A stretch of 64,000 nucleotides of DNA from Bhargavaea sp. CC-171006. GTDB taxonomy: Bacteria > Bacillota > Bacilli > Bacillales_A > Planococcaceae. The first letter of the stretch is position 1. Each line of letters begins with the position of its first letter. The translations under genes were made by a program, and so were the position numbers. The notes under the pieces were generated by a model. The model was not told where the DNA came from, did not search any database, and was given only the letters and a program-made list of their open reading frames with translations. Positions 1-64,000 of this stretch are shown here, one piece after another. The DNA is taken from contig NZ_QUZH01000015.1 of NCBI RefSeq assembly GCF_009761675.1, positions 1-64,000 on the forward strand, read 5' to 3'.

Positions 1-57
1 CAGGAATAGAAAAAACTGCAGACCAAGGAGTAGTTCACTCACTTTGTCTACAGTCTG

Positions 58-77
58 AACCGCGGAAATCCGCGGTT
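58..77 (-). terminator. Hairpin downstream of the DCC gene
   Basis: A perfect inverted repeat (AACCGCGG, four-base loop, CCGCGGTT) lies two bases after the stop codon of the DCC-family gene. It has no clear T-run, so it may be a weak terminator or an RNA-stabilising hairpin. Confidence 0.4.
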
Positions 78-78
78 G

Positions 79-486
79 TTATGCAAGGAAGCGTTCCCGG
101 ATGTTCCGGGGCGGCAGTCTGCAGGCCTCTTCTTCGGTTTTCTGGCCGAACCACTTGTAGCGGTTTTCCGCTATATAGTCATAAGCGCGGTCACGGAGCG
201 GTTTCGGCACGAGGATAAACAGGAAGGCCAGGTGCCATAGGCCGTCGAGTTTCTTCGCGATGTGCAGTGCTGCGGAGGACTTGGTGTATACCTTGTCCCC
301 TTCAATCAGCACCATTGAGTCGACATCGTCCGGAATCCCGGTTTTCTTTCTCAGCTCCTGGCCGACATCACTTTGCAGCGATGCGTATTTAAAATGCCCG
401 ACAGGGTCCCGCTTGATGATAAACTGGACGCTTTTGTCACAGAAATTGCAGGTCCCGTCAAACAGCACGATGCGTTCTTTCTTCAT
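79..486 (-). CDS. DCC-family thiol-disulfide oxidoreductase-like protein
   Basis: This 135-residue protein opens with the family signature FDGTCNFCDKS (residues 9-19), including the CxxC pair that gives the DCC/DUF393 family its name. The family is thioredoxin-like in fold and is assumed to act on thiols; B. subtilis YuxK is the usual Bacillus relative. The length is normal for the family and there is no signal peptide or membrane segment, so a cytoplasmic location is expected. An AGGAGGCAATCGTA stretch just before the ATG provides a good ribosome binding site. The gene is divergent from the CotD-like gene. The family assignment is firm; the substrate is unknown. Confidence 0.9.
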   Translation of the reverse strand: MKKERIVLFDGTCNFCDKSVQFIIKRDPVGHFKYASLQSDVGQELRKKTGIPDDVDSMVLIEGDKVYTKSSAALHIAKKLDGLWHLAFLFILVPKPLRDRAYDYIAENRYKWFGQKTEEEACRLPPRNIRERFLA

Positions 487-629
487 TACGATTGCCTCCT
501 CCCGGCTGTTTCTCTCCTTCTACATGTATTCCCACTCCTCCAATGTGCAAAACAGGACCGGGACGTGACGAGCGTCCACCCGGCTCCCGTTCTCATGCAT
601 GTAATAAGAAAAGAGAGGAGGTGCTTACC

Positions 630-947
630 ATGAGGCGACATATGCATCACCATCACCATGGACATGGTCACGGCTGCAGATGCCACAAGTGCGTCAGGCA
701 ACCGATCGTCTGCCCGCCGACATACCGGTTCCATGACACCTTCACAGAGTGCGAAGTTCCGTTCGTCCATCCGATTGTAAACGTCAACCGGCAGAACGTC
801 GTGAACGTGCCGCGCCACTACTTCACCGAGAGCGAAACAACCGTTCCGGGCCGCAATATCTACGCTAATGGTCCAGGATTCGGAGGTCCTGGCTTTGGCG
901 GACCAGGTTTTGGCGGACCAGGATCCTTCCGGGGACGTCGCTACTGA
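630..947 (+). CDS. cotD: CotD-family spore coat protein with glycine-rich tail
   Basis: A 105-residue protein that starts with a histidine-rich stretch (residues 4-14), followed by CxCxxC and a CotD-like core with several His, Tyr and Pro residues (about residues 20-75). The tail holds three near-identical PGFGG units. CotD is an inner spore-coat protein in Bacillus, also small and rich in His and Cys. The ATG at 630 is preceded by GAGAGGAGGTG at a good distance; a longer reading frame upstream lacks such a site. Expression late in the mother cell is expected from the family but no promoter was assigned. The PGFGG repeats are not typical of CotD and may be a lineage-specific addition. Confidence 0.85.
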   Translation: MRRHMHHHHHGHGHGCRCHKCVRQPIVCPPTYRFHDTFTECEVPFVHPIVNVNRQNVVNVPRHYFTESETTVPGRNIYANGPGFGGPGFGGPGFGGPGSFRGRRY

Positions 948-994
948 TCTGTTGTGGTAAAATCGGGTCAACAACACACAAAGGATGACTCCGA

Positions 995-1186
995 TTGAAA
1001 CGAGCACTTAAATTTGCCATTCCCCTCATGCTCATCGTCGCCGGTCTGGCCTGGTGGTATCTGAACAAGGAATTCCAGGACCTACCCGGAACACACCGCA
1101 TGTATATCACAATTGGCGCCGGCCTCCTGAGCGGTGTCATTTCCTGGTTCCTTTTTCCGGAAGAACCGGAGGACCCGGAAAATTGA
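995..1186 (+). CDS. Small two-helix membrane protein, unknown function
   Basis: This 63-residue protein has two hydrophobic segments (about residues 6-23 and 37-53), a positively charged start and an acidic end (EEPEDPEN). It starts at TTG, with AAAGGATG about nine bases upstream. It lies 47 bp after the CotD-like gene and ends at a strong terminator, so it could be transcribed with cotD or alone. I do not recognise the family. The reading frame ends just before a terminator and has a sensible membrane topology, which supports it being real. Confidence 0.6.
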   Translation: MKRALKFAIPLMLIVAGLAWWYLNKEFQDLPGTHRMYITIGAGLLSGVISWFLFPEEPEDPEN

Positions 1187-1212
1187 TCCCCCCGCTTCGA
1201 GCGGGGGTTTTT
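1186..1212 (+). terminator. Intrinsic terminator
   Basis: CCCCCGC, loop TTCGA-like, GCGGGGG, then TTTTT. It follows directly on the stop codon of the small membrane protein gene and sits between two convergent genes. Confidence 0.85.
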
Positions 1213-1735
1213 AATTTCCAGCGAGAACCCTTTCTACAAATTCCAGCTTTGCATCTGCATAGGCCCGTTCGTCGCCGGAATGCCGCTCCGCCAGTTTAAG
1301 CTTCAGGCGCTCATAATCCTCTGCTATTCCTCGATCCTTCCGAAGCCGGTCGCGGAACAGCAGATGCTTTTGCCACCAGTCACCTCCATGTTCGACGATG
1401 TGCACGACATGGGTCTTGACCGGCGGGTCGAGCTGCCGGAATTTCGCAATGACCCGTTTTCCGTCAATTGGATCGTTGCGAAGCCGGTAATAGCCACGGG
1501 CAGCAAGCGCCTTAAAATCAAAATGCCCGTAATCGGCCAGATCATTCAGCCCGATAAGCAGGTCGATCAGCGGCTTCGCTTTCAACTGCGGCACCGCCGT
1601 GCTGCCGATGTGTTCAACCGCAACCACATGAGGATCGAGCAATTGCCGCAGCAATACCGCTTCTTCCCGGAATGATTCCTTCCATCTGTCATCATGATCA
1701 ACGAGAAATACCTTTCCTGCCGGCAGTCCTTCCAT
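1211..1735 (-). CDS. GrpB family protein (nucleotidyltransferase fold)
   Basis: This 174-residue protein carries the GrpB/UPF0157 signature VEHIGSTAVPQLKAKPLIDL near residues 41-60, in which GST and the later acidic residues resemble the nucleotidyltransferase active site. Members of the family are often found alone or fused to CoaE, but no substrate is established. The start was set at ATG 1735, which has CAGGGGG eight bases upstream; a TTG seven codons earlier lacks a site. A rather long leader of about 90 bp separates it from the terminator of the thiamin operon. Cytoplasmic, with no membrane segment. Confidence 0.88.
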   Translation of the reverse strand: MEGLPAGKVFLVDHDDRWKESFREEAVLLRQLLDPHVVAVEHIGSTAVPQLKAKPLIDLLIGLNDLADYGHFDFKALAARGYYRLRNDPIDGKRVIAKFRQLDPPVKTHVVHIVEHGGDWWQKHLLFRDRLRKDRGIAEDYERLKLKLAERHSGDERAYADAKLEFVERVLAGN

Positions 1736-1827
1736 CCGTATCGCCCCCTGCACCAAGCGTAGCGGACCCCGGGCTGCAATGAAAGACTGAACATTCGCGC
1801 TGTTGAATGGTATAATGGAATTACCAA

Positions 1828-1856
1828 AAGCGGAGGCCGCGCGCCTCCGCTTTTAC
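1828..1856 (-). terminator. Terminator of the thiamin operon
   Basis: A strong hairpin (AAAAGCGGAGG, short GC loop, CCTCCGCTTTT) lies 114 bp beyond the stop of thiW. The A and T runs on both sides allow it to work in both directions. Confidence 0.8.
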
Positions 1857-1969
1857 TTATGCCAATGTTTCCCGGGAAATGGAGCTTTCCGGGCTTCTAT
1901 TAGCGCTCACAGAAGCTGTGTGAGGCCTCATGGTAAGTAATACTGGCTTAGCCGGGCACCCACATGATT

Positions 1970-2473
1970 CTATAAGCGGTTACCAATTACGGGCAGTCTG
2001 TCCGCCGACTCCAGCCGCAACGCAATGGCCAGGCCGATCAGCGCGCCGCTGGCGCTCGAGACGAGGAAAGCGGGCAGGAAAAAGAAAGCGCCAACCGATG
2101 CGCCCATCAGGAGATTGGCGTAGGGTGCAGCAAGGAGCGATGCAACGACTCCGGTTCCGATCATCTCGCCGGCGGATGCCGTCCACGCCCTGCCCGTCTT
2201 CCGGTACAACAGGCCCGCGAACAGCGCGCCGATCATGCCGCCCGGGAAAGCGAGCAGTGAACCGGTCCCGGTGAGGATGCGGATCAGTGCCGTTAGAAAA
2301 GCGATCCCGACGGCCGGACCCGGACCGAGTGAAATGGCCGAGATGACGTTCACCGCGTGCTGCACCGGATAGGCCCGTGCCACGCCGGCCGGGAAGGAAA
2401 CGAATACCGAGCCCGCGACGGCAATGGCCGTGAACATCGTCATGAGGACCAGTGTCCTGGTATTCCATTTCAT
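1970..2473 (-). CDS. thiW: ThiW, substrate-binding (S) component of an ECF-type thiazole transporter
   Basis: A 167-residue hydrophobic protein with five to six predicted membrane helices. The conserved start (KWNTRTLVLMTMFTAIAVAGS) and the FPAG..AYPVQH segment match the ThiW family, which is tied to thiazole-moiety uptake by its position in TPP-riboswitch operons. It would sit in the cell membrane and borrow the shared EcfA/EcfT energising module, which is not encoded here. It is the last gene of the operon and its ATG overlaps the thiE stop by four bases, which argues for translational coupling. Assignment is supported by sequence and by context. Confidence 0.88.
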   Translation of the reverse strand: MKWNTRTLVLMTMFTAIAVAGSVFVSFPAGVARAYPVQHAVNVISAISLGPGPAVGIAFLTALIRILTGTGSLLAFPGGMIGALFAGLLYRKTGRAWTASAGEMIGTGVVASLLAAPYANLLMGASVGAFFFLPAFLVSSASGALIGLAIALRLESADRLPVIGNRL

Positions 2474-3135
2474 CTGACCGCACGTCCCTTCCGCTCAAAT
2501 GCTTCTTCAACCGCCTGCCGGATCTCCCTTGCGGCCTTATCCGGATCGGCAGCAAGGGAGATTGCCGTGATGACGGAGACGCCGGAAGCGCCAGCCGCAA
2601 TGACGGAACCCGCGTTGTCCTTGGTGATGCCGCCGATGCCGACCGACGGCAGGTCGGGGAATGCCTCTGCCGCCTCCCGGAGCGGTTGTGTGCCGCAGAC
2701 GGGGCGGGCGTCCGGCTTGGAAGTTGTTGCACAGACCGGGCCGATGCCGATGTAGTCTGCCCCCGCGTCAGCGGCTTTCCGCACTTCTTCCAGGTTGTGC
2801 GCCGAGACGCCGAGAATCCGGCTGCCGATCTGTTGGCGCACTTCCCCGGCGTCGCCGTCCTCCTGACCGATATGGACACCGTCCGCCCCGAGCTCCAGCG
2901 CCAGGCTGACATCATCATTCACAATAAATGGCACGCCGTACGTCCGGCAAAGATCCCGGCAAGCCTTCCCAAACGTCCGCAACTCACTTCCCGCAAGCGC
3001 ACCGGGACCCTTTTCCCTCAGCTGGAAGCAGGTGATGCCGCCCCTCAGCGCCGCCTCCAGCACCTCCAGGGGATCGATCGCGCCGGCATTCCGGCTGCCC
3101 ATGATAAAGTAAACGCCAAGCTTTTCACGAATCAA
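2470..3135 (-). CDS. thiE: Thiamin-phosphate synthase
   Basis: This 221-residue TIM-barrel enzyme joins HMP-pyrophosphate and thiazole phosphate to form thiamin phosphate. Visible family motifs are QLREKG (phosphate and substrate contacts), VNDD, GVHIGQED, the TTSKPDA loop and the phosphate-binding IGGI and GVSVITAI segments. Length is normal. It overlaps the end of thiD by 11 bp and is followed by thiW with a four-base overlap, so the salvage enzymes are tightly coupled. Expression is expected to fall when thiamin pyrophosphate is abundant, through the riboswitch ahead of tenA. Confidence 0.95.
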   Translation of the reverse strand: MIREKLGVYFIMGSRNAGAIDPLEVLEAALRGGITCFQLREKGPGALAGSELRTFGKACRDLCRTYGVPFIVNDDVSLALELGADGVHIGQEDGDAGEVRQQIGSRILGVSAHNLEEVRKAADAGADYIGIGPVCATTSKPDARPVCGTQPLREAAEAFPDLPSVGIGGITKDNAGSVIAAGASGVSVITAISLAADPDKAAREIRQAVEEAFERKGRAVR

Positions 3136-3958
3136 CGAGCACCTCTCCCTTCAGAGCACTGCCTGCCCGGTGGTACGCCCAATGATTGGTCGGACCATGT
3201 CCCGCCCCGAGCCCGAGTCCGTAGGAAATCGCTGCGTGGATGAACCGCTTGGCTCCCACAACTGCTTTTTCAAGCGGTTCCCCGGCCGCAAGAAATGCCG
3301 TGAGCGCTGCAGAGAAGGTGCAGCCCGTGCCGTGTGTGTCCGTTGTCCGGATCCGATCCGCCGACAGCCAGATCCGCTCCCCGCGTCCGTCCATGAACAG
3401 GTCGCAAGCCCGCTCTTCTTTCTCAAGATGGCCTCCCTTGACGACAACGGACCTGGTTCCCATCGCGATCAGCCTGCGGCCGGCCTCTTCCATGTCTTCC
3501 GGGGTCCGGACCGTCATCCCGGCAAGCACTTCCGCCTCCGGAAGATTCGGCGTGATGACCGTGGCGAGCGGCAGGATCTTCTGCCGCATGGCTTCCACTG
3601 CCTCTTCCCGAAGCAGATGCGCGCCGCCTTTCGCAATCATGACGGGGTCCACGACTAGCATCGGATTGCCTGCCGCAGCAAGGCCCGCCGCGACTTCACG
3701 GATGATCTCCCCTGAAAACAGCATGCCGGTTTTTGCGGCGGCCACGTCAAAGTCTGCAAATACCGCATCCATCTGTGCGCGCACCGCCTCCGGGCCAAGC
3801 GGCCAGACGCCGTGCACGCCAAGCGTGTTCTGGGCGGTGACGGCGGTAAGCGCGGACGTGCCGAACACGCCCAGCTCCTGAAAGGTCTTCAGATCCGCCT
3901 GGATGCCCGCGCCGCCGCCCGAGTCCGACCCGGCAATTGTCAACGCCACACCCGTCAT
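3125..3958 (-). CDS. thiD: Hydroxymethylpyrimidine / phosphomethylpyrimidine kinase
   Basis: A 277-residue ribokinase-fold enzyme that phosphorylates HMP and HMP-phosphate. It begins with [20 protein letters not shown], the diagnostic ThiD N-terminus, and carries the C-terminal anion hole and base motif [18 protein letters not shown]. The ATG at 3958 is preceded by AAAGGAGGTG and overlaps the thiM stop by four bases, so the longer upstream open frame is not used. The length matches the family. It supplies HMP-pyrophosphate to ThiE in this operon. Confidence 0.95.
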
Positions 3959-4749
3959 GCCCGCACCTCCTTTGCAGATTCCGGAACTGTGAAATCTCTG
4001 TCTCCGATAAGTGCCAGCTGGTCCATAAATGCAGGAAGGAAGCTTCCCGGAAGCGACGACACTTCCGCCGCCCGCTTTCCCGCAGCCTTGTAGAAGGCGA
4101 GCGCCGCTGCAACCGAATGGAACGGGTCTCCCTTGCCCGCCGCGAGAAACGCTCCGCACACCGCGCTCAGCAAACAGCCGGAACCGGTGATCCTGCTCAT
4201 GACCGGATGTCCTCCGCTGATGCGCATGGTCCGTTTCCCATCCGTCAGTACATCCGTTGCTCCGGTCACCGCGACAAGACAGTCATAATTCCGCGCCACC
4301 TGTGCGGCAACGGTCTCCACATCCATTTCACCATCTCCCGCGTCCACCCCCGACGCCTTCCAGTCCACGCCCGCAAGCGCGGCAAGTTCTCCTGTGTTGC
4401 CTCGGATCAGGGTGATATTCACCGACCCGAGCAGCCGGCTGACGGCATCCCGGCGGAACCGCGTCGCGCCGGCGCCGACCGGATCCAGCACGACGGGATT
4501 CCCTGCACCATTCGCCGCCTTGCCCGCCATTTCCATCGCCTCCAGCGACTCCCTGTGGAGCGTGCCGATATTCAGCACCGTGCAGGACGCGGCCGCCGCC
4601 ATTTCTTCAACTTCTTCCCGTGCGTCCGCCATGACGGGGGAGGCCCCGAGGGCCAGCAGTCCGTTTGCCTGGAAGTTCGCGACGACAATATTCGTCATGC
4701 AGTGGACAAGCGGCCGCCTTTCACGGAGTTCCGACAACAGATTGCTCAT
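3955..4749 (-). CDS. thiM: Hydroxyethylthiazole kinase
   Basis: This 264-residue kinase salvages thiazole alcohol by phosphorylating it for ThiE. The N-terminal [20 protein letters not shown] motif, the [16 protein letters not shown] segment and the C-terminal [15 protein letters not shown] motif are typical. ATG 4749 has GGAGGG upstream and overlaps the tenA stop by four bases. Together with ThiD, ThiE and TenA it forms a salvage route; no de novo thiC or thiG is seen in the window. Confidence 0.95.
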
Positions 4750-5438
4750 CGGACGCCCTCCATTTCCGGCGTTTCCCACTGTTCCTTTGTCCAGGCCATT
4801 CCCCAGAAGTTCAGCTCATAGATGCTGCTTTTGCGGAACCGCTCCGCAAGCTCCAGAATCCGTTCTTCCGGCAGCCCTTCCGCCAGCCGGTTCATCCTCT
4901 CGATCTGCTCGTTCACCAGCCCGCCGAACCACTCGGAGCCATAGGTCGCAATCCACTTGTCATAGATCGGGTGACCCGGCTCGGCGCCCTTCAGCCGTTC
5001 ACCGATCTCCCAATACAGCCAGTAGCACGGCAGCAGTGCCGCAAGCACATCGGCAAGGTCGCCCTCGACGGCCGCCCGGTACATATGCGACGTGTAGGCG
5101 TACGTGGTCGGCGCCGGCCGGAACTCCGCATGCTCTTCCGGGGTCACGCCGAGCATCGTGAAGAATTCCTCGTGAAGCGCCAGTTCCGCGGAGCAGGTCG
5201 CTTCCGCATGCCCGGCAAAGCTTTGTGTCGTCAGCAGGTCCTTTGCCTTCACCGCGCCAAGTGCCTGGACCTTGGCGAAATGCGACAGGTAGTACGCATC
5301 CTGCAGCACATAAAACCGGAAGATGTCCTCATCGAGCGTCCCGCCCGCAAGCGCCTCCACGAAAGGATGCCGGAAACTTGCCTCCCAGATCCCGTCGCAC
5401 TCCCGCCGTACCCGTTCACAAAACCCCATCTTCTCCAT
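4746..5438 (-). CDS. tenA: Aminopyrimidine aminohydrolase (TenA, thiaminase II)
   Basis: A 230-residue all-helical protein of the TenA/THI-4 family. TenA hydrolyses formylaminopyrimidine breakdown products of thiamin to give HMP for ThiD. Features seen include HPFVEALAGGTLDEDIFRFYVLQDAYYL, the Cys-containing LLPCYWLYWEIG segment that holds the active-site cysteine, and a conserved YxxW-type ending (SIYELNFWGMAW). It is the first gene after the TPP riboswitch. ATG 5438 has AGGAAAGGGG directly ahead; a second ATG three codons on is a possible alternative. Confidence 0.94.
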   Translation of the reverse strand: MEKMGFCERVRRECDGIWEASFRHPFVEALAGGTLDEDIFRFYVLQDAYYLSHFAKVQALGAVKAKDLLTTQSFAGHAEATCSAELALHEEFFTMLGVTPEEHAEFRPAPTTYAYTSHMYRAAVEGDLADVLAALLPCYWLYWEIGERLKGAEPGHPIYDKWIATYGSEWFGGLVNEQIERMNRLAEGLPEERILELAERFRKSSIYELNFWGMAWTKEQWETPEMEGVR

Positions 5439-5462
5439 CCCCTTTCCTGATTGGGAAACACG

Positions 5463-5497
5463 AAAAAGCCGCCTTCCGGATCAACGCGGAAGGCGGC
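5463..5497 (-). terminator. Riboswitch-controlled terminator
   Basis: GCCGCCTTCC and GGAAGGCGGC form a 10-bp stem followed on the minus strand by TTTTT. It lies between the TPP aptamer and tenA and is the probable expression platform: TPP binding would favour this terminator and stop transcription of the operon. Confidence 0.9.
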
Positions 5498-5530
5498 CTG
5501 AATGTATATTCGGATACAGCAAAGCTGCAG

Positions 5531-5627
5531 GCCCCACTTCCCTACGCCGGTATGATCCGGATCAGGTTCCAAGGGTCCGCGCAGCCCATGCGCGTCTCAG
5601 CCTTTCTGAAAGGCTCCCCCAGTGGCA
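5531..5627 (-). ncRNA. TPP riboswitch aptamer (THI element)
   Basis: Read on the minus strand, the segment has the conserved THI-box blocks in order: GGGGAGCC, GCTGAGA, ACCCTTGGAACCTGATC, then CCGGCGTAGGGAAGTGG. A short P3-type hairpin (GCGCATGGGCTGCGC) lies between them. It precedes the tenA-thiM-thiD-thiE-thiW operon and a terminator, the classic arrangement in Bacillales. The class is certain; exact ends are approximate. Confidence 0.97.
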
Positions 5628-5650
5628 GTTCATGTTCAGTTTTCACACCC

Positions 5651-5678
5651 ACTATATCATGATCGGAATATTTTGCAA
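5651..5678 (-). promoter_or_regulatory. Promoter of the thiamin operon
   Basis: On the minus strand TTGCAA is followed after 16 bases by TATAGT, itself preceded by TG one base upstream (extended -10). It ends about 23 bases before the aptamer, a normal distance for a riboswitch leader. Confidence 0.65.
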
Positions 5679-5687
5679 GCAGGTTCC

Positions 5688-6272
5688 TCACCTGCAGATC
5701 CTGCCGACCGAATCGCGGATGAGCGCTTCAACTGTGTCCGCCCGGAGCCGATCCGGTTCAAGAAAGGCATGGAGCGCAAGCCCGTCGGCGATCGAATAAA
5801 GCCGTTCGGCCTCGAGTTCGATATCCAAATCCTCCTTCAGCGCCCCTTCATGGGCCAGAAAGTCGAACAGCTTGCTGATGGCAGCACCCAGTTCATGGCC
5901 GGGTGCACCCTCCAGATCTTTCCGGTGGCGGATATGTGCCTGGAAAGTGAACCATACGTCCATCTCCGCACGCCGCTCCTCGTCGACCGGCACGATCTCC
6001 AGGAGTACCCGGATCACTTTCTCTTTGGGAGGAAGCTCCTCCTGCAAAATGACCATCGCCCGTTTTTCAACCCGCTCATTGACAAGACGCATCGCGTACA
6101 CCAGCAGTTCATCCTGGTCTCTAAAATAATGCCGCAGGGCACCTGTTGACAGCCCTGCTTCCCCGGCAATGTTACGAACCGTCGCCCCTTCCATGCCCTT
6201 TTCCAGGATGACCCGCCACATGGCTTCCGCAATCTGCTCGCGCCGCTCTTCATGATTCACGATTTTTGGCAT
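5688..6272 (-). CDS. TetR/AcrR family transcriptional regulator
   Basis: This 194-residue protein has a TetR-type helix-turn-helix at residues 8-53, ending in LSTGALRHYFRDQDELLVYAM, and a helical C-terminal sensor domain with several conserved acidic stretches. It resembles BetI/PksA-like members. It is divergent from a four-to-five-helix membrane protein gene with about 100 bp between the starts, so control of that gene and of itself is likely. The ligand cannot be inferred. Confidence 0.9.
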   Translation of the reverse strand: MPKIVNHEERREQIAEAMWRVILEKGMEGATVRNIAGEAGLSTGALRHYFRDQDELLVYAMRLVNERVEKRAMVILQEELPPKEKVIRVLLEIVPVDEERRAEMDVWFTFQAHIRHRKDLEGAPGHELGAAISKLFDFLAHEGALKEDLDIELEAERLYSIADGLALHAFLEPDRLRADTVEALIRDSVGRICR

Positions 6273-6307
6273 ACCCCTATTATATCATCGTTTTTTAAAT
6301 AAAACAT

Positions 6308-6337
6308 TTGTGCTAAATAAATATTCTATGCTAAAAT
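6308..6337 (+). promoter_or_regulatory. Candidate promoter of the membrane protein gene
   Basis: TTGTGC and TAAAAT are separated by 18 bases, ending 37 bases before the start codon at 6374. The gap to the TetR gene is AT-rich and is the expected operator region, but no clean palindrome was found. Confidence 0.35.
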
Positions 6338-6373
6338 CTAAATAATACAGATGTATTAAAAAGGAGCGAAAAC

Positions 6374-6928
6374 ATGAGCTTCATCGCCTACCTGATCATC
6401 ACCGTGGAAATTGGATTCTGGGTGTTTATCGCTGCCGGCCTGGTCACACGCTATCTGCTCGGAAGAAAACGTCTCGGACTGCTGCTGCTCGCCATGACGC
6501 CGGTGCTGGACCTGACGCTGCTGATCGCGACAACCTATGATATCCTCGCCAATAATGCGACTGCCACGGCAGCCCATGGCATCGCCGCCATTTATCTTGG
6601 CGTCTCGCTCACGTTTGGAAAGCGGATGATCCGGTGGGCGGATGAGCGCTTCCGTTACCACATCATGAAAATTGGGCCGAAGCCAGTGAAGCGGTATGGT
6701 TACGACCATGCCCGGTATGAACTGTCAGGCAGCCTTCTTCACGTGCTCGCCTGGATACTGGGCGGTGGTTATCTGTTTTTCCTGATTTACCTTGCCGGCA
6801 ACCCTGAGCAAACCGAAACCCTCCTTCAAATCCTGAAAGTATGGACACTTGTCGCCGCCATCGACGTCGCCCTCTCACTTTCATATTTTATTTGGCCGAG
6901 AAAAGCCAAGACGGACAGCGCCCACTGA
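6374..6928 (+). CDS. Integral membrane protein, probably TetR-controlled
   Basis: A 184-residue protein with about five hydrophobic helices (near residues 4-26, 33-52, 62-80, 117-140 and 150-172) joined by basic loops. It has a GAGCGAAAAC leader with AAGGAGCG upstream of the ATG. The function is not known; it resembles conserved Bacillus membrane proteins of the YmcC sort, but that is only an impression. Divergent orientation from the TetR gene suggests that a compound sensed by that regulator controls it. Confidence 0.75.
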   Translation: MSFIAYLIITVEIGFWVFIAAGLVTRYLLGRKRLGLLLLAMTPVLDLTLLIATTYDILANNATATAAHGIAAIYLGVSLTFGKRMIRWADERFRYHIMKIGPKPVKRYGYDHARYELSGSLLHVLAWILGGGYLFFLIYLAGNPEQTETLLQILKVWTLVAAIDVALSLSYFIWPRKAKTDSAH

Positions 6929-6945
6929 GGTGCTGTCCGTTTCTG
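6911..6945 (+). terminator. Terminator overlapping the end of the membrane protein gene
   Basis: ACGGACAGC and GCTGTCCGT pair around the stop codon and are followed by TTTCTG. The stem includes the last codons of the gene. Confidence 0.65.
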
Positions 6946-7033
6946 TTATATAACAATCGAGAAGTTTTCATGCGTCCTACTTTAGGGAAGAGTGGAAGAA
7001 ACTGTCCAGGAAACCGGACACAGGAGTGATGAA

Positions 7034-7717
7034 ATGGATCCGTATATTTTCGGGGCGTTTGCCCTGGCTTATCTGGGGCTGCTGGTCTGGGTGCTGAAGA
7101 AACAGCGTTTCTGGACCCTGATGAGTGTCCTGGCGGCAGTCGCGCTGGCGCTCGTCTATGACAATGGCATTCTGGCAATCGGAAGCCTGATCGGCGAAGG
7201 CACGCTTTTGGAAGGTCTCAGCCTTGCCCGCTTTTGGCTGCACGCCCTTGTGACACCCACGCTCATCCTGTTCTCACTCGGCGCGATGCGGCAGGCGGGG
7301 ATCGGATGGGCACAGAAGGGATGGGCGGCCCTGTTGTTCTGGGCAGCCACCATCGCAGCAGTCGTAGTTGAATACGCCACTGTGCTCAGCGACCTTAAGC
7401 TTGAGAAAAGCGAAAGCTACGGTGTGCTTAGCTACTCGTCAGCGGAGGAAGCATCCGGGCCGCCGGCCATGATCCTGATTGTTCTTGCCGCGCTTCTGAT
7501 CGCCGGCATTTTCCTCGCATGGAAAGCCGGTTCCTGGTGGATGCTGGCCGGTACGATTGCCATGACCATCGGCAGCATGTTTAATCCGGACATCCCGAGC
7601 GAAGCCGCGACCAACCTGTTTGAACTGATTCTGATCGGCTCGCTGGCGGTGACGAAGGTAAAGCTGGAGGAGAGGCCAGCCGGCGGAACGGACTCCGGTG
7701 TCACCGTTCTGGAATGA
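7034..7717 (+). CDS. Seven-helix membrane protein, unknown
   Basis: This 227-residue protein begins MDPYIFGAFALAYLGLLVWVL and has about seven hydrophobic segments spread over its whole length, with a short charged loop (KLEKSESYG) in the middle. The ATG at 7034 has CAGGAG seven bases upstream; an earlier start in the same frame would add a hydrophilic stretch without a good site. I do not recognise a family motif. It stands alone between two terminators. Confidence 0.7.
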   Translation: MDPYIFGAFALAYLGLLVWVLKKQRFWTLMSVLAAVALALVYDNGILAIGSLIGEGTLLEGLSLARFWLHALVTPTLILFSLGAMRQAGIGWAQKGWAALLFWAATIAAVVVEYATVLSDLKLEKSESYGVLSYSSAEEASGPPAMILIVLAALLIAGIFLAWKAGSWWMLAGTIAMTIGSMFNPDIPSEAATNLFELILIGSLAVTKVKLEERPAGGTDSGVTVLE

Positions 7718-7751
7718 CCTTTTCCGGCTCCCGGTTAAAGATTTCAACTTA

Positions 7752-7790
7752 AAAGCCGGCAGCACCCATCATCTGGGTGCTGCCGGCTCA
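7752..7790. terminator. Bidirectional terminator
   Basis: A 15-bp stem (AGCCGGCAGCACCCA with TGGGTGCTGCCGGCT) lies between two convergent genes. The minus strand has a TTTT run after the stem, so it is best placed to end the ykuUV transcript. Confidence 0.8.
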
Positions 7791-7791
7791 T

Positions 7792-8235
7792 TTATTCATC
7801 TTCAAGGAGTCGGCTAATGCGCTTTTCCAGTACATACATACCGCCTTCACCCGCATGATAATGCCGGAGGCGTCCATTTTTATCGAAGACGTAATAGGCA
7901 GGCACATACCGGTTGCCGAATTCGGCGGTCAGCTTGCTCCTGCTGTCGACAAAAACCGGCTCCGTAATGCCGTGTGCTGCGGCCGCTTTCCTGACTTTTA
8001 CCGAGTCTGTGTCTTCCCTTGAGCGCGGCATATGGACCGCGATGACATTCAGCCGGTCCCGGTACTTGTCTTGGATCGCCCTTACATGAGGCATCATGTC
8101 CTTGCAGAGGCGGCAGCTGACGGACCAGAAATGAATCAGAGTCGGCCGTTCGCCGACAAGGTCCGCCCTTGTCCTCACACCGTTCAACCATTCGGTTGCG
8201 CCATCCAGTTCGGGCATCGGTGTGCGAATTTTCAT
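7792..8235 (-). CDS. ykuV: YkuV-like thiol-disulfide oxidoreductase
   Basis: A 147-residue thioredoxin-fold protein without signal peptide, so cytoplasmic. The redox centre is the CxxC of HFWSVSCRLCKDMMP (Cys41 and Cys44). The start (PMPELDGATEWLNG), the LNVIAVHMPRS segment and the cis-Pro region YVPAYYVFD match B. subtilis YkuV, a dithiol reductase encoded beside the peroxiredoxin YkuU. Here too it follows a ykuU-like gene, 36 bp downstream and in the same direction. A second copy lies at 10876-11316. Since its partner YkuU here lacks catalytic cysteines, the pair may no longer act as a peroxidase couple. Confidence 0.88.
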   Translation of the reverse strand: MKIRTPMPELDGATEWLNGVRTRADLVGERPTLIHFWSVSCRLCKDMMPHVRAIQDKYRDRLNVIAVHMPRSREDTDSVKVRKAAAAHGITEPVFVDSRSKLTAEFGNRYVPAYYVFDKNGRLRHYHAGEGGMYVLEKRISRLLEDE

Positions 8236-8271
8236 CAGATCTCCTCCTGTTTATAAGGTCACCATTCCAAG

Positions 8272-8790
8272 TCAATTCGCAGCGCGGCGGCCGCCCATCT
8301 GCAGGCCCTGGAGCACGCGAAGCGTCTCATCGACATCGCGTCCGATGTCTTCACGGAAGGCTGTCTGATAGCGCAGTTCGCCTTCCGGGCTGATGATGAA
8401 AAGGCCTCGTAGCGTGATTCCCTCTTCCTCGATGAGCATGCCGTATTCGCGTGAGACGGCGAGCTTCCGGTCCGAGGCGAGCGGGAAGTTCAGTTCGCCG
8501 GGACCGTTGTTTTTGCGGGCGAGACCGATCCAGGCGAGGTGGGCGTGGACCGTATCTGTCGAGATCCCGATGACTTCGGCATTCAGCTCCGCAAACTCAA
8601 CGTGACGATCGGAAAAAGCCGTGAGTTCAGCCGGGCTTGCCAGCGAGAAGTTCATCGGATAAAAAATCAGGACCGTCCATCTGCCTTTTCTCATATTTTC
8701 CTCAAGGCTGACCGTGCCGAATTCCCGGCTCGGCAGGACAGCCTTCATTTCAAAGCGGGGTGCCGGATTGCCGATCAATCTCCTAACCAT
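8272..8790 (-). CDS. ykuU: YkuU-like peroxiredoxin lacking its catalytic cysteines
   Basis: This 172-residue protein aligns along nearly all its length with the 2-Cys peroxiredoxin YkuU: GNPAPRFEMKAVLPSREFG at the start, VIGISTDTVHAHLAW, VSREYGMLIEEEGITLRGLFII and IGRDVDETLRVLQ. Normal members have FYPLDFTFVCPTE; here this reads FYPMNFSLASPAE, so Ser52 replaces the peroxidatic cysteine. The C-terminus stops at MGGRRAAN, where the resolving-Cys segment (LCPANW in YkuU) should be. No cysteine is present anywhere. The frame is intact with a good ribosome site, so it is not an obvious pseudogene. It cannot act by the normal mechanism; a structural or chaperone-like role is possible. Confidence 0.85.
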   Translation of the reverse strand: MVRRLIGNPAPRFEMKAVLPSREFGTVSLEENMRKGRWTVLIFYPMNFSLASPAELTAFSDRHVEFAELNAEVIGISTDTVHAHLAWIGLARKNNGPGELNFPLASDRKLAVSREYGMLIEEEGITLRGLFIISPEGELRYQTAFREDIGRDVDETLRVLQGLQMGGRRAAN

Positions 8791-8881
8791 TGCGCCTACC
8801 CCCTCAATTTATTGAAGATTCAAACTATATTAAAGAAAGGATAGCAGAATAGCAACCGGTTTTCAATCGGTGAATCGGCGT

Positions 8882-10555
8882 TTAGCGCCCTTCCAGCTGC
8901 CGGATTTCTCGGGTCAGTTCCAGGAATCTGCGGTCAAGCACGACATACTCAGGGTCACCCGGCACGAGAAAGCTGAGTTTGCCGAGGACGGCCTGGCGCT
9001 CCGTCTCGAGCCGCAGGCGCTCTTCTTCCCTAGCCTTTCCTTCCCTGACCCCTTCGGTTCCACCCTGCTTTTCTTCCCATTCGGCGGGTGTCATCAGCAG
9101 CTTTCGGACTGTCCCTCCTCCGAATACCAGGATGCCTTCCGCAAGCTTTTCCGCAAAATACCGGTCGTGCGAAGCGAAAAGCAGAGTGCCCTGAAATGTG
9201 CCGAGTGTCCGCTCGAGTTCCTCCCGTGATGGCAGATCCAGGTGGTTGGTCGGTTCATCCAGCAACAGGACGTCAGTCCCTTCCAGGATAAACCGCATAA
9301 GCTTCACCTTAAGCCGCTCGCCCATGCTCAGATCGGAAAGCGGAAGCGTCCAGTGTTCCGCCGTGAAGCCGAGGTTCGCAAGGTCTGTCCGGAGCTTTCC
9401 CTGCTGTTCGAAAGTGGCGGCGGAAAAGTACGCTTCCATCGTCTTTTCAAGCGGCAGGTCCAGCACGGACTGGCTGAGGACGCCAATCGTCATCCCTTCT
9501 GTCCGCCAGATCTCCCCTTCATATGGCTCTTCGCCGAGCAGCATGCGGAAAAGCGTCGTCTTGCCTGAGCCGTTCGGTCCGAGAAGGGCGAGGCGTTCCC
9601 CGGACAGGACGGTAAATCGCGCATTATTGAATAGTTCACGCTTTCCATACGTCTTTGAGACGTCCCTGAGTTCGAACACCCTCATGCCCTTGCGGCGTCC
9701 GCCTTTTACGTCGAAGGCCACGGACACATCCTCTTCCGGCTTGTCGACGCCATCCTTCTCCAGCTCGGCTTCAAGACGTTTGCGCTTGGAGCGTACCTGG
9801 ATGTCCTTTTTCTTGGCTTTCATCCGGTAATATTCCTTCATGCCGCCTTTTTTCGTGGATTCCCGGTGTGCCTTGTCTGACCAGTCCGACAGCTGCGCGA
9901 GCTGCTCTTCGACCCGAGCGACTTTTTTCTGCTGCTGCTCGTAATGCTTTTGCTGTGCGGCGCGGGCGGCTTCCTTTTTGTTCCTGTAATCGGTGTAGTT
10001 GCCCTCGTATTCGGTGAGGGTGCCGTGATCCAGCTCCCAGATACGGTCCGCAACGCGGTCGACGAAATACCGGTCGTGAGACACCACGATGAAGGTCGAC
10101 CGGCTGCCCCTGATCTGCCCGATCAGCCGCTCCAGCGCCTCACTGTCGAGGTGGTTGGTCGGCTCATCAAGCAGGACGAGCCCGCTTTGCTCCGCCAGGG
10201 CGGCAGAGAGCCGGAGCTTCATCCGCTCACCCCCGCTCGCGGTATTGTATGCAACCTCTTCGGATAAGCGCCATTTTTTCCGTTCGGCCAGCACGTCGCC
10301 GGCATCGTCCGGAAGGTCAGGTGATGCCTCTTCCTGCCGGAAATAAGTGATTGTCGGCCGCTTCCCGTTCCAGCGCACCCGTCCCGAAGACGGCTCCCGA
10401 CTGCCCGCGATCCGCTCCATCAGCGTCGACTTGCCCGCACCGTTCGGCCCGACAAGCGCAATGACCGTACCTTCCGGGATATCGGCCGATATCCTCTCAA
10501 AAATTGTGACGTCCCCGTAAATAACGGAGAGTTCCTCCAGTCTTCCAAGCAACAT
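8882..10555 (-). CDS. ABC-F ATPase, probable ribosome-protection protein
   Basis: A 557-residue protein with two ATP-binding cassettes and no membrane segments. Walker A motifs are GPNGAGKST (residues 36-44) and GPNGSGKTT, each followed by an LDEPTNHLD Walker B block and SHDRYF. The charged linker between them (AARAAQQKHYEQQQKK to KGGMKEYYRMKAKKK) is the ABC-F P-site tRNA interaction region. Soluble ABC-F proteins of this shape (VmlR, Vga, Msr relatives) release antibiotics from the ribosome. The start was set at ATG 10555, with CAGGGAGGAATCTGT ahead. The upstream attenuator supports antibiotic-inducible control, but which drugs apply is unknown. Confidence 0.9.
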   Translation of the reverse strand: MLLGRLEELSVIYGDVTIFERISADIPEGTVIALVGPNGAGKSTLMERIAGSREPSSGRVRWNGKRPTITYFRQEEASPDLPDDAGDVLAERKKWRLSEEVAYNTASGGERMKLRLSAALAEQSGLVLLDEPTNHLDSEALERLIGQIRGSRSTFIVVSHDRYFVDRVADRIWELDHGTLTEYEGNYTDYRNKKEAARAAQQKHYEQQQKKVARVEEQLAQLSDWSDKAHRESTKKGGMKEYYRMKAKKKDIQVRSKRKRLEAELEKDGVDKPEEDVSVAFDVKGGRRKGMRVFELRDVSKTYGKRELFNNARFTVLSGERLALLGPNGSGKTTLFRMLLGEEPYEGEIWRTEGMTIGVLSQSVLDLPLEKTMEAYFSAATFEQQGKLRTDLANLGFTAEHWTLPLSDLSMGERLKVKLMRFILEGTDVLLLDEPTNHLDLPSREELERTLGTFQGTLLFASHDRYFAEKLAEGILVFGGGTVRKLLMTPAEWEEKQGGTEGVREGKAREEERLRLETERQAVLGKLSFLVPGDPEYVVLDRRFLELTREIRQLEGR

Positions 10556-10586
10556 ACAGATTCCTCCCTGTTTCCCGGAGGGCACG

Positions 10587-10618
10587 AAAAAGCCCCCCGG
10601 CCATAGTGGCCGGAGGGA
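10587..10618 (-). terminator. Attenuator terminator ahead of the ABC-F gene
   Basis: CCCTCCGGCC, loop ACTAT, GGCCGGGGGGC, then TTTTT on the minus strand, only about 30 bases before the ABC-F start codon. A terminator inside the leader of its own gene implies regulated read-through, as known for vmlR and other ribosome-protection ABC-F genes. Confidence 0.85.
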
Positions 10619-10740
10619 TCCGAAAAAGCCTCATTCACGCGTCGCCAAACAAGCCGCGAGCATGCGGCTGCAGTTCTGGATGACGATGGAAAAATGGGCA
10701 GACGGATCCCGCCGACGTTCGAAAAAAGCATCCGATTCGT

Positions 10741-10773
10741 CTAAAGCGCTCCGTCACTTGTCCATCTTCCCAT
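10741..10773 (-). CDS. Possible attenuator leader peptide
   Basis: A ten-codon frame, MGRWTSDGAL, starts at ATG 10773 and ends with TAG. GGAAAGGG lies seven bases upstream of its start, a good ribosome binding site. It sits about 120 bases before the attenuator terminator, within the 320-bp leader of the ABC-F gene. In known systems a drug-stalled ribosome on such a peptide prevents terminator formation. The frame is very short, so the call rests on position and ribosome site only. Confidence 0.45.
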   Translation of the reverse strand: MGRWTSDGAL

Positions 10774-10844
10774 TCGTCATCCCTTTCCGGTATAAGTTGA
10801 GACCAGATTAACATATGCCCCGCCGCCCGGCAACCATGCAAGGG

Positions 10845-10875
10845 AAAGCCCGGCACACGGGGTACCGGGCTTTAC
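10845..10875. terminator. Bidirectional terminator
   Basis: AAAGCCCGG, loop, CCGGGCTTT lies right after the stop of the second ykuV-like gene. It separates that gene from the ABC-F leader. Confidence 0.8.
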
Positions 10876-11316
10876 TTATTGTTCGATGACCCGTTCGATC
10901 CGGTCCTCCACCATATCGAGGCCCGTCCTGCCTGCCTGATAATGACGGAGCTGGCCTTCCCTGTCGAAGACATAGTACGCCGGTGCCAGCTCATTTTCGA
11001 AAGCGTCGGTGAGTTTGTACTCACTGTCTACGAAAACCGGCTGGGTGAGACCATATTTATCGGCAGTCTCACGGATCTTTTCCATGTCGTTGTCCGCGCC
11101 GGTGAGCGGCATATGGACCGCCACGACATTCAGCTCATCCTTGTACTTGTCCCGCAGTTCGTTAACCTCGGGCATCGTTTCCTTGCAGATGTTGCAGCTG
11201 ACGGCCCAGAAGTGGATCAGCGTCGGCTTCTCGCCGACCAGATCGGCTTTCGTCGTCTCGCCGTTCAGCCATTCGGTTGCGCCGGACAGTTCCGGCATCG
11301 GTTCGTGCAGTTTCAT
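10876..11316 (-). CDS. Second YkuV-like thiol-disulfide oxidoreductase
   Basis: A 146-residue thioredoxin-fold protein, paralogous over its full length to the product of 7792-8235, with PMPELSGATEWLNGETT at the start and the redox motif HFWAVSCNICKETMP. By eye it is as close to B. subtilis YkuV as the first copy. It has no peroxiredoxin beside it. AGGAGGGGATTCCTG precedes the ATG and a TTTCCCGGGAAA palindrome lies 25 bp upstream of the start, possibly an operator. Likely a cytoplasmic dithiol reductase. Confidence 0.88.
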   Translation of the reverse strand: MKLHEPMPELSGATEWLNGETTKADLVGEKPTLIHFWAVSCNICKETMPEVNELRDKYKDELNVVAVHMPLTGADNDMEKIRETADKYGLTQPVFVDSEYKLTDAFENELAPAYYVFDREGQLRHYQAGRTGLDMVEDRIERVIEQ

Positions 11317-11340
11317 CAGGAATCCCCTCCTGCAGAATAA

Positions 11341-11353
11341 GTTTCCCGGGAAA
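11341..11353. repeat. TTTCCCGGGAAA palindrome
   Basis: A perfect 12-bp palindrome lies just upstream of the ribosome site of the second ykuV-like gene. The same palindrome appears at 1868-1879 and 51791-51802, and in shortened form at 51811-51821. Confidence 0.5.
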
Positions 11354-11458
11354 TGATTCGTTGAAACAGCAATTTATCAGTGACCACTTAATATTAGGCG
11401 GAGATAAGGTGCCGGTTTGCGCTTCCGAAAGAGCTAATGTTAACCCTCCGCCTCCGTC

Positions 11459-11544
11459 ATTCTTCAAACTCACGTGCCTAATCTTCAAACTCGGAGGCTT
11501 ATTCTTCAAACTCGCGCCCGCAATCTTCAAACTCGCCGGTCCTC
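11459..11544. repeat. Tandem array of four 21-bp units
   Basis: The 11-bp core TCTTCAAACTC occurs four times without a mismatch, starting at 11461, 11482, 11503 and 11524, exactly 21 bp apart. The ten bases between cores vary. The array lies between a terminator and the promoter region of the second ykuV-like gene. Read as protein it would give SLK every seventh residue, but no start site supports coding. Confidence 0.85.
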
Positions 11545-11548
11545 TCAC

Positions 11549-11580
11549 AAAAAACAGCCGGAGTCCGCCTCCGGCTGCAC
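11549..11580 (-). terminator. Terminator of the FMN reductase gene
   Basis: CAGCCGGAG, loop, CTCCGGCTG followed by TTTTTT on the minus strand, directly after the stop codon at 11582. Confidence 0.9.
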
Positions 11581-11581
11581 G

Positions 11582-12130
11582 TCAGCCCTCTTTCACAAAC
11601 CCGATAAACGCATCCACTTTTTGATCCAGGAATCCCAGCGTGGACTCGTCGATCAGTCCGCCTGACTCGCCTTCGAATTTCTCCTGGGCGAAGCTGACGA
11701 GCACTTCGTTGCCGCCCGGAGGCAGTACTTTGGCGGAGACGCCGGGCGCGACCAGGATCTGACGCAAGTGAATCTGTGCGCGGAGCGTGCCCGCCATGCC
11801 CATCGAGGCGCCCAGCGGGAAGACCGGCTTGCCGACCATGACCCGCTCGCCTCTCGAAGTCCAGTCCAGCGCGTTTTTCAGGACGCCCGGGACCGACCAG
11901 TTGTACTCGGGTGTCACGATGATGATCGCGTCCGCATCCAGCACTTTCTGCTTAAACTCCTTAACGGCAGCCGGCGGATCCAGCTCCTCGTCCTGGTCGA
12001 AATGGGGCAGCGCGCCGATATCGGCAATCTCCATCTCGAGTTTATCTTTGTAGCGTTCCTGCATCGTCTCGGCCAGACGGAGGTTGAACGATTCCTTCCG
12101 CAGGCTGCCGACCAGTGTAAGTACCTTCAC
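11582..12130 (-). CDS. NAD(P)H-dependent FMN reductase family protein
   Basis: A 182-residue flavodoxin-fold protein. The phosphate loop of FMN is GSLRKESFNLRLA near the start, and PEYNWSVPGVLKNALDW is the signature of the NADPH-dependent FMN reductase/ChrR/azoreductase group. Such enzymes reduce quinones, chromate or azo dyes at the expense of NAD(P)H in the cytoplasm. Length is normal. It forms a single-gene unit with its own terminator. The physiological substrate cannot be told from sequence. Confidence 0.9.
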   Translation of the reverse strand: MKVLTLVGSLRKESFNLRLAETMQERYKDKLEMEIADIGALPHFDQDEELDPPAAVKEFKQKVLDADAIIIVTPEYNWSVPGVLKNALDWTSRGERVMVGKPVFPLGASMGMAGTLRAQIHLRQILVAPGVSAKVLPPGGNEVLVSFAQEKFEGESGGLIDESTLGFLDQKVDAFIGFVKEG

Positions 12131-12222
12131 ATGAATCTCCTCCCTTATGTAGACCTCTTCTATCTTCAGTCAAAAGGTCGGAAGATTTCAAGTATTTATT
12201 CCAACAATGTGACTCAACAGAT

Positions 12223-13878
12223 CTACCCCTGACTGAGCGCCCTGCCCGCCTGCCGTCCGGAGAACAGGCAGCCGCCGAGGAAGGTGCCTTCCAGAGACCG
12301 GTAGCCGTGGACGCCGCCTCCGCCGAATCCGGACGCCTCGCCTGCGGCGTAAAGGCCCGGCACCGGTTCTCCGTCCGCGCCCAGCACTTGTCCAGACAGG
12401 TTGGTCTGAAGGCCGCCCAGCGTCTTCCGGCTGACAATGTTCAGCCGTACCGCGATCAGCGGACCGGCTGCGGGGTCGAGGATGCGGTGAGGCGGCGCGA
12501 CGCGGACGAGTTTGTCGCCCATGGATGCCCGCGCGCTCCGGATCGCCATTACCTGGAGGTCCTTCGCGAATTTGTTGTCGATCTCGCGGTCGCGGGCCCG
12601 GATCTGCCGCTCCATCTCTTCAAGGAAGATGCGCTCCTCTCCGACCAGGTCATTCATGCCGTCGACCAGTTCCGGAAGCGTCCTGGCGACGACAAAATCC
12701 TCTCCCCGCTTCATGAACTTCTCGACGGGCTCAGGCGCGCCCGGAAGCACTCGCGACAGGATCATCCGGATGCTTTTTCCGGTCAGGTCCGGATTCTGTT
12801 CCGAACCGGACAGGGCGAACTCTTTCTCGATCATCTTTTTCGTCAGGACGAACCAGGAATAACCGTAGCCACTTTTCCCGATCGCTTCGAGTGTCGAGAG
12901 CGTGTCAAAGCCCGGGAAGTTCGGCGCGCCGAAGCGCTGCCCCTCCGCATTGAACCAGAGCGGCGAGGGTCCCGGCAGGATGCGGATGCCGTGATTGGGC
13001 CAGACCGGATCGTAGTTTTGGATGCCTTCGGTATAGTGCCACATGCGGTCGCGGTTGACGAGCCGCCCCCCGGCCTTTTCCGCCGCTCCGAGCAAGTGTC
13101 CGTCGACATAGGCCGGGACGCCTGTCAGCATGCGTGCAGGAGGACTGCCGAGGCGCTCCGGCCAGTTTGCCCGGACCAGCTCATGGTTGCCTCCGATGCC
13201 GCCGCTCGTCATGAGCACGGCCCCGGCGCGAACTTCAAAGAGCCGCTCCACTTCGCGGGACGTCTTCTCGCCGCGTGTCCGGTCGTCCTCCGCCAATTTC
13301 TCCCCGCGCACGCCTGTCACCATGCCGTTTTCCGTGACGAGTTCCGTCACCCGGTGGCGCGGCAGGTAATGGATCAGACCGTCACGGATCCCCTGCCGCA
13401 CGCGGTCTGCGAAGGGTTTGACGATTCCGGGACCCGTTCCCCAGACGATATGGAAGCGGGGGACGGAGTTTCCGTGACCGTCCGCGAGGCTCCCGCCGCG
13501 CTCCGCCCAGCCGACGACCGGGAAAAACCGGACGCCGAGCGACCGGAGCCACTCGCGCTTCTCGCCCGCGGCAAAGTCGACATACGCCTTTGCCCACTGG
13601 TAGCCCCATTCGTCTTCGTCGTTCATCCGGTCAAAGCCCGCCGTGCCCAGCCAGTCCTGCCAGGCCAGTTCATGCGAGTCTTTGATGCCCATCCGGCGCT
13701 GCTCCGGTGAATCCACGAGAAACAGCCCGCCGAATGACCACCACGCCTGGCCCCCGAGATTCGAAGCCGGCTCCTGGTCGAGGAGAAGCACCTTTTTGCC
13801 TGCGCCTGCCAGCTCCGACGCCGCTACCAGCCCGGCAAGCCCGTGTCCCACCGTGATCACATCGTATTCCATCCCCAT
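12223..13878 (-). CDS. FAD-binding dehydrogenase (fumarate reductase/KstD-like)
   Basis: This 551-residue oxidoreductase starts with a Rossmann dinucleotide site, DVITVGHGLAGLVAASELAGAGKKVLLLDQE, and ends with the second FAD contact GLYAAGEASGFGGGGVHGYRSLEG. The middle contains a cap domain typical of the succinate dehydrogenase/3-ketosteroid dehydrogenase superfamily. No signal peptide is visible. It is a single-gene unit on the minus strand. Members are usually annotated as FAD-binding dehydrogenases without known substrate. Two adjacent ATG codons (13878, 13872) are possible starts. Confidence 0.9.
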   Translation of the reverse strand: MGMEYDVITVGHGLAGLVAASELAGAGKKVLLLDQEPASNLGGQAWWSFGGLFLVDSPEQRRMGIKDSHELAWQDWLGTAGFDRMNDEDEWGYQWAKAYVDFAAGEKREWLRSLGVRFFPVVGWAERGGSLADGHGNSVPRFHIVWGTGPGIVKPFADRVRQGIRDGLIHYLPRHRVTELVTENGMVTGVRGEKLAEDDRTRGEKTSREVERLFEVRAGAVLMTSGGIGGNHELVRANWPERLGSPPARMLTGVPAYVDGHLLGAAEKAGGRLVNRDRMWHYTEGIQNYDPVWPNHGIRILPGPSPLWFNAEGQRFGAPNFPGFDTLSTLEAIGKSGYGYSWFVLTKKMIEKEFALSGSEQNPDLTGKSIRMILSRVLPGAPEPVEKFMKRGEDFVVARTLPELVDGMNDLVGEERIFLEEMERQIRARDREIDNKFAKDLQVMAIRSARASMGDKLVRVAPPHRILDPAAGPLIAVRLNIVSRKTLGGLQTNLSGQVLGADGEPVPGLYAAGEASGFGGGGVHGYRSLEGTFLGGCLFSGRQAGRALSQG

Positions 13879-13950
13879 CCCGCCTTCCGAGTCCGATTTC
13901 CTTTCATTGTATAGGAATTTTCTGTTTATTCACAGGGGTGTCTATTCATG

Positions 13951-13982
13951 AAAAAGCCGCACTCCATATGGAATGCGGCTAC
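13951..13982 (-). terminator. Terminator of the UvrA-like gene
   Basis: GCCGCATTCC, short loop, GGAGTGCGGC followed by TTTTT on the minus strand, just after the stop at 13988. Confidence 0.9.
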
Positions 13983-13987
13983 AGAAA

Positions 13988-16279
13988 TTATCTGGTTTTT
14001 GATTGCCCACGTGAGCCAACCCCGTCTTTCAGCCATTTCGCAGTCACCGTTTCGGCGTTCAGCATGTCTTCGGGCGTCCCCTCGAACAGGATTTGTCCGC
14101 CCTGCTTTCCGCCTCCCGGCCCCATTTCGATGACCCAGTCGCTTGCCGCGATAAAGTCCAGGTTGTGTTCGATGATGATGACCGAGTTGCCCCTGTCCAC
14201 CAGCTTCTGAAAGACATCCATCAGCTTTTCATCGTCTGCCGCGTGCAGGCCGAGGGATGGTTCGTCGAGCAGGTAGATCTGGCCCTCTTTCTGCAATTGG
14301 CTTGCAAGTTTCAGGCGCTGGATTTCCCCTCCGCTCAACGAGCTTGTCGTCTGCCCCAAAGTCAGGTATCCCAATCCGACGTCCTTCAGCGTATTGACCC
14401 GGTTCAGGATCTTTTGCTGTGTAAAGTAATCCGCAGCCTCGTCGATGGTCAGCTCCAGAATTTCAATAATGTTTTTTCCCTCATACCGGTACGACAGGGC
14501 CTCGTCCGAGTATCTCGTTCCGCCGCACGCTTCGCATGGAATCGTCACCGGATCGGCAAAAGCCACTTCCGGTGTCAGGACACCCTTTCCTTTACAGACC
14601 GGACAGGCCCCAAGGGAGTTGAAGCTGAACAATCCGGCCGGCTGTCCCGTCGCTTTTGCAAAGGCGGCCCGGATGTCATCCATGATCCCCATGTAAGTCG
14701 CCATGGTCGAGCGGCTGGAGATCCCGATGCCGCCCTGCCCCACTGTGATGGACTCCGGATACCATTCCTTGAACGCCTCCAGGATCAGGGAACTTTTTCC
14801 TGATCCGGATACGCCGCATACAGAGACCAGCACCCCTTTTGGAACATCCGCATCCACGTTTTTCAGGTTGTTGTTCCTTGCTCCCCTTATCGGAAAATAG
14901 CCTTTGTGATCCCTTGGGTTTTCGTTGATGTCCAGTTTCTGCTCCAGGGCTTTCGCGGTCGGGGAATTTGTTAATTTCGCCAATTGCCCCTGGAAGATGA
15001 CGTTGCCCCCGTTCACGCCTGCTCCCGGGCCCATCTCTATGATTTGGTCGGCTTCTCTTACTACCGACAGATCATGTTCGATGATAATCACCGTATTATG
15101 CTGCTCTTTGATCCTTTTCAGCATCCCAATGAGCAGGTGCACTTCTTCGGGATGGAGCCCCGCGCTCGGTTCGTCGAAAATATAGGTCAGGTTATTCAGG
15201 CTGTTCCCCAGATGACGGGCAATTTTCACCCTTTGGGCTTCGCCGCCCGAAAGGGTCCCCATTTTTCTGGACAGGCTCAAATAGCCCAGCCCCATGTCGA
15301 CTAACTGCCTTACATTGGGAATGGCCTGTTTGGCAATTGATTCTCCCGTCGGGTCCTGAATGTTCTCCAGCTCTTCCAGCAACTCCGGAAGCTCCAGCTG
15401 GTCATATTCCGCGATATTCAGGCCGTTGATCCTGCATTCCAGCACCTTCGGGTTCAGGCCCGAACCCTGGCAGGTCGGGCACAAGGAATGTGTCGATACC
15501 GCCAGAACATCCTCTTGGGAGATTTGTTTGAGCTTTGAGATGTCGCGATTGATGTAGACGCGTGTAAATCTGGGCAGCAATCCGTCCCACTCCGCATTGT
15601 GGGGTCCGTTTTTCGTGTGGAACGGCGCATATGCACGCTCACCTTCCCGCGGACCATACAGCAGCAGGCGCCGGTCTTCTTCTGAGTAATCCCTGATGGG
15701 TTTGTCCGGATCAAACAACCCGCACGTCATCATCCAATTGCCCTGCCAGCCGGAAGGAGACAGCGGTTTGAACCTGACGGCATGCTCCCTGAGTGACTTG
15801 TCGAAATCGACCAGCTTATTGACGTCCGGCGCAATCACTTCTCCGAACCCTCCGCATTCCGGACATCTGCCGAATGAACTCTGGCTGGAAAAATCATTGG
15901 CGGAACCGATCGCCGGCTGTCCGATCCTTGAGAACAGAAGTCTGATCAGCGGGTCGATATCCATATAGGTGCCGACAGTGGAACGGGAATTGCCCCCCGC
16001 AGGCTTCTGCTCCACGACAACCACCGGACTCAGGTTCTGCATCAGATCGGCATGGGGCCTTTCGTATCTCGGCATCTGATACCTGACATAGGCAGGATAA
16101 TTCAATGTCATCTGCCTTCTGCTCTCTGTTGCCAGCGTATCAAAGACAACCGAGCTCTTGCCCGAGCCTGAAAGACCGGTAAATACAATGATTTTTTCTT
16201 TCGGCAGATTCAGATCGATGTTTTTTAAGTTGTTTTCTTTGAGGCCTCTTAAGACAATCTCATCTTTTTCCTGCGGCAT
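13988..16279 (-). CDS. Short UvrA paralogue (UvrA2/DrrC-type ATPase)
   Basis: A 763-residue protein of the UvrA family with two ABC ATPase units: Walker A GLSGSGKSS near residue 35 and GVSGSGKSS near 500, each with an LSGGE signature and a DEPS Walker B block. A zinc module is visible (CPVCKGKG to CEACGG). It is about 180 residues shorter than housekeeping UvrA and matches the group of short UvrA relatives linked to drug or DNA-damage tolerance, such as DrrC. AGAGGATAATGAA precedes the ATG. It may be cotranscribed with the gene 51 bp upstream. True UvrA with UvrB is not in this window. Confidence 0.9.
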   Translation of the reverse strand: MPQEKDEIVLRGLKENNLKNIDLNLPKEKIIVFTGLSGSGKSSVVFDTLATESRRQMTLNYPAYVRYQMPRYERPHADLMQNLSPVVVVEQKPAGGNSRSTVGTYMDIDPLIRLLFSRIGQPAIGSANDFSSQSSFGRCPECGGFGEVIAPDVNKLVDFDKSLREHAVRFKPLSPSGWQGNWMMTCGLFDPDKPIRDYSEEDRRLLLYGPREGERAYAPFHTKNGPHNAEWDGLLPRFTRVYINRDISKLKQISQEDVLAVSTHSLCPTCQGSGLNPKVLECRINGLNIAEYDQLELPELLEELENIQDPTGESIAKQAIPNVRQLVDMGLGYLSLSRKMGTLSGGEAQRVKIARHLGNSLNNLTYIFDEPSAGLHPEEVHLLIGMLKRIKEQHNTVIIIEHDLSVVREADQIIEMGPGAGVNGGNVIFQGQLAKLTNSPTAKALEQKLDINENPRDHKGYFPIRGARNNNLKNVDADVPKGVLVSVCGVSGSGKSSLILEAFKEWYPESITVGQGGIGISSRSTMATYMGIMDDIRAAFAKATGQPAGLFSFNSLGACPVCKGKGVLTPEVAFADPVTIPCEACGGTRYSDEALSYRYEGKNIIEILELTIDEAADYFTQQKILNRVNTLKDVGLGYLTLGQTTSSLSGGEIQRLKLASQLQKEGQIYLLDEPSLGLHAADDEKLMDVFQKLVDRGNSVIIIEHNLDFIAASDWVIEMGPGGGKQGGQILFEGTPEDMLNAETVTAKWLKDGVGSRGQSKTR

Positions 16280-16330
16280 TTCATTATCCTCTCTGTCCTT
16301 GCCCGGCCGCCGAATGGCGAGATATTACGA

Positions 16331-17182
16331 TTATTGCAGTAACGCACCATCGGGTTCCGGCAGCTCTTGCTCCATGATTTGATTCATTTTGCAAAAGTGC
16401 TCAAAAAATTGCTGTGCCAATTCTTTTTCTTCCGGGTCACTTTTCAGCGACACAATATCGCGCAAAATTTGGGCCATCGATGCATTATCGAAATAACGGT
16501 ATTTACCCGTGTTCCACGTCATTTTATCCGGGTTTTTTTCGTTAGCATAGTATTTCCAGAAGTTCATCTTAGCCGATTCCTGCTCTGTAAGCTGGATCCG
16601 ATAGAGGGAATGGGCCGGAACAATGCCGTCTTCACTCTGCTTGCCGATGAATTCTTCATCCACCATGAAGACCCCTAGGACCTTCCTGTCTTTTTCGGGA
16701 GTGTCGGAGTCTCTTTCCGTCAGGAGAACCGCGCTGTTTTGGTGCAGACGGCTTGGTTTATTCGGCTTCCCTTTATTTTTCCCACTTTTGATTTCACCCG
16801 AGAAAACTTTCCACTTTGAGAATGCCAGCTTTTTTTCTTCCGGATCACACCAGAAAACCAACTGCGATTGCGGATGGAGCTTATGATTTTTCATCAGTTT
16901 TTCATGCTCTGCGCGCAGTTCCTGCTGTTTCCGCAGATGTTCTTTTTCCTCTTCCTTCTGCAGCTCTTCTTCGATTCGTTCGCTTTCTTTTTCTTTGATC
17001 AGTTCTTCGAGTGAATGAGCGGCACTTTCATCGTGCAGCACCAGGTGCTTTTCGAAAGCGTCGGGGAAAAAAAATGTTTTATTTTCCTCGCCGAAATCTA
17101 TTTCAATTCTGGACTCGTCGTGATGAACGATACTGCCCGTTCCAAAACGCTTGTGCGTCACTTTCTTATCGACTAAATTCAT
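16331..17182 (-). CDS. Unknown protein with a small beta-barrel N-terminus and coiled coil
   Basis: A 283-residue protein. Residues 1-45 (VTHKRFGTGSIVHHDESRIEIDFGEENKTFFFPDAFEKHL, in parts) resemble the Tudor/CarD-like barrel found at the front of several nucleic-acid-associated proteins. Residues 55-105 are a highly charged probable coiled coil rich in Glu and Lys. The remainder is a globular domain with aromatic and basic residues that I cannot name. ATG 17182 has GGAGGAAAAAGGATC upstream. It lies 51 bp before the UvrA-like gene on the same strand, so a shared role in handling damaged DNA is possible but unproven. Confidence 0.7.
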   Translation of the reverse strand: MNLVDKKVTHKRFGTGSIVHHDESRIEIDFGEENKTFFFPDAFEKHLVLHDESAAHSLEELIKEKESERIEEELQKEEEKEHLRKQQELRAEHEKLMKNHKLHPQSQLVFWCDPEEKKLAFSKWKVFSGEIKSGKNKGKPNKPSRLHQNSAVLLTERDSDTPEKDRKVLGVFMVDEEFIGKQSEDGIVPAHSLYRIQLTEQESAKMNFWKYYANEKNPDKMTWNTGKYRYFDNASMAQILRDIVSLKSDPEEKELAQQFFEHFCKMNQIMEQELPEPDGALLQ

Positions 17183-17436
17183 GATCCTTTTTCCTCCCTC
17201 GTCACACTTAACAACATAAAGCCCGAACAACTGTTTTTTTATTATGGGATAAAGAAAATATAAAAAAACGCATTCTCCATTCTCTCTGCGTCAAACACAG
17301 CAGAATTTCCGAATACGGGTCCAAAAACAATTGTACGAGTATTGTAACATTTTTATGACAAAAGCACAAATTTATTATTGACATTTTATTTTCATGTGTG
17401 TATCATGTAAAGCTTTATTCAAATAAATACACCAAA
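17183..17436. other. Intergenic region without a gene
   Basis: About 250 bp of AT-rich DNA between the coiled-coil gene and the terminator of the phosphatase gene. It should hold the promoter of the leftward operon. I see no open frame with a ribosome site and no repeat. Confidence 0.6.
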
Positions 17437-17466
17437 CAAAAAAGGAGATTGGTTGCCCAATCCCCT
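17437..17466 (-). terminator. Terminator of the alkaline phosphatase gene
   Basis: GGGGATTGGG, short loop, CCAATCTCC followed by TTTTTT on the minus strand, 25 bp after the stop codon. Confidence 0.8.
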
Positions 17467-17490
17467 TCTTTTACAACAAAAAGCCTCTGT

Positions 17491-18873
17491 TCAGTTGCCG
17501 AGTTTCATCGCTTCTGCAATCAGTTTCGGAAGATCCGTGTTGTCATGGAAGCCCACGAAGCTGTCCGCATCCGGTCCGAACACATAAAGCGAGATATCCG
17601 CGCCTGTGTGGTTTGTGCTTGTCCAGCCAATATTTGCACGGTCGCTGATCACCTGGTTGATCGCCAGGCTGGCGTTGCCTGCTGCCTCGATTGTTGCGAT
17701 CTCTTCTTCGGAAAGGTCAAAGCCGGTGTAAGTCTTGACCACTTCCGCCACGTTCGAACGGTCTTCGTTCAGCTGGGCAGCCATGTGATCGCCTGTCGCC
17801 GTCACGTCTTTCAGGATGTCGGCGTTCAGTGCCATGGATCCCTTCGAACCAGTTGTCATGCCACCGGTGTCGTGGTCACCCGCAACAACGACAAGCGTGT
17901 TTCCATCTTCTTCTGCGAATTCAATGGCTTCTTCGACAGCTTCTTCAAATGCCGCGACGTCCGACATTGCCCATGCCGCGTCATTGTCATGGCCTGCCCA
18001 GTCAATCTGGCTGCCCTCAACGACCAGGAAGAATCCGTCCTCGTCCTCTTCAAGTGCATCGATGGCGGCTTCCGTCATCTCCGCGATGCTAGGCTGTTCC
18101 GTTTCACCTCGGTGGAGTTCCGGTGCAAGTGCATCATCTGCGAACAAGCCGATCAGGCGGTCGCCATTTTCCACATCCAAGTCTCCGGCATCCAACAACT
18201 CATCACGGGTCTCTACATATGCAGCGCCTTGCTCCTGTACTTCCCGGATCAGATCGTGCTCCTCCTGGTTACCGCCAACGGATGCCGGCAGGAAGTTGTT
18301 TTTTCCTCCGCCGAGGAGAACATCAACTTCGCTGTCCGCCATCTGGCGGGCGATTTCCGTTTCATTGTTCCGGCTCTCAACATTGGCGACGAATGAAGCC
18401 GGCGTTGCGTGTGTGATTGTCGAAGTGGCGACCAGGCCCGTGGACTTGCCGGCTTTTTCCGATGCCTCAAGAATCGACTCCAGCTCATTTCCTTCTGCAT
18501 CCAGGCCGACTACGCCGTTGTCCGTCTTGACACCAGTTGCCATCGCCGTTCCCGCCGCTGCGGAGTCCGTGACATCCGAGTTGGCCGAATATGTAGTGAA
18601 CATCCCTTTCAGATGGGCATCCCAAACCGCTTCTTCGCCTTTGTAGATGCGGTAGTTCGATGCGTAATCCGCGCTTAACCCGTCCGGAATCATGTAAATG
18701 ACGTTTTCAATTTTGCTTTTGTCCTTTCCATTTCCCTTACCGGGTTTTCCGGCCCACTCCGGCTTTCCCTGGCCTGCCCATTCCGGCTTGGCCGCATCTG
18801 CCGCTGTAAGGCCTCCCATCCCCGACAGGATAAGACCAGCCCCCAGTGCGGCAATTCCGAATTTCTTCAGCAT
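17491..18873 (-). CDS. Secreted alkaline phosphatase (PhoA/PhoB type)
   Basis: A 460-residue enzyme that releases phosphate from monoesters outside the membrane. It has a signal peptide (residues 1-28, ending LTAADA), then a short linker with two KPEWAG repeats, then the alkaline phosphatase fold. Metal and catalytic motifs are MIPDG, DVTDSAAAGTAMATG with nucleophile Ser104, EGSQIDWAGHDND, AGDHDTGG and TNHTGADI. The ATG at 18873 has GAGGAG eight bases upstream; a GTG three codons earlier is too near that site. Four PhoP-type repeats lie upstream, so induction by phosphate starvation is expected. Confidence 0.95.
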   Translation of the reverse strand: MLKKFGIAALGAGLILSGMGGLTAADAAKPEWAGQGKPEWAGKPGKGNGKDKSKIENVIYMIPDGLSADYASNYRIYKGEEAVWDAHLKGMFTTYSANSDVTDSAAAGTAMATGVKTDNGVVGLDAEGNELESILEASEKAGKSTGLVATSTITHATPASFVANVESRNNETEIARQMADSEVDVLLGGGKNNFLPASVGGNQEEHDLIREVQEQGAAYVETRDELLDAGDLDVENGDRLIGLFADDALAPELHRGETEQPSIAEMTEAAIDALEEDEDGFFLVVEGSQIDWAGHDNDAAWAMSDVAAFEEAVEEAIEFAEEDGNTLVVVAGDHDTGGMTTGSKGSMALNADILKDVTATGDHMAAQLNEDRSNVAEVVKTYTGFDLSEEEIATIEAAGNASLAINQVISDRANIGWTSTNHTGADISLYVFGPDADSFVGFHDNTDLPKLIAEAMKLGN

Positions 18874-18926
18874 GCTATCCACTCCTCAACTATGTTTCTG
18901 GAACACTTGCAACTATATTGGAGTAA

Positions 18927-18967
18927 TGTTCACGCAGAGTTAAAATGGAGTAAAGAAATTGTTATAA
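18927..18967 (-). promoter_or_regulatory. Pho box (PhoP binding repeats)
   Basis: On the minus strand four hexamers, ATAACA, TTTACT, TTAACT and TGAACA, recur at exact 11-bp steps. They match the PhoP consensus TT(A/T/C)ACA and its spacing. A possible -10 (TATAGT) lies about 10-15 bases downstream, 40 bases before the ATG of the alkaline phosphatase. Confidence 0.75.
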
Positions 18968-19023
18968 ATAACCAGTCAGAAAGGCTCATTACAAAGGTCC
19001 CGACAATTCAAGAAACGAAAATA

Positions 19024-19064
19024 AACACCGTCCGTTTGCACCACATACACTGCAAACGGACGGT
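19024..19064 (-). terminator. Terminator of the AbgT gene
   Basis: ACCGTCCGTTTGCA pairs with TGCAAACGGACGGT across a loop and is followed by GTTTATTTT on the minus strand. Confidence 0.8.
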
Positions 19065-19071
19065 ATTTGTA

Positions 19072-20607
19072 TTATTGGCCGAGATGGATCCCCCCGCCCG
19101 GTCCGAGCGGAATATCCAGGAGGAACCAGGCGCTGAAGAGGAGGAGCCACATGATGGTAAACGCAATCGAATACGGCAGAAGTGCCGTCATGAACGTGCC
19201 CATCCCCATTTTCGGGTTGTACTTCCTGGCAAACGTCAGAACGATTGCAAAATACGGGAACATCGGAGTGATCGGGTTGGTGAGCGAGTCACCGATCCGG
19301 TAGGCAACTTGCGTGACAGCCGGGTCGTAGCCCATCATCAGGAACATCGGAACAAATACCGGCGCGAGGATGGCCCACTTCGCTGAAGCGCTGGCGATCA
19401 GGAAGTTGATAAGCGCGGCGATCAGGATGAAGCCCAGGAAAAGCGGCAATCCGGTAAAACCGATTTCTTCAAGTGCCGCTGCGCCCTTGATGGCGATGAC
19501 CGGTCCCAGGTTGCTCCAGTTAAAGTAGGCGATCATCTGTCCCGCGACAAATGCGATGACGATATACGGCCCCATGCTGGCCATCGCTTTTCCGAGATGG
19601 TCACCAAAGTCTCTTGAGTTCTTAATGGCACCAGACGCTTTCCCGTAGGCGATAGCCGGGACGATGAAGAGGATCATCATGATCGGGATGATTGAATCCA
19701 TGAACGGTGAAATGATCAGTCCGCCGTCTTCAGGATTCCGGAGTATCGCATTTTCCGGAAGCGTCAGGAAAGCGAGGATGGCTCCGGTGATCAGAATCGA
19801 GAGGCCCGCCCACTTCAGGCCCTTCTTTTCTTCAGCCGTGATTGCTTCAGCTGATTCTGCCTCCACGATGCCTTCGAACTTGCCGAGGCGCGGCTCGACA
19901 ATCCGGTTCGTTACGAATGTGGCGACCGGTATCAGGATAAGCGCGGAGATGCAAAGGAAATAATAGTTGATCATCGGGTTTCCTTGATAATCCGGGTCGA
20001 CCATATGTGCCGCCGGTTCCGTGAACCCGTAAACGAGCGGGTCGGTCAGTGACAGCAGCAGGTTGGCCCCGAAAGCACCGGCGCACGCCGCATAGGCCAC
20101 GGCGATTCCGGCAAGCGGATGACGTCCGAGCGCGGCAAAGATCATCGCGACGATCGGCGGAAGAACGACGAATGCCGCGTCTGCCGCCGCGTTTCCGGAA
20201 ATCGCCACAAGAACGATAATCGGCAGGATGATTTTCTTCGGCGCCTTCAGGACGGTCGCCTTCATCATTGCGGTGATCAGCCCGGTCGATTCGGCCAGTC
20301 CGACCCCGAGCATGACGACCAGAACCAGGCCGAGCGGCGGGAAGCTGGTGAAGTTCGTAACCATCTCCGTCAGGATCCGGATGAGCCCCTCCCCATTCAG
20401 GAGATTGACGACAGTGATTTTCTCTCCCGTTCCGGGGTTCACCGCGGACGTTCCCATCATCCCGAATATTGCGGATGCCACAAGGATCGCCCCGGCCAGA
20501 TAGACGAACAGCATGACCGGATCCGGCAGCTTGTTTCCTATTCTCTCAACAGTATCGAGAAAGCGGTCAAACACCCCGCGTTGTTTCGGTTGGGCGGATT
20601 TCGCCAT
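19072..20607 (-). CDS. AbgT family transporter
   Basis: A 511-residue membrane protein with about 11-12 helices. The N-terminus (FLDTVERIGNKLPDPVMLFVYLAG), ISGNAAADAAFVVLPPIVAMIF and the C-terminal YRIGDSLTNPITPMFPYFAIVL are family signatures. AbgT proteins move p-aminobenzoyl-glutamate into E. coli or export sulfonamides in other species, driven by an ion gradient. ATG 20607 has AAAGGGGG upstream. The gene is alone between terminators, so the neighbourhood does not reveal the substrate. Confidence 0.92.
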   Translation of the reverse strand: MAKSAQPKQRGVFDRFLDTVERIGNKLPDPVMLFVYLAGAILVASAIFGMMGTSAVNPGTGEKITVVNLLNGEGLIRILTEMVTNFTSFPPLGLVLVVMLGVGLAESTGLITAMMKATVLKAPKKIILPIIVLVAISGNAAADAAFVVLPPIVAMIFAALGRHPLAGIAVAYAACAGAFGANLLLSLTDPLVYGFTEPAAHMVDPDYQGNPMINYYFLCISALILIPVATFVTNRIVEPRLGKFEGIVEAESAEAITAEEKKGLKWAGLSILITGAILAFLTLPENAILRNPEDGGLIISPFMDSIIPIMMILFIVPAIAYGKASGAIKNSRDFGDHLGKAMASMGPYIVIAFVAGQMIAYFNWSNLGPVIAIKGAAALEEIGFTGLPLFLGFILIAALINFLIASASAKWAILAPVFVPMFLMMGYDPAVTQVAYRIGDSLTNPITPMFPYFAIVLTFARKYNPKMGMGTFMTALLPYSIAFTIMWLLLFSAWFLLDIPLGPGGGIHLGQ

Positions 20608-20748
20608 CTTTGTTTCCCCCTTTAGCACGGTAAAGCGTTACAGCAATGTTTACTATCTTAACAAAACCTGCAGAGAATTCAACAATATTCGCAAAATCTT
20701 TAATAGACAATTTAAACCTGTGTAATTTCCCGAAACATATGTGGTACG

Positions 20749-20786
20749 CAAAAAGAGATTCCGTCCAATTCCCGGAATCTCTTTTC
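20749..20786. terminator. Bidirectional terminator
   Basis: AAAAGAGATTCC, loop, GGAATCTCTTTT lies just after the stop of ku on the minus strand. Confidence 0.8.
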
Positions 20787-20789
20787 TGA

Positions 20790-21620
20790 TTATGCCTGTT
20801 TTTTCTTTGCCGCCGCACGCTTTTTCGGGGCCGGCTTTTTCTTTGTGGTTTTTTCCAGAGATGCCTGAAGCGCGGCCATCAGGTCGGTCGCATTCGTTGC
20901 GGCCGGTGCTTCCCGCTCGGCCGCTGTGACGGTCTCCTTGCCCGCCTTTTTCGCCTCGATCAGCTCCATGAGCGCTTCCCGGTACTCGTCCTTATACTTT
21001 TCCGGCTCGAACGGTGTCGTCAGCTGCTCGATCAGCATAAGGGCGACGTCCAGCTCTTTTTTCTGTACGTTCTCCGCGTCGGGCACGTTCGGCACATCCT
21101 CGACTTTTCTTACCTCGTCCGGATAATGGATCGTCTCCAGCATCAGGGCATTTTTGTAGACACGGACCGCCGCGAGCTGCTCTTTTTGCCGGATGATGAT
21201 TTTCGCAATCCCGATCTTGTCCGAATCCCCCAGCGCGGCGCGGAGAAGCGCATACGCCTTAGCCCCGCCCTTGTCCGGCGCGAGAAAATACGTCCGTTCA
21301 AAGTAGATCGGATCGATTTCCTCCAGCTTCACGAAGTCGACGATCTCCACTGCCTTGTCCTCATTTTCCTTTTTGAGCGCCTTCAGGTCGTCCTCATCAA
21401 GCACGACGAACTTGCCCTTCGTGTACTCGTACGCCTTCACGATATCCTCCTGCTTCACTTCCGCGTTGCAAGCCGTGCACACCTTCTTATAGGAGATCGG
21501 CGCGTTGCACTCTTTATGCAGCTGCCGGAGCTTGACGTCCCGGTCCTCGGTCGCCGCGTGCAGCTTCACCGGAATATTGACGAGTCCGAAGCTGATGCTG
21601 CCTTTCCATACCGTATGCAT
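20790..21620 (-). CDS. ku: Ku, double-strand-break end-binding protein
   Basis: This 276-residue protein forms a homodimeric ring on DNA ends and recruits LigD in bacterial non-homologous end joining. The core begins MHTVWKGSISFGLVNIPVKL and contains YKKVCTACNAEVK and GKFVVLDEDDL; the tail (about residues 255-276) is rich in Lys and Ala and should bind DNA. ATG 21620 has CAGGTGATGGG ahead; a longer frame upstream lacks a site. It is divergent from ligD with 160 bp between the starts. In B. subtilis the same activities are encoded by ykoV and ykoU. Confidence 0.95.
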   Translation of the reverse strand: MHTVWKGSISFGLVNIPVKLHAATEDRDVKLRQLHKECNAPISYKKVCTACNAEVKQEDIVKAYEYTKGKFVVLDEDDLKALKKENEDKAVEIVDFVKLEEIDPIYFERTYFLAPDKGGAKAYALLRAALGDSDKIGIAKIIIRQKEQLAAVRVYKNALMLETIHYPDEVRKVEDVPNVPDAENVQKKELDVALMLIEQLTTPFEPEKYKDEYREALMELIEAKKAGKETVTAAEREAPAATNATDLMAALQASLEKTTKKKPAPKKRAAAKKKQA

Positions 21621-21780
21621 CCCATCACCTGCTTTTTCCCCTAGCATGTCCTGTTCCCGCCCCGCTATGTATGAAGTTTTCCGGGGAGTGCACACTGGAA
21701 TGGAGTAGAGCGGGCGTCTGGGAATGGACATGTAATCTTAACTCTCCCGGAAAATCCTGCCGCTATAAAGGAGGCAAACC

Positions 21781-23631
21781 ATGAAACCGATGAAGCTCAC
21801 ACCTGCAGAAACGCTGCCGGAGGGCTCCGGCTGGCTGTATGAAGTTAAATACGACGGTTTCCGTTGCCTTCTGGACTGGCGGAAGGACGGGATCCGCCTG
21901 CTTAGCCGGAACGGGAATGACCTGGCGGACCGGTTTCCTGAAATCATCGCAGCAATCTCGGAAGCAAGCGATGCAGCGCGCCCTTACTTGCCCCTCCTTT
22001 TAGACGGAGAGCTCGTTTTTCTGTTAAACGACGTTAGAAGTGATTTTTCCGTCGTAGCACGCCGTTCCAGACTCCGCACACAGTCAGCGATCGAGGAACA
22101 GAGCCGCATGTTTCCATGCCGATTTGCCGCGTTCGACCTGCTGGAGAAGAGCGGTGCAGACCTTCGGGCAATGACTGTCGAAAAGCGGAAACAAGCGCTT
22201 GGCGAGCTGCTTCAGGCACTCGCCTTTCCCTTGGACACAGACTACCTCGACCCGTCTTCGGTGCAGGGAGTGGCTGCCCGAACCGGACCCGAACCGCTCA
22301 AAAGCCGTCTGATCGCCGGAAATGGCGAGGGATTGGTTGCAAAGCGGAGCGGTAGCCGCTGGCAGGAAGGCATCCGGTCCACCGACTGGGTAAAGGTGAA
22401 AAACTGGCGGGCCGTTCCGGTCGTTCTGACAGGATTCGAAACGGAAAACAGCAACTTTTCAGGACGCATTCTGGACCAAGGAGAATGGCGGGAGGTCGTC
22501 ACTTTGCGCCATGGTTTTTCCGAAGAAGAATCTAAAACACTCACAGCGCTCTTCAAAGCAAACGGGACAGAAGGACCATCAGGCGTCTTTACGCTGGCAC
22601 CGGCAGTCGTCGCAGAAGTATTGACGATCGGTGAGTCCGGCGGAAAACTGCGGGAACCCCGCTTTTCCCGTTTTCTTTTGGATGAAGACCCGGAGACCGT
22701 CACCGTGCAACGGTACCGGCGTTCGCTTGAGCCGATTCCACCAGGGGTCACTGTGACAAATCCGGATAAGCCGCTATTTCCCGAAGCCGGAATCGACAAG
22801 GATGGCTACCTTCTTTACCTGCAGCACGCTTCGCCCCATCTGCTGCCCTGGCTTGAGGACCGCCCGCTCACGGTCATCCGGTATCCGCACGGCACAGAGG
22901 ACACGGAACGGTTTTATCAAAAGCATGCCCCGGATCCCGTTCCTTCATTTGTCCAAACAGTACCCGGAGAGGAAGGTGAGCTTCTGTTATGCAACAGTTT
23001 GGAAACCCTTCTCTGGCTGGGCAACCAGGCTGCACTGGAGCTGCACGTCCCTTTTGGACGGTTGCGGAAGGGAGAAGAATCGACCTATCCGGATGAGATT
23101 GTTTTTGATCTGGATCCGCCGGATGCCTCAAAGTTTCAGCTTGCAGTAGACGCTGCTCTCCGCCTTAAAAAAGTGTTTGACGGTTTTGGACTGAAAACAT
23201 TCGTGAAGACATCCGGCGGTAAAGGGATGCAGCTGTATATCCCGATTCTTCCTGGTACGTATACCTACGAGGAGACAAGGCTCTTCACTTCGTTTGCCGC
23301 GGATTATCTGTGCGAGCAGGCACCCGAACGGTTCACGACCGAGAGGATGAAGAAAAATCGGGGTGGGCGGCTGTATGTGGATTATGTACAGCATGCCCGG
23401 GGAAAAACGATTATCGCTCCTTATTCTACCCGCGGAGCGGGACATGCACCGGTGGCAACTCCGCTTGAATGGCACGAGCTCACAGAAGATCTTCGGCCGG
23501 AAACCTTCACCATCCACACAGTGACAGAACGGCTGCGGACAATAGGCGACCCCTTTCGACTGATGGAAGAATCAAGATCCTCCCAGCCCTTTGGTGACGT
23601 GCTGACGAAACTTAAAGAAATGCTGGGATAG
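21781..23631 (+). CDS. ligD: ATP-dependent DNA ligase D (ligase plus polymerase domains)
   Basis: A 616-residue protein with the ligase domain first and an AEP-type primase/polymerase domain second. The ligase nucleophile is Lys23 in YEVKYDGFR, followed by LLDGELVF, GEGLVAKR and WVKVKNW. The polymerase domain starts near residue 325 (TNPDKPLFPEAGIDKDGYL) and holds EIVFDLDPPD with the metal-binding aspartates and KTSGGKGMQLYIP. The phosphoesterase domain of mycobacterial LigD is absent, as in Bacillus LigD. AAGGAGGCAAACC precedes the ATG. It seals ends held by Ku. Confidence 0.95.
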   Translation: MKPMKLTPAETLPEGSGWLYEVKYDGFRCLLDWRKDGIRLLSRNGNDLADRFPEIIAAISEASDAARPYLPLLLDGELVFLLNDVRSDFSVVARRSRLRTQSAIEEQSRMFPCRFAAFDLLEKSGADLRAMTVEKRKQALGELLQALAFPLDTDYLDPSSVQGVAARTGPEPLKSRLIAGNGEGLVAKRSGSRWQEGIRSTDWVKVKNWRAVPVVLTGFETENSNFSGRILDQGEWREVVTLRHGFSEEESKTLTALFKANGTEGPSGVFTLAPAVVAEVLTIGESGGKLREPRFSRFLLDEDPETVTVQRYRRSLEPIPPGVTVTNPDKPLFPEAGIDKDGYLLYLQHASPHLLPWLEDRPLTVIRYPHGTEDTERFYQKHAPDPVPSFVQTVPGEEGELLLCNSLETLLWLGNQAALELHVPFGRLRKGEESTYPDEIVFDLDPPDASKFQLAVDAALRLKKVFDGFGLKTFVKTSGGKGMQLYIPILPGTYTYEETRLFTSFAADYLCEQAPERFTTERMKKNRGGRLYVDYVQHARGKTIIAPYSTRGAGHAPVATPLEWHELTEDLRPETFTIHTVTERLRTIGDPFRLMEESRSSQPFGDVLTKLKEMLG

Positions 23632-24254
23632 ATCAATCATCCGCTGTGGACAATTAGAGATGCTTTTTGTTTATACACATATTATCCACACAACCGAAAT
23701 AGTATTTATGTATATTGCGATTGTATGTATATTATCCACAGAATATCTACCTAACCTGTGGATTTGTTGATTACTATGATTTTTGAAATTCGGGTGAGAA
23801 GCAACGATTTAGGACCGTGAAGGAGAGAGATCCGAAGCAGGGTGTGAAGGTGAAGGAGAAGCAGAAAATGAAACCAAGATGAAAATAGCACCAAATGGCT
23901 TAATGATGAATGAGAAGTCCGACGGCATTTTCCTGCAGATATTTTCTTTCGCATTTTTTGTCGAAGAGAGGAGTGAAGGAGGCAAAACAATCAATTTTCC
24001 TCCTTCCATAATTCCATAATTTACTTTTATTAACTCTCACACATTGTGTTTCTATTATACACACAAAAGAAATACAATATACTCACATTTCCATACATAC
24101 TATGTGCGCACAATAGAAATATATTATCCTCCTAAAACGCACTTTTCGGCGATTCCTGTAAGATTTTTGTGCGCATATCCTACATATTCTCTATTTCTAT
24201 CATGAGGAGGGAGCGGTATAATCAATGATAGAAACCTAGAGGGAGTGAATGGGA
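23632..24254. other. AT-rich gap with DnaA-box-like sites and centromere-like repeats
   Basis: About 620 bp without a supported gene, markedly AT-rich beside its neighbours. DnaA-box-type 9-mers lie at 23645 (TGTGGACAA), 23671 (TTATACACA), 23682 (TTATCCACA), 23732 (TTATCCACA), 23757 (TGTGGATTT) and 24055 (TTATACACA). Nearer the ParM-like gene, TGTGCGCA occurs at 24103 and 24168, and ATAGAAATA (24113) is inverted as TATTTCTAT (24192). This fits a parC-like centromere or control region, but no protein binding is shown. Confidence 0.6.
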
Positions 24255-25424
24255 ATGGCAGTACTCAAAGCTGGCGCAGATGCCGGTAACAACGCACTAA
24301 AATTATGGGTGAAAGATAATGAACCAATTCTGATTCCTACCGTCTACTCGCTGTATATGGGAGAGACGACAGAACTGATGGATATGGAAGATATTCCGAA
24401 GGATGCCCTGCTTGAGAATATTGACGTTACGATCAACTCCAAAGCGCTATCCTTTAACGGCCAGCGCTACGTAATCGGAGAAAAGGTGCTGAATGATACG
24501 CTTCCGGGTATCGAGCTTGAAAAGCGGTCGGACAAGTCTTCGGATGAGATCCCGGTTCTTGTGACGCTCGCCGGCCTGGCAATCGATGCCATGCGCCGCG
24601 AATACAAGAAAAACAAGATCACGGTCACATACGACCTGTCCGTGGCACTGCCGGTCGGCATGATTACACAGGAAGCGGCAAAAAACAACGCAGCCCGCTA
24701 TATGGGGACGCACGAAGTCATCTTCCACCATCCGTCCGGACGCAATGTGACTGTGACGATCAAGATCGAATACTGCAAGTGCCTGCCTGAAGGCGCTGCA
24801 GCCGCGTGGGGAGTCGTCTTCGATGAAGGCGGCAAGCTGTCCGAGCGCAAAGTGGAAGTCGGCGACAAGATCATGAAGGTCGACTTCAGCGACAAGACAC
24901 TACTCCACTTCGACATCGGCTCCGGCACGACGGAGATTGTGGTGACGGAAGGCGTCAGATTCAATCCTAAGCTGTCGGAAGGCCTCAATTTCGGCGTTAA
25001 ATCGGCCATCAGCGAGATCCTGAAGCGCTGGAACCGCAACCACCCGGTCAAGTCGATCGATTCGATGGCGGAGTTCAACGAGATTTACTTCGATCCTGAA
25101 CACCCGCGCCACAATGAGCTGAAAGCGGAGTCCCAGACCGGTCTCATGCAGCTGGCACAGCGCATCAGCCGTCCGATCATCAACAAGATCGACGACCTGA
25201 AGGATGACCCGTACGTCTTCATCTATGGCGGCGGAGCAGCCATCCTGAAAGACTATCTCCAGCAGATCCTGAATGCAAAGGAACGCACGACCAACGTCAC
25301 GTTCCTCCAAGACCCGATGTTCGTCAACGCGCGCGGCCTCCTCGTCTACACCTGCTCGCCTCGCTATGAGCAGCAGAAAGAAAAGGAATTAGGTGTGGTC
25401 GCAAGTGGCGCGGAATCGAAGTAA
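24255..25424 (+). CDS. ParM/StbA-like actin-type segregation ATPase
   Basis: A 389-residue actin-fold protein. Visible ATPase motifs are the phosphate-1 loop KAGADAGNNALK (residues 4-15), the phosphate-2 loop HFDIGSGTTEIVV and the adenosine motif FIYGGGAAIL. In plasmids such proteins form filaments that push apart DNA bound by a small adaptor. ATG 24255 has GAGGGAG nine bases upstream; ATG 24249 is an alternative. It overlaps the following small gene, the usual ParM-ParR order, and is preceded by repeats. The surrounding genes look chromosomal, so it may be a resident actin of unknown cargo or a remnant of an integrated plasmid. Confidence 0.85.
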   Translation: MAVLKAGADAGNNALKLWVKDNEPILIPTVYSLYMGETTELMDMEDIPKDALLENIDVTINSKALSFNGQRYVIGEKVLNDTLPGIELEKRSDKSSDEIPVLVTLAGLAIDAMRREYKKNKITVTYDLSVALPVGMITQEAAKNNAARYMGTHEVIFHHPSGRNVTVTIKIEYCKCLPEGAAAAWGVVFDEGGKLSERKVEVGDKIMKVDFSDKTLLHFDIGSGTTEIVVTEGVRFNPKLSEGLNFGVKSAISEILKRWNRNHPVKSIDSMAEFNEIYFDPEHPRHNELKAESQTGLMQLAQRISRPIINKIDDLKDDPYVFIYGGGAAILKDYLQQILNAKERTTNVTFLQDPMFVNARGLLVYTCSPRYEQQKEKELGVVASGAESK

Positions 25425-25773
25425 AACTTATCAGCATGGGGAACGGATCAATATTTACTTGAGCCGCGATCTCACGCCGGAGTTCATCGACTGGATCAAT
25501 ACCCAGTCCGACCTGTCGAACTTCTTCCTGTACGCCGCCCAGCAGCTGTACCGGAAGACGGGCTTCGTCGATGTCGCCGAAGTCATGCCGAGAAAAATCA
25601 ACTTCGAACTTGCCGGCGCGGAAGACCGTGATCTTTTCATACCGGAGGCCGCCCCGCCGGCGCCCGTACGCGCAGAAATACCAAAAGTGGAACCAGAACC
25701 CGAACCGGATCCGCCGAAGGAACCCGCTCCCGCCTGGGGCGCCCTTGACGACTTCGACGACCCGTTCGCATGA
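25393..25773 (+). CDS. Possible ParR-like adaptor of the actin ATPase
   Basis: A 126-residue protein starting at GTG 25393 (AAAGGAATTAG ahead), overlapping the end of the ParM-like gene by 32 bp. The first half (RINIYLSRDLTPEFIDWINTQSDLSNFFLYAAQQLYRKTG, in parts) has the strand-helix-helix look of ribbon-helix-helix adaptors. The second half is a Pro/Glu-rich linker ending in the acidic peptide WGALDDFDDPFA, a likely contact for filament ends or another protein. No named family was recognised. The position and shape suggest the DNA-binding partner of the actin, which is inference. Confidence 0.7.
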   Translation: MWSQVARNRSKTYQHGERINIYLSRDLTPEFIDWINTQSDLSNFFLYAAQQLYRKTGFVDVAEVMPRKINFELAGAEDRDLFIPEAAPPAPVRAEIPKVEPEPEPDPPKEPAPAWGALDDFDDPFA

Positions 25774-25783
25774 GGGCAGAAGA

Positions 25784-25810
25784 AAACCCGCCGGAATGGC
25801 GGGTTTTTTC
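25784..25810. terminator. Terminator of the partition-like operon
   Basis: AACCCGCC, loop GGAAT, GGCGGGTT followed by TTTT. It lies between convergent genes and can serve both strands. Confidence 0.9.
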
Positions 25811-25812
25811 GT

Positions 25813-26007
25813 TTATCCAATTTTGTTTCTCAGCAAGAACGGCTCTTCCATTGTCCAATTCAAGAGCAGATAAACCCATATGGAAGCAGAGGCAGTCAGG
25901 AGAAAAATCAGTCTGACGACAAATGATGAGATACCCGTGAATTCCGCTATTCCCCCGCACACGCCACAAAGGGCACGGTCATTGGAGGATTTCATGAGCT
26001 TATTCAT
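25813..26007 (-). CDS. PspC-domain small membrane protein
   Basis: This 64-residue protein carries the PspC signature: RALCGVCGGIAEFTGISSFVVRLIFLLT, then a second hydrophobic stretch (WVYLLLNW). PspC-domain proteins span the membrane once or twice and take part in envelope-stress responses in many bacteria. GGAGGAATGGA precedes the ATG. It is a single-gene unit. A direct regulatory role here is not shown. Confidence 0.9.
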   Translation of the reverse strand: MNKLMKSSNDRALCGVCGGIAEFTGISSFVVRLIFLLTASASIWVYLLLNWTMEEPFLLRNKIG

Positions 26008-26137
26008 TCCATTCCTCCCCTACACCCCATGAGATGACAGGCCGGGCTCTTTTATGTCCTGTTTTTCATTCAAAGGAAATTTGTCCGGCATTGTCCAATA
26101 GTACTTAACAAACATCTCCAAGGAAGGAATTGATCCG

Positions 26138-26689
26138 ATGAATCAGCCTGCCACGAGCCCGACGATCAAAACAGAACGCCTGCTGCTCCGCCGCTTCAAC
26201 GCAGCCGATGCACCGGAAGTCAGCCGGCTTTGCGATAACTACAACCTGTATAAAAGCACACTGAACCTGCCGCATCCCTACCCGTTGGAGAGCGCGCTGG
26301 AGTGGATCGCAACGCACAATGAAAGCTTTACCTCTGGGCGGATGTATGAGTTCGCAATCACGAACAAGGAAAGCGGCAAGCTCTACGGAGCCATCGGACT
26401 TTCCCACCAGCAGGCACACCGCCACGGAGAAATCGGCTACTGGATCGGAGAGGAATATTGGGGGCAAGGATATGCCACCGAAGCTGCAAGAGCCGTATTG
26501 GACTTCGCTTTTCGTGATAAGGACTTGCATCGGGTCTATGCAAGGTTCTTTGCGTCCAACCCCGCTTCCGGCAAAGTCATGGAAAAGTGCGGGATGACGT
26601 ACGAAGGCACGCAGAAAGACCATATCTTCAAAGAAGGCCGTTATGAGGATCTCCTGCTTTTCGGGATTCTTAATCCAAACCATCAATAG
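26138..26689 (+). CDS. GNAT N-acetyltransferase (RimJ/RimL-like)
   Basis: A 183-residue acetyltransferase. RLLLRRFNAADAPEV at the start, GEIGYWIGEEYWGQGYATEAARAVLDFAF (acetyl-CoA pyrophosphate loop) and VYARFFASNPASGKVMEKCGM are typical of the RimJ/RimL group that acetylates protein N-termini or small amines. Length is normal. AAGGAAGGAATTGATCCG precedes the ATG. Substrate unknown. Confidence 0.9.
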   Translation: MNQPATSPTIKTERLLLRRFNAADAPEVSRLCDNYNLYKSTLNLPHPYPLESALEWIATHNESFTSGRMYEFAITNKESGKLYGAIGLSHQQAHRHGEIGYWIGEEYWGQGYATEAARAVLDFAFRDKDLHRVYARFFASNPASGKVMEKCGMTYEGTQKDHIFKEGRYEDLLLFGILNPNHQ

Positions 26690-26699
26690 TTATGCACAA

Positions 26700-26727
26700 A
26701 ACCCGCCACATCCGGCGGGTTTCTGTT
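26700..26727 (+). terminator. Terminator of the GNAT gene
   Basis: AACCCGCC, loop, GGCGGGTT then TCTGTTTG, ten bases after the stop codon. Confidence 0.8.
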
Positions 26728-26736
26728 TGATTCACC

Positions 26737-26823
26737 TTATCCACTTGTTGATAACTCTTCAATTTTGTTCCTATCCACAGAGTTATTCAGAATTCGACTC
26801 AACCTGTGGATGAGGGGTCCCGC
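26737..26823. other. Second DnaA-box-like cluster
   Basis: Four near-consensus 9-mers in 87 bp: TTATCCACT (26737), TGTTGATAA (26746), CTATCCACA (26771) and TGTGGATGA (26815). Each differs by one base from TTATNCACA or its complement. It lies on the other side of the partition-like genes from the first cluster. Confidence 0.5.
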
Positions 26824-26837
26824 CGTAACAGATGACG

Positions 26838-26874
26838 AAAAAGCAGGAAGGGAAAATTCCCCCTTCCTGCTTTC
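26838..26874 (-). terminator. Terminator of the tct operon
   Basis: AGCAGGAAGGG, loop, CCCTTCCTGCT followed by TTTTC on the minus strand, shortly after the tctA stop. Confidence 0.8.
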
Positions 26875-26895
26875 TATGTTTCATGAGTATCTGGA

Positions 26896-28422
26896 TCACT
26901 CTTCTTCGTTTACAATGACCGACTTGCCTCTCATCTTGAGGATTAGTGGGATGAGAAGCCATGCCGCCGCCGCAACCAGGAAGACGAGGGATAACGGCTT
27001 CGTGACGAAGATCGAGAAATCGCCATTTGAAATAGTGAGGGCCCTCCTCATGTTGTTCTCGATCATCGGCCCAAGTACAAGGGCCAGAACAAGCGGTGCA
27101 ACAGGGAAATCGTTTTTCGTCAGCAGATAGCCGAAGATACCGAAAGCAAGCAGCAGATATAAATCAAATGTAGTGTACTGGACCGCGTAGACACCGAAGA
27201 ACGAGATGGCCACGATAATCGGGAGCAAGTACTTCTTGGGCGTCTGGATTACCTTGGCGAACACGCGGACGAGCGGCATGTTGAGCGCCAGAAGCATCAG
27301 GTTGCCGATGAACATACTTGCAATGAGGCCCCAGGCCACTTCCGGGTGCTCATCAAAGAGCAGCGGACCCGGCTGGATGTTGTACATAATCAGCGCACCC
27401 ATCAGGATGGCAGTGGTCCCGGAACCCGGAATGCCGAGTGTCAGCAAGGGAATCATGGCACCGCCTGAAGCGGCGTTGTTTGCTGACTCCGGTCCTGCCA
27501 CTCCTGCGATGGCGCCTTTTCCGAATTTCTCCGGAGTCTTGCTGAACTTTTTCTCCGTGATGTAGGAGAAGAACGAAGCGAGCGTAGCGCCCGCACCCGG
27601 CAGCACGCCGATGAAAAAGCCCAGAAGCGAGCTGCGCACAATCGGAACCGAACTGTCCTTCATATCCTGCTTGGTCGGCAGGATGCGATGGATTTTGGCG
27701 ATGGCGCCGTCTGCCCCGTCGCGCTCCAGAATCGTCTTGAAGACCTCACCGAGCGCAAAAAGGCCAACCGCGATGGTCAAAAATTCAAATCCTGAATAAA
27801 GGATCGGCATGTCATATGTAAATCGCGCTATGCCGGATACAGCATCGATCCCGACTGTCCCGAGCATCAGGCCGAATACAGTCATCATCAAGGCCTTTGT
27901 CATCGACTTGCCTGCCAGCCCGCTGACCGCGGCAAGCCCCAGAAGCATTAGGGAGAAATACTCGGCGGGCCCGAATTTCAGGGCCACGTTGGACAGCGGC
28001 TCCGCCAGCAGGACCAGCCCGATCAGGGAAATGATGCCCGCCGCGAACGAACCGATCGCCGCAATCGACAGAGCCGCCCCGGCCCGGCCCTGTTTGGCCA
28101 TCTGATACCCGTCCAACGTCGTCACAACCGAGGAGGATTCACCCGGCGTGTTCAGCAGGATGGAAGTGGTTGAACCGCCGTACATCGCTCCATAATACAC
28201 CCCGGCCAGCAAAATGATGGAGCTTGCGGCGGCAGCATCCGTCGGGAGGCCTGAAGTCATGGTCGCCGTCACCGGTATGAGGAGGGCGACGCCGCTCATC
28301 GGACCGATTCCCGGCAGGACCCCTACTGCGGTCCCGATGAGGACACCGATAAACGCGAAGAGGAGATTATGCCATTGGAACGCGACGCTGAATCCGTCAG
28401 CCAGAAATTGCAATGTATCCAT
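26896..28422 (-). CDS. tctA: TctA, large permease subunit of a tripartite tricarboxylate transporter
   Basis: A 508-residue membrane protein with about 11-12 helices and the family's glycine/proline-rich loops: GTAVGVLPGIGPMSGVALLIPVT near the start, GVYYGAMYGGSTTSILLNTPGESSSVVTTLDGYQMAKQGRAG, and the internally repeated GVLPGAGATLASFFSY with NNAASGGAMIPLLTLGIPGSGTTAILMGAL. TctA forms the channel for citrate-like or other carboxylates, driven by cation flux and fed by TctC. It follows tctB by 15 bp. Substrate is unknown. Confidence 0.95.
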   Translation of the reverse strand: MDTLQFLADGFSVAFQWHNLLFAFIGVLIGTAVGVLPGIGPMSGVALLIPVTATMTSGLPTDAAAASSIILLAGVYYGAMYGGSTTSILLNTPGESSSVVTTLDGYQMAKQGRAGAALSIAAIGSFAAGIISLIGLVLLAEPLSNVALKFGPAEYFSLMLLGLAAVSGLAGKSMTKALMMTVFGLMLGTVGIDAVSGIARFTYDMPILYSGFEFLTIAVGLFALGEVFKTILERDGADGAIAKIHRILPTKQDMKDSSVPIVRSSLLGFFIGVLPGAGATLASFFSYITEKKFSKTPEKFGKGAIAGVAGPESANNAASGGAMIPLLTLGIPGSGTTAILMGALIMYNIQPGPLLFDEHPEVAWGLIASMFIGNLMLLALNMPLVRVFAKVIQTPKKYLLPIIVAISFFGVYAVQYTTFDLYLLLAFGIFGYLLTKNDFPVAPLVLALVLGPMIENNMRRALTISNGDFSIFVTKPLSLVFLVAAAAWLLIPLILKMRGKSVIVNEEE

Positions 28423-28437
28423 TCCGTTCCCTCCTCC

Positions 28438-28887
28438 TTAAAGTCCCGGGAATCCCGGCAGCGCGCCGCCGAGCAGTTCCGAGAAGAAATAGTAAACACC
28501 GAAAGAAAAAACAGCCGCGATGATCAGGGTCTTTAGCCAGCTTCCCCGTTCCATCGCCTGGAAGGCGACAATCAGGAACAGGAAAGTGGAGGCCACGTAG
28601 CCGATTTTTTCAAGTAGAAAGGCATAGGCCACTGCACTGAGGAAGATCACCAGGAACCGCTTGTATTGGACAGGCTCTTTTTTGCCTTCTTCCCCTTTGT
28701 ATTTGAATGTTTCATAGATCAGCCGCGCACTGAGCAGGATCAGCAGGATGCCGAGCCCTGTCGGGAAAATATCCGGACCCACGCTGGATCCGTAGGCGCT
28801 ATGAGAAATTTTCCTCGCTTCCATCACGAATACCAGACCAATTACCAAAAAGATAATGCCCGCATAGCGGTCGAATGTTTTGCTCAT
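28438..28887 (-). CDS. tctB: TctB, small membrane subunit of the tricarboxylate transporter
   Basis: A 149-residue protein with four hydrophobic helices; FLVIGLVFVMEARKI, SVGPDIFPTGLGILLILLSARLIYE and the C-terminal half (FLVIFLSAVAYAFLLEKIGYVASTFLFL) follow the TctB pattern. It sits between tctC and tctA, and is needed for assembly or function of the permease. The function of this subunit is poorly defined in general. Confidence 0.92.
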   Translation of the reverse strand: MSKTFDRYAGIIFLVIGLVFVMEARKISHSAYGSSVGPDIFPTGLGILLILLSARLIYETFKYKGEEGKKEPVQYKRFLVIFLSAVAYAFLLEKIGYVASTFLFLIVAFQAMERGSWLKTLIIAAVFSFGVYYFFSELLGGALPGFPGL

Positions 28888-28946
28888 AATTTTGACACCT
28901 CTCTAACATAAAAGGACGGCCGGTTGAGCCGAGCCGCCCCCTACTT

Positions 28947-29960
28947 TTATTTTTCCATGCCGAGCGCCGTCAGCAATTCAACAATGACCTGCTCTTGCTC
29001 TTCCAGGTAGGTTGTGAACTCTTCGGCGTTATGGTATTCGCTTTCCCAGCCGTTCCGTTCGAGTTCAGCTTGCCACTCTTCCGTTTCAGCCATTTCTGCA
29101 AGCTTGATGGACCAGTAGTCGAATGCCTCATCGGACATTTCCTTCGGTGCGAAAATTCCGCGCCAGATCGTGAACTCAGCATCAATGCCCTCTTCCTTGA
29201 ATGTAGGGACGTCCTTCAGCTCCCCGTCAAGTCTCTCTGTCGAGCTGACTGCAAGCACGCGCACATCTCCAGCCTTCACATATTCCGCGATGGTGGAAGC
29301 ATCAGTCGCGATGACGTCTGCGTTATTGCCGAGCAGGGCGGCTACCGCTTCGCCTCCGCCGTCATAGGAAACGTATTTGACCGATTGCGGATCAATGCCA
29401 TATTCGAATGCAGGAAGAACACCAACCAGATGGTCCATGGAGCCAGGTGCCGATCCGCCGGCCAGAGTCACTTTCTTAGGATCAGCCTTGATCGCTTCCA
29501 GAACGTCTTTCAGCGTCTTGAACTCCGAATCCTCACGGACAACGATCGCCCCGTAATCACGTGTCAGCTGTGCAAGCGGACGTGTGTCTTTATAGCCGTA
29601 AGGGCTGTTGCCTTCCGCTTTGTTGTTGTTGATGAGAATCGGTGGAGATTTGACCATCAGCGCGTAGTCGTTTTTCGCTTCTTTCGTTGCGAAATCTGCC
29701 ATGTAGACTGCGCCGCCCCCTCCAGGCTTGTTCTCCACGGTAATCGCCTTTTCGACCAGGTCTGTGTCATTCATCGTTTTTGCGATTGCCCGGGCGGTCA
29801 GATCCCATCCGCCGCCGGCACCCGACGGCGCTACGATTGTAATGTTGCGCTCCGGATAATTGGAACTCTTGTCCGCCTCTGCGTTATCCCCCTCAGAACA
29901 TGCTGCTAGGCTCAAAGCCAACGATCCTGCCAATAAGACAGCCGATAGTTTTTTCCACAT
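28947..29960 (-). CDS. tctC: TctC, extracellular solute-binding lipoprotein
   Basis: A 337-residue binding protein of the TctC/Bug family. It has a lipoprotein signal ending LALSLAAC, then YPERNITIVAPSGAGGGWDLTARAIA, which is the typical Bug opening, GGGAVYMADFATK and LAGGSAPGSMDHLVG in the ligand pocket. It would be anchored outside the membrane and hand carboxylates to TctAB. The ATG at 29960 with GGGGATG upstream starts the signal peptide correctly. The two-component genes directly upstream probably control it. Confidence 0.94.
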   Translation of the reverse strand: MWKKLSAVLLAGSLALSLAACSEGDNAEADKSSNYPERNITIVAPSGAGGGWDLTARAIAKTMNDTDLVEKAITVENKPGGGGAVYMADFATKEAKNDYALMVKSPPILINNNKAEGNSPYGYKDTRPLAQLTRDYGAIVVREDSEFKTLKDVLEAIKADPKKVTLAGGSAPGSMDHLVGVLPAFEYGIDPQSVKYVSYDGGGEAVAALLGNNADVIATDASTIAEYVKAGDVRVLAVSSTERLDGELKDVPTFKEEGIDAEFTIWRGIFAPKEMSDEAFDYWSIKLAEMAETEEWQAELERNGWESEYHNAEEFTTYLEEQEQVIVELLTALGMEK

Positions 29961-29987
29961 ATCGCTTTCATCCCCTTCGATCAATAT

Positions 29988-30018
29988 AAAAAGACAGCGC
30001 ATGAAAGCGCTGTCTAAA
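29988..30018 (-). terminator. Hairpin between the regulatory and transport genes
   Basis: AGACAGCGC, loop TTTCAT, GCGCTGTCT followed by TTTTTATA on the minus strand, 82 bp after the response-regulator stop. It probably ends the regulator transcript; the tct promoter must lie close by. Part of the stem resembles a catabolite-response element, with one mismatch. Confidence 0.75.
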
Positions 30019-30100
30019 ATTTATCAGAACCTTTGACCTATTCAATGTTTATGAGCTTAAAATGTACTTAAAAACCTTTTCGTCTTTTTGTTCGTTTTGT

Positions 30101-30790
30101 TCACGGCTTTTTCAGGAAGTATCTTCTTTCCGGACGCCCGATCATCCCGTAGATCAGTTCGGCACCCGCCTTTTTTTCCGTCACGAGATATTCCAGATAG
30201 CGTCTTGCCGTGGATCTGCTGACGCCGATTTCCCGGCCAATCTTCTCTGCCGTCATCCCCTCTTCGGCAGTGTCCAGAAATCCGGTGATCTTTTCCATCG
30301 TGATCGGATCGATGCCTTTTGGAGTTGCCGCTGGTTCTGCAGAGGCTGTATCGGTCTTATTCCACAACAAGCGGATAGATCCTTCCGGCAATTTGCCTTC
30401 CCCGGCGAACGCCTCCCGCTTCACTCTGTAGGAAAGCAGGCTTTCCCTGAAACGGTCCAGTGTCAGGGGTTTCAATATGTAATCCGCCACCCCTCCGCGG
30501 AACGCCTTTTTGACGATCTCTGCTTCCGCAGCCGCCGTGATGACGATAATATCCGAGTCGCCGCTGTGCTCATGAATATAAGAAATGAGTTCTGTGCCGA
30601 GCATATCCGGGAGATAAACATCCAGAAGGACGAGATCCGGCTGCAGAGCTTCAATCCAGTCCTTCGCCTCTGCCCCGGTATTTGCTGACCCCACGACCGT
30701 GAAGCCTCCAATCTTGTCGATGAACCGGCGATGGATGTCGGCAATCCGCTGATCATCTTCAATAATCAGAACTTCAATGGTCTCATGCAT
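30101..30790 (-). CDS. CitB/DcuR-type response regulator
   Basis: A 229-residue regulator. The receiver domain holds EVLIIEDDQRIADIHRRFI, phospho-acceptor Asp in LVLLDVYLPD and the conserved Thr and Lys (VITAAAE, YILKPL). The C-terminal half has a helix-turn-helix (TAEKIGREIGVSRSTARRYLEYL) typical of the citrate/malate regulators. ATG 30790 has AAAGGAGG ahead and is four bases after the sensor stop. Its position before tctCBA makes it the likely activator of that transporter in response to an external carboxylate. Confidence 0.93.
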   Translation of the reverse strand: MHETIEVLIIEDDQRIADIHRRFIDKIGGFTVVGSANTGAEAKDWIEALQPDLVLLDVYLPDMLGTELISYIHEHSGDSDIIVITAAAEAEIVKKAFRGGVADYILKPLTLDRFRESLLSYRVKREAFAGEGKLPEGSIRLLWNKTDTASAEPAATPKGIDPITMEKITGFLDTAEEGMTAEKIGREIGVSRSTARRYLEYLVTEKKAGAELIYGMIGRPERRYFLKKP

Positions 30791-30794
30791 GAAT

Positions 30795-32405
30795 TTAGCC
30801 TCCTTTCGGGATGGAAATGATGAACATGGCACCGCCAAGGTCGCCTGTCTCGTAATAGAGATTGCCTCCGAGTTCGCTGACGTAATTGGCAACTGTCACC
30901 AGTCCGTAACCCCGGTCCGCTCCTGATTTGGTGGATATCCGCTCCCTGAAAAGCGTAATTTCCACTTCTTCCGTAATTCCCGGTCCCGAGTCTTCCACTT
31001 CTATGAGTATTTCGCTGCCGTTGTCCAAAATGAAGATCCGGACCACCCTGGCGGACTCGGGATTCTTTTCCACGGCCTCGAAAGCATTCGTCACCAGATT
31101 TCCGAGGATCGATACGAAAAAGCTTTTCTCGAGATGTTCCGGCAGTTCCCCCATGGCACTGTCTTCGTCGAGAACCAACTGCACCTTCAGCTCCTTGGCC
31201 CTATTAAAGAGACCGATGACAATTCCCCCGAGGAAGGGGTCCTGCAGCCGCTCCATAACGAAACTGATCAGCGACTGATGCGCCTCGGTCTCTTCGTGGA
31301 TAAGACTCAGCGCCTCGTCAAGCGAGTTCAGCTGGATCAGACCGGAGATCGTATAAAGAAAGTTGTGGTACTCATGCGTCTGGGCTCGCAATGCCTCCGT
31401 ATACTGCTTGACCTGTGACAGTTCCTCCGTCAGACGGTCGATGTCTGACTGCAGGCGGAAGCTGGAGACTGCCCCGACAATCCGGCCGTCCACCCGGATC
31501 GGAATCCTGTTAACGACCGCCTTCTTGCCGTGGATTTCCATCGGACGGTCGAGCATCTTTTCTCCTGTTTCCATGACGCGGGGAAGGAGTGTATTGGGCA
31601 ACACATCCTGTATGGGGCGCCCTGCCAGATCCTCATCCTCCGGCAGGGCCAGGACATCACGGGCGGCCGAGTTGGCCATCGTGATATCGCCCTCCGAATT
31701 GACCATGATGATCGCTTCCCGTACGGATTCAATCAGCACACTGCGCTCCGTGAAGTGGCGGGCAATCTCCGCGGGTTCAAGTCCGAACAGTTCTTTCTTG
31801 ATGCTCCTCGACAATAAGCCCGAGCCGGCAACACCAAGAAGAATGGACGCCAGGACAATATAGGCAATGTTGTCGATGTAGTCGAAAAAGATGGATGACA
31901 GATCGGTTTTCAGGAAGCCGACCGAGACGACGCCAATAATGTTGCCCTCTCCGTCCGTGACCGGTGTCTTGCCCCGCAGGGCGGGACCGAGTGAACCGAC
32001 AGCTTCGGATATGTAGGACTCCCCATTTAAGAGGGCCCGTTCATTGTCATCCCCCACCATCTTCTTGCCGATCCGGTCCGGAACCGGGTGGGCATAACGG
32101 ATGCCTTCGGTGTTTCCGATGACGACATACTCTGCCCCCGTCTGTTTGCGGACGGTTTCGGCAATCGGCTGCAGCACTTCTGTCGGATCCTCTTCAAAGA
32201 ACCCTTGCCGGACATCCGGCCTGTCAGCCGTCGTCACGGCGATATTCAGCGCCCGCCTCCCGACCTGCTGCTCAATCCCTTGCGTCATTGTGAAGTAAAA
32301 GAGGACGCCGATGAGAATGGCAAGCAATGAGACAAAAAGCGCGCCGTACAGGAACAGCCGCGTCTGGAGTGACTTCGGCCTGATGATTTCTTCTAAGCCC
32401 TTCAT
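30795..32405 (-). CDS. CitA/DcuS-type sensor histidine kinase
   Basis: A 536-residue kinase with one helix (residues 15-40), an extracytoplasmic PAS-like sensor domain to about residue 175, a second helix (180-200), a cytoplasmic PAS (FTERSVLIESVREAIIMVNSEGDITMANSAA), then the phospho-His in LRAQTHEYHNFLYTISGLIQL and ATPase boxes NLVTNAFEA, DSGPGI and GYGLVTV. This is the citrate/C4-dicarboxylate sensor architecture. It presumably phosphorylates the next gene product. Its ATG overlaps the stop of a small zinc-ribbon gene. Confidence 0.94.
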   Translation of the reverse strand: MKGLEEIIRPKSLQTRLFLYGALFVSLLAILIGVLFYFTMTQGIEQQVGRRALNIAVTTADRPDVRQGFFEEDPTEVLQPIAETVRKQTGAEYVVIGNTEGIRYAHPVPDRIGKKMVGDDNERALLNGESYISEAVGSLGPALRGKTPVTDGEGNIIGVVSVGFLKTDLSSIFFDYIDNIAYIVLASILLGVAGSGLLSRSIKKELFGLEPAEIARHFTERSVLIESVREAIIMVNSEGDITMANSAARDVLALPEDEDLAGRPIQDVLPNTLLPRVMETGEKMLDRPMEIHGKKAVVNRIPIRVDGRIVGAVSSFRLQSDIDRLTEELSQVKQYTEALRAQTHEYHNFLYTISGLIQLNSLDEALSLIHEETEAHQSLISFVMERLQDPFLGGIVIGLFNRAKELKVQLVLDEDSAMGELPEHLEKSFFVSILGNLVTNAFEAVEKNPESARVVRIFILDNGSEILIEVEDSGPGITEEVEITLFRERISTKSGADRGYGLVTVANYVSELGGNLYYETGDLGGAMFIISIPKGG

Positions 32406-32554
32406 GTTCCGGGTTGCGGTTCGGCAGAACGGTCATCCCGCTCCGAACAGTCAAAACAGACCAGTCGCCCATTCTCAGAGACTCCATTCAAGAAGCCGTC
32501 CAGGCAAAAAATTTCCTTTCCGCACTCCCGGCATCTTCCGACTAATTCCTGCAT
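32402..32554 (-). CDS. Small zinc-ribbon protein at the head of the sensor operon
   Basis: A 50-residue frame from ATG 32554 to a TGA that overlaps the ATG of the sensor kinase gene by four bases. AAAGGAGG lies seven bases before the start, one of the best ribosome sites in the region. The sequence has Cys8-xx-Cys11 (RCRECGKEIFC) and Cys33-xx-Cys36 (LVCFDCSER), the spacing of a zinc ribbon, and a hydrophilic tail. No family was recognised. Translational coupling suggests it belongs to the two-component operon, either as a modulator or simply as a leader gene that drives kinase translation. Confidence 0.75.
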   Translation of the reverse strand: MQELVGRCRECGKEIFCLDGFLNGVSENGRLVCFDCSERDDRSAEPQPGT

Positions 32555-32633
32555 CCCCATCCCTCCTTTCACCTATTATATCGAAAAACGAGAATGACTT
32601 TTTACTCTTCTGAAAACTCTTGTGAGCTACATA

Positions 32634-32690
32634 AAAAAACTCCCTCCACAGCCGGGATCCTGATGATCGCCAGTTTGCATGGAGGGAGCT
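32634..32690 (-). terminator. Terminator of the NrnB-like gene
   Basis: CTCCCTCCA and TGGAGGGAG pair across a long loop and are followed by TTTTTTT on the minus strand. Confidence 0.75.
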
Positions 32691-32711
32691 TTTCTTCTTA
32701 TCTTTTCCGCA

Positions 32712-33902
32712 TCAGGAATCCGCTTCAGCTTTTTTGAGACGGTCAAGCAGGAACTTGACGAACTGGTCGTCATTCAGCAGCCAGACGTTTCGTTCGCGCT
32801 TCAGGAACTTCTCAGCGTCATGGAACGTTGCAAACGTCTCGTCCTGCGCGCGGCCGTTGCGCTCGATGCCCCAGCGATCGTTTTCAATCGGATGGACAAA
32901 GTACAGGTCGCCTTCCGGTGCGCGGTAGATTGTGCCGAACGGCGATTCCTTGAGATTGTAGCGTGTATGTCGCGCGTCTTCGCGCAGCGGCTCTTTCTGG
33001 AATGCTGCTTCAACATAGGATGCAAATGCCTCTTTTGACATCGAGGCACCGCTTGCCTTGGCATGTCCGCCGCCTCCGAATGTGCCCGCGACTTCGGATA
33101 CATCGACATCGTTATGAATGGTACGGAACGATACCTTGCGGCCGCCCATGTTCAGGATCACGATGTAATCGAGATGTGGGTTTTCCTTGCCGAGTTCATT
33201 GCCGAGCTCGGAATGGTACGACTCTGCATGCACAACGCCGGCGTAAAGGCCTTCATGCTCGAGCTGCACCATTTCACGCCGCTTTTTCCGGATGTAGCGC
33301 GCCATCTTGTCGTCTTCCATATTGAGCAGCTGCTTCTCAAACGGATCAAACTGGAACGGTCCGTCAGATTGCAGCCGCTCCAGCATCTTCGACTCGAACT
33401 CGTCAAACGACCCCATGAAGAACAGCGCGTTCAGGCGCCGTGCCTTGTCGTTGCCGTTTTTCTCCCATTCCCACGTGTCGTACTGCCGCACAAGCTCCAC
33501 AAACTCGTCAGCAGCGCGTGTGGGTTCCAGGAAGCCCTTGCCGATCAGCCAGGCATAGAGCAGTGACGTGGCTGACGTCAGCTTGCCGTCCTCCTGCTCG
33601 ACCGTGACATTGCCCCACTCGTATTCGTTCAGGTGGAGCGCCGTCTTGTGATGATCGATCAGTGTCACTTTGCCGCCTTTTTTGATGAATTCCTCGATCC
33701 GGATCTCGTTTTCCTCATCCACCGACAGGTCGGTGATGATCAGCTCTGTGCCCGTGTTGCCTTGTTCCAGAAACCGCTCCACTTCGCGGTTCAGCATCTG
33801 GACAGAATTGTATCTCACGTTCACATCGTCCCCGAACGCCAGCTTCGCCACGATGCCGCAGCCGATGCCGTCCAGGTCGTTGTGGGACAATAATTTATAC
33901 AC
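32712..33902 (-). CDS. nrnB: DHH-family phosphoesterase, NrnB-like oligonuclease
   Basis: A 396-residue enzyme with the DHH active site: HNDLDGIGCG near the start, IITDLSVDEE, and VTLIDHHKTA, plus the DHHA1 RNA-binding end FGGGGHAKASGASM. B. subtilis NrnB (YngD) has the same length and order and degrades short oligoribonucleotides. It starts at GTG 33902 with GAGGTGATTCG ahead. Single-gene unit. The exact substrate (nanoRNA or cyclic dinucleotide products) is inferred from the relative. Confidence 0.87.
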   Translation of the reverse strand: MYKLLSHNDLDGIGCGIVAKLAFGDDVNVRYNSVQMLNREVERFLEQGNTGTELIITDLSVDEENEIRIEEFIKKGGKVTLIDHHKTALHLNEYEWGNVTVEQEDGKLTSATSLLYAWLIGKGFLEPTRAADEFVELVRQYDTWEWEKNGNDKARRLNALFFMGSFDEFESKMLERLQSDGPFQFDPFEKQLLNMEDDKMARYIRKKRREMVQLEHEGLYAGVVHAESYHSELGNELGKENPHLDYIVILNMGGRKVSFRTIHNDVDVSEVAGTFGGGGHAKASGASMSKEAFASYVEAAFQKEPLREDARHTRYNLKESPFGTIYRAPEGDLYFVHPIENDRWGIERNGRAQDETFATFHDAEKFLKRERNVWLLNDDQFVKFLLDRLKKAEADS

Positions 33903-33976
33903 CGAATCACCTCAGATAATTGCTTTGAACACTTAACCAAGTATACCCGTTTTTCGGACGGTTTTCTTGTGAAAGT

Positions 33977-34014
33977 AAAAAGGAGGAAGTCGAAAATTCG
34001 TCATTCCTCCTGCC
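33977..34014 (-). terminator. Terminator of the phosphatase-helicase operon
   Basis: AGGAGGAA, loop, TTCCTCCT followed by TTTTAC on the minus strand. The stem includes the last codons of the histidine phosphatase gene. Confidence 0.75.
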
Positions 34015-34540
34015 AGGTCCGCTGAATCTTTACTCTGGTCCCGATTGAAACCCGATATACATCGGGATTTGTAAGCCGTCTCCATTGCCTATAGCCAAAT
34101 TGTTGGTCATATTTGCCGATCAGCAAAGCCATCAGGTTACCGTGGGTGACCAGTGCAGTACAAGATTCCTCAGGAAGCTCATCGACCAGGGATAAGGCTC
34201 TCACGGTTGCTTCCTTCCCGGATTCTCCTCCGTCGTATGAAATGTCCGGATCCGTGAAAGAAACCTTCAGCTTCTCCATCCAATCATCCATTGGAGTGGC
34301 ACTCAGCACCCTTTCCGCAAGCCGTTCATCCGTCGCCAGTGTAAGCCCGCTGCGTTCCAGAAAAGGCTCGATCGACTGCCGGGCGCGCAGGTAATGGCTT
34401 GAAATCACCTGATCGATTCCCCGATCCACCAGATGTTCTGCAAGCTGCTCCGCCTGTCCTCGGCCTGCCGGGGTCAGCGCAGCGTCTGGCTGCTGCCCTT
34501 CAGCGGCGCAATGCCGGATCACGTAAATCTGTTTTACCAT
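34001..34540 (-). CDS. Histidine phosphatase family protein
   Basis: A 179-residue member of the phosphoglycerate-mutase-like superfamily. The usual RHG is RHC here (YVIRHCAAEG, residues 7-16), keeping the phospho-accepting His10; the second His lies in ALVTHGNLMALL. It is the last gene of the run that starts with the NUDIX gene, and its ATG shares one base with the stop of the acetyltransferase gene. A phosphatase acting on a small metabolite is likely. RHC is an accepted variant of the motif. Confidence 0.88.
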   Translation of the reverse strand: MVKQIYVIRHCAAEGQQPDAALTPAGRGQAEQLAEHLVDRGIDQVISSHYLRARQSIEPFLERSGLTLATDERLAERVLSATPMDDWMEKLKVSFTDPDISYDGGESGKEATVRALSLVDELPEESCTALVTHGNLMALLIGKYDQQFGYRQWRRLTNPDVYRVSIGTRVKIQRTWQEE

Positions 34541-34989
34541 CAGCGCGCTTTTCCAATACGCTTCGTAAAGCAGATAATCCGATTGGCTTCGCTAAACCCG
34601 AGGGCGAGATGGACCTGCAAGCTGATTTCATTATCCAGCTCACAATCACTCGCGAACTCGCTGCATCCCTGATCTTGCGCCCATTGTTCCGCACGCGCCA
34701 CGAGCTCACGGGCAAGTCCATCCTGTCTGTAGACCTCTTTGACAAACAATCCTTCCAGGTAGCCGACCGGGCTGGTCGACGTGCCCTCAACATAGTCATG
34801 CCGGAGCTGGACCTGCGAAAAGCCGGCCGGTTCCTCTCCGTCAAACGCGAGAAAAACGGCCGCTTCAGGGTCTCCGATCAGCTCCGAAAACTCCCCTTCC
34901 AGCTCTTCCACCGTGTGGTCCGGCCAGAGAAGCAGTGCCAGATTACCAGCAATCCTTGCGTCCCTCTGTGTGGCCTGCCGAATGTTCAT
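34540..34989 (-). CDS. AAC(6')-like aminoglycoside N-acetyltransferase
   Basis: A 149-residue GNAT protein. It shows the AAC(6')-I landmarks LWPDHTVEELEGEF, GFSQVQLRHDYVEGTSTSPVGYLEGLFV and SDCELDNEISLQVHLALGF followed by EANRIICFTK, so the match is far better than to generic GNATs. Such enzymes acetylate the 6'-amine of kanamycin-type drugs. ATG 34989 has AGGGGGAAGCAC ahead and lies 23 bp after an APH-like kinase gene. Resistance activity is inferred and chromosomal copies may be weak or have other substrates. Confidence 0.88.
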   Translation of the reverse strand: MNIRQATQRDARIAGNLALLLWPDHTVEELEGEFSELIGDPEAAVFLAFDGEEPAGFSQVQLRHDYVEGTSTSPVGYLEGLFVKEVYRQDGLARELVARAEQWAQDQGCSEFASDCELDNEISLQVHLALGFSEANRIICFTKRIGKAR

Positions 34990-35012
34990 GTGCTTCCCCC
35001 TGTTCATCCCCA

Positions 35013-35795
35013 TCAATAAAATTCGTATAACCCATCCGCATAATACCGGTACGTTTCCTGTGAAATGCTTTTTCCGTAAACTTCGAAAAAGAGGTCTCGG
35101 TCCCCGGGCCAGCTGAAGATTTCCGGCTTGGGCCGGACAGCCAGAGCGATATCATAGTCCGGGTCCCCCGATGTGCCTCCACTCCAGTCAATGATGCCCG
35201 TAAGCTTACCGTCTTTCACCATGACATTGTCGACAGTACAATCACCGTGGATCAGGCACTCCCCCTCGATCACAGGCCGTTCCCTCTTTAACTGCTCCAA
35301 AAGCTCCGGAGAGCCGTCTGTCTCGTAACGATGCAGGTTGTCCTCCGCCTCTTCAAGCATTCGGTCAATCCAGGGACGACCCCGTTTAAGTGCGTCTGGC
35401 ACAGGCGTCTGATGAATCAACCTCAGTGCTTCTGCAAACGCATTGATGATCTTACCGCGTCTCCCGGGATCAGCCGTCCGCCTTAACGCACTGCGCACGG
35501 TCTCACCTTCGATGAACGACATCAGCGCCCAGTTGCAGGCCGGCTCTTCCAGAAAAGCAATCAGTTGGGGCACCGGCCAACCGGTTCCTGACAAATGCTT
35601 TAACACCTCGGCTTCGTTTTTGAGCCACTCATCAAATGGTGACCGCTTCGAACGCTTCAGCACGAACTTCCCTGTATCAGTTGTCAACAGGGCCACTTCA
35701 GACGTCCCGCCCTCCGGCAAACTGTCCACATTGTGGATCGTGCCGGATATAGAGTCACTTATCCACTTGGGGATATCTTCACGATGGATTGGCAT
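35013..35795 (-). CDS. Aminoglycoside-phosphotransferase-like kinase
   Basis: A 260-residue APH/choline kinase fold protein. Seen are an N-lobe with FVLKRSKRSPFDEWLKNEAEVLKHL (ATP lysine and helix C), the catalytic loop LIHGDCTVDNVMV with base Asp, and the metal motif GIIDWSGGTSGDPDYDIA. The start PIHREDIPKWI resembles macrolide 2'-phosphotransferase or fructosamine-kinase-like members. ATG 35795 has CAGGTG ahead and follows the previous stop by one base. It may modify a drug or a metabolite. Next to the AAC(6')-like gene it suggests a drug-modification pair, but this is inference. Confidence 0.85.
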   Translation of the reverse strand: MPIHREDIPKWISDSISGTIHNVDSLPEGGTSEVALLTTDTGKFVLKRSKRSPFDEWLKNEAEVLKHLSGTGWPVPQLIAFLEEPACNWALMSFIEGETVRSALRRTADPGRRGKIINAFAEALRLIHQTPVPDALKRGRPWIDRMLEEAEDNLHRYETDGSPELLEQLKRERPVIEGECLIHGDCTVDNVMVKDGKLTGIIDWSGGTSGDPDYDIALAVRPKPEIFSWPGDRDLFFEVYGKSISQETYRYYADGLYEFY

Positions 35796-35796
35796 G

Positions 35797-36249
35797 TTAT
35801 GCACCTGTGGATGATGTGGCAACAGCCGGCATGTTCAGTTCCACCGTAACCGCTCCAGAACCGTCACTTGTCACTTGCCAGTTTGCGGACAGCATGTCGT
35901 TTAACTGTTCCCGTTCGTGCGAAGTGAGCTGAAGACCCTGAATCCCCGTTTCTGTTAACGTGTAGTCCCGCTCCTCCTCTTTCCCGAACCGCATCCGGAG
36001 CAGGTTCTTTAGCCCGTTAAACGTCACGAACCTCACTTCATAGCTGTCTAAGAGAGCCGATCGGAACGCCTCCAGGTCCATTTGCGCAGCCTCCACCAGC
36101 TCCCCGTAGTCAAAACGTGGTTCAATCTCTTTTAGCCCTTCAGCGTCTCCCTGTTCAACTAAGGCAAATAGTTCTTCGTTCGAAATCCCCTTGCTGCGGA
36201 GCGATTCAACCATATAGGCCTCCATCAGGGATAGTTTTGGTTTGGTCAA
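35797..36249 (-). CDS. Unknown protein in the helicase operon
   Basis: This 150-residue protein begins at TTG 36249, which has GAGGGGG eight bases ahead; ATG 36225 lacks a site. It is predicted to be mostly helical and acidic, with a possible wing-like strand region near residues 80-105 (YEVRFVTFNGLKNLLRMRFG) and a beta C-terminus. No cysteine, signal peptide or membrane segment is present. I do not recognise the family. It lies between the helicase gene (24 bp upstream) and the APH-like kinase gene (one base downstream), so it is surely cotranscribed with them. Confidence 0.75.
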   Translation of the reverse strand: MTKPKLSLMEAYMVESLRSKGISNEELFALVEQGDAEGLKEIEPRFDYGELVEAAQMDLEAFRSALLDSYEVRFVTFNGLKNLLRMRFGKEEERDYTLTETGIQGLQLTSHEREQLNDMLSANWQVTSDGSGAVTVELNMPAVATSSTGA

Positions 36250-36273
36250 ATGTGTGTTCCCCCTCAATCTCAA

Positions 36274-39200
36274 TCACAAGATACTTTTGTTAGCCTTCGG
36301 AACAAGATAAGCCGGCATTGGCGTATCGAGTTCCCAAACAAAACTTACCGGCTGGCTTCCTTCATGACTCACATAATTTGCAGTTCCTAAGAATGTAAAT
36401 GGTGCAGTAAATCCTTCTTCCATCTTGTATTCCCGCACAAATAACGCAATCTGCTGTCCTCTTTCCTGCTGATGGATATAGCGCTGTGCAGTAGTACTCA
36501 TCTCAGAAGTACGGCTTTGTGTTTGCCAATGAAATAGCCGATCGCTAATTGCGTAGTCTTCATACATGGTAGATTCCGAGAATTCCTTGTCGGATTTGTT
36601 CAGCGTAATAAAGAAAATGTCTGTCTTTTTTTGTTCAAAGTGTTTGACTCCTTCACGGAAAGCGGGGGCTTGCTGGTCATTGTAATAGTCAAACGCCGCC
36701 ATGATCTGGTCGGTCGTGTAGCGACCGTGCACACGCAACGGAGAAGGGAAAACAAACGGTGACTGCAGATCTACGTGATGAATGTTTTCATAACACACTT
36801 CTAAAACAGCCAGAATCTCATTTTTATTTTCTTCGTAATCTAGTAGATCGCGAAGCACTTCATCCATCGATTCAACACTTATTTCTTTGGGTGGCTTCCG
36901 GTAAAAAGAATAATAAAACATGCCAACCATCAATTGATCTTGCTCCGTCTGAGGCTCCGCACCATTTACATAACGAATGAAAAATTTAATGAGGTCTTGT
37001 GAATCAATGTGAAACAGCTTATGGATCTGCTTTCTTATCGTTGGCAAATACGGATTGCTAAATTCCTTCCGGAGATCTGCTTCCGCTTTTAATTCCTCGA
37101 ATGTTCGATTGCGCTGCGTGCCATAAAACTCCTGAAGTGAAAGTTGTTCGTATTTCAAAAATCTAAGAAGTGTTAATGACTCGCCAGTGTCTTGCTCAAA
37201 GTAGCGAAGCTTTTCCACAAGTTGTTTCTTTGAGGCCTTGGTAGCTTTTACATTTCGCAAGACGTATTCCTTTGCTTGTTTCTCCATCTGAATTACGGAG
37301 CCCTTTGGCAAGTAAGAAAAGCCATTTTCCACGTAATGGCGAATGGGATGTTTGGTCGGCCCAACGAGTGCCCTGAACTTTTCTTCAAACGGGTAATCCT
37401 TATGCGCTTGTCCGATAAAGTCTAATACTGTCAAACATTCTTTATCCTCATGTAACCGTAATCCCCGGCCAAGCTGTTGAAGAAAGACTGTCAGACTTTC
37501 AGTTGGACGCAAAAACAGGATTGTATTTACTACAGGGATATCTACGCCTTCGTTATAGAGATCGACAACAAAGATCAATCGGATCTCACCTGATTCCAAT
37601 TTTCGTTTCGCGGTTTCACGTTCTTCATCTGGAGATTTCCCATGAAGCGCAATGGACGATATTCCTTTTTTGTTAAAGTACTTTGCCATATAAACCGCAT
37701 GCTCAACTGAAACGCAAAAACCGATTCCTTTTACGCTGTCAATCGAGGTCACATACCGCTGAATCGCTTGGATGATTAAATCGCTCCTCCGATCATTGGC
37801 CGTATACAAATTCGTCAGCTGCTCTGTATCGTACCCCCTTCTCGACCATTTCATTGCCGATAGGTCAACGATGTCAGTGACGCAAAAGTAATGGAATGGG
37901 GAAAGTAACTTTCGATTGATCGCCTCGGTCAGACGCATTTCTGATGCAATGTAGTCATCGAAGTAACTCAGAATACTTTGTTGGTCCATTCGCTCTGGGG
38001 TTGCAGTTAAGCCTAGCAATATTTCAGGATCATAATGCTCCAGCATTCTTCGGTAGGTGGGTGCAGCGGCATGGTGGAATTCATCGACAATAATCATGTC
38101 ATAGAAATCCCGAGAGCTTCTTGTAGCCATATTCTTGCTATTCCAACTTTGGATGCTCATGAACAAATGATCCATCGAAGTTGGAACATGTTGACCCACC
38201 AACAACTCCCCAAAGTTGGCATCCTTTAAAATCGCTCGGAACGTCGCTAAACTTTGCGTTAAGATTTCCTCCCGGTGGGCAATAAATAGTAGCTTGGCAT
38301 TTGGTTTGGATTTTAAAATTCGTTTAAAGTCGAAAGCAGAAATGACTGTTTTCCCTACGCCTGTCGCAGCCACGACCAGATTACGATACCGGCCATGTAC
38401 TTCTCGTTCAGCCTGTAGTTCATCTAGTATTTCCTGCTGATAATAATACGGGCGGATATCCAAATGATATGCAGCCTGTTCTTCAGCCACACGATCTTTT
38501 GTGAGGCTGGAACGAAGAAGAAGCCACGACCGATCTTTACTTAACGATTGGAACTCTTCGTCGTTCCAATAGCTTTCAAATGTTGCCTTGAATTTACGGA
38601 TGATATCGAAAGAATCCTGCTCTGTGACTTTCAGATTCCACTCTAGGCCCGACGTAAGAGCGGGGTTAGACAAATTGGAGGAGCCGATATATGCCGTACT
38701 GAAGCCCGTTTCTCGCTTAAAAAGATAGGCTTTAGCATGCAATCGGGTTCGTTCTTTATCGAGAGAAACACGCATTTCTGTGTTAGGAAGTTTACTGAGC
38801 TCCTCAAGAGCTTTGTAATCAGTGGCCTCCATATAGGAAGTGGTGATCACTCGGAGCTTTCCACCTCTTGAAGTAAACTGACGAAGTTCGTCGAGTACAA
38901 TTCGAGTGCCTGACCACTTCACGAACGAGACAAGCCAGTCGATCTCATCAGCAGAGAGGATTTCCTTCCGAAGTTCTTCAAGCATGTTCGGTTCAGCTTG
39001 TGATCCGGTAAATAAGGAACTTTGGGAGATAGATGTAACCGGCCTGACGGGCTTTGCGTTTTTCAATGCATAGACAGAATTCAACTTTTCGTAGATGGAA
39101 GTCAGGATTTCTCCATGTTCATCGAGTTGTAATTGCAGAAATTCCTTTTCATGAAGCTGTTCACTTAATGTCTTGATGATTTGGTTACAAACTTTGATTT

Positions 39201-39414
39201 GTGTGAGCAACTTGGTATCAGTTTTATTCTCCCGAACCAGCGATAATGCTTTTTTTGTAACAGCACCGATATAGGCAGAGAGATACGTTTTCGCTTCTTC
39301 CTCATCAAGCTTTTCTGTATCAATGGCATAGAGCTCGAGCGAAAGCGCATCTAAATCTGTTCTAATTTTCTCGTTGATTAATAGCTCATATATGCCTTGC
39401 TTCATTTGGTTCAC
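36274..39414 (-). CDS. PLD-nuclease / superfamily 2 helicase / DUF3427 protein
   Basis: A 1046-residue protein. An N-terminal helical region is followed by a phospholipase-D-type nuclease half-site (HAKAYLFKRETGFSTAYIGSSNLSNPAL, in parts, about residues 225-255). Next comes a DEAD/DEAH helicase: Walker A VAATGVGKTVIS (about 345), Walker B DEFHH, then GLTATPERMDQ and QLGRGLRLHEDKECLTVLDFIG. The last 350 residues match the DUF3427 type. It starts six bases after the NUDIX stop. Proteins with this layout are of unproven function, thought to act in DNA repair or phage defence. Base composition is visibly AT-richer than the flanks, which suggests acquisition. Confidence 0.88.
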   Translation of the reverse strand: MNQMKQGIYELLINEKIRTDLDALSLELYAIDTEKLDEEEAKTYLSAYIGAVTKKALSLVRENKTDTKLLTQIKVCNQIIKTLSEQLHEKEFLQLQLDEHGEILTSIYEKLNSVYALKNAKPVRPVTSISQSSLFTGSQAEPNMLEELRKEILSADEIDWLVSFVKWSGTRIVLDELRQFTSRGGKLRVITTSYMEATDYKALEELSKLPNTEMRVSLDKERTRLHAKAYLFKRETGFSTAYIGSSNLSNPALTSGLEWNLKVTEQDSFDIIRKFKATFESYWNDEEFQSLSKDRSWLLLRSSLTKDRVAEEQAAYHLDIRPYYYQQEILDELQAEREVHGRYRNLVVAATGVGKTVISAFDFKRILKSKPNAKLLFIAHREEILTQSLATFRAILKDANFGELLVGQHVPTSMDHLFMSIQSWNSKNMATRSSRDFYDMIIVDEFHHAAAPTYRRMLEHYDPEILLGLTATPERMDQQSILSYFDDYIASEMRLTEAINRKLLSPFHYFCVTDIVDLSAMKWSRRGYDTEQLTNLYTANDRRSDLIIQAIQRYVTSIDSVKGIGFCVSVEHAVYMAKYFNKKGISSIALHGKSPDEERETAKRKLESGEIRLIFVVDLYNEGVDIPVVNTILFLRPTESLTVFLQQLGRGLRLHEDKECLTVLDFIGQAHKDYPFEEKFRALVGPTKHPIRHYVENGFSYLPKGSVIQMEKQAKEYVLRNVKATKASKKQLVEKLRYFEQDTGESLTLLRFLKYEQLSLQEFYGTQRNRTFEELKAEADLRKEFSNPYLPTIRKQIHKLFHIDSQDLIKFFIRYVNGAEPQTEQDQLMVGMFYYSFYRKPPKEISVESMDEVLRDLLDYEENKNEILAVLEVCYENIHHVDLQSPFVFPSPLRVHGRYTTDQIMAAFDYYNDQQAPAFREGVKHFEQKKTDIFFITLNKSDKEFSESTMYEDYAISDRLFHWQTQSRTSEMSTTAQRYIHQQERGQQIALFVREYKMEEGFTAPFTFLGTANYVSHEGSQPVSFVWELDTPMPAYLVPKANKSIL

Positions 39415-39420
39415 CCCTAG

Positions 39421-39822
39421 TCATTGGAGAGTATGTAAGGTCTGGAGCTTTTTAATAGCTGGTATATCTGCTGGCGCCCAGTCTAAGGTATGTAATTCTT
39501 TAGGATCAAGCCATTTTATATCGATATGTTCGGTTAACCTTAATTCGCCAGACACTAATTCACAATGAAATGTTGTGAGGTGAATGAATCCAAAATCATA
39601 TTTATGAACAGTGTGTTCAACTTTTTCTCCAACGTTAATTACACAATTCATTTCTTCTTGAATTTCTCGGATCAAAGCTTTTTCCGGCGTTTCACCCTCT
39701 TCAATTTTCCCGCCAGGAAACTCCCATTTATAAGCAAGGGTTTTGGCTGCTCCGCGCTGAGCACAAAGAATTTTTCCTTCTCTGCAAATTACGGCTCCCA
39801 CAACGTGGATCTCCTTCTTCAC
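39421..39822 (-). CDS. NUDIX hydrolase (MutT-like)
   Basis: A 133-residue NUDIX protein with the full box GGKIEEGETPEKALIREIQEEM (in parts GGKIEEGE and REIQEE, near residues 36-58), so it is probably active as a nucleoside-triphosphate pyrophosphohydrolase. The short form and the WEFPGG lead-in resemble MutT, which removes oxidised dGTP. It starts at GTG 39822 with GAGGTGGGAGT ahead and is the first gene of the helicase operon. Pairing of MutT-like genes with DUF3427 helicases is a recurrent arrangement to my knowledge, but the joint role is unknown. Confidence 0.92.
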   Translation of the reverse strand: MKKEIHVVGAVICREGKILCAQRGAAKTLAYKWEFPGGKIEEGETPEKALIREIQEEMNCVINVGEKVEHTVHKYDFGFIHLTTFHCELVSGELRLTEHIDIKWLDPKELHTLDWAPADIPAIKKLQTLHTLQ

Positions 39823-39995
39823 ACTCCCACCTCATTTTTCCAAGTTATTTACAGTCTACCATATACAGTAGTTATGAATTGAAGACATTGAGGTTAATCC
39901 GCGCACTACCCAGTCCGTGTTTATTTGTAAAAATAAAGGAATTCCATCCGCCTTATTGAATGCTAAGATTAACCCTCATTGAAAGGTGGATGACG

Positions 39996-40379
39996 ATGAA
40001 TTCTACTGTTTCGCCGATTGCCGGCAAGGTCAACAATGTGTTTATTCATGTCAGTGACCTGAAAAAGTCTGCAGCCTGGTACAGCCGCTTGCTCGGGCTT
40101 CCGTTTGATGAACGGGATGTTGAGTCGCCTGTTTATAATGTCCCCGTCTCCTCTAAGGCCGGATTGACGCTGGACGACCACACGTTTGATCCTGGTTTCA
40201 GCCTTCAGTCATCTGATCATGTGTTGTTTAATTTTTATGCCGAGGATATCGACGAGGCTTACCGGTTCATCAAGGAGAATGACATTCCGATCGCAAGAGA
40301 GATTGAGCGGATCGGCGATTTTGCCTACTTTAACTTCCGGGACCCGGACGGCAATGTTCTAATGATCTGCAATAACTGA
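39996..40379 (+). CDS. VOC (glyoxalase/bleomycin resistance) family protein
   Basis: A 127-residue vicinal-oxygen-chelate protein. VNNVFIHVSDLKKSAAWYSRLLGLPF at the start and FAYFNFRDPDGNVLMIC at the end are typical of the metal-dependent fold. ATG 39996 has GAAAGGTGG six bases upstream. A single-gene unit with a terminator. The substrate (methylglyoxal, antibiotic or other) cannot be inferred. Confidence 0.88.
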   Translation: MNSTVSPIAGKVNNVFIHVSDLKKSAAWYSRLLGLPFDERDVESPVYNVPVSSKAGLTLDDHTFDPGFSLQSSDHVLFNFYAEDIDEAYRFIKENDIPIAREIERIGDFAYFNFRDPDGNVLMICNN

Positions 40380-40397
40380 GTGTAATATTAAGCAATG

Positions 40398-40434
40398 AAC
40401 AGCGCCCTCCCGCACGATGCAGGGGGGCGCTGTT
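40398..40434. terminator. Bidirectional terminator
   Basis: ACAGCGCCCTCC, loop, GGGGGGCGCTGT between the convergent VOC gene and the small gene at 40442. Confidence 0.75.
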
Positions 40435-40441
40435 CGCTCGT

Positions 40442-40618
40442 TTACTGATACGTGATGTTTCTGAGTTCCTCTTCGCCGAAGCCGTTTTCCAGCCGGAAGT
40501 CCCGTTCCTCGCGGATTGTATGGACCGGTCCGCCCTCATCAATCATGTTGAGGACTTCTTCGTAGTCACCGGGCTGTGAGCCGGTCAGGTTCGGCGTGCC
40601 GTTCGGATGCCTTACCAT
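40442..40618 (-). CDS. Small hypothetical protein
   Basis: A 58-residue hydrophilic protein, MVRHPNGTPNLTGSQPGDYE at the start, with a charged C-terminal half. AAGGAGGG lies 13 bases before the ATG, a little far, so an unusual upstream start cannot be excluded. It is flanked by a terminator on one side and an AT-rich promoter region on the other. Family unknown. Confidence 0.6.
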   Translation of the reverse strand: MVRHPNGTPNLTGSQPGDYEEVLNMIDEGGPVHTIREERDFRLENGFGEEELRNITYQ

Positions 40619-40786
40619 GTATATCTTATATCCCTCCTTACTTGTATTGAGCCAGAGAGACTTGGAGACAGACAACCTTTCTTGCTACCATTATACGAAA
40701 ATTCCGTTCATTTAGAAAGAAGATTGCTCTAAAGTTTGCCGTTGTTTGCCTTTTCAGATGAAGGGAAGAATAAGTGCTGAATCCAT

Positions 40787-40814
40787 AAAAAAACGGACCG
40801 GTGCATCCGGTCCG
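40787..40814 (-). terminator. Terminator separated from its gene by the transposon
   Basis: CGGACCGG, loop, CCGGTCCG followed on the minus strand by TTTTTTT. Removing the element at 40820-46089 and one copy of the 10-bp duplication places this hairpin about 10 bases behind the stop codon of the minus-strand gene at 46100-46384, whose terminator it must have been. Confidence 0.85.
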
Positions 40815-40819
40815 CGATG
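40810..40819. repeat. Target-site duplication, left copy
   Basis: GTCCGCGATG directly abuts the left inverted repeat and is repeated without mismatch at 46090-46099. Confidence 0.92.
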
Positions 40820-40845
40820 TAACCCGTTCAGTTGTGTGGTGCAAA
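40820..40845 (+). repeat. Left terminal inverted repeat
   Basis: TAACCCGTTCAGTTG, then T, then GTGGTGCAAA. The right end reads the same inwards except for A at the sixteenth base. Confidence 0.93.
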
Positions 40846-40866
40846 ACAAGAAATAACAGTGGAATT

Positions 40867-40904
40867 AGACCCCGAATCAGCAATGATTTCGGCGGTCTTT
40901 TTTT
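40867..40904 (+). terminator. Inward terminator near the left end
   Basis: AGACC...CGAATCA, loop GCAA, TGATTTCG...GGTCT then TTTTTTT. It would stop host transcripts from entering the transposase genes. Confidence 0.75.
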
Positions 40905-40946
40905 GTTGATATGCATGGGTTTATCCCGTTTTGGCAATGATTTTAA

Positions 40947-40996
40947 CATGCTAATTAGCATGAGTTTTGACAAACGCACAATAATTATTGTACGAT
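40947..40996 (+). promoter_or_regulatory. Promoter and operators of the transposase operon
   Basis: TTGACA (40967) and TACGAT (40991) are 18 bases apart. A 14-bp palindrome ACAATAATTATTGT (40978-40991) fills the spacer and a 16-bp palindrome CATGCTAATTAGCATG (40947-40962) lies just upstream. The RHH-like protein encoded next is a natural candidate to bind them. Confidence 0.7.
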
Positions 40997-41006
40997 CAAA
41001 AAATCG

Positions 41007-41096
41007 TGCTAAAACGACTGCTAAAACGTTGCTGAAATCCTGCTGAAACTGCTGCTGATTTTGTTGCTAAAACCACTGCTAAAAAAACCGCTGAAA
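41007..41096 (+). repeat. Eight ~12-bp iterons
   Basis: The motif (T/C)GCT(A/G)A, mostly TGCTAAAAC or TGCTGAAA, starts at 41007, 41019, 41030, 41041, 41053, 41065, 41077 and 41089, every 11 or 12 bp. The last unit overlaps the ribosome site of the RHH-like gene. Two similar units in the same orientation occur near the right end (46026 and 46038, again 12 bp apart). Confidence 0.85.
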
Positions 41097-41107
41097 GGAA
41101 TATAGAA

Positions 41108-41344
41108 ATGAATTTCATTACACCGAAAAATGCCAACAAAGAAAAGGTCACCTGGACAATCAATCACAAAGTCGCACGTTTGGTCGAGCATTATGCAGAG
41201 TACACAGGTTACAGCACGGACGAGGTCGTATCCGAGTTCCTTGAAAACCTTCTCCATGACGAGGAGTTCAAATCCCACATCAAATCAAAGCGGAATAACA
41301 AGCGGATTCTAAAAGACTTGGAGCTGAAAGAAGATGATCTATAA
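41108..41344 (+). CDS. RHH-like small regulator of the transposon
   Basis: A 78-residue protein. The segment KVTWTINHKVARLVEHYAEY...STDEVVSEFLENLL has the strand followed by two helices of ribbon-helix-helix DNA-binding proteins; the rest is charged. AAAGGAATATAGAA precedes the ATG. It overlaps the transposase start by 11 bp. It may repress the operon through the palindromes upstream or help bind the iterons. The family is not certain. Confidence 0.7.
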   Translation: MNFITPKNANKEKVTWTINHKVARLVEHYAEYTGYSTDEVVSEFLENLLHDEEFKSHIKSKRNNKRILKDLELKEDDL

Positions 41345-43277
41345 AGAACTCGTTTCATCTGCTCATCGGTTTATTGAATTCGAATATCCAGTATCGGACG
41401 ATGAACTGATATTAAGGGAATCCGAATATGAAGTTTTGAGCCCTAAGAAATTCAACACGAAACGGACAAAAGAGGCTTTCCGTCCATTCAGATTCTCTTT
41501 TCAGGGGAAAGTTTACGAGCTGAGCTTGAACAAATGTACCAATCCCTTGTGCAAAAACTATGGGATGCCCCAAGAGAAATTTGATATCAAGGGAATCCCT
41601 TCCAGATATCGATTGAACAGCAAGAGCAACGAGTCAGCAATTCGATGTAATGAAGAAAAAGTAGACCCTAAATCCCCTCCTACTGGTAACTGCACAACAA
41701 GGGCCTTGTCGAACTGGTCAATTGCAGAGGAAATTGACCGCCTTGTCCGCATCAACCAAGTGAAGCCTGTTGAGGTTGATTATGAATTCCATAAGGACGG
41801 TTGCTCTGTTTCTATGCATACACCTAAAACAGCCCCCAAGTCCTTTTATAAACGAGGAACCAATGTTGCAAAGTCGCAGAAATATCAGTGCAAGACATGC
41901 AAAAAAATCACGTCTGTCCGTCCTAATAAACGGCAGAACGTGACTTTTAATCAAAAGAAAAATGAAATTCTCCCCCGATTTGCTGAACTTATAGTGAATA
42001 AGGTTCCAATTAATCGCTCTTGTGAGATTTTGAAAATCGGGAAAGGGACGTATTATCACAAGCTGGAATGGCTTTATCGCTGTTGCTTGGAGTTTCTGGA
42101 GACTCATGAAACAAAAGCATTACAGAAGAAAGAGTTTCCTGAACTGTGGATTACGACCGATAAGCTCCATTATGCTTTGAACAATGTTCCAAAGAAAGGG
42201 CAAGGGAAGAGTTGGGGCGAGGTGTATGAGGATAGGCAGATGATGACTTTTTTGCTTGCATCCGCCGACAAGAATTCGAGGTATGTCTTCCGTTCGGACA
42301 TTTGCTATGACTGGGATGTTTCTTTGGATGATGTCATCGACCACACGCACAGATTTAAAGATGACCACCTGGCGATTTACCATCAAAGGTTTGCCCGTTT
42401 CGGTGAATATGGCACGGCTCCTATGAAGCCAACTACTAATGACACTCAATCGATGGCTGAATACCGAGAGGAACTTCGCCACTTTGAATTAAGGCGTAAC
42501 TATGTAGACGGCTTGCACGTAAGTCAAACCTACACTGCAATAGCTCACTTTTGGCTCATTCGGCAGATGCTCAACACAGACAGATGGCGATTCATATCTG
42601 ACAGCGACGAATCATTGAAGAAGTCCATCTTCAGTGTCTTTAATGAGGAAATCAGAAGCAAAATGGCCCATTACTTCCTCTGCATGACCGTTAAGAATCT
42701 GACTCGTGGACAGGCAAAGAGTGCCTATCATTCCGCCATTGGTTCCTTGAAGGAATGGTCCGAAGCCAAAGGCTATGACTCAAAAAACTTAGAGATGATG
42801 GCCATTTGGTACTTGGAAGATCAATTAAAGCAACACAAATTCCAAGAGCAGCATGTCGCTCCTAATGGTGAAGTGTACTACACACAATTGAAAAACCGAA
42901 TTGACCATCCCATTCCCTCGCTTGACCGAGGCTACCGCAAACTGGATGTTCTAACCGATTTGAATCATTTGAATGAGAACGCCCTCGCCAAAATCCTAAT
43001 TAACGTGAACGACAACGCGGTGAATGCTTTCTTTCAAACGGTACGTAGGAGAATCTCTATGTTGGAAAGACCCCTTACCACGGCAAGGGGGGATGGGAAG
43101 AGCTATATTTATGCCAACTTCAATCCAAAGTACGCTCAGATGGCCATCACGATTTTGAGAACTTACTACAACTTCTGTCTAACCTATAAAACGGGCAAGA
43201 AAGAACAAACACCTGCCCAAGCATTGGGTATTACGGATAAAAAGTTCGAATGGTACGACATCATATACAAACGTTAG
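41334..43277 (+). CDS. Large zinc-finger transposase (IS1-like in layout)
   Basis: A 647-residue protein. Near the N-terminus lies a Cys pair (NKCTNPLCKNYG, residues 68 and 73) and later a second (YQCKTCKK), followed by KVPINRSCEILKIGKGTYYHKLEWLY, a helix-turn-helix like that after the zinc finger of IS1-type transposases. A candidate first catalytic Asp is in WITTDKLHYAL (Asp276). The ending YYNFCLTYKTGKKEQTPAQALGI is the familiar transposase tail. It is much longer than IS1 (about 230 residues). I place it only as a DDE-type transposase; the family may be undescribed or one I do not recall. Confidence 0.85.
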   Translation: MIYKELVSSAHRFIEFEYPVSDDELILRESEYEVLSPKKFNTKRTKEAFRPFRFSFQGKVYELSLNKCTNPLCKNYGMPQEKFDIKGIPSRYRLNSKSNESAIRCNEEKVDPKSPPTGNCTTRALSNWSIAEEIDRLVRINQVKPVEVDYEFHKDGCSVSMHTPKTAPKSFYKRGTNVAKSQKYQCKTCKKITSVRPNKRQNVTFNQKKNEILPRFAELIVNKVPINRSCEILKIGKGTYYHKLEWLYRCCLEFLETHETKALQKKEFPELWITTDKLHYALNNVPKKGQGKSWGEVYEDRQMMTFLLASADKNSRYVFRSDICYDWDVSLDDVIDHTHRFKDDHLAIYHQRFARFGEYGTAPMKPTTNDTQSMAEYREELRHFELRRNYVDGLHVSQTYTAIAHFWLIRQMLNTDRWRFISDSDESLKKSIFSVFNEEIRSKMAHYFLCMTVKNLTRGQAKSAYHSAIGSLKEWSEAKGYDSKNLEMMAIWYLEDQLKQHKFQEQHVAPNGEVYYTQLKNRIDHPIPSLDRGYRKLDVLTDLNHLNENALAKILINVNDNAVNAFFQTVRRRISMLERPLTTARGDGKSYIYANFNPKYAQMAITILRTYYNFCLTYKTGKKEQTPAQALGITDKKFEWYDIIYKR

Positions 43278-43293
43278 TTTTTGTTAGGAAAAA

Positions 43294-43318
43294 ACACCCA
43301 TTATTAGGTGCTTTTTCA
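43294..43318 (+). terminator. Terminator of the transposase operon
   Basis: CACC, loop CATTATTA, GGTGC then TTTTT, about 20 bases after the transposase stop. It resembles the other GCACCC hairpins in the element. Confidence 0.65.
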
Positions 43319-43353
43319 CTTTGTAGTTCAATTAAATTGATCATTTAAGGTTA

Positions 43354-43803
43354 TTAAAAAGGTGTATACTTAATTAATTCCCATTCCAAGTCTTCGCTTT
43401 CCAATCTCATATCAATTGGATTTGTTAATCGTTCAGTCATTAAATACCTTTTTGACCCAATTACTACATTTTGTGAATCAAAACCTATTTCATAGGTCTC
43501 TTTATCAGTTTTAATTACTAAAGTTTTGGTAATGTGCGGTAGGTTTTTTAACGAGGCCCTCTTTAATCTAAGTTGATCAGACAAAATCGTATTGATCACT
43601 TTCTGATCCTTTATCTCTGCATAAACAGTTTCACCTAGGAATGGGACATCTCCATAGACTGATATTTGCTCAACCTCTTCGTCCTCGCTTATTAAATCTG
43701 TGATTAATTCTTCGAAGCTTGTTTTCTTAGAATAATCATAAAGAAAGTAACCAGTGATAATAATTGCTATTGTAATACCGACAACGGTTCTCTTTTTATT
43801 CAT
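43354..43803 (-). CDS. Membrane-anchored hypothetical protein (cargo)
   Basis: A 149-residue protein with a single N-terminal helix (residues 5-25, VVGITIAIIITGYFLY) and an external mixed domain rich in Glu and Lys. AGGAGGAGGATTT precedes the ATG. No family was recognised; the type of small anchored protein is common in Bacillus accessory DNA. It has its own minus-strand orientation, against the transposase. Confidence 0.75.
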   Translation of the reverse strand: MNKKRTVVGITIAIIITGYFLYDYSKKTSFEELITDLISEDEEVEQISVYGDVPFLGETVYAEIKDQKVINTILSDQLRLKRASLKNLPHITKTLVIKTDKETYEIGFDSQNVVIGSKRYLMTERLTNPIDMRLESEDLEWELIKYTPF

Positions 43804-43882
43804 AAATCCTCCTCCTCGAAAAATGCACTCTGCTTATTATGTGTTCCTACTGCCAACCTGAGTGCTAAGCCTCCAGAATATT

Positions 43883-43906
43883 AGCATCCATTTCGGGTGC
43901 TTTTTT
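43883..43906 (+). terminator. GCACCC-type hairpin
   Basis: AGCATCCA, loop TTTC, GGGTGCT then TTTTT, oriented to the plus strand although both neighbouring genes are on the minus strand. It may be a remnant of a lost plus-strand gene. Confidence 0.55.
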
Positions 43907-43976
43907 GCTTTTGTGGAGCCCGTTAATGAGTAGGTAACTCCACTATCGGATTACATAGAGAGTTTTCCTATTACTT

Positions 43977-44555
43977 TTAATATCTAAATTGGATCCATTC
44001 AGTTTCTTTCGGAAAATCTTCTCGTGAAAGGATCCCGCCAGTTATTAATTGATGATAGGAAGTGATAGTCCCATCATGGGAAACGATGAATACTCTACCA
44101 TTATCCACCGTTTTACATTTTGAAAGAAAACCCCTTGCTAAAATTTCAAAGGTTCGTTCATCCATAGTATTTATTCCAATTTCCCATAATTCCATGGAGT
44201 TTCCTTTATCGTCATACTCAAGGTCTGGATATTCATTTTTGATTCTGTCTAATTCAAGAATCCTATCACATGGTAGTGTTTTTTTATGAGGATGAATAGG
44301 GAACATTCGCGGAGATACTAATGGGCTAACAACCATACGACAATTACTATTCCCGCAAAAAATAAGAGCTGTTTCCAAGGTTCTTCGAGTTGGGCTAATT
44401 ATAATGATATCTTTCTCATTTAAGAGAAACTGATCTTTTAATAGTCTTGCTTGATCACGTCCTAATGAAGTCAACGCTGGATCGCAATGTTGTAAACTTT
44501 TGGGCATGTCCATTGTATGTTCCCCTTGGCCATGTCGAATAAATATTAATTCCAT
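43977..44555 (-). CDS. Histidine phosphatase family protein (cargo)
   Basis: A 192-residue phosphoglycerate-mutase-like protein with RHGQGEHT (residues 7-14, phospho-His in RHG), SPTRRTLETALIF and the second His in VFIVSHDGTITSYHQL. It is unrelated in detail to the host enzyme at 34001. A GTG one codon earlier is possible; the ribosome site is weak (GGTGATGTG). Substrate unknown. Confidence 0.85.
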   Translation of the reverse strand: MELIFIRHGQGEHTMDMPKSLQHCDPALTSLGRDQARLLKDQFLLNEKDIIIISPTRRTLETALIFCGNSNCRMVVSPLVSPRMFPIHPHKKTLPCDRILELDRIKNEYPDLEYDDKGNSMELWEIGINTMDERTFEILARGFLSKCKTVDNGRVFIVSHDGTITSYHQLITGGILSREDFPKETEWIQFRY

Positions 44556-44620
44556 CACATCACCAACTCACTTGAAATTCATTTTTCTTGAACATGGGTA
44601 AGTGAAAACTGCACACAAGA

Positions 44621-44938
44621 TTAATGATTAATTTCCTTCATTAAGATGCCCTTGACCAAGCTTATTATCCCCAATAAAAATAGTATAGGAAACAAGAACA
44701 TTGGATAAATCACGACTGCCCACCCTGTATTCTCCACCGTTCCAAATGCATAAAGACCACTAATCAACCAAGAAAAAGCAGGAGCGATAATTAACATCAA
44801 AGTTAATCCCCAAACAATACTTTTCCTTTTCTCCGTTTTTTGTTTATTTAAAACGTAAGCAGATGTTATGCCTATAATCAAGATTAATAAAGGTATTACT
44901 ATTTTAACAATCATCTTCCCCAGCCTCTCATCGGTCAT
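44621..44938 (-). CDS. Three-helix membrane protein (cargo)
   Basis: A 105-residue protein with three hydrophobic helices (about residues 9-30, 42-65 and 74-97) and few loops. A start at ATG 44914 with GAGAGG upstream would shorten it by eight residues. It lies 65 bp upstream of the phosphatase gene and may be cotranscribed with it. Family unknown. Confidence 0.7.
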   Translation of the reverse strand: MTDERLGKMIVKIVIPLLILIIGITSAYVLNKQKTEKRKSIVWGLTLMLIIAPAFSWLISGLYAFGTVENTGWAVVIYPMFLFPILFLLGIISLVKGILMKEINH

Positions 44939-45226
44939 TTATTACCACGCTAATAAGCCGACTCAAAATTTCCGACTCCACCTTATTTCATATCGGCATT
45001 TATTGTCTCGCAAGAGCAGTTTAAATAATTTTTTTATCAGCAGCATATAATGTATCCATTACTTGAAAAGTGCCCGACAAGTGTTCAGAGGATAGTCGTT
45101 TCTTTAAAGTATTCAATTTTAATTTTTAAAATTCCTTTCTTCTCCATCGATTTGAGTTTTAATAGCGAATTGGATTAACCTTATTTGCAGGTAAAAATCC
45201 ACTTAAAGAAGTGAAGGGAGTATACA

Positions 45227-45727
45227 TTGTCCAAAAAGAAAATTCTCACTTTATTTCTAATTCTCTGCTTCATTGGATGGCAAACCGTCAAAGCATTTCA
45301 ACAAACGGGTATAGAAAATCACTATCACGAGTTAGGTTACAAGTCTGTTTCGCAGGCAATTCAGGAAGCTGAATTTTTTTATGGAACAAATATAAAGTTA
45401 CCAGAATTACCGCCTTTAGAATTTACCCATTCATTCGGAAGATTCAGTGAAGAGCACGAAAACCTTGAAATTGAATTCTTGAATGAGAAAAAACGTTTTA
45501 ATTACATTATAAACATTATGCCTAGTGAAATTAGAATGAACACGCTTGGGTATACTAAAATATCCTTAGAGGATGGGACACAAGCATATTATTCATCTTC
45601 AGGAACGGATCATAAAGTAATGGTCTTTATTTTTGAAAAGAACAACTGGATATATATGTTAAGTATTGAGGAAGCTCTGTTAGATAATCCATTGCAAACA
45701 CTGGCGGATGTTGCAAATTCACTTTAA
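45227..45727 (+). CDS. Secreted or anchored hypothetical protein (cargo)
   Basis: A 166-residue protein starting at TTG 45227, with AAGGGAG six bases upstream. Residues 5-23 form a signal or anchor helix. The remainder is an external beta-rich domain with IEDG-like loop (KISLEDGTQAYYSS) and a WIYMLSIEE strand, reminiscent of the DUF4367 group but not firmly placed. It is the last gene of the element. Confidence 0.75.
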   Translation: MSKKKILTLFLILCFIGWQTVKAFQQTGIENHYHELGYKSVSQAIQEAEFFYGTNIKLPELPPLEFTHSFGRFSEEHENLEIEFLNEKKRFNYIINIMPSEIRMNTLGYTKISLEDGTQAYYSSSGTDHKVMVFIFEKNNWIYMLSIEEALLDNPLQTLADVANSL

Positions 45728-45882
45728 CGTCTTTAAACGCAAGTGAAAATAAAGTGGTTAGGACAAGATGATTCGGCAGGCAACCGAATCTATTACAAAT
45801 TCGAGTAATACACAACCAGCCACCAAACCCCATGACACGGTTTGATGGCTGTTTCATTTATTCAATCCTACAGTTCCAGTTG

Positions 45883-45905
45883 AAGCACCCATTATGGGTG
45901 CTTTT
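45883..45905 (+). terminator. GCACCC-type terminator
   Basis: AGCACCC, loop ATTAT, GGGTGCT then TTTTCGCTTT. It follows the secreted-protein gene by 150 bp. Confidence 0.7.
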
Positions 45906-45982
45906 CGCTTTGCAAAAAAAAGTAATTGAGTGATCTCCTAAAGAACCGCTGGTTACTGTGCTAATGAGCGTTTCTAATCATC

Positions 45983-46007
45983 AAAAAAAGCACCCATCTG
46001 GGTGCTT
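45983..46007 (-). terminator. GCACCC-type terminator facing the interior
   Basis: AGCACCC, short loop, GGGTGCT with TTTTTTT on the minus strand. It would stop host transcription entering from the right end. Confidence 0.65.
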
Positions 46008-46063
46008 AAAACGATGTTAATGTCTAGCTAAAACGTCTGCTAATTGCTATGCCGATTCGCCTG

Positions 46064-46089
46064 TTTGCACCACTCAACTGAACGGGTTA
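46064..46089 (-). repeat. Right terminal inverted repeat
   Basis: Read inwards on the minus strand: TAACCCGTTCAGTTG, then A, then GTGGTGCAAA; 25 of 26 bases equal the left end. Confidence 0.93.
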
Positions 46090-46099
46090 GTCCGCGATG
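46090..46099. repeat. Target-site duplication, right copy
   Basis: GTCCGCGATG, identical to 40810-40819, directly abuts the right inverted repeat and ends one base before the stop codon of the next gene. Confidence 0.92.
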
Positions 46100-46384
46100 T
46101 CATGCGTCTTTATTGTTGCGGCAGTATTCGAGGACCTCTTGTTCCTCGTCTTCTTCAAGCTCAAAGCCCATCGCCTTGCCGGTGGCGGCTTCGATGAAGT
46201 CGTAGGTCGCGATCCATTCGCGGCCGTCGTGCTCGGCGAAGATGGCGCGGAGTTTCACGCCGCCTTCCGTGTACAGCTCGTCCTCTTCTTCGATGTCGAG
46301 TTCCAGGAAGAACTCATAGCGGTCCCCTTCAATGATTCCCGTAGGGTCGTTCAGCAGTTCGACCGTGTGGCCCGTGATTTCCAT
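46100..46384 (-). CDS. Small conserved acidic protein (DUF6509-like)
   Basis: A 94-residue acidic protein: MEITGHTVELLNDPTGIIEG, then ERYEFFLELDIEEEDELYTE-type strands and EEDEEQEVLEYC at the end. It looks like the small Bacillales family DUF6509, sometimes misnamed pullulanase. ATG 46384 has GGAAGG nine bases upstream; ATG 46393 is an alternative. The transposon is inserted directly behind its stop codon and has moved its terminator 5.3 kb away. Confidence 0.75.
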   Translation of the reverse strand: MEITGHTVELLNDPTGIIEGDRYEFFLELDIEEEDELYTEGGVKLRAIFAEHDGREWIATYDFIEAATGKAMGFELEEDEEQEVLEYCRNNKDA

Positions 46385-46532
46385 GTGCAACATCCTTCCG
46401 TTCCTTGTTGGTGGTTATATTATACCCGAGAGGAGCGCCAGGGACGCGGGGAAATCGAATTTATGCGTTGTTAATAGTTTGTTCATATCTGTCCCTTAAA
46501 GTGGAGTCAACAGAAGCAAGGAGGAAATGCAG

Positions 46533-47960
46533 ATGACCAATCATCAAAACGGCCCGGAACCCGGCGATCAGCATCATTCCATCAATGAAGCCAATCACAA
46601 TCCGTCAGAACCGGATATCCGCGAACAGGAGTGGCAGCACGGCGAGGATGGGGTGCCCGAGCATCTTCCGGAAGAACTCAGTACCGGGGAAACACGTGAG
46701 GAAGCCTACCGTTCCGACATGCCCGGAGCCGCAGAAGAGCCTGTGGCCCCAGTGCAGGCGCGTGGTGGCCGCGAGAAGAAAAAGCGTGGCGGCGCCGGCT
46801 GGCTTCAGGCGCTCGGCGGCGGGGTCGCTGGCTCTGTCCTGACACTCGCCATTGCCGTGCCGCTTCTTGGCGGAGATCCCGGCGAAACGAACCCGCCGGC
46901 AGAGAGCGGACTGCAGTCTGAATCGCAGCAGCAGTCTTCGGGTGCGGTGACAAAAGTGTCGACGGACGGGTCGCTTGCCGACATGGTCGAGCAGGTGTCC
47001 GGCTCCATCGTCGGCGTAGTGAACTACCAGCAGCAACAGCAGCGTAACCCATTCGGCGGCTCCGGCGGCGGCCAGACGGCTCCTGCCGGCACCGGCTCCG
47101 GTGTCGTCATCAAGAAAGACGATCAGTCGGCTTACATCGTGACGAACAACCACGTAGTGGAGGGGGCATCCAAGCTTGAAGTCTCCCTGTCCGACGGTGA
47201 GCATGCCGAGGCGGAACTGGTCGGGGCGGATGCGCTGAGCGACCTCGCCGTCGTCAAGGTTGACGCCAAACTGGTGGATGCTGAACCGCTGGCATTCGGC
47301 GATTCGGATGCGCTCCGTGCGGGCGACTCGGTCGTCGCAATCGGCAACCCGCTCGGCCTTGAACTGTCCCGCTCCGTGACGGAAGGGATCGTAAGTGCGA
47401 CCGACCGTTCAATCAGTGTCGACACCTCTGCCGGCGAATGGGAGATGAACGTCATCCAGACTGATGCCGCCATCAACCAGGGCAACTCCGGCGGCGCGCT
47501 CGTCAACATGAACGGTGAAGTGATCGGCATCAACAGCCTGAAGATCGGCGGCTCCGGCGTGGAAGGCCTCGGATTTGCCATCCCGTCCAATGATGTCGTG
47601 CCGCTCGTCGAGGAAATGATGGAATCCGGTCAAGTCGAGCGTCCTTACGCCGGCATCTCGATGTATGACATCGCCCAGATTCCGCGTGGTGAACTCGACG
47701 GGCTGCCGAACGACATTTCCAAGGGCGTCTATATTGCCGGCGTGGACCCTCAGGGTGCTGCGGCAAAAGGCGGCATCAAGGAAGGTGACGTCATTACTGC
47801 CATCGACGGTGAGGAGATTGAGGACGGCCAGGCACTGCGGCGCTACCTCTACTCCAAGCTGGAGGTTGGCGACCAGGCCGTGTTCACCGTCTACCATGAC
47901 GGCAAGAAAACAGAAATCCCGGTCACGCTCGGATCGAATAAAGCCTCTTCCCCTTCCTGA
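46533..47960 (+). CDS. htrA: HtrA/DegP-type membrane serine protease (S1C)
   Basis: A 475-residue protease with an acidic cytoplasmic N-terminus (about 85 residues), one membrane helix (GWLQALGGGVAGSVLTLAIAVPLL), a low-complexity Gln/Ser linker, a trypsin-like domain and a C-terminal PDZ domain. The catalytic triad lies in TNNHVVEGA (His), SDLAVVKVD (Asp) and GNSGGALVN (Ser). It degrades misfolded proteins at the outer face of the membrane. ATG 46533 has AAGGAGG eight bases ahead. A two-component system follows, as CssRS lies near htrB in B. subtilis, though these regulators look closer to another type. Confidence 0.95.
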   Translation: MTNHQNGPEPGDQHHSINEANHNPSEPDIREQEWQHGEDGVPEHLPEELSTGETREEAYRSDMPGAAEEPVAPVQARGGREKKKRGGAGWLQALGGGVAGSVLTLAIAVPLLGGDPGETNPPAESGLQSESQQQSSGAVTKVSTDGSLADMVEQVSGSIVGVVNYQQQQQRNPFGGSGGGQTAPAGTGSGVVIKKDDQSAYIVTNNHVVEGASKLEVSLSDGEHAEAELVGADALSDLAVVKVDAKLVDAEPLAFGDSDALRAGDSVVAIGNPLGLELSRSVTEGIVSATDRSISVDTSAGEWEMNVIQTDAAINQGNSGGALVNMNGEVIGINSLKIGGSGVEGLGFAIPSNDVVPLVEEMMESGQVERPYAGISMYDIAQIPRGELDGLPNDISKGVYIAGVDPQGAAAKGGIKEGDVITAIDGEEIEDGQALRRYLYSKLEVGDQAVFTVYHDGKKTEIPVTLGSNKASSPS

Positions 47961-47971
47961 TGGGGATGTGC

Positions 47972-48000
47972 CCGCCGGCTGATGTCCGGCGGGTTTTATT
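47972..48000 (+). terminator. Terminator of the htrA gene
   Basis: CCCGCCGG, loop CTGATGT, CCGGCGGG then TTTTATT. Confidence 0.9.
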
Positions 48001-48015
48001 ATGGATGCCTTAAAG

Positions 48016-48072
48016 TATTGAGACATTCGCATGTAGTATCGGGATATTCGACAGTCTAAATTGAGAAACCCC
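48016..48072. repeat. Weak tandem repeat of about 21 bp
   Basis: TATTGAGACATTCG (48016) and TATCGGGATATTCG (48037) match at 11 of 14 bases, 21 bp apart; AATTGAGA at 48059 may be a third unit. It lies in the leader or promoter region of the response-regulator gene. Confidence 0.4.
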
Positions 48073-48143
48073 ATTTTGCAGGCCAACAGAAGCTTTGATT
48101 ATACTGAAAGGAGAAATAACCGATGGGAAAGGAGGCGGATGCG

Positions 48144-48833
48144 GTGAAGATTCTCGTCATTGAAGACAGTGAGAGTGTGGCGTCGATGATCGGGATGTTT
48201 TTCTCGAAGGAAGGGATTGACGGGACGTTCATCATGGACGGTGACGCAGGCTACCGGGAGGCGATGACCGGCGAGTACGACTGCCTGATCATCGACTGGA
48301 TGCTTCCGGGAATGGACGGCGTGACAATCTGCCGGAAAGTGCGGGAAGCCGGACAGGATTTGCCGATCATCATGCTGACGGCGAAGACGGCCGAGGAAGA
48401 CCAGGTGACGGGGCTCGAGACTGGAGCCGATGATTATGTGACGAAGCCGTTCAGCCCGGCAGCGCTCCTGGCCCGGATCCGCGCCGTGACCCGCCGCTAC
48501 GGGAAGCAGACGCAGCCGGAAGAGGACGGCCTGATCCGGACCCGGCATTTCCTGATCAATGAGAAAACGCGGGAAGTGCGCCTTGACGGAGAGCCGCTTG
48601 CCGGCCTCACCCCGAAGGAGTTCGATTTGCTCGCCCACTTCGCCCGTCACCCGAAGCAGGTCTTTTCCCGAGAGCAGCTCATTGAAAGTGTATGGGGATA
48701 CGGGTTCTACGGCGATGACCGGACTGTTGATGTCCATGTGAAACGGCTCCGCTCCAAGACGGAATCGAGCCGAAGACAGTTTTTCCATACAGTATGGGGC
48801 GTCGGCTACCGGTTCGAGGAGACGGACGGATGA
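48144..48833 (+). CDS. OmpR/PhoB-family response regulator
   Basis: A 229-residue regulator starting at GTG 48144, which has AAAGGAGG eight bases upstream; the earlier ATG (48123) lacks a site. The receiver has KILVIEDSES, Asp in CLIIDWMLPGMDG and the conserved TAK and KPF motifs. The winged-helix domain shows LTPKEFDLLAHFARHPKQVFSREQLIESVWG and VDVHVKRLRSK, ending GVGYRFEE. It overlaps the kinase gene by four bases. Target genes are not visible, but htrA just upstream is a candidate. Confidence 0.94.
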   Translation: MKILVIEDSESVASMIGMFFSKEGIDGTFIMDGDAGYREAMTGEYDCLIIDWMLPGMDGVTICRKVREAGQDLPIIMLTAKTAEEDQVTGLETGADDYVTKPFSPAALLARIRAVTRRYGKQTQPEEDGLIRTRHFLINEKTREVRLDGEPLAGLTPKEFDLLAHFARHPKQVFSREQLIESVWGYGFYGDDRTVDVHVKRLRSKTESSRRQFFHTVWGVGYRFEETDG

Positions 48834-50239
48834 AGTTTCGTTATCTCTACCAACTGATCGCCAGCCACATCGGAGTGCTCATCATTGCATTCTTGATCCT
48901 TACTTTGCTGTTTGCCCACTTTGCCGAGCAGCTGATCTATGAGGAAAAGACAGATGAGCTCGTATCTTACGGGCGGAATCTGATGGTCGACCTGTCGGAA
49001 GATCCGGCACAGACAAGGCGGATCCTCGGCGAATATGGGCGCGTCCTGGAAGGCCAGGACATCCAGTTCAGTTTGTTCGACCAGGACTCGGCAGTGATTT
49101 ATTCGTCAGGCCGGCCCGCGTCGCTGATCAAGCTGCGCCAGGAGGAGTGGGACAAAATCCGGAACGGACAGGCCATTATCGTCAACCAGGAGTTTGAGCG
49201 GTCGGACGTTGGAGTCACGTTTACCCTGCTGCCTTATGTCCAGGACGGCCGGTTCATTGGCGGCGTGCTGCTCACCTCCCCGATCTCAGGTTCCCGAGAG
49301 ATCATTTCAGAGCTGAACCGTTACCTGCTCTGGGCGATGCTGGCTTCGCTTGCCGCCTCCCTGCTTCTCGGATGGGCACTATCCGCCTTCCATGTGAAGA
49401 GGCTCAAGCGGCTCCGCAACGCCGCGTCACACGTTGCATCCGGCGACTATTCGGTCCGCGTGCCGTCCTCGAAGGTGGATGAGATCGGTGAGCTGTCGGC
49501 GGACTTTAACGGCATGGCCGAACGCCTGGAGGAATCGATGAGTGAGATCGACCGGCTCGAGAACCGGCGGCGGCAGTTTATCGCGGACGTTTCCCATGAG
49601 ATGCGCACCCCGCTCACGACAATCCGCGGGACGCTCGACGGCCTCCGGGACGGCATGATCCGGGAAGAAGAACGGGAGCGGGCGCTCGCTCTGGCGGGCA
49701 AGGAAACGCGCCGGCTTATCCGCCTCGTGAATGAAAACCTGGATTATGAGAAGATCCGCTCCGGCCAGATCACGCTTGAGAAATCGGAGATTCTGCTCGG
49801 CGACCTGCTGCCGCTGATCGCCGAACAGTTGGAGCCGCTCGCCGAGGAACGAGGCAACACCATCTTGGCGGAAACGGACAGAAGTGCCACCGTCTTCGCA
49901 GACTACGACCGGCTCACCCAGATCCTGATCAACATCACGAAAAACAGCATCCAATTTACACGGGATGGCACAATTACGCTCAGGGGATATACAGACGGAG
50001 GGGATGCGGTCATCGAGGTTGCCGACACCGGTGAAGGCATCGATCCTGAAGACGTCAAGCGCATCTGGGACCGCTTCTACCGGGCCGGTGTCTCCAGGAC
50101 GTCCAATCCGTTCGGGGAATTTGGTCTCGGGCTGTCGATCGTCCGGCAGCTTGTCAGGCTGCACGGCGGGACCATACGAGTCGAAAGTGAAAAAGGTATC
50201 GGAACGCGTTTTGTCTTGCGCTTTCCACCTCAAGAGTAA
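48830..50239 (+). CDS. Membrane sensor histidine kinase
   Basis: A 469-residue kinase with helices near residues 10-32 and 160-182 around a 125-residue external sensor region, a HAMP domain (HVKRLKRLRNAASHVASGDYSVRVP), the phospho-His in FIADVSHEMRTPLTTIRG, and N, D/F and G boxes (NITKNSIQF, VADTGEGID, FGLGLSIV). GAGGAGACGGACGG precedes the ATG. It pairs with the regulator just upstream. The signal is unknown; cell-envelope stress is a guess from the neighbouring protease. Confidence 0.94.
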   Translation: MKFRYLYQLIASHIGVLIIAFLILTLLFAHFAEQLIYEEKTDELVSYGRNLMVDLSEDPAQTRRILGEYGRVLEGQDIQFSLFDQDSAVIYSSGRPASLIKLRQEEWDKIRNGQAIIVNQEFERSDVGVTFTLLPYVQDGRFIGGVLLTSPISGSREIISELNRYLLWAMLASLAASLLLGWALSAFHVKRLKRLRNAASHVASGDYSVRVPSSKVDEIGELSADFNGMAERLEESMSEIDRLENRRRQFIADVSHEMRTPLTTIRGTLDGLRDGMIREEERERALALAGKETRRLIRLVNENLDYEKIRSGQITLEKSEILLGDLLPLIAEQLEPLAEERGNTILAETDRSATVFADYDRLTQILINITKNSIQFTRDGTITLRGYTDGGDAVIEVADTGEGIDPEDVKRIWDRFYRAGVSRTSNPFGEFGLGLSIVRQLVRLHGGTIRVESEKGIGTRFVLRFPPQE

Positions 50240-50269
50240 AAGGGCCTCCCGAAGCGGGATGGCCCTTTC
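50239..50269 (+). terminator. Terminator of the two-component operon
   Basis: AAAGGGCC, TCCCGAAGCGGGA loop, GGCCCTTT, directly after the kinase stop and between convergent genes. Confidence 0.8.
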
Positions 50270-50270
50270 G

Positions 50271-51260
50271 CTATTTCCTCTCTTCCTGTTCCCATCGGCT
50301 CAGCGACGGGTATGGATCAAACGCCCACTCGGATCGGCCGTCGAATTTGTACATGCCGTAATGGAGATGGGGCGGGAACTTGCCGGATGTTCCTTCCTTG
50401 CCGTAGCCGGAACTGCCGACATAGCCGACGACGGTACCCGGCTCGACGACCTGCCCTTCTTCGATTCCTTTTTCAAAGCCCGAGAGATGAGCGTAATAAT
50501 GATATACGTTGTGAGCATCGCGTATCCCGACCCGCCAGCCGCCGAACTCGTTCCAGCCCTTCATCTCGATCACGCCATAGGTGACGGAACGCACCGGTAC
50601 ACCATAGGAGGCGAACAGATCGGTCCCCTCATGCATCCGCCGGCCTCCCCAGCCGCGTCGGGCGCCCCATGTGCTCCTGTAAGTGTAATGATGGGTCTTG
50701 GGGAGCGGAAACACATGGGTGTCAAGCTCAATGGTGCCGTAGCTGCGGAACAGTTCGTCGATCGTCATGATTTGCCGCACGGCCTCTTCGCTTCCGAAGA
50801 ATTCATAGAGCGCGAGACGCAGCGCCTGCTCGTCTGCCCCATTTTTCCCGAGCGTGTATGCGAGTGTGTACAGAATGTCCTGGGGGTCTTCCGGGTCGGC
50901 CTTTCCGTCACCGTTGCCGTCCAGGCCTCCGCCTTCGAAAAACTCGATAGCGGCCGGATCATTTTCCCCGCGTTCCGGGTTGGGTGCTCCCGCCCAGAAC
51001 TCATCTTCAAACCGGAAGGCGACTGGGCCTTCATTCTCCTCCAAATCATTCCGCACGCGCTGGATATTGCGCTCATACCGGTCGACGGCGGCCAACGTGT
51101 GCCAAGGCACGGAAGGCGTCTCATACGTCAGATACAGATTCATTCGCTCTTCGGCAACGGACTGCTCCGTATCCTCTCCAGAATCCTCCGCCCGGACGAT
51201 TGTGACAAAAAGTACGGAAAGCAACAGCAAATAGGCCGGCAGCCAGATGGCGTGGCGCAC
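50271..51260 (-). CDS. lytH: LytH-like M23 peptidoglycan endopeptidase
   Basis: A 329-residue exported protein with an N-terminal helix (residues 5-23) and a C-terminal LytM/M23 zinc peptidase domain: MHEGTDLFASYG (first metal His and Asp), YYAHLSGF and PPHLHYGMY. The front half contains an acidic calcium-like loop (DGNGDGKADPEDPQ). Length and order match B. subtilis LytH, which trims L-Ala-D-Glu links in spore cortex. It starts at GTG 51260 with AAGGGAGG ahead. A sporulation role is inferred from the relative and the coat genes nearby in the genome. Confidence 0.85.
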   Translation of the reverse strand: MRHAIWLPAYLLLLSVLFVTIVRAEDSGEDTEQSVAEERMNLYLTYETPSVPWHTLAAVDRYERNIQRVRNDLEENEGPVAFRFEDEFWAGAPNPERGENDPAAIEFFEGGGLDGNGDGKADPEDPQDILYTLAYTLGKNGADEQALRLALYEFFGSEEAVRQIMTIDELFRSYGTIELDTHVFPLPKTHHYTYRSTWGARRGWGGRRMHEGTDLFASYGVPVRSVTYGVIEMKGWNEFGGWRVGIRDAHNVYHYYAHLSGFEKGIEEGQVVEPGTVVGYVGSSGYGKEGTSGKFPPHLHYGMYKFDGRSEWAFDPYPSLSRWEQEERK

Positions 51261-51378
51261 GGGTCATAACCTCCCTTCACCATCTTAGGCTTGCCGGCCA
51301 TCCCATTCTCATGAGTGGCAAAATGCGGTTATATTAAGGTTGAATCAGCCTAACATTAGGTTCTTTTTTCAAGTGCGA

Positions 51379-51765
51379 TCATTGCGCTGCCCGGTCAATG
51401 ACCCCTTTCAGTGTCTCCTCGATCTCACCGGCAAACGGATCGATATCTTCCCTGCCGGTCAGGCCGAGCAGTTCGGTCGGCTTCGGCATGCCGATCCGGG
51501 TCACACCGCCATCCTCATAGACAGCCATCTTGCATGGAAGGAGATAGCCGATTTTCAAATCCTTTTTCAGCACTTCCGCAGCGGCGGCCGGGCTGCACAC
51601 TTCCAAGATTGTTATTGGCTTGTCGAAATCCTGCCCTTTCTGCTGAAGCGTATCGGTCATGTCCAGCTCCCAGAGAACGCCGAATTTCACCTCGGCCAGC
51701 TCCTCTTTGATTGACCGGATCGCGTCTTTCATGGATTTTGCCGTTTCCTTCGTGTAATCGAACAT
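51379..51765 (-). CDS. DUF302 family protein
   Basis: A 128-residue protein of the DUF302 family: SIKEELAEVKFGVLWELDM, FDKPITILEVCSPAAAAEVLK and IGYLLPCKMAVYEDGG are typical. The fold is small and cytoplasmic; the function is not known, though members are often linked to metal or redox stress. Two TTTCCCGGGAA palindromes lie 26 and 46 bp upstream of the start. The ribosome site is AAAGGAGAG. Confidence 0.9.
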   Translation of the reverse strand: MFDYTKETAKSMKDAIRSIKEELAEVKFGVLWELDMTDTLQQKGQDFDKPITILEVCSPAAAAEVLKKDLKIGYLLPCKMAVYEDGGVTRIGMPKPTELLGLTGREDIDPFAGEIEETLKGVIDRAAQ

Positions 51766-51790
51766 CGGGGTCTCTCCTTTCGTTTGTCGA

Positions 51791-51823
51791 TTTCCCGGGA
51801 AATAACGGTATTTCCCGGGAATT
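51791..51823. repeat. Two TTTCCCGGGAA palindromes 20 bp apart
   Basis: TTTCCCGGGAAAT (51791) and TTTCCCGGGAATT (51811) lie between the DUF302 gene and the stop of the upstream gene; a half-site CGGGAAAT follows at 51828. They may be operators for the DUF302 gene. Confidence 0.55.
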
Positions 51824-51837
51824 GAGTCGGGAAATGT

Positions 51838-52692
51838 TCAGCCCCGCTCCACCGGCATTGAACAGCAGCGGAACGAGCCGCCGGATTTGATGATCTCCGT
51901 GAAGTCGATTTCAATGACCTCGTAACCGTGTTCGCGCATCGCACCGTTCACTTCAGGATTGACGGGAAGGCTGAACAGCTTGCGCCCGCCAATTGACAGG
52001 ACGTTCGTGCCCATCGTGAACTGTTCGTCCGCATTGACGTTGATCAGATCATATTTGCTGCCAAGCTTCTCCACGGTCGCAGGATTCAATGCTTCCGGGA
52101 AGATCAGCGCCGTCTCCGGTGACAGGATATTGAATACGCAGTCGAGGTGCAGGTACTTCCCGTCAAATTCAACAGGGATGATTTCGTGCTCCGGAAGTTC
52201 CTTCGACAGCATTTCGATGGCATCCCGTGAAGTGCGTTCACTGACTCCGACATAGACGGTGTCCCGGTCGACGATGACGTCGCCGCCCTCAATCCTCCCG
52301 CCGTTGAGCTTACGGTAACGGATTCCCTTTTCGCGGAGAAGCTTTTCCAGCGCTTCCTCCTCGCCCTGGCGAATCTCACTTGCCATCCGGGAAATAAACA
52401 GCTCGTCACCAACCGTGAACCCGATGTCGCGGGTAAACACCTGCTCCGGGAATTCCTCTGACGGCTCTAGCTCGATCACTTCGGCGCCGTGAGCCTGGAG
52501 AGTGTCACGGAACGTGCGGTACTGTTCCATTGCCCGCTCACGGTTGATATTTTCGTCTTCGTACTGCTTTTGTACTTCATTGATCGCTTCTTCGATGGCC
52601 ATATAGCGCGGCGGGCAGAGAATCACCCGCCGTAGCGTGCCGTACTCTGTGCTGACTTCAATCTGTGATGTCTCGTCCTTCGGCAATGTCAA
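51838..52692 (-). CDS. Dimethylarginine dimethylaminohydrolase-like amidinohydrolase
   Basis: A 284-residue protein of the arginine deiminase/DDAH superfamily. The active-site landmarks are FTRDIGF, GGRIEGGDVIV, the His in YLHLDCVFNIL and the nucleophilic Cys in GGSFRCCSMPVER at the very end. Length fits B. subtilis YkgA and DDAH rather than the longer arginine deiminase. It starts at TTG 52692 with GGAGGAG eight bases ahead. The substrate (methylated arginine or another guanidine) is unproven. Confidence 0.9.
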   Translation of the reverse strand: MTLPKDETSQIEVSTEYGTLRRVILCPPRYMAIEEAINEVQKQYEDENINRERAMEQYRTFRDTLQAHGAEVIELEPSEEFPEQVFTRDIGFTVGDELFISRMASEIRQGEEEALEKLLREKGIRYRKLNGGRIEGGDVIVDRDTVYVGVSERTSRDAIEMLSKELPEHEIIPVEFDGKYLHLDCVFNILSPETALIFPEALNPATVEKLGSKYDLINVNADEQFTMGTNVLSIGGRKLFSLPVNPEVNGAMREHGYEVIEIDFTEIIKSGGSFRCCSMPVERG

Positions 52693-52763
52693 CTTTTCTT
52701 CTCCTCCACTTTAAAGCCGTAATCAGTTTACTTTTCCCCATTCCGATCTGATAAAAACAGGCT

Positions 52764-52788
52764 GTTTCGTTCCCGGACACCCGGGAAT
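52764..52788 (+). promoter_or_regulatory. Candidate sigma-B promoter
   Basis: GTTTCG and GGGAAT are 13 bases apart, matching the sigma-B pattern GTTTNN-N12-14-GGGWAW. The start codon of a small hydrophilic protein follows 34 bases downstream. Confidence 0.6.
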
Positions 52789-52821
52789 AATAAGGACAAG
52801 AACAGAAAGGGAGCGATTCTG

Positions 52822-52986
52822 ATGAAGAGCTACGCGGAAAACGATAAAAATCAGAAAAACGGAAAATGGTCAGAGAATGCCAATGATGCCGCGAAAAAGG
52901 CTGAGGAAAAGCTGGATGACATCAAGAAAGAGGCCCGCGACGCAGCGGAAACCAATAAGGATGACAAGAGCGAAAAATCTCTTTAG
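52822..52986 (+). CDS. Small hydrophilic stress-type protein
   Basis: A 54-residue protein, MKSYAENDKNQKNGKWSENA at the start, then an Ala/Lys/Glu-rich helix (AAKKAEEKLDDIKKEARDAA) and a charged end. GAAAGGGAG lies eight bases before the ATG and a strong terminator follows. It has no Cys, no aromatic residues past the first 16 and no hydrophobic core, so it should be disordered or a single amphipathic helix, like CsbD- or LEA-type proteins. The sigma-B-like promoter supports a general-stress role. No exact family was recognised. Confidence 0.8.
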   Translation: MKSYAENDKNQKNGKWSENANDAAKKAEEKLDDIKKEARDAAETNKDDKSEKSL

Positions 52987-53012
52987 ATTTAGCATGTTCC
53001 ATTAACACACGA

Positions 53013-53050
53013 AAAAACGCCGTCCCGGCAACAATCGGAACGGCGTTTTC
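53013..53050. terminator. Bidirectional terminator
   Basis: AAAACGCCGT, loop, ACGGCGTTTT between the small stress gene and the convergent sugar-transport operon. Confidence 0.9.
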
Positions 53051-53054
53051 CTAT

Positions 53055-54182
53055 TCAGACTGTGATCCCTGCTTCTTCCCCGAGCTTTAGGCGGTCACCG
53101 CTCCCGGCATCGAAAAAGTGGGCGAGTTCCATATCATACGCCAGCCGGACGTTATCTCCGGCACGGAGGTCCAGCCCTGAATCAATTCGGGCGATCAGCT
53201 CCTGGCTGCCGAGCTTTGAGTAAAGGAGAGTTTCCGCTCCGGTCAGCTCCGAGACGATGACTTCCGAGTCCATCGCCGCCAGGGATTGTCCTGCAGCGGC
53301 CGGCGGTTCCAGTGTGACATGTTCCGGACGGATGCCCATCGTGATCGGTCCATCCCCGTAGCCTGCTGCCTGCATCGCCCGTGCTTTTGTCTCGGGAAGC
53401 GGAAGACGGATGCCGTCAGCTGTCACGAATTCGCCGTTCTGCACTTCCCCGCTGAAAAAGTTCATAGCGGGTGACCCGATGAATCCTCCGACGAATGTGT
53501 TTTCCGGATAATCGTAGACATCCTTCGGCGCGCCGACCTGCTGGATGACGCCGTCTTTCATGATGACGATGCGGGTCGCCATCGTCATCGCCTCGGTCTG
53601 GTCGTGTGTGACGTAGACAGTCGTCGTCTTCAGCCGGTTGTGGAGCTTGGAGATCTCCGCCCGCATCTGGAAGCGGAGCTTTGCGTCCAGGTTCGAGAGC
53701 GGCTCGTCCATCAGGAACAGCTTGGCATCCCGCACAATCGCCCTGCCGAGTGCGACCCGCTGGCGCTGCCCGCCGGAAAGTGCACGCGGCTTCCGCTTCA
53801 GATAGTCCTCGAGGCCGAGAATCTTCGCGGCTTCGGTGACACGTTTTTTGATCTCTTCTTTCTTGAATTTCCGCATCTTCAATGCGAACGCCATATTGTC
53901 GTAGACGGTCATATGCGGGTAAAGCGCGTAGTTCTGGAACACCATCGCGATATCCCGGTTTTTCGGCGGCACGTCGTTCATGAGGCGGCCGTCCATCACA
54001 AACTCGCCGTCGGTGATTTCTTCGAGGCCGGCGATCATGCGGAGCATCGTCGACTTCCCGCAGCCGGACGGCCCGACGAGGACGATAAAGTCCCCGTCTT
54101 CGATCTCGAGGTTAAAGTCCTTTACCGCCGTGACGTCTTTGTCATACGTTTTCGAGATGTTCTTGAGTTCGATCTTGACCAT
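53055..54182 (-). CDS. ugpC: MsmX/UgpC-type sugar ABC transporter ATPase
   Basis: A 375-residue ATPase: Walker [11 protein letters not shown]-loop [16 protein letters not shown], signature [14 protein letters not shown], Walker [13 protein letters not shown] and H-loop [10 protein letters not shown], then a C-terminal OB-type regulatory domain with GIRPEHV. This is the class that energises carbohydrate importers. AAAGGAGAATCCAA precedes the ATG. It is the last gene of the operon and could also serve other sugar transporters, as MsmX does. Confidence 0.95.
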
Positions 54183-54381
54183 TTGGATTCTCCTTTACAC
54201 CGCTTGCTGAGCTGGAATTAACATTGATGTTCTGAATGAGCGGCTTCGGAATGAGAAGCAGGATGGCGATCGGCAGGAAGATAAGCAGCAGGACAAGCGT
54301 GCTTGCCTGGAAACTGAATTCCCCGACCGGCTCAGCCGTCTCCGTGTTCCCGGCCGTGCGTTTCACTTCGATTTTCAGCAT
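54142..54381 (-). CDS. Small membrane protein inside the sugar-transport operon
   Basis: A 79-residue frame beginning at ATG 54381 with AAAGGGG eight bases upstream, lying between the MalG-like permease gene and ugpC and overlapping the start of ugpC by 41 bp. It has one strong helix (residues 26-45, [18 protein letters not shown]) with a hydrophilic part on each side. No family was recognised. The good ribosome site and the membrane helix support it, the long overlap with ugpC speaks for coupling or against reality. Confidence 0.5.
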
Positions 54382-54452
54382 GTTCATTACCCCTTTCGTC
54401 CGCATGCCTCCCACTTTATGCAGCGTCCGGCATATTCATCAGCCGCACGGCG

Positions 54453-55331
54453 TCACTTCCCGCCGGACTGGAGGTTGATGCCCTGGATAAAGTACTTCTG
54501 GAAAAAGAAGAACAGGATGATTACCGGCAGCAGGACGAGAAGCGAGCCGGCCATCAGATAGTTCCACTGCGTGCTCATCTGGCCCTTGAACACCTGGAGA
54601 CCGAGCTGAAGCGTGTACAGACTTTCGTCGTTCACGTAGAGAAGCGGTCCGAGGAAATCGTTCCACGCCCCGTTGAAAGAGAAGATGGCAACGGTGGCAA
54701 GCGCTGGCTTCGTGAGCGGGAGGCCGATTTTCCACCAGATCCAGAAGTGGCTGGCTCCCTCCATCTTGGCCGCTTCGATCAGCTCATCCGGAATGGTCAT
54801 GTAAAACTGCCGGAGCAGGAAGATGTTGAACGCGCTCCCGAAAAACGCCGGGATGACGAGCGGGTAATACGTGTTCAGCCATTGCAGCTTCGCGAACAGC
54901 ACATACTGAGGAATCAGTGTGACGAACCCCGGGATCATCATCGTCGAAAGCACGATCGCAAACAGGACGTTCCGGCCCTTGAACGGGACTTTCGCGAACC
55001 CGTACGCGATGAACGAGTTCACAAACACATTGCCGATCACGACAAGAATGGTGATCGTCAGCGTGTTGACCGTGTACAGGTCGAACGGCGCCGCTTCCCA
55101 CGTTTTCATGTAGTTGCTCCAGTTCCAGCTTTCCGGCCAGAACGTCGGCGGATAGGTCATCACTTCCTGCATCGTCTTGACGGAAGTGACGAGCATCCAC
55201 CAGAGCGGTGACAGCATCAGGATGCTGCCCGCGGCAAGCAGAACCCAGTTGATGATGTTCAGCGCCTGCCTGCGGCCCTGGATCGTTTCAAAATGCGAGA
55301 CTTTCTGTCGTCCCGCTGCCTGCTTCACCAT
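54453..55331 (-). CDS. Sugar ABC transporter permease, MalG-like
   Basis: A 292-residue permease with six helices. The ATPase-contact EAA loop is present as EAAKMEGASHFWIWWKIGLPLTKPALAT, followed by helices and the usual end FFFFQKYFIQGI. ATG 55331 shares one base with the stop of the MalF-like gene. Together with that protein it forms the membrane channel. The sugar is unknown. Confidence 0.94.
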   Translation of the reverse strand: MVKQAAGRQKVSHFETIQGRRQALNIINWVLLAAGSILMLSPLWWMLVTSVKTMQEVMTYPPTFWPESWNWSNYMKTWEAAPFDLYTVNTLTITILVVIGNVFVNSFIAYGFAKVPFKGRNVLFAIVLSTMMIPGFVTLIPQYVLFAKLQWLNTYYPLVIPAFFGSAFNIFLLRQFYMTIPDELIEAAKMEGASHFWIWWKIGLPLTKPALATVAIFSFNGAWNDFLGPLLYVNDESLYTLQLGLQVFKGQMSTQWNYLMAGSLLVLLPVIILFFFFQKYFIQGINLQSGGK

Positions 55332-56242
55332 CACTTCCCGCCCCCTTCATAGTGCACCCATTTCGGTGCAAGCTTCAGGTTGACGATTGTCAGGGCGAAA
55401 ACAATGACGAACAGGATCCACGACATTGCCATGGCATATCCCATGTCGAATGCTTCAAACGCCTTCTGCCACATATACAGGTTGTAGAAAAGCATCGAAT
55501 TGACCGGCCCGCCTTCTCCGTTCGACATGACATAGGCCTCCTGGAAAATCTGGAAGCCGCCAATCAGGCTCGTCACGATGTCGAAGAAGATGACCGGCGT
55601 GATCATCGGGATCGTGATGCGGGTAAATTGCTGCCAGGCGTTGGCGCCGTCAATTTCCGCCGCTTCATACAGGCTCTTCGAGATGCCCTGCATGCTTGCC
55701 AGGTAAAGCAGCATTCCGCCTCCGACACTCCACAGTTTCATGAAGATCAATGCCGGCTTCGTCCAATCGGGGTCGAACAGCCAGTTCGGCCCGGCGATGC
55801 CGAACCACGCGAGGACGGTGTTCACCATGCCGGTCCCCGGCTCAAGCAGCTGCATCCAGAGAAGGTACACGCCGACGCCCGAAAGGACCGCCGGCAAGTA
55901 ATAAATCGTCCGGAACAGCCGCATTCCCGGGATGTCCCGGTTGAGGAGCGCGGAAAGCAAAATCGCCCCGACCGTCGTAAGCGGAACTGAAAACAGGACA
56001 TAATAAAGGGTGTTGTAAAGCGATGTCCAAAACAGCTGGTCGCCGGAGAACAGCTTCTCATAGTTGCTCAGCCCGACAAAGTCCATCTGCGAGGTTACGT
56101 TATAGTTGGTGAAGCTTGCCGCAAAGGAAAACAGCAGCGGGCCTGCCGTGAACACGATGAATCCGATGATCCACGGGAGGATAAAGAGATACCCCTGAAG
56201 TCCTTCTTTCGTCTTGTAGTTGAATCTGCGCTTTCCGGCCAT
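55331..56242 (-). CDS. Sugar ABC transporter permease, MalF-like
   Basis: A 303-residue permease starting with a basic cytoplasmic stretch and EGLQGYLFILPWIIGFIVFTAGPLLFS, with about six helices. The EAA loop reads EAAEIDGANAWQQFTRITIPMITPVIFF. It follows the binding-protein gene, with an attenuating hairpin in the gap. It pairs with the MalG-like subunit. Confidence 0.94.
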   Translation of the reverse strand: MAGKRRFNYKTKEGLQGYLFILPWIIGFIVFTAGPLLFSFAASFTNYNVTSQMDFVGLSNYEKLFSGDQLFWTSLYNTLYYVLFSVPLTTVGAILLSALLNRDIPGMRLFRTIYYLPAVLSGVGVYLLWMQLLEPGTGMVNTVLAWFGIAGPNWLFDPDWTKPALIFMKLWSVGGGMLLYLASMQGISKSLYEAAEIDGANAWQQFTRITIPMITPVIFFDIVTSLIGGFQIFQEAYVMSNGEGGPVNSMLFYNLYMWQKAFEAFDMGYAMAMSWILFVIVFALTIVNLKLAPKWVHYEGGGK

Positions 56243-56277
56243 CCCGCCTAGCCTCCTTGTCCCTGTTTTATGTAATG

Positions 56278-56310
56278 AAAAGAAGGAGGGCGGCTCCGCC
56301 CCCCTTCTCC
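56278..56310 (-). terminator. Hairpin within the sugar operon
   Basis: AGAAGGGGGGCGG, loop, CCGCCCTCCTTCT then TTTTCAT on the minus strand, between the binding-protein and permease genes. A partial terminator at this place lets cells make more binding protein than permease. Confidence 0.75.
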
Positions 56311-56328
56311 ATGTTTGGTCTGAATCCG

Positions 56329-57648
56329 TTACTTTTTGGAAATTTCCTTCTCGACGGCAGCCTGCGCATCCTTCAGTGCCTGCTCCGGCGTTTTCTTGCC
56401 GAGGTAGACATTATCGAACTCCGGATTGACGAGCGTCATATAGTCAGGAGCCACAAGTGAAGTCGGTGTCAGCATCGTCAGCGGCATCGCCTCGACAGCC
56501 AGTTCGTAAACCATCTTGCCGTTGTCGTTGAACTCGTCGCTGGAAGCCGCGCTCTCTGACGCCTCGATGTTCGCTACGTTATCGAAGTTCTTGACTGCCC
56601 AGTATTCCTGCGCTTCCTTGCTGGTCAGATATTTGATGAACTCCCAAGAGGCATCCGGATTTTCCGCACCTGCAGGGATTTCAGCGACGAAGCCTCCGCC
56701 CCAGCTTGTATGGCCGTTGCCCGGCTCCTTCTCTGGAAGGAGTGCCACGCCGAAGTTGAGATCAGGTGCGTAGTCACGGATCTGTGTGTAAAAAGTCGGT
56801 GTCTGAACGAGCATTGCCAGGTCTCCCGAGAAGAACGGGTTCGCCTGCTGGCTCTCCATCTGCGCTTTCCATGAGTTGATATTGTCGGCACCATATTTTT
56901 GGTGCCACTTGTTCAGCCACTCGAGCGTGTCAAGCTTCGCCGGTGTATTGATCTTCACTTCACTGTTTTCATCGACGAAGTTGACGTTGTCCGCGTTCAT
57001 CATCCAGACGTCGGTCTGGACGCCGAACATCGGATAGAACCCGAGGCGGTCATACTTCTCGCCGTCCTTTACGTCCAGCTTTTCAGCATACTCCCACAGC
57101 TCGTCCCATGTTTTCGGGGGCTGCTCGGGATCAAGGCCCGCTTCTTCGAAGGCGTCCTTGTTGTAGAAGAGGACACGGGTATCCGTGTTGAACGGAATGC
57201 CGTACGAGTCCCCCTCATAGAGGGTGGCGTTCCACAGTTCCTCATAGAAATCCCCGGAGATGTCGTCTTCCTCCAAGTATTTCGAAAGGTTCTCCGCCTG
57301 CTGGTTCTTTCCGCGGAGCGCTGTTGCGTTGATGTCATTGATGACCACATCAGGCGGGTCGCCCGCTGCAATCGCCGCGAGTTCCTTTGTCCAGATGTCT
57401 CCCCACGGGATGAACGTGTGCTTCACTTCAATTTCATCCTGGGAATTGTTGAAGTCTTCGATGATCTTTTCAATGATCGGACGGCGGATTTCTGATCCCC
57501 AGAACGTCCAGAAATCAAGCGTGATCTTGCCTTCTTCAGCTTCCGCATCCGCTTTCTCCGCTCCGGATCCGCCTTTCGTGAATCCGTTGCACCCGGACAA
57601 AACAAGCATCAGAATCAGCAGAGCCGGCACCCACTTAAATCGTCTCAT
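56329..57648 (-). CDS. Sugar-binding lipoprotein of the ABC transporter
   Basis: A 439-residue extracellular solute-binding protein. The lipoprotein signal is MRRFKWVPALLILMLVLSGC (cleavage before Cys20). The mature part has ITLDFWTFWGSEIRRPIIEKIIEDFN, GDPPDVVINDIN and SYGIPFNTDTRVLFYNKDAFEEAGL, all typical of family 1 sugar-binding proteins. ATG 57648 has AGGGGGAAGCGAC ahead; a longer frame lacks a site. It is the first gene of the operon. The ligand cannot be told. Confidence 0.94.
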   Translation of the reverse strand: MRRFKWVPALLILMLVLSGCNGFTKGGSGAEKADAEAEEGKITLDFWTFWGSEIRRPIIEKIIEDFNNSQDEIEVKHTFIPWGDIWTKELAAIAAGDPPDVVINDINATALRGKNQQAENLSKYLEEDDISGDFYEELWNATLYEGDSYGIPFNTDTRVLFYNKDAFEEAGLDPEQPPKTWDELWEYAEKLDVKDGEKYDRLGFYPMFGVQTDVWMMNADNVNFVDENSEVKINTPAKLDTLEWLNKWHQKYGADNINSWKAQMESQQANPFFSGDLAMLVQTPTFYTQIRDYAPDLNFGVALLPEKEPGNGHTSWGGGFVAEIPAGAENPDASWEFIKYLTSKEAQEYWAVKNFDNVANIEASESAASSDEFNDNGKMVYELAVEAMPLTMLTPTSLVAPDYMTLVNPEFDNVYLGKKTPEQALKDAQAAVEKEISKK

Positions 57649-57705
57649 GTCGCTTCCCCCTACTCTTCTTAAGTTATGTATTAGGCAAACCTTTCTTTTC
57701 ATTCC

Positions 57706-57722
57706 ACTTCGACACGCGAAGT
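57706..57722. promoter_or_regulatory. Operator-like inverted repeat of the sugar operon
   Basis: ACTTCG, five bases, CGAAGT is a perfect inverted repeat located just downstream of the -10 box, where a LacI- or GntR-type repressor could block transcription. No such regulator gene lies beside it. Confidence 0.45.
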
Positions 57723-57736
57723 AAACCTTCTTCACT

Positions 57737-57764
57737 ATCTTACAAGATTAGACACGCAATTCAA
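57737..57764 (-). promoter_or_regulatory. Candidate promoter of the sugar operon
   Basis: On the minus strand TTGAAT and TAAGAT are 16 bases apart, about 89 bases before the ATG of the binding-protein gene. Confidence 0.5.
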
Positions 57765-57787
57765 ATAGTTCTAAAGTCTTTCTGTCG

Positions 57788-57831
57788 AAAAAAGGCAGGA
57801 CTTGTCGATTAATGACAGCCTGCCTTTTCCT
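57788..57831 (-). terminator. Terminator overlapping the GNAT gene end
   Basis: AAAGGCAGG, loop with the stop codon, CCTGCCTTTTTT on the minus strand. Confidence 0.75.
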
Positions 57832-58378
57832 TCTTAATCATAGTGAAAATGTCATAGTCCCGCCAAAGCCCGCCTTCCTTCGCGAATTGCTCCCTCGTGC
57901 CTTCATACCGGAACCCGGCGCTTTCCGCCAGGCGCCTTGACGGAATATTATCCGGACGGATATGAAGCTCCAGCCGGTGAAATCCAAGCTCTCGCATGAA
58001 AAACACGGCTGCGGCCTCTACGGCTTCCTTTCCGTACCCTTGGCGGAAGTACTGGTTATTGATGTGATAGCCCATCATGCCCCAGTCATAGTCGAACCGG
58101 AGAATCGTGATCAGTTCAACCTTGCCGATATTGGCCCCGTCGGACTTCCGGAAGATACCGAGGATGACCATGTCATCCGCCTCCGCCGCCTCCCGGAAAC
58201 CGCGGATCCATTCCCGGAACCATTCTTCCGTGGCTCCGGAAAGGTCGCGGGGCCTGCCCTCATCAAATGGACCGCTGGACATTCCCCTGCCCTGAAGTCC
58301 CGCAAGCCATGGGGCATAATCCGTATCCCGATAAGGGCGGAGAACAAGCCGCTCCGTTTCAAATTCCATTTTTTTCAT
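57809..58378 (-). CDS. GNAT N-acetyltransferase (RimJ/RimL-like)
   Basis: A 189-residue acetyltransferase: FETERLVLRPYRDTDYAPWLAG at the start, IGKVELITILRFDYDWGMMGYHINNQYFRQGYGKEAVEAA (acetyl-CoA loop) and LHIRPDNIPSRRLAESAGFRYEGT. ATG 58378 has GGAGGGACATTTTG upstream. Related only distantly to the protein of 26138-26689. Substrate unknown. Confidence 0.9.
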   Translation of the reverse strand: MKKMEFETERLVLRPYRDTDYAPWLAGLQGRGMSSGPFDEGRPRDLSGATEEWFREWIRGFREAAEADDMVILGIFRKSDGANIGKVELITILRFDYDWGMMGYHINNQYFRQGYGKEAVEAAAVFFMRELGFHRLELHIRPDNIPSRRLAESAGFRYEGTREQFAKEGGLWRDYDIFTMIKKEKAGCH

Positions 58379-58485
58379 CAAAATGTCCCTCCAATTACCG
58401 TCCATTATAGCGGATGCATAACGCAGGAAGGAAAGTGGATACTATCCGTGTTCGGCCATCATGAAAAAATGGAGGGAATATGCAG

Positions 58486-59121
58486 ATGACGCAAAACTTC
58501 GGCCAGGACCAGCAGAACATGACGCACCCGAACATGCATACCGGACAGGTGAGCCAGCAGATGAACCACGGCGGACACGAGCTGTTCGATGTACACGAGG
58601 TGCTGTCGACGATGATCGGCGCGATGGACATGTCGACACTGATGCGGCCGCACGCACAGGATCCTGAGCTCATCGATATCATGGACCGCCAGTACCGGTT
58701 CATGCAGCAGTCGTACAACACGCTGGTCGACTGCTTCAAGTCGGGAACCGACCCGCAGATGGCGACGCAAAGCTATAAAATGGCCGGCGACAACGACTGG
58801 GTGTACGGCATGAAGCAGTCTCAGCCGAAAAAGCCGATGCAGTCCCCGCAGGAGCTGAACGACGCAGCAATCTCCGGATTCCTTCTGTCGGGCCACAAGG
58901 CCGGCGCGACGGCCTGCACGGCAGCAGCGCTCGAGACGACCAACCCGGTCGTCCGCCGTGTGCTTGCCGACTCGGTGCCGAACTGCATCGAGATGGCCTA
59001 TGAGCTGTCAATCTACCAGAACAAACACCATTACTACCAGGTGCCGCAGCTGGCGGAACAGGACATGCAGGGCATCCTGAACGCTTATGCCCCGGCCGGC
59101 AGTCAGGGAAGCATGCAGTAA
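58486..59121 (+). CDS. CotF-like spore coat protein
   Basis: A 211-residue protein. A Gln/Asn/His/Met-rich N-terminus (residues 1-30) is followed by HELFDVHEVLSTMIGAMDMSTL, RQYRFMQQSYNTLVDCFKSG and, near the end, NPVVRRVLADSVPNCIEMAYELSIYQNKHHYYQVPQL, which is the CotF domain pattern seen in spore coat proteins and ferritin-like CotF relatives. ATG 58486 has GGAGGG nine bases ahead. It has its own strong terminator. A role in the coat is inferred from the family. Confidence 0.87.
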   Translation: MTQNFGQDQQNMTHPNMHTGQVSQQMNHGGHELFDVHEVLSTMIGAMDMSTLMRPHAQDPELIDIMDRQYRFMQQSYNTLVDCFKSGTDPQMATQSYKMAGDNDWVYGMKQSQPKKPMQSPQELNDAAISGFLLSGHKAGATACTAAALETTNPVVRRVLADSVPNCIEMAYELSIYQNKHHYYQVPQLAEQDMQGILNAYAPAGSQGSMQ

Positions 59122-59140
59122 TCGCTGCATGCACGGAGAA

Positions 59141-59180
59141 AAAGCATGCGGACCCATTGTCGGTCCGCATGCTTTTTTAT
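59141..59180. terminator. Strong bidirectional terminator
   Basis: AAAAAGCATGCGGACC, loop CATTGT, CGGTCCGCATGCTTTTTT between convergent genes. Confidence 0.93.
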
Positions 59181-59201
59181 TGTGATGGGAGGCTATCGTG
59201 C

Positions 59202-59340
59202 GTTTTCGCAGTATGACAGGCCATATCGCAGTATCCGGCAAGATTTCGTACTATCCGGAAATGAATCGTACTTGATTTCCAGGTTTCGTACTACGGCACG
59301 GAATATCGGAGTATTGGCTCCGATCTCGTACTACGGCCTG
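59202..59340. repeat. Tandem array of seven 20-bp units
   Basis: Cores TCGCAGTA, TCGCAGTA, TCGTACTA, TCGTACTT, TCGTACTA, TCGGAGTA and TCGTACTA start at 59206, 59226, 59246, 59266, 59286, 59306 and 59326, exactly 20 bp apart. The first three bases and positions 5 and 7 are fixed; the 12 bases between cores vary. The array fills the gap between the terminator and the stop codon of the minus-strand gene at 59341. Confidence 0.88.
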
Positions 59341-59610
59341 CTATAGGCCCATCTCTTTTACATACTTGTCAAGCTCCCGCATAAACAAGTCCGTCCTTGC
59401 GGGGTCCGCCAGGATAACCTCCACATCCTGATTCCGGATCCATTCCCGGAATTCCGTGCTGCCGAGCACGACGGGTCCGTAACGGACGTTCAGATCGTTC
59501 CAGACTCCGCTTTTCTTCAACAGCCTCAACCGCCGGCTGATGAGCCGGTTTTTCTTTGTCGGCCAGCGGGTTTCTAAAAAACCGATCAGCAGCATGATCA
59601 GATCACCCAT
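59341..59610 (-). CDS. Small hypothetical protein after the DUF2207 gene
   Basis: An 89-residue protein: a short hydrophobic start (MGDLIMLLIGFLETRW) then a basic helix (KKNRLISRRLRLLKKSG) and an alpha/beta part ending DLFMRELDKYVKEMGL. ATG 59610 has GGGGGGAAGACGG upstream and overlaps the DUF2207 stop by eight bases, so the two are cotranscribed. No family was recognised; the basic helix suggests contact with membrane or nucleic acid. Confidence 0.7.
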   Translation of the reverse strand: MGDLIMLLIGFLETRWPTKKNRLISRRLRLLKKSGVWNDLNVRYGPVVLGSTEFREWIRNQDVEVILADPARTDLFMRELDKYVKEMGL

Positions 59611-61276
59611 CCGTCTTCCCCCCAATCCCCGTCCAGTCCCTGTACATCCGCGCGAGCCCCCTGAATTTCGGTGCCAGCACGTGGATACGGTGTTCGCGAA
59701 GCCGGCGTTCTTCCGGTGTCGCTTCCGGCACACTGAAACGGTCTTCTGTATAGATCAGCCGGTTGATGGCATATTTGAGCCGGTAGGCGAACCTGGAGAC
59801 GAAAAGCGCACGCGGGAAAAAGAGCCACACGAGAAGATAGGCGATGACGAACAGCAGGATGACCGCTCCGGTGCCCGGCACGTCAAATGCCGCCACGCCA
59901 AAGGTCAGGTAAAGACCGTAGACAAAACCGAGCCAGCGCCAGTGCATGTTCTTCACGTGCAGATACAGGAATACGAGAATGCCGGCCAAATATGCGGCCA
60001 GCCAGCCCGCGGGCATCGCGGAGACAACCGCCCCGGTGATGGCGGCTGCTGTCGGGACAAGCGCCGAGACGAGCAGCACACGCTTCGGGATGACCAGGTT
60101 CAATGTGCCCGCTTCCTCCAGCATCTTGAGGACCGACCCATGCCATTCCCTAAGTGCTTTTTTTGCCCTGTCCGATTCGATTTCCCGCGGCCCGAGGATG
60201 CGCCCGCCAGCCGTTTCCCGGAACATGTTTCGGACGAACAGTTGCTCATGCGGCTCAAGCCGTGCCGTGCCGCCTTTTAATTCCCAAACCTGGTTGCCCG
60301 GCCCTCCGGTGACGGACACCGCCCTCTTCTCGAGCAATCCGTACAGCATCGCATCCGCCGCACGCGGCGTGAAGCGTCCCGCCCAACGCACGAAATGCAG
60401 GTAGACCAGATCCAGGGAAAGGATCAGCGACTCATCCCTTCTCATGATCGGCAGCCGCTGTGGCACGGCGAGACTCGCCAGCCCGGCCAGAATAAACGCC
60501 AGGGCGAGGGGAAATCCGGCTTTCTCAAACGTTTCCCGGTACGGGCGAACCGCGGCCGCATAGGTAAAACGCTCCTCTTCCGCCTTGGCAGCTTCCTCCA
60601 AAGTCATCGGAGCAGAGCCTTTCACGGCCTCCGTCAAGACACCGGAAGGGAAAAATACCCGGTAGGATGCGTCCAGCGGCTCCTCGATGACCGGATCCCG
60701 GAAAATGACACCGTTGTCCTTCAGATCCACTTCGGAACCGTTCATATTCCTCGTGTACGGCCGGATCGAAGCGGCGCCTGCACCGCCCGGCAGGACCACG
60801 GAGACTTCGAGATTCCGCAGTCCTTCGAACTCATAGCTCGTGCTGGAGAACAATGTGACTTCCAGATCGCTGTATCCTTCGTACACCTGGAGCGCATCTT
60901 CCAGCAAATAAGACAGCAGGAACGTCCGTTTTCCGCTTTTGCCGTCCAAAAGCAGTTCCCAGCCGGTGCCGTTTTCCCGGACCGCGACGGGCCGGACCTC
61001 ATCATCAGCGACTTCACCGACCTGCGCCGCTCCGTCCACTTCTCCTGCACTGAAGCCGATGATGTTTTCGTGGATGCCATAGGTAAAGTCCCTCAACACC
61101 GCCCCGGTCCCGTCCGGAATTTCATATGTATGGATTTCATTGACCCTCACCGCGCCCTCCGGACCGATCCAGAGACGCACCTGGGATTTGCTCACCGTCA
61201 CATCCTCGGCAGCAGCCGGAACGGCGCCTGCCAGCACCACCAGCATCGCAAGCACAGCCGTCACCCATCGCTTCAT
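59603..61276 (-). CDS. DUF2207 domain membrane protein
   Basis: A 557-residue protein with a signal peptide (residues 1-24), an external beta-rich DUF2207 domain (about 25-210: VSKSQVRLWIGPEGAVRVNEIHTYEIPDGTGAVLRDFTYGI), a helix near 255 (FPLALAFILAGLASLAVP), a cytoplasmic region and more helices near 385-450. The family is exported or membrane-bound with unknown role. ATG 61276 starts the signal peptide. It leads a two-gene operon with the small gene downstream. Confidence 0.85.
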   Translation of the reverse strand: MKRWVTAVLAMLVVLAGAVPAAAEDVTVSKSQVRLWIGPEGAVRVNEIHTYEIPDGTGAVLRDFTYGIHENIIGFSAGEVDGAAQVGEVADDEVRPVAVRENGTGWELLLDGKSGKRTFLLSYLLEDALQVYEGYSDLEVTLFSSTSYEFEGLRNLEVSVVLPGGAGAASIRPYTRNMNGSEVDLKDNGVIFRDPVIEEPLDASYRVFFPSGVLTEAVKGSAPMTLEEAAKAEEERFTYAAAVRPYRETFEKAGFPLALAFILAGLASLAVPQRLPIMRRDESLILSLDLVYLHFVRWAGRFTPRAADAMLYGLLEKRAVSVTGGPGNQVWELKGGTARLEPHEQLFVRNMFRETAGGRILGPREIESDRAKKALREWHGSVLKMLEEAGTLNLVIPKRVLLVSALVPTAAAITGAVVSAMPAGWLAAYLAGILVFLYLHVKNMHWRWLGFVYGLYLTFGVAAFDVPGTGAVILLFVIAYLLVWLFFPRALFVSRFAYRLKYAINRLIYTEDRFSVPEATPEERRLREHRIHVLAPKFRGLARMYRDWTGIGGKTDG

Positions 61277-61401
61277 CCGGTCACCCCCAGTCTTTTTATT
61301 ACCATGATACCGTATACGGAAGAATCCCGGCCCCGGTTCCGTGAAACCTTCACACACGCCTTTCCGTAAAAGAATGAAGATGACTCGGAGGTGCAGGGCA
61401 A

Positions 61402-61899
61402 ATGGAAGTTGACATCAGGGAGCCGGAAGGCAGAATTTCAAAAAAGGCGGTGACCGTGTGGCGCCTGTCGAACTCGATCAGGCACGGAATCATGCTGCTC
61501 GTGTTTGCAGGTCTGATCATTGCAGGCAACCGGTTCGGCTGGTGGGACTGGGCGATGACGGTTCTGTGGATATTAGGCGGGCTGACGATCCTGTCGGCAG
61601 TGTATTCGATCTTCATCGAACCGGTGATCCTTCAGCGGACATGGCGCTACGGAGCGGATGAGGAATTCGTGAAGCTGCGCCACGGCGTGATCACCGTCCA
61701 GCATCAGACGGTCCCGATGACGAAGGTCCAGTACGTCGGACTCGAACAGGGCCCGCTGCTGCGGAAATTCGGCCTTTACACGCTTACAGTCGGCACTATG
61801 GGCTCGAACCATTCCATCCCGGCGCTGCCCGAGCAGGAGGCGAAGGAATTCCGCAATCGCATCTCCCGCCTCGCGAGGATCCGTGAGGAGGACGAATGA
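61402..61899 (+). CDS. ydbS: YdbS-like PH-domain membrane protein
   Basis: A 165-residue protein with two helices (about residues 29-47 and 53-73) followed by a bacterial PH domain of the YdbS type, including EFVKLRHGVITVQHQTVPMTKVQYVGLEQGPLLRKFGLYTLTVGT. GGAGGTG lies eight bases before the ATG. In B. subtilis ydbS and ydbT are adjacent and affect resistance to certain bacteriocins. It overlaps the next gene by a base. Confidence 0.88.
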   Translation: MEVDIREPEGRISKKAVTVWRLSNSIRHGIMLLVFAGLIIAGNRFGWWDWAMTVLWILGGLTILSAVYSIFIEPVILQRTWRYGADEEFVKLRHGVITVQHQTVPMTKVQYVGLEQGPLLRKFGLYTLTVGTMGSNHSIPALPEQEAKEFRNRISRLARIREEDE

Positions 61900-63449
61900 T
61901 GGAAAACCGGCGCATGCATCCGGGGCGGATCGTCCTGTCCCTGTATGAACTCATCAAAAACAGTGCCATTGTTTTCATCTTCCTGTTCGTCCTCAGGGGA
62001 GGTTCCGATGCGGTATGGGTGGTGGCGGGCCGCTGGATCTTCATCGCGGCGATATCGATTTCCATCCTGAATATCGTCCTGTCGTGGTGGCGTACGACTT
62101 ACCGGCTGGAGTCGGATTCGGTTCAGATCGACAGCGGCGTCTTTTCCAGGAAGCATCGCAATGTGCCGTTCCGCCGAGTGCAGAACGTCAATCGGCAGGT
62201 GCCCGCTGTCCTGCGGCTGTTCGGCCTCACCTCACTCACGCTTGAGACCGGGGCGGACGGTGAGGATGCAAGCGTGAAGTTCCCCGCGGTCACAAAAGCG
62301 GAAGCCGCCCGGATCGAAGAGGCGCTCGACGGCTACCGCAGGGAGCGGATGATGGCCGCCCAGACAGTGACCGGGGCGGAAAGCATGGAGGGTGAGGCTT
62401 CGGAGATTCAGGAACCGCTCCCGGAAAAGGTCCGTACCATTCACTTCACGCCTGAGCTGAAGGACGTGCTGAAGGCCTCCTTCCTGTCGTTCAGTTTCAT
62501 TGCGCTCATTCCCGTGCTCGCGACGGTTTACTCGAACATCGATGACTTTATTGACATTGAAAGCCGCGCTGAAGGGTTCCTGTCGTTCCTGACGGGCTCC
62601 GGGGTCGTGCTCGGCATCACAATCGCCCTGTTTGCCGTGGCGGCGATAGCATTCGGCATCATCCGGACCTACCTGAAGTATGGCCGATATGAGATCTCGT
62701 CGGATGACGAGCGGATTTACATACGGCGGGGTGTGCTGACTGAGCAGTCGCTCTCCGTCAGGAAAAAGAACGTCCAGGCAGTCCAGATTACGGAAACGCC
62801 GTTGAAACGGCTGCTCGGGCTCGCGGAAGCAAAGCTGGTTACGGTCGGCAGCTTTGAGGACAATCTGGAAGACATCAGCTCCCTTTATCCGTTTCTGCAG
62901 AAACAGCGTGCGGTGGAGCTGGTCGGCGAGCTGCTGCCGGATATCGAGGTGCTGGACGGAATGGAACGTCTTCCGAAAGCCGGGCTGACTGTCCGGATGC
63001 TCCGTTTCCCGTTCATCGCCGTGATTGCCACGGTTGCGCTATTCTTCTGGCGTCCGGATTTTCCGTTTGTCCCGGACTGGCCGCTTTTGGCAGCGGCCCT
63101 TTTCGCCTTCACTTATCTCCTGAGGTACTTTGACTACCGCAACACCCGCTACGCCATCCGCGGGCCGTTTGTTCAGTTCAGGAAAGGCGGCTTGTGGCGG
63201 GAGACGTTCCTCAGCAGGCGGGAAAAGGTGATCGAGGCAGCGGTTTCCCAATCTTGGCTGCAGAAGCGGTTTGGTGTGGCCACAATCGGCACGACCAATC
63301 GCGCGAAGCCGGTCCATGTCGAAGAGCTGAAGGACTTGCCGGGAGCGGCCGCGGAACAATTTGACCGATGGTACACAGAACGGAAACCGGAACTGATCCG
63401 GGCTGACGGGGAGGCGGAACCATGGAAGACTTTACAGAGCGAGTCGTGA
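61899..63449 (+). CDS. ydbT: YdbT-like PH-domain membrane protein
   Basis: A 516-residue protein with paired helices and two or three YdbT-type PH domains; the phrases SGVFSRKHRNVPFRRVQNVNRQVPAVLRLFGLTSLTLETG and RRGVLTEQSLSVRKKNVQAVQITETPLKRLLGLAEAKLVTVG show the repeat. It acts with the YdbS-like protein in the membrane. AGGAGG lies seven bases before ATG 61899; ATG 61896 is an alternative. It overlaps the alkyltransferase-like gene by 28 bp. Confidence 0.9.
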   Translation: MENRRMHPGRIVLSLYELIKNSAIVFIFLFVLRGGSDAVWVVAGRWIFIAAISISILNIVLSWWRTTYRLESDSVQIDSGVFSRKHRNVPFRRVQNVNRQVPAVLRLFGLTSLTLETGADGEDASVKFPAVTKAEAARIEEALDGYRRERMMAAQTVTGAESMEGEASEIQEPLPEKVRTIHFTPELKDVLKASFLSFSFIALIPVLATVYSNIDDFIDIESRAEGFLSFLTGSGVVLGITIALFAVAAIAFGIIRTYLKYGRYEISSDDERIYIRRGVLTEQSLSVRKKNVQAVQITETPLKRLLGLAEAKLVTVGSFEDNLEDISSLYPFLQKQRAVELVGELLPDIEVLDGMERLPKAGLTVRMLRFPFIAVIATVALFFWRPDFPFVPDWPLLAAALFAFTYLLRYFDYRNTRYAIRGPFVQFRKGGLWRETFLSRREKVIEAAVSQSWLQKRFGVATIGTTNRAKPVHVEELKDLPGAAAEQFDRWYTERKPELIRADGEAEPWKTLQSES

Positions 63450-63748
63450 AATTATTAAAGGAAGTGCCTGCCGGAACGGTCGCCTCCTATGGCCAGATCG
63501 CACGTCTTGCCGGCAACGCGAGGGCCGCACGCCAGGTTACCCGGATTTTGCACTCGATGAGCCGGAAGCATGGCATTCCCTGGCACCGCATCGTGAATGC
63601 AAAGGGAGAGATTGTCATCAGTGACGGGGAGACCGCCTTTGAACAGGAGGAGCGCCTTCGCGACGAAGGCGTGCCTGTGATCGGCGGAAAGCGTGTGGAC
63701 ATGGAACGATACAGATGGGATCCCGGGTTTGACGGGGAGGAATGGTGA
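63422..63748 (+). CDS. atl: Alkyltransferase-like protein (ATL)
   Basis: A 108-residue protein homologous to the C-terminal domain of O6-alkylguanine-DNA alkyltransferase: PAGTVASYGQIARLAGNARAARQV, then IPWHRIVNAKGEI. The active enzyme has PCHR; here Trp54 takes the place of the alkyl-accepting Cys, the mark of ATL proteins. These bind O6-alkylguanine without repairing it and pass lesions to nucleotide excision repair. GGGGAGG lies seven bases before the ATG. Confidence 0.92.
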   Translation: MEDFTERVVKLLKEVPAGTVASYGQIARLAGNARAARQVTRILHSMSRKHGIPWHRIVNAKGEIVISDGETAFEQEERLRDEGVPVIGGKRVDMERYRWDPGFDGEEW

Positions 63749-63846
63749 ATCACAACCAACAGGTACACGAGTCACCACCTGACACCATCCGAGTTTTCAC
63801 CTCGCACCCGTTGAGTCACCACCCCTTCCCCCCTGAATGACCACCC
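63746..63846. repeat. Tandem array of five 22-bp units
   Basis: Cores TCACAACC, TCACCACC, TTTTCACC, TCACCACC and TGACCACC start at 63750, 63772, 63794, 63816 and 63838, exactly 22 bp apart, each preceded by GA(A/G). The array begins at the stop codon of the ATL gene and ends before a terminator. Confidence 0.78.
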
Positions 63847-63851
63847 CTGCT

Positions 63852-63885
63852 GCCGGCAGAGGCGCATGCGCTTCTGCTGGTTTTT
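63852..63885 (+). terminator. Terminator of the ydbST-atl operon
   Basis: CCGGCAGAGGCGC and GCGCTTCTGCTGG pair with two non-standard pairs and are followed by TTTTT. Confidence 0.8.
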
Positions 63886-63896
63886 AAACGCCTTAA

Positions 63897-63926
63897 TTGA
63901 TAGACTATTGCCAACACGAGTATATA
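63897..63926 (+). promoter_or_regulatory. Candidate promoter of the last gene
   Basis: TTGATA and TATATA are 18 bases apart; the -10 ends 14 bases before the ATG at 63941, which is close, so the leader would be very short. Confidence 0.4.
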
Positions 63927-63940
63927 AGGGGGCATCGGTA

Positions 63941-64000
63941 ATGGCAGAAACATTGGCATGCAATGATGTGATCTATGCGTTCGACAAAGCACACGAACCG
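63941..64000 (+). CDS. Start of a probable acetamidase/formamidase (cut by the window)
   Basis: Only 20 residues are in the window: MAETLACNDVIYAFDKAHEP. The pattern of a short lead-in followed by YAFDKAHEP resembles the opening of acetamidase/formamidase (FmdA-like) proteins, which hydrolyse small amides. AAGGGGGC lies about seven bases before the ATG. The rest of the gene is outside, so the call is tentative. Confidence 0.45.
   Translation, partial: MAETLACNDVIYAFDKAHEP

What the first reader, a model, noticed from the sequence alone, without database searches (positions are those of the whole stretch)
40810..46099. Intact 5.27-kb transposable element with 26-bp inverted ends and a 10-bp target duplication
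Both ends were found directly: 25 of 26 bases match as inverted repeats, and GTCCGCGATG is repeated perfectly outside each end. A 10-bp duplication with a 647-residue zinc-finger transposase, an RHH-like partner and four unrelated cargo genes does not fit the common families I know (IS1 8-9 bp, IS1595 8 bp, Tn7 5 bp, Tn3 5 bp). It may define a cargo-carrying transposon family that has not been named.
Basis: partly seen in the sequence, partly recalled or inferred. Interest (0 to 1): 0.85.

Follow-up and report, generated by a model that had tools for sequence, protein, structure and literature searches.

The report
Cargo transposon homing to terminators
This is an intact jumping gene that carries four passenger genes; it belongs to a wide, little-described family, one named member of which carries a trimethoprim-resistance gene, and most members examined sit in the hairpins that end bacterial transcripts.

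Summary
In detail: 40820-46089 is a 5,270-bp element with 26-bp inverted ends (25 matching), flanked by GTCCGCGATG. Five of seven congeners hold the uninterrupted site; two could not be judged. "Unnamed family" is partly right: the dfrG transposon Tn7491 (PMC10763498, passages read) is a named relative with a 48%-identical transposase, similar 27-bp ends and a 9-bp duplication. Of 85 loci examined, 58 have paired TAA...GTTC-like ends plus a 9- or 10-bp duplication; 53 of these hold a further ORF of 110 aa or more, of many kinds. A ribbon-helix-helix-like gene precedes the transposase in 45 of 58; D276, D423 and E578 are invariant in 46 aligned transposases. The unexpected result is the target: in 44 of 58 sites the duplication is centred on a hairpin, typically an intrinsic terminator, against 1.5% of control positions. 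The window copy is an off-centre case: its duplication overlaps the terminator's arm, 10.5 nt from the centre. Two congeners without the transposase carry five 0.9-1.15-kb elements with near-identical ends. New variant of a known kind; how the hairpin is recognised is inferred.

The parts
40810..40819 (.). target-site duplication, left copy GTCCGCGATG
   Evidence: one copy at this place in 5 of 7 congeners, with substitutions near its end
40793..40815 (-). host intrinsic terminator at the insertion site (9-pair stem, then T-run on the - strand), downstream of the DUF6509 gene; the duplication overlaps one arm
40820..40845 (+). left terminal inverted repeat (26 bp)
40867..40904 (+). hairpin with T-run just inside the left end (would stop transcription entering from the left; inference)
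   Evidence: read from the sequence; not listed by the scan
40947..40962 (.). 16-bp perfect palindrome CATGCTAATTAGCATG, 4 bp before a TTGACA hexamer: candidate operator of the RHH-like protein (inference)
40967..40996 (+). candidate promoter of the partner-transposase operon
   Evidence: 10 of 12 consensus; promoter-like sites in the region are no more frequent than in shuffles
40992..41096 (+). left subterminal TGCTAAAAC-type repeats; a related copy lies near the right end at 46011-46043
41108..41344 (+). 78-aa ribbon-helix-helix-like partner, overlapping the transposase start by 11 bp
41334..43277 (+). 647-aa transposase; conserved Cys clusters, IS1-like Zn-ribbon/HTH, RNase-H-like core with D276, D423, E578 and R585
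43354..43803 (-). cargo: 149-aa protein, no confident domain
43977..44558 (-). cargo: histidine phosphatase superfamily protein, 193 aa
   Evidence: PF00300, E 6e-13
44621..44938 (-). cargo: 105-aa protein, no confident domain
45227..45727 (+). cargo: 166-aa protein, 31% identical to cargo of the relative in L100
45988..46007 (-). intrinsic terminator inside the right end, facing the DUF6509 gene: could replace the terminator that the insertion displaced (inference)
46064..46089 (-). right terminal inverted repeat (26 bp)
46090..46099 (.). target-site duplication, right copy GTCCGCGATG

Best explanation
The element is a unit transposon of the Tn7491 kind. An operon of a small RHH-like DNA-binding protein and a large Zn-finger/HTH/DDE transposase sits at the left end, passenger genes fill the right part, and 26-27-bp ends starting TAA bound the whole. 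The transposase pairs the two ends and joins them across a 9-10-bp staggered cut. It selects targets chiefly by dyad symmetry, as in intrinsic-terminator hairpins flanked by A- and T-runs, so that the cut straddles the loop. This gives a safe site between genes. Shown by sequence: ends, duplication, empty site, invariant D-D-E, partner gene in most copies, cargo variety, other DNA between near-identical ends, and centring of insertions on hairpins in most relatives. Inferred: that the transposase itself reads the hairpin (as bent DNA or an extruded cruciform), that the D-D-E residues are catalytic, that the RHH-like protein is an autoregulator or accessory end-binding factor, and that congener elements without a transposase were moved in trans. 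Cut-and-paste versus copying is not resolved.
For: Ends and duplication; empty sites. 58 of 85 loci have paired ends plus a duplication of 9 (46) or 10 bp (12). Dyad score centred on the duplication: median 28.5 against 9 at 1,972 control positions; at cut-offs 15, 20, 25 and 30 it is reached by 50, 44, 36 and 28 of 58 against 10.3, 1.5, 0.4 and 0.1% (the scoring was devised after the sites had been seen). Where a hairpin of score 20 lies within 20 nt (45 of 58), its centre is within 2 nt of the duplication's centre in 44. Swapping arms between sites removes the pairing: 5 or more of 7 Watson-Crick pairs in 19 of 58 against 3.4% of 2,000 swaps; no two of the 58 flanks are homologous. A-run on the left plus T-run on the right in 44 of 58 against 4.8% of control positions and 13% of 2,227 background hairpins. 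Intact transposase: 35 of 41 sites; broken: 9 of 17. Five of five non-autonomous congener elements have a hairpin of score 20 or more (two exactly 20), centred within 3 nt. D276, D423 and E578 in 46 of 46, position 585 R in 43 and K in 2; Foldseek best hits are Tn5 and ISCth4 transposases (E 1.5e-4 to 2e-3, TM about 0.2).
Against: The window's own duplication is 10.5 nt off the hairpin centre; the dyad centred there scores only 15, which 10% of control positions reach. 13 of 58 sites show no hairpin of score 20 within 20 nt, two of them copies of Tn7491 itself (L034, L064). No transposition was observed here. The E578 region is poorly modelled (pLDDT below 50 at 577-595). RHH similarity of the partner is weak by E-value (0.38; probability 0.96), and no partner was found by my ORF rule in 3 of 41 elements with an intact transposase gene (L061, L079, L098). 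Two distant proteobacterial relatives (22-23% identical) have 9- and 10-bp duplications at places that do not look like terminators by eye, so the preference may not hold in the wider superfamily.
Confidence: 0.8

Rival explanations
1. No target recognition: insertions are random but only those in harmless intergenic terminators survive.
For: Terminators lie between genes by nature and insertions elsewhere could be costly (inference; gene annotation of all 58 flanks was not checked).
Against: Survival can explain the terminator region but not centring to within 2 nt in 44 of 45 hairpin sites, nor the fall of the mean dyad score from 24 at the centre to 7-9 at 3 nt on either side.
Confidence: 0.07
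2. Recognition of flanking A- and T-tracts (DNA bending) rather than of the hairpin.
For: 44 of 58 sites have both tracts; 9 of these, the window among them, have only weak centred hairpins.
Against: 9 of 12 sites with a single tract still have hairpins of score 20 or more; site-specific arm pairing disappears on swapping.
Confidence: 0.25
3. A member of the IS1 family that has grown.
For: 39 of 46 transposases match NF033558 (IS1) at E 0.01 or better; the Zn-ribbon/HTH part aligns with E. coli InsA, hhalign E 4e-5.
Against: The window scores 23.5 bits against a cut-off of 100; the catalytic part does not align with InsB (probability 0.6%); D-to-E spacing is 154 here against 24 in IS1A InsB (the IS1 triad itself is recalled).
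Confidence: 0.15
4. Chance repeats around a resident gene cluster.
For: None found.
Against: Empty sites, shuffles, and 57 further elements.
Confidence: 0.01

Closest known systems
Tn7491 (dfrG transposon, also carried inside Tn6198)
   Same: Gene order small ORF - transposase - cargo; transposase 48% identical; ends TAAGTAGTTCAGTTTTGGAGTACAAAA; 9-, 10- and 9-bp duplications in the three copies first compared; strong centred hairpin in 3 of the 5 copies in my census (L031, L033, L062), weak in L034 and L064
   Different: 3,276 bp with dfrG as only cargo; the window element has four other genes. The main text of its paper holds no occurrence of 'terminator'.
IS1272 / TnSha1 (IS1182 family)
   Same: Inserts into hairpins, several confirmed as terminators, without a sequence consensus, and can carry a passenger gene (PMC4923244, passages)
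   Different: Cuts in the stem, deletes part of the target or replaces the inverted repeat, and leaves no duplication (PMC4923244, PMC5678879, passages); here the cut straddles the loop and duplicates 9-10 bp.
IS1 family
   Same: Zn-ribbon plus HTH N-terminal part; 8-10-bp duplications (recalled)
   Different: Catalytic spacing, size and ends differ; the InsB core is not detectable.
Class C group II introns
   Same: Recalled, not from a call: they insert next to terminator motifs
   Different: Reverse-transcriptase retroelements, not DDE transposons.

Membership tests
Tn7491-type transposons | homologous transposase over full length | tested here: met
   48% identity over residues 4-645
Tn7491-type transposons | 26-27-bp ends TAAnnnGTTC... 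| tested here: met
Tn7491-type transposons | 9-10-bp target duplication | tested here: met
   10 bp here; 9 in 46 and 10 in 12 of 58
Tn7491-type transposons | small RHH-like ORF before the transposase | tested here: met
   RHH fold weakly supported
Tn7491-type transposons | duplication centred on a hairpin (a tendency found here, not a published definition) | tested here: not met
   true of 44 of 58; the window is 10.5 nt off centre though overlapping the terminator
IS1 family | curated profile NF033558 above cut-off | tested here: not met
   23.5 bits against a cut-off of 100
IS1 family | short D-to-E spacing, as in E. coli IS1A | tested here: not met
   154 against 24 residues
IS1 family | InsA-like Zn-ribbon/HTH | tested here: met
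   hhalign E 3.8e-5
IS1595 family | match to an IS1595 transposase profile | tested here: not met
   only the Zn domain shared by IS1 and IS1595 (NF050000, 30 of 46 members) matched; no IS1595 transposase model is among the families listed
IS1182 / IS1272 | hairpin target | tested here: inconclusive
   met by 44 of 58 family sites, off-centre in the window
IS1182 / IS1272 | no duplication, partial target deletion | tested here: not met
   exact 10-bp duplication and contiguous empty site
Tn3 / Tn7 families | 5-bp duplication (recalled) | tested here: not met
   10 bp
any ISfinder / TnCentral entry, including the ISMhu11 subgroup of IS1 (recalled) | listed ends and transposase | not testable with these tools
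   neither database is on hand; 'ISMhu11' occurs in no held paper

The most novel reading that the evidence does not exclude
A broad Firmicutes family of DDE transposons chooses insertion sites by DNA structure, not sequence: its transposase recognises the dyad (possibly an extruded cruciform) of intrinsic terminators and cuts across the loop. The family acts as a general shuttle for single genes and small operons, including transposase-less elements moved in trans, with Tn7491/dfrG as the clinically visible case.
Probability: 0.55. Interest if true: 0.85.

Novelty: new variant of a known kind. Interest (0 to 1): 0.75.

Why it matters
The transposon that carries dfrG in staphylococci, enterococci and Listeria appears to be one branch of a large family that moves many kinds of genes in Bacillales, including spore germination and metal-efflux operons. 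The target rule, the loop of a terminator hairpin with a 9-10-bp stagger, predicts where such elements land. It differs from the only comparable DDE case found in my searches (IS1272), and it makes structure-guided target choice testable in a laboratory Bacillus. Harmless insertion at gene ends would also interest people who build insertion tools.

Tried and rejected
Chance repeats: rejected. Membership of IS1: rejected on spacing and profile score, though the N-terminal part is IS1-like. Phage origin: one viral-contig scan with the window protein, which reaches close relatives only, found nothing. Of three matching phage records, one was fetched and is a Tn7491 copy; a second has the same identity and was not fetched; the third matches over 90 residues only. 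PDB sequence searches found no relative of the transposase and only weak, unrelated hits for the partner. A common subterminal repeat motif: not found. Repeats do occur (top 7-mer seen 4 or more times in 18 of 52 elements against 18 of 1,040 base-composition shuffles), but the words differ between elements and I did not pursue them. PADLOC gave no defence hit for the three window cargo proteins tested (of four); in L103 it hit a type III restriction-modification pair. Literature: the ten searches, several with terms so strict that nothing was listed, showed no paper on terminator targeting by this family. Bertsch 2013 (Tn6198) and the 2014 IS review are not held, so absence from print is not shown. 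Papers seen as passages only: PMC10763498, PMC4432960, PMC8343405, PMC4923244, PMC5678879; all others as listings. The 80 contig loci are the best 80 of 124 relatives. 27 of the 85 loci were dropped from the target count because no paired ends plus duplication were found (contig edges, broken copies, or no duplication, such as L082 and L090). Rows with stop codons or frameshifts were left out of the transposase alignment.
Full report
Observation. The window holds an intact 5,270-bp element at 40820-46089, with 26-bp inverted ends (25 of 26 matching) and an exact 10-bp duplication, GTCCGCGATG. Shuffles do not give this. Of seven congeners, five hold the same flanks uninterrupted with a single copy of the site; the other two could not be judged. 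None of the seven has a transposase match at E 0.001. The insertion lies directly after the stop codon of a DUF6509 gene (46100-46393, minus strand) and separates it from a terminator at 40793-40815. The element has a terminator-like site of its own inside the right end facing that gene (45988-46007), and a second hairpin with T-run inside the left end can be read from the sequence (40867-40904).

Proteins. The 647-aa transposase has weak profile matches to the IS1 Zn-ribbon/HTH region. In 46 aligned relatives D276, D423 and E578 are invariant, and position 585, seven residues after the E, is R in 43 and K in 2. The AlphaFold model (mean pLDDT 86.6) has Tn5 and ISCth4 transposases as best PDB matches, with low TM-scores of about 0.2. 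The stretch 577-595 with the presumed catalytic Glu is poorly modelled. The D-to-E spacing of 154 residues leaves room for an insertion domain; IS1A InsB has 24. Profile comparison finds InsA-like sequence (E 4e-5) but no InsB-like core. A small upstream ORF of one family was found in 45 of 58 elements, and in 38 of the 41 with an intact transposase gene (with the list). Its model gives CopG-, Arc- and antitoxin-type RHH proteins as top Foldseek hits (probability 0.96, E 0.38): consistent, not proof. A perfect 16-bp palindrome (40947-40962) sits just before a TTGACA hexamer, so autoregulation is my guess.

Relatives. Transposase matches at E 0.001 occur in 37 of 261 genomes of the order and 18 of 398 sampled from the class, the own genome counted in both and many of them fragments. 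Plasmid records with a match number 114, of which 90 are Enterococcus; the two dfrG-type records inspected, from S. aureus and Listeria innocua, and one staphylococcal phage record carry dfrG. They are Tn7491, named in PMC10763498 (passages; the paper also spells it Tn4791), with 27-bp ends and a 9-bp duplication, and reported there to have copied itself to a new place within a clinical lineage. The three copies have identical 3,276-bp bodies at different sites. PMC8343405 (passages) ties the same module to the names ISSsu9 and IS1595; my profile searches do not place the transposase in IS1595.

Census. From 164 pattern matches in genome contigs, 124 encoded a relative and the best 80 were kept. 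With four annotated records and the window, 85 loci were examined. 58 have ends matching at 22 or more of 26, starting TAA with a GTTC-like word at positions 7-10, and a duplication (8 exact, or at most one mismatch, was the floor); hairpins played no part in this choice. Duplications are 9 bp in 46 and 10 bp in 12. The 41 elements with an intact transposase gene are 2,987-7,864 bp.

Cargo. 53 of 58 elements hold, besides transposase and partner, an ORF of 110 aa or more. Domains found: DHFR, GNAT, MFS, ABC-2, TetR, zinc alcohol dehydrogenase, erythromycin esterase, a three-gene GerA operon, SpoIIP with a sigma factor, P-type ATPase with an ArsR regulator, NUDIX, aldo-keto reductase, epimerase, ion channel, signal peptidase, type III restriction-modification. 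Of 77 such ORFs listed (window and four repeat Tn7491 copies left out), 39 were given to Pfam and one more to PADLOC only; 10 of the 39 had no match at E 1e-4 or, 1e-3 (one of these, in L073, has a sub-cut-off match at the looser limit). Modules recur between elements: the P-type ATPase pair is 82-84% identical in L081 and L111 in opposite orientations, and a PadR-type regulator recurs in L057, L073, L107 and L121 at 81-95% identity, although the L057 and L073 transposases are only 57% identical.

Other DNA between the same ends. In G003 and G007, which have no transposase match, five elements of 884-1,152 bp carry ends close to the window's (one with two changed bases in its first five) with 9- or 10-bp duplications. 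Three hold ORFs of 78, 100 and 141 aa, one none of 70 aa or more, and the fifth was not checked for ORFs. A degenerate remnant lies in the window's own genome (G000:C6, about 117,980-118,779).

Target. Reading the flanks showed A-run, stem, duplication, stem, T-run again and again, and the scoring was written after that. Scored for dyad symmetry (G-T pairs allowed) centred within 3 nt of the duplication's centre, 44 of 58 sites reach 20 against 1.5% of 1,972 positions 60-300 nt away; other cut-offs give the same picture (Mann-Whitney P 3e-29). The mean score falls from 24 at offset 0 to 7-9 at 3 nt. Of 45 sites with such a hairpin within 20 nt, 44 are centred to within 2 nt. The exception is the window, at 10.5 nt; the weaker dyad centred on its duplication (score 15) is within what 10% of control positions give. 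Thirteen sites have no such hairpin. Swapped arms do not pair, and flanks are not homologous to each other. Both tracts are present in 44 of 58 sites, in 4.8% of control positions and in 13% of 2,227 background hairpins. That these hairpins terminate transcription is inferred from their form; no expression data were seen. Sites of intact elements fit better (35 of 41) than those of broken ones (9 of 17), as expected if flanks decay. All five congener elements fit at the cut-off, two of them only just. In L099 the copy lies between two end-like sequences (the left one read by eye, the right one found), and in L083 beside a second, transposase-less element, so junctions of neighbouring elements may also serve as hairpins.

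Interpretation. Survival of harmless insertions cannot give 2-nt centring, so I infer target recognition, most simply of dyad or hairpin geometry by the transposase. Bending by the two tracts is the main rival. The only DDE precedent found is IS1272/TnSha1 (PMC4923244 and PMC5678879, passages), which cuts the stem, replaces or deletes target and leaves no duplication. Proteobacterial relatives (22-27% identical) differ: L133 and L134 are 2,043 and 1,886 bp with 9- and 10-bp duplications at places that by eye are not terminators; L132 has ends but no direct duplication. With three examples this only suggests that terminator homing belongs to the Firmicutes branch.

Limits. No ISfinder or TnCentral search was possible; the founding Tn6198 paper is not held; no activity was shown; the window copy itself is an atypical site.

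Noticed in passing
window 5522-5630 (-): TPP riboswitch, 89 bits.
   Followed up: no
L176 about 4981-5779 (G000:C6 about 117980-118779): Degenerate, transposase-less remnant of the same element type in the window's own genome, with a 147-aa ORF whose homologue is cargo of an element in G003.
   Followed up: partly
L090 9498-12526: Copy whose flanks are inverted instead of direct repeats (gttgaaac ... gtttcaac), with no duplication: perhaps an inversion or another mode of insertion.
   Followed up: no
L083 9525-13816: Two elements side by side with near-identical flanking duplications; the second is 937 bp without a transposase.
   Followed up: partly
L099 391-3720: Element lying between two end-like sequences, a possible array junction.
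   Followed up: partly
L133 8861-10903; L134 8874-10759: Compact proteobacterial relatives (Marinobacter, Rhizobium plasmids) with perfect 22-bp ends and 9- or 10-bp duplications, no room for a partner gene, not at terminators by eye.
   Followed up: partly
L132 8845-14926: Acidovorax relative with perfect 22-bp ends lying between an A-run and a T-run with GGGA/TCCC arms, but no direct duplication.
   Followed up: no
L079 12162-15899: A three-gene GerA-type spore germination operon as transposon cargo.
   Followed up: no
G002:C13:312-379 and G002:C17:600-1975: A left end and a right end on two contigs, flanked by the same 9-mer CATGCGATG and complementary arms; the C17 part lacks its first 63 bp. 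Perhaps one interrupted element.
   Followed up: partly
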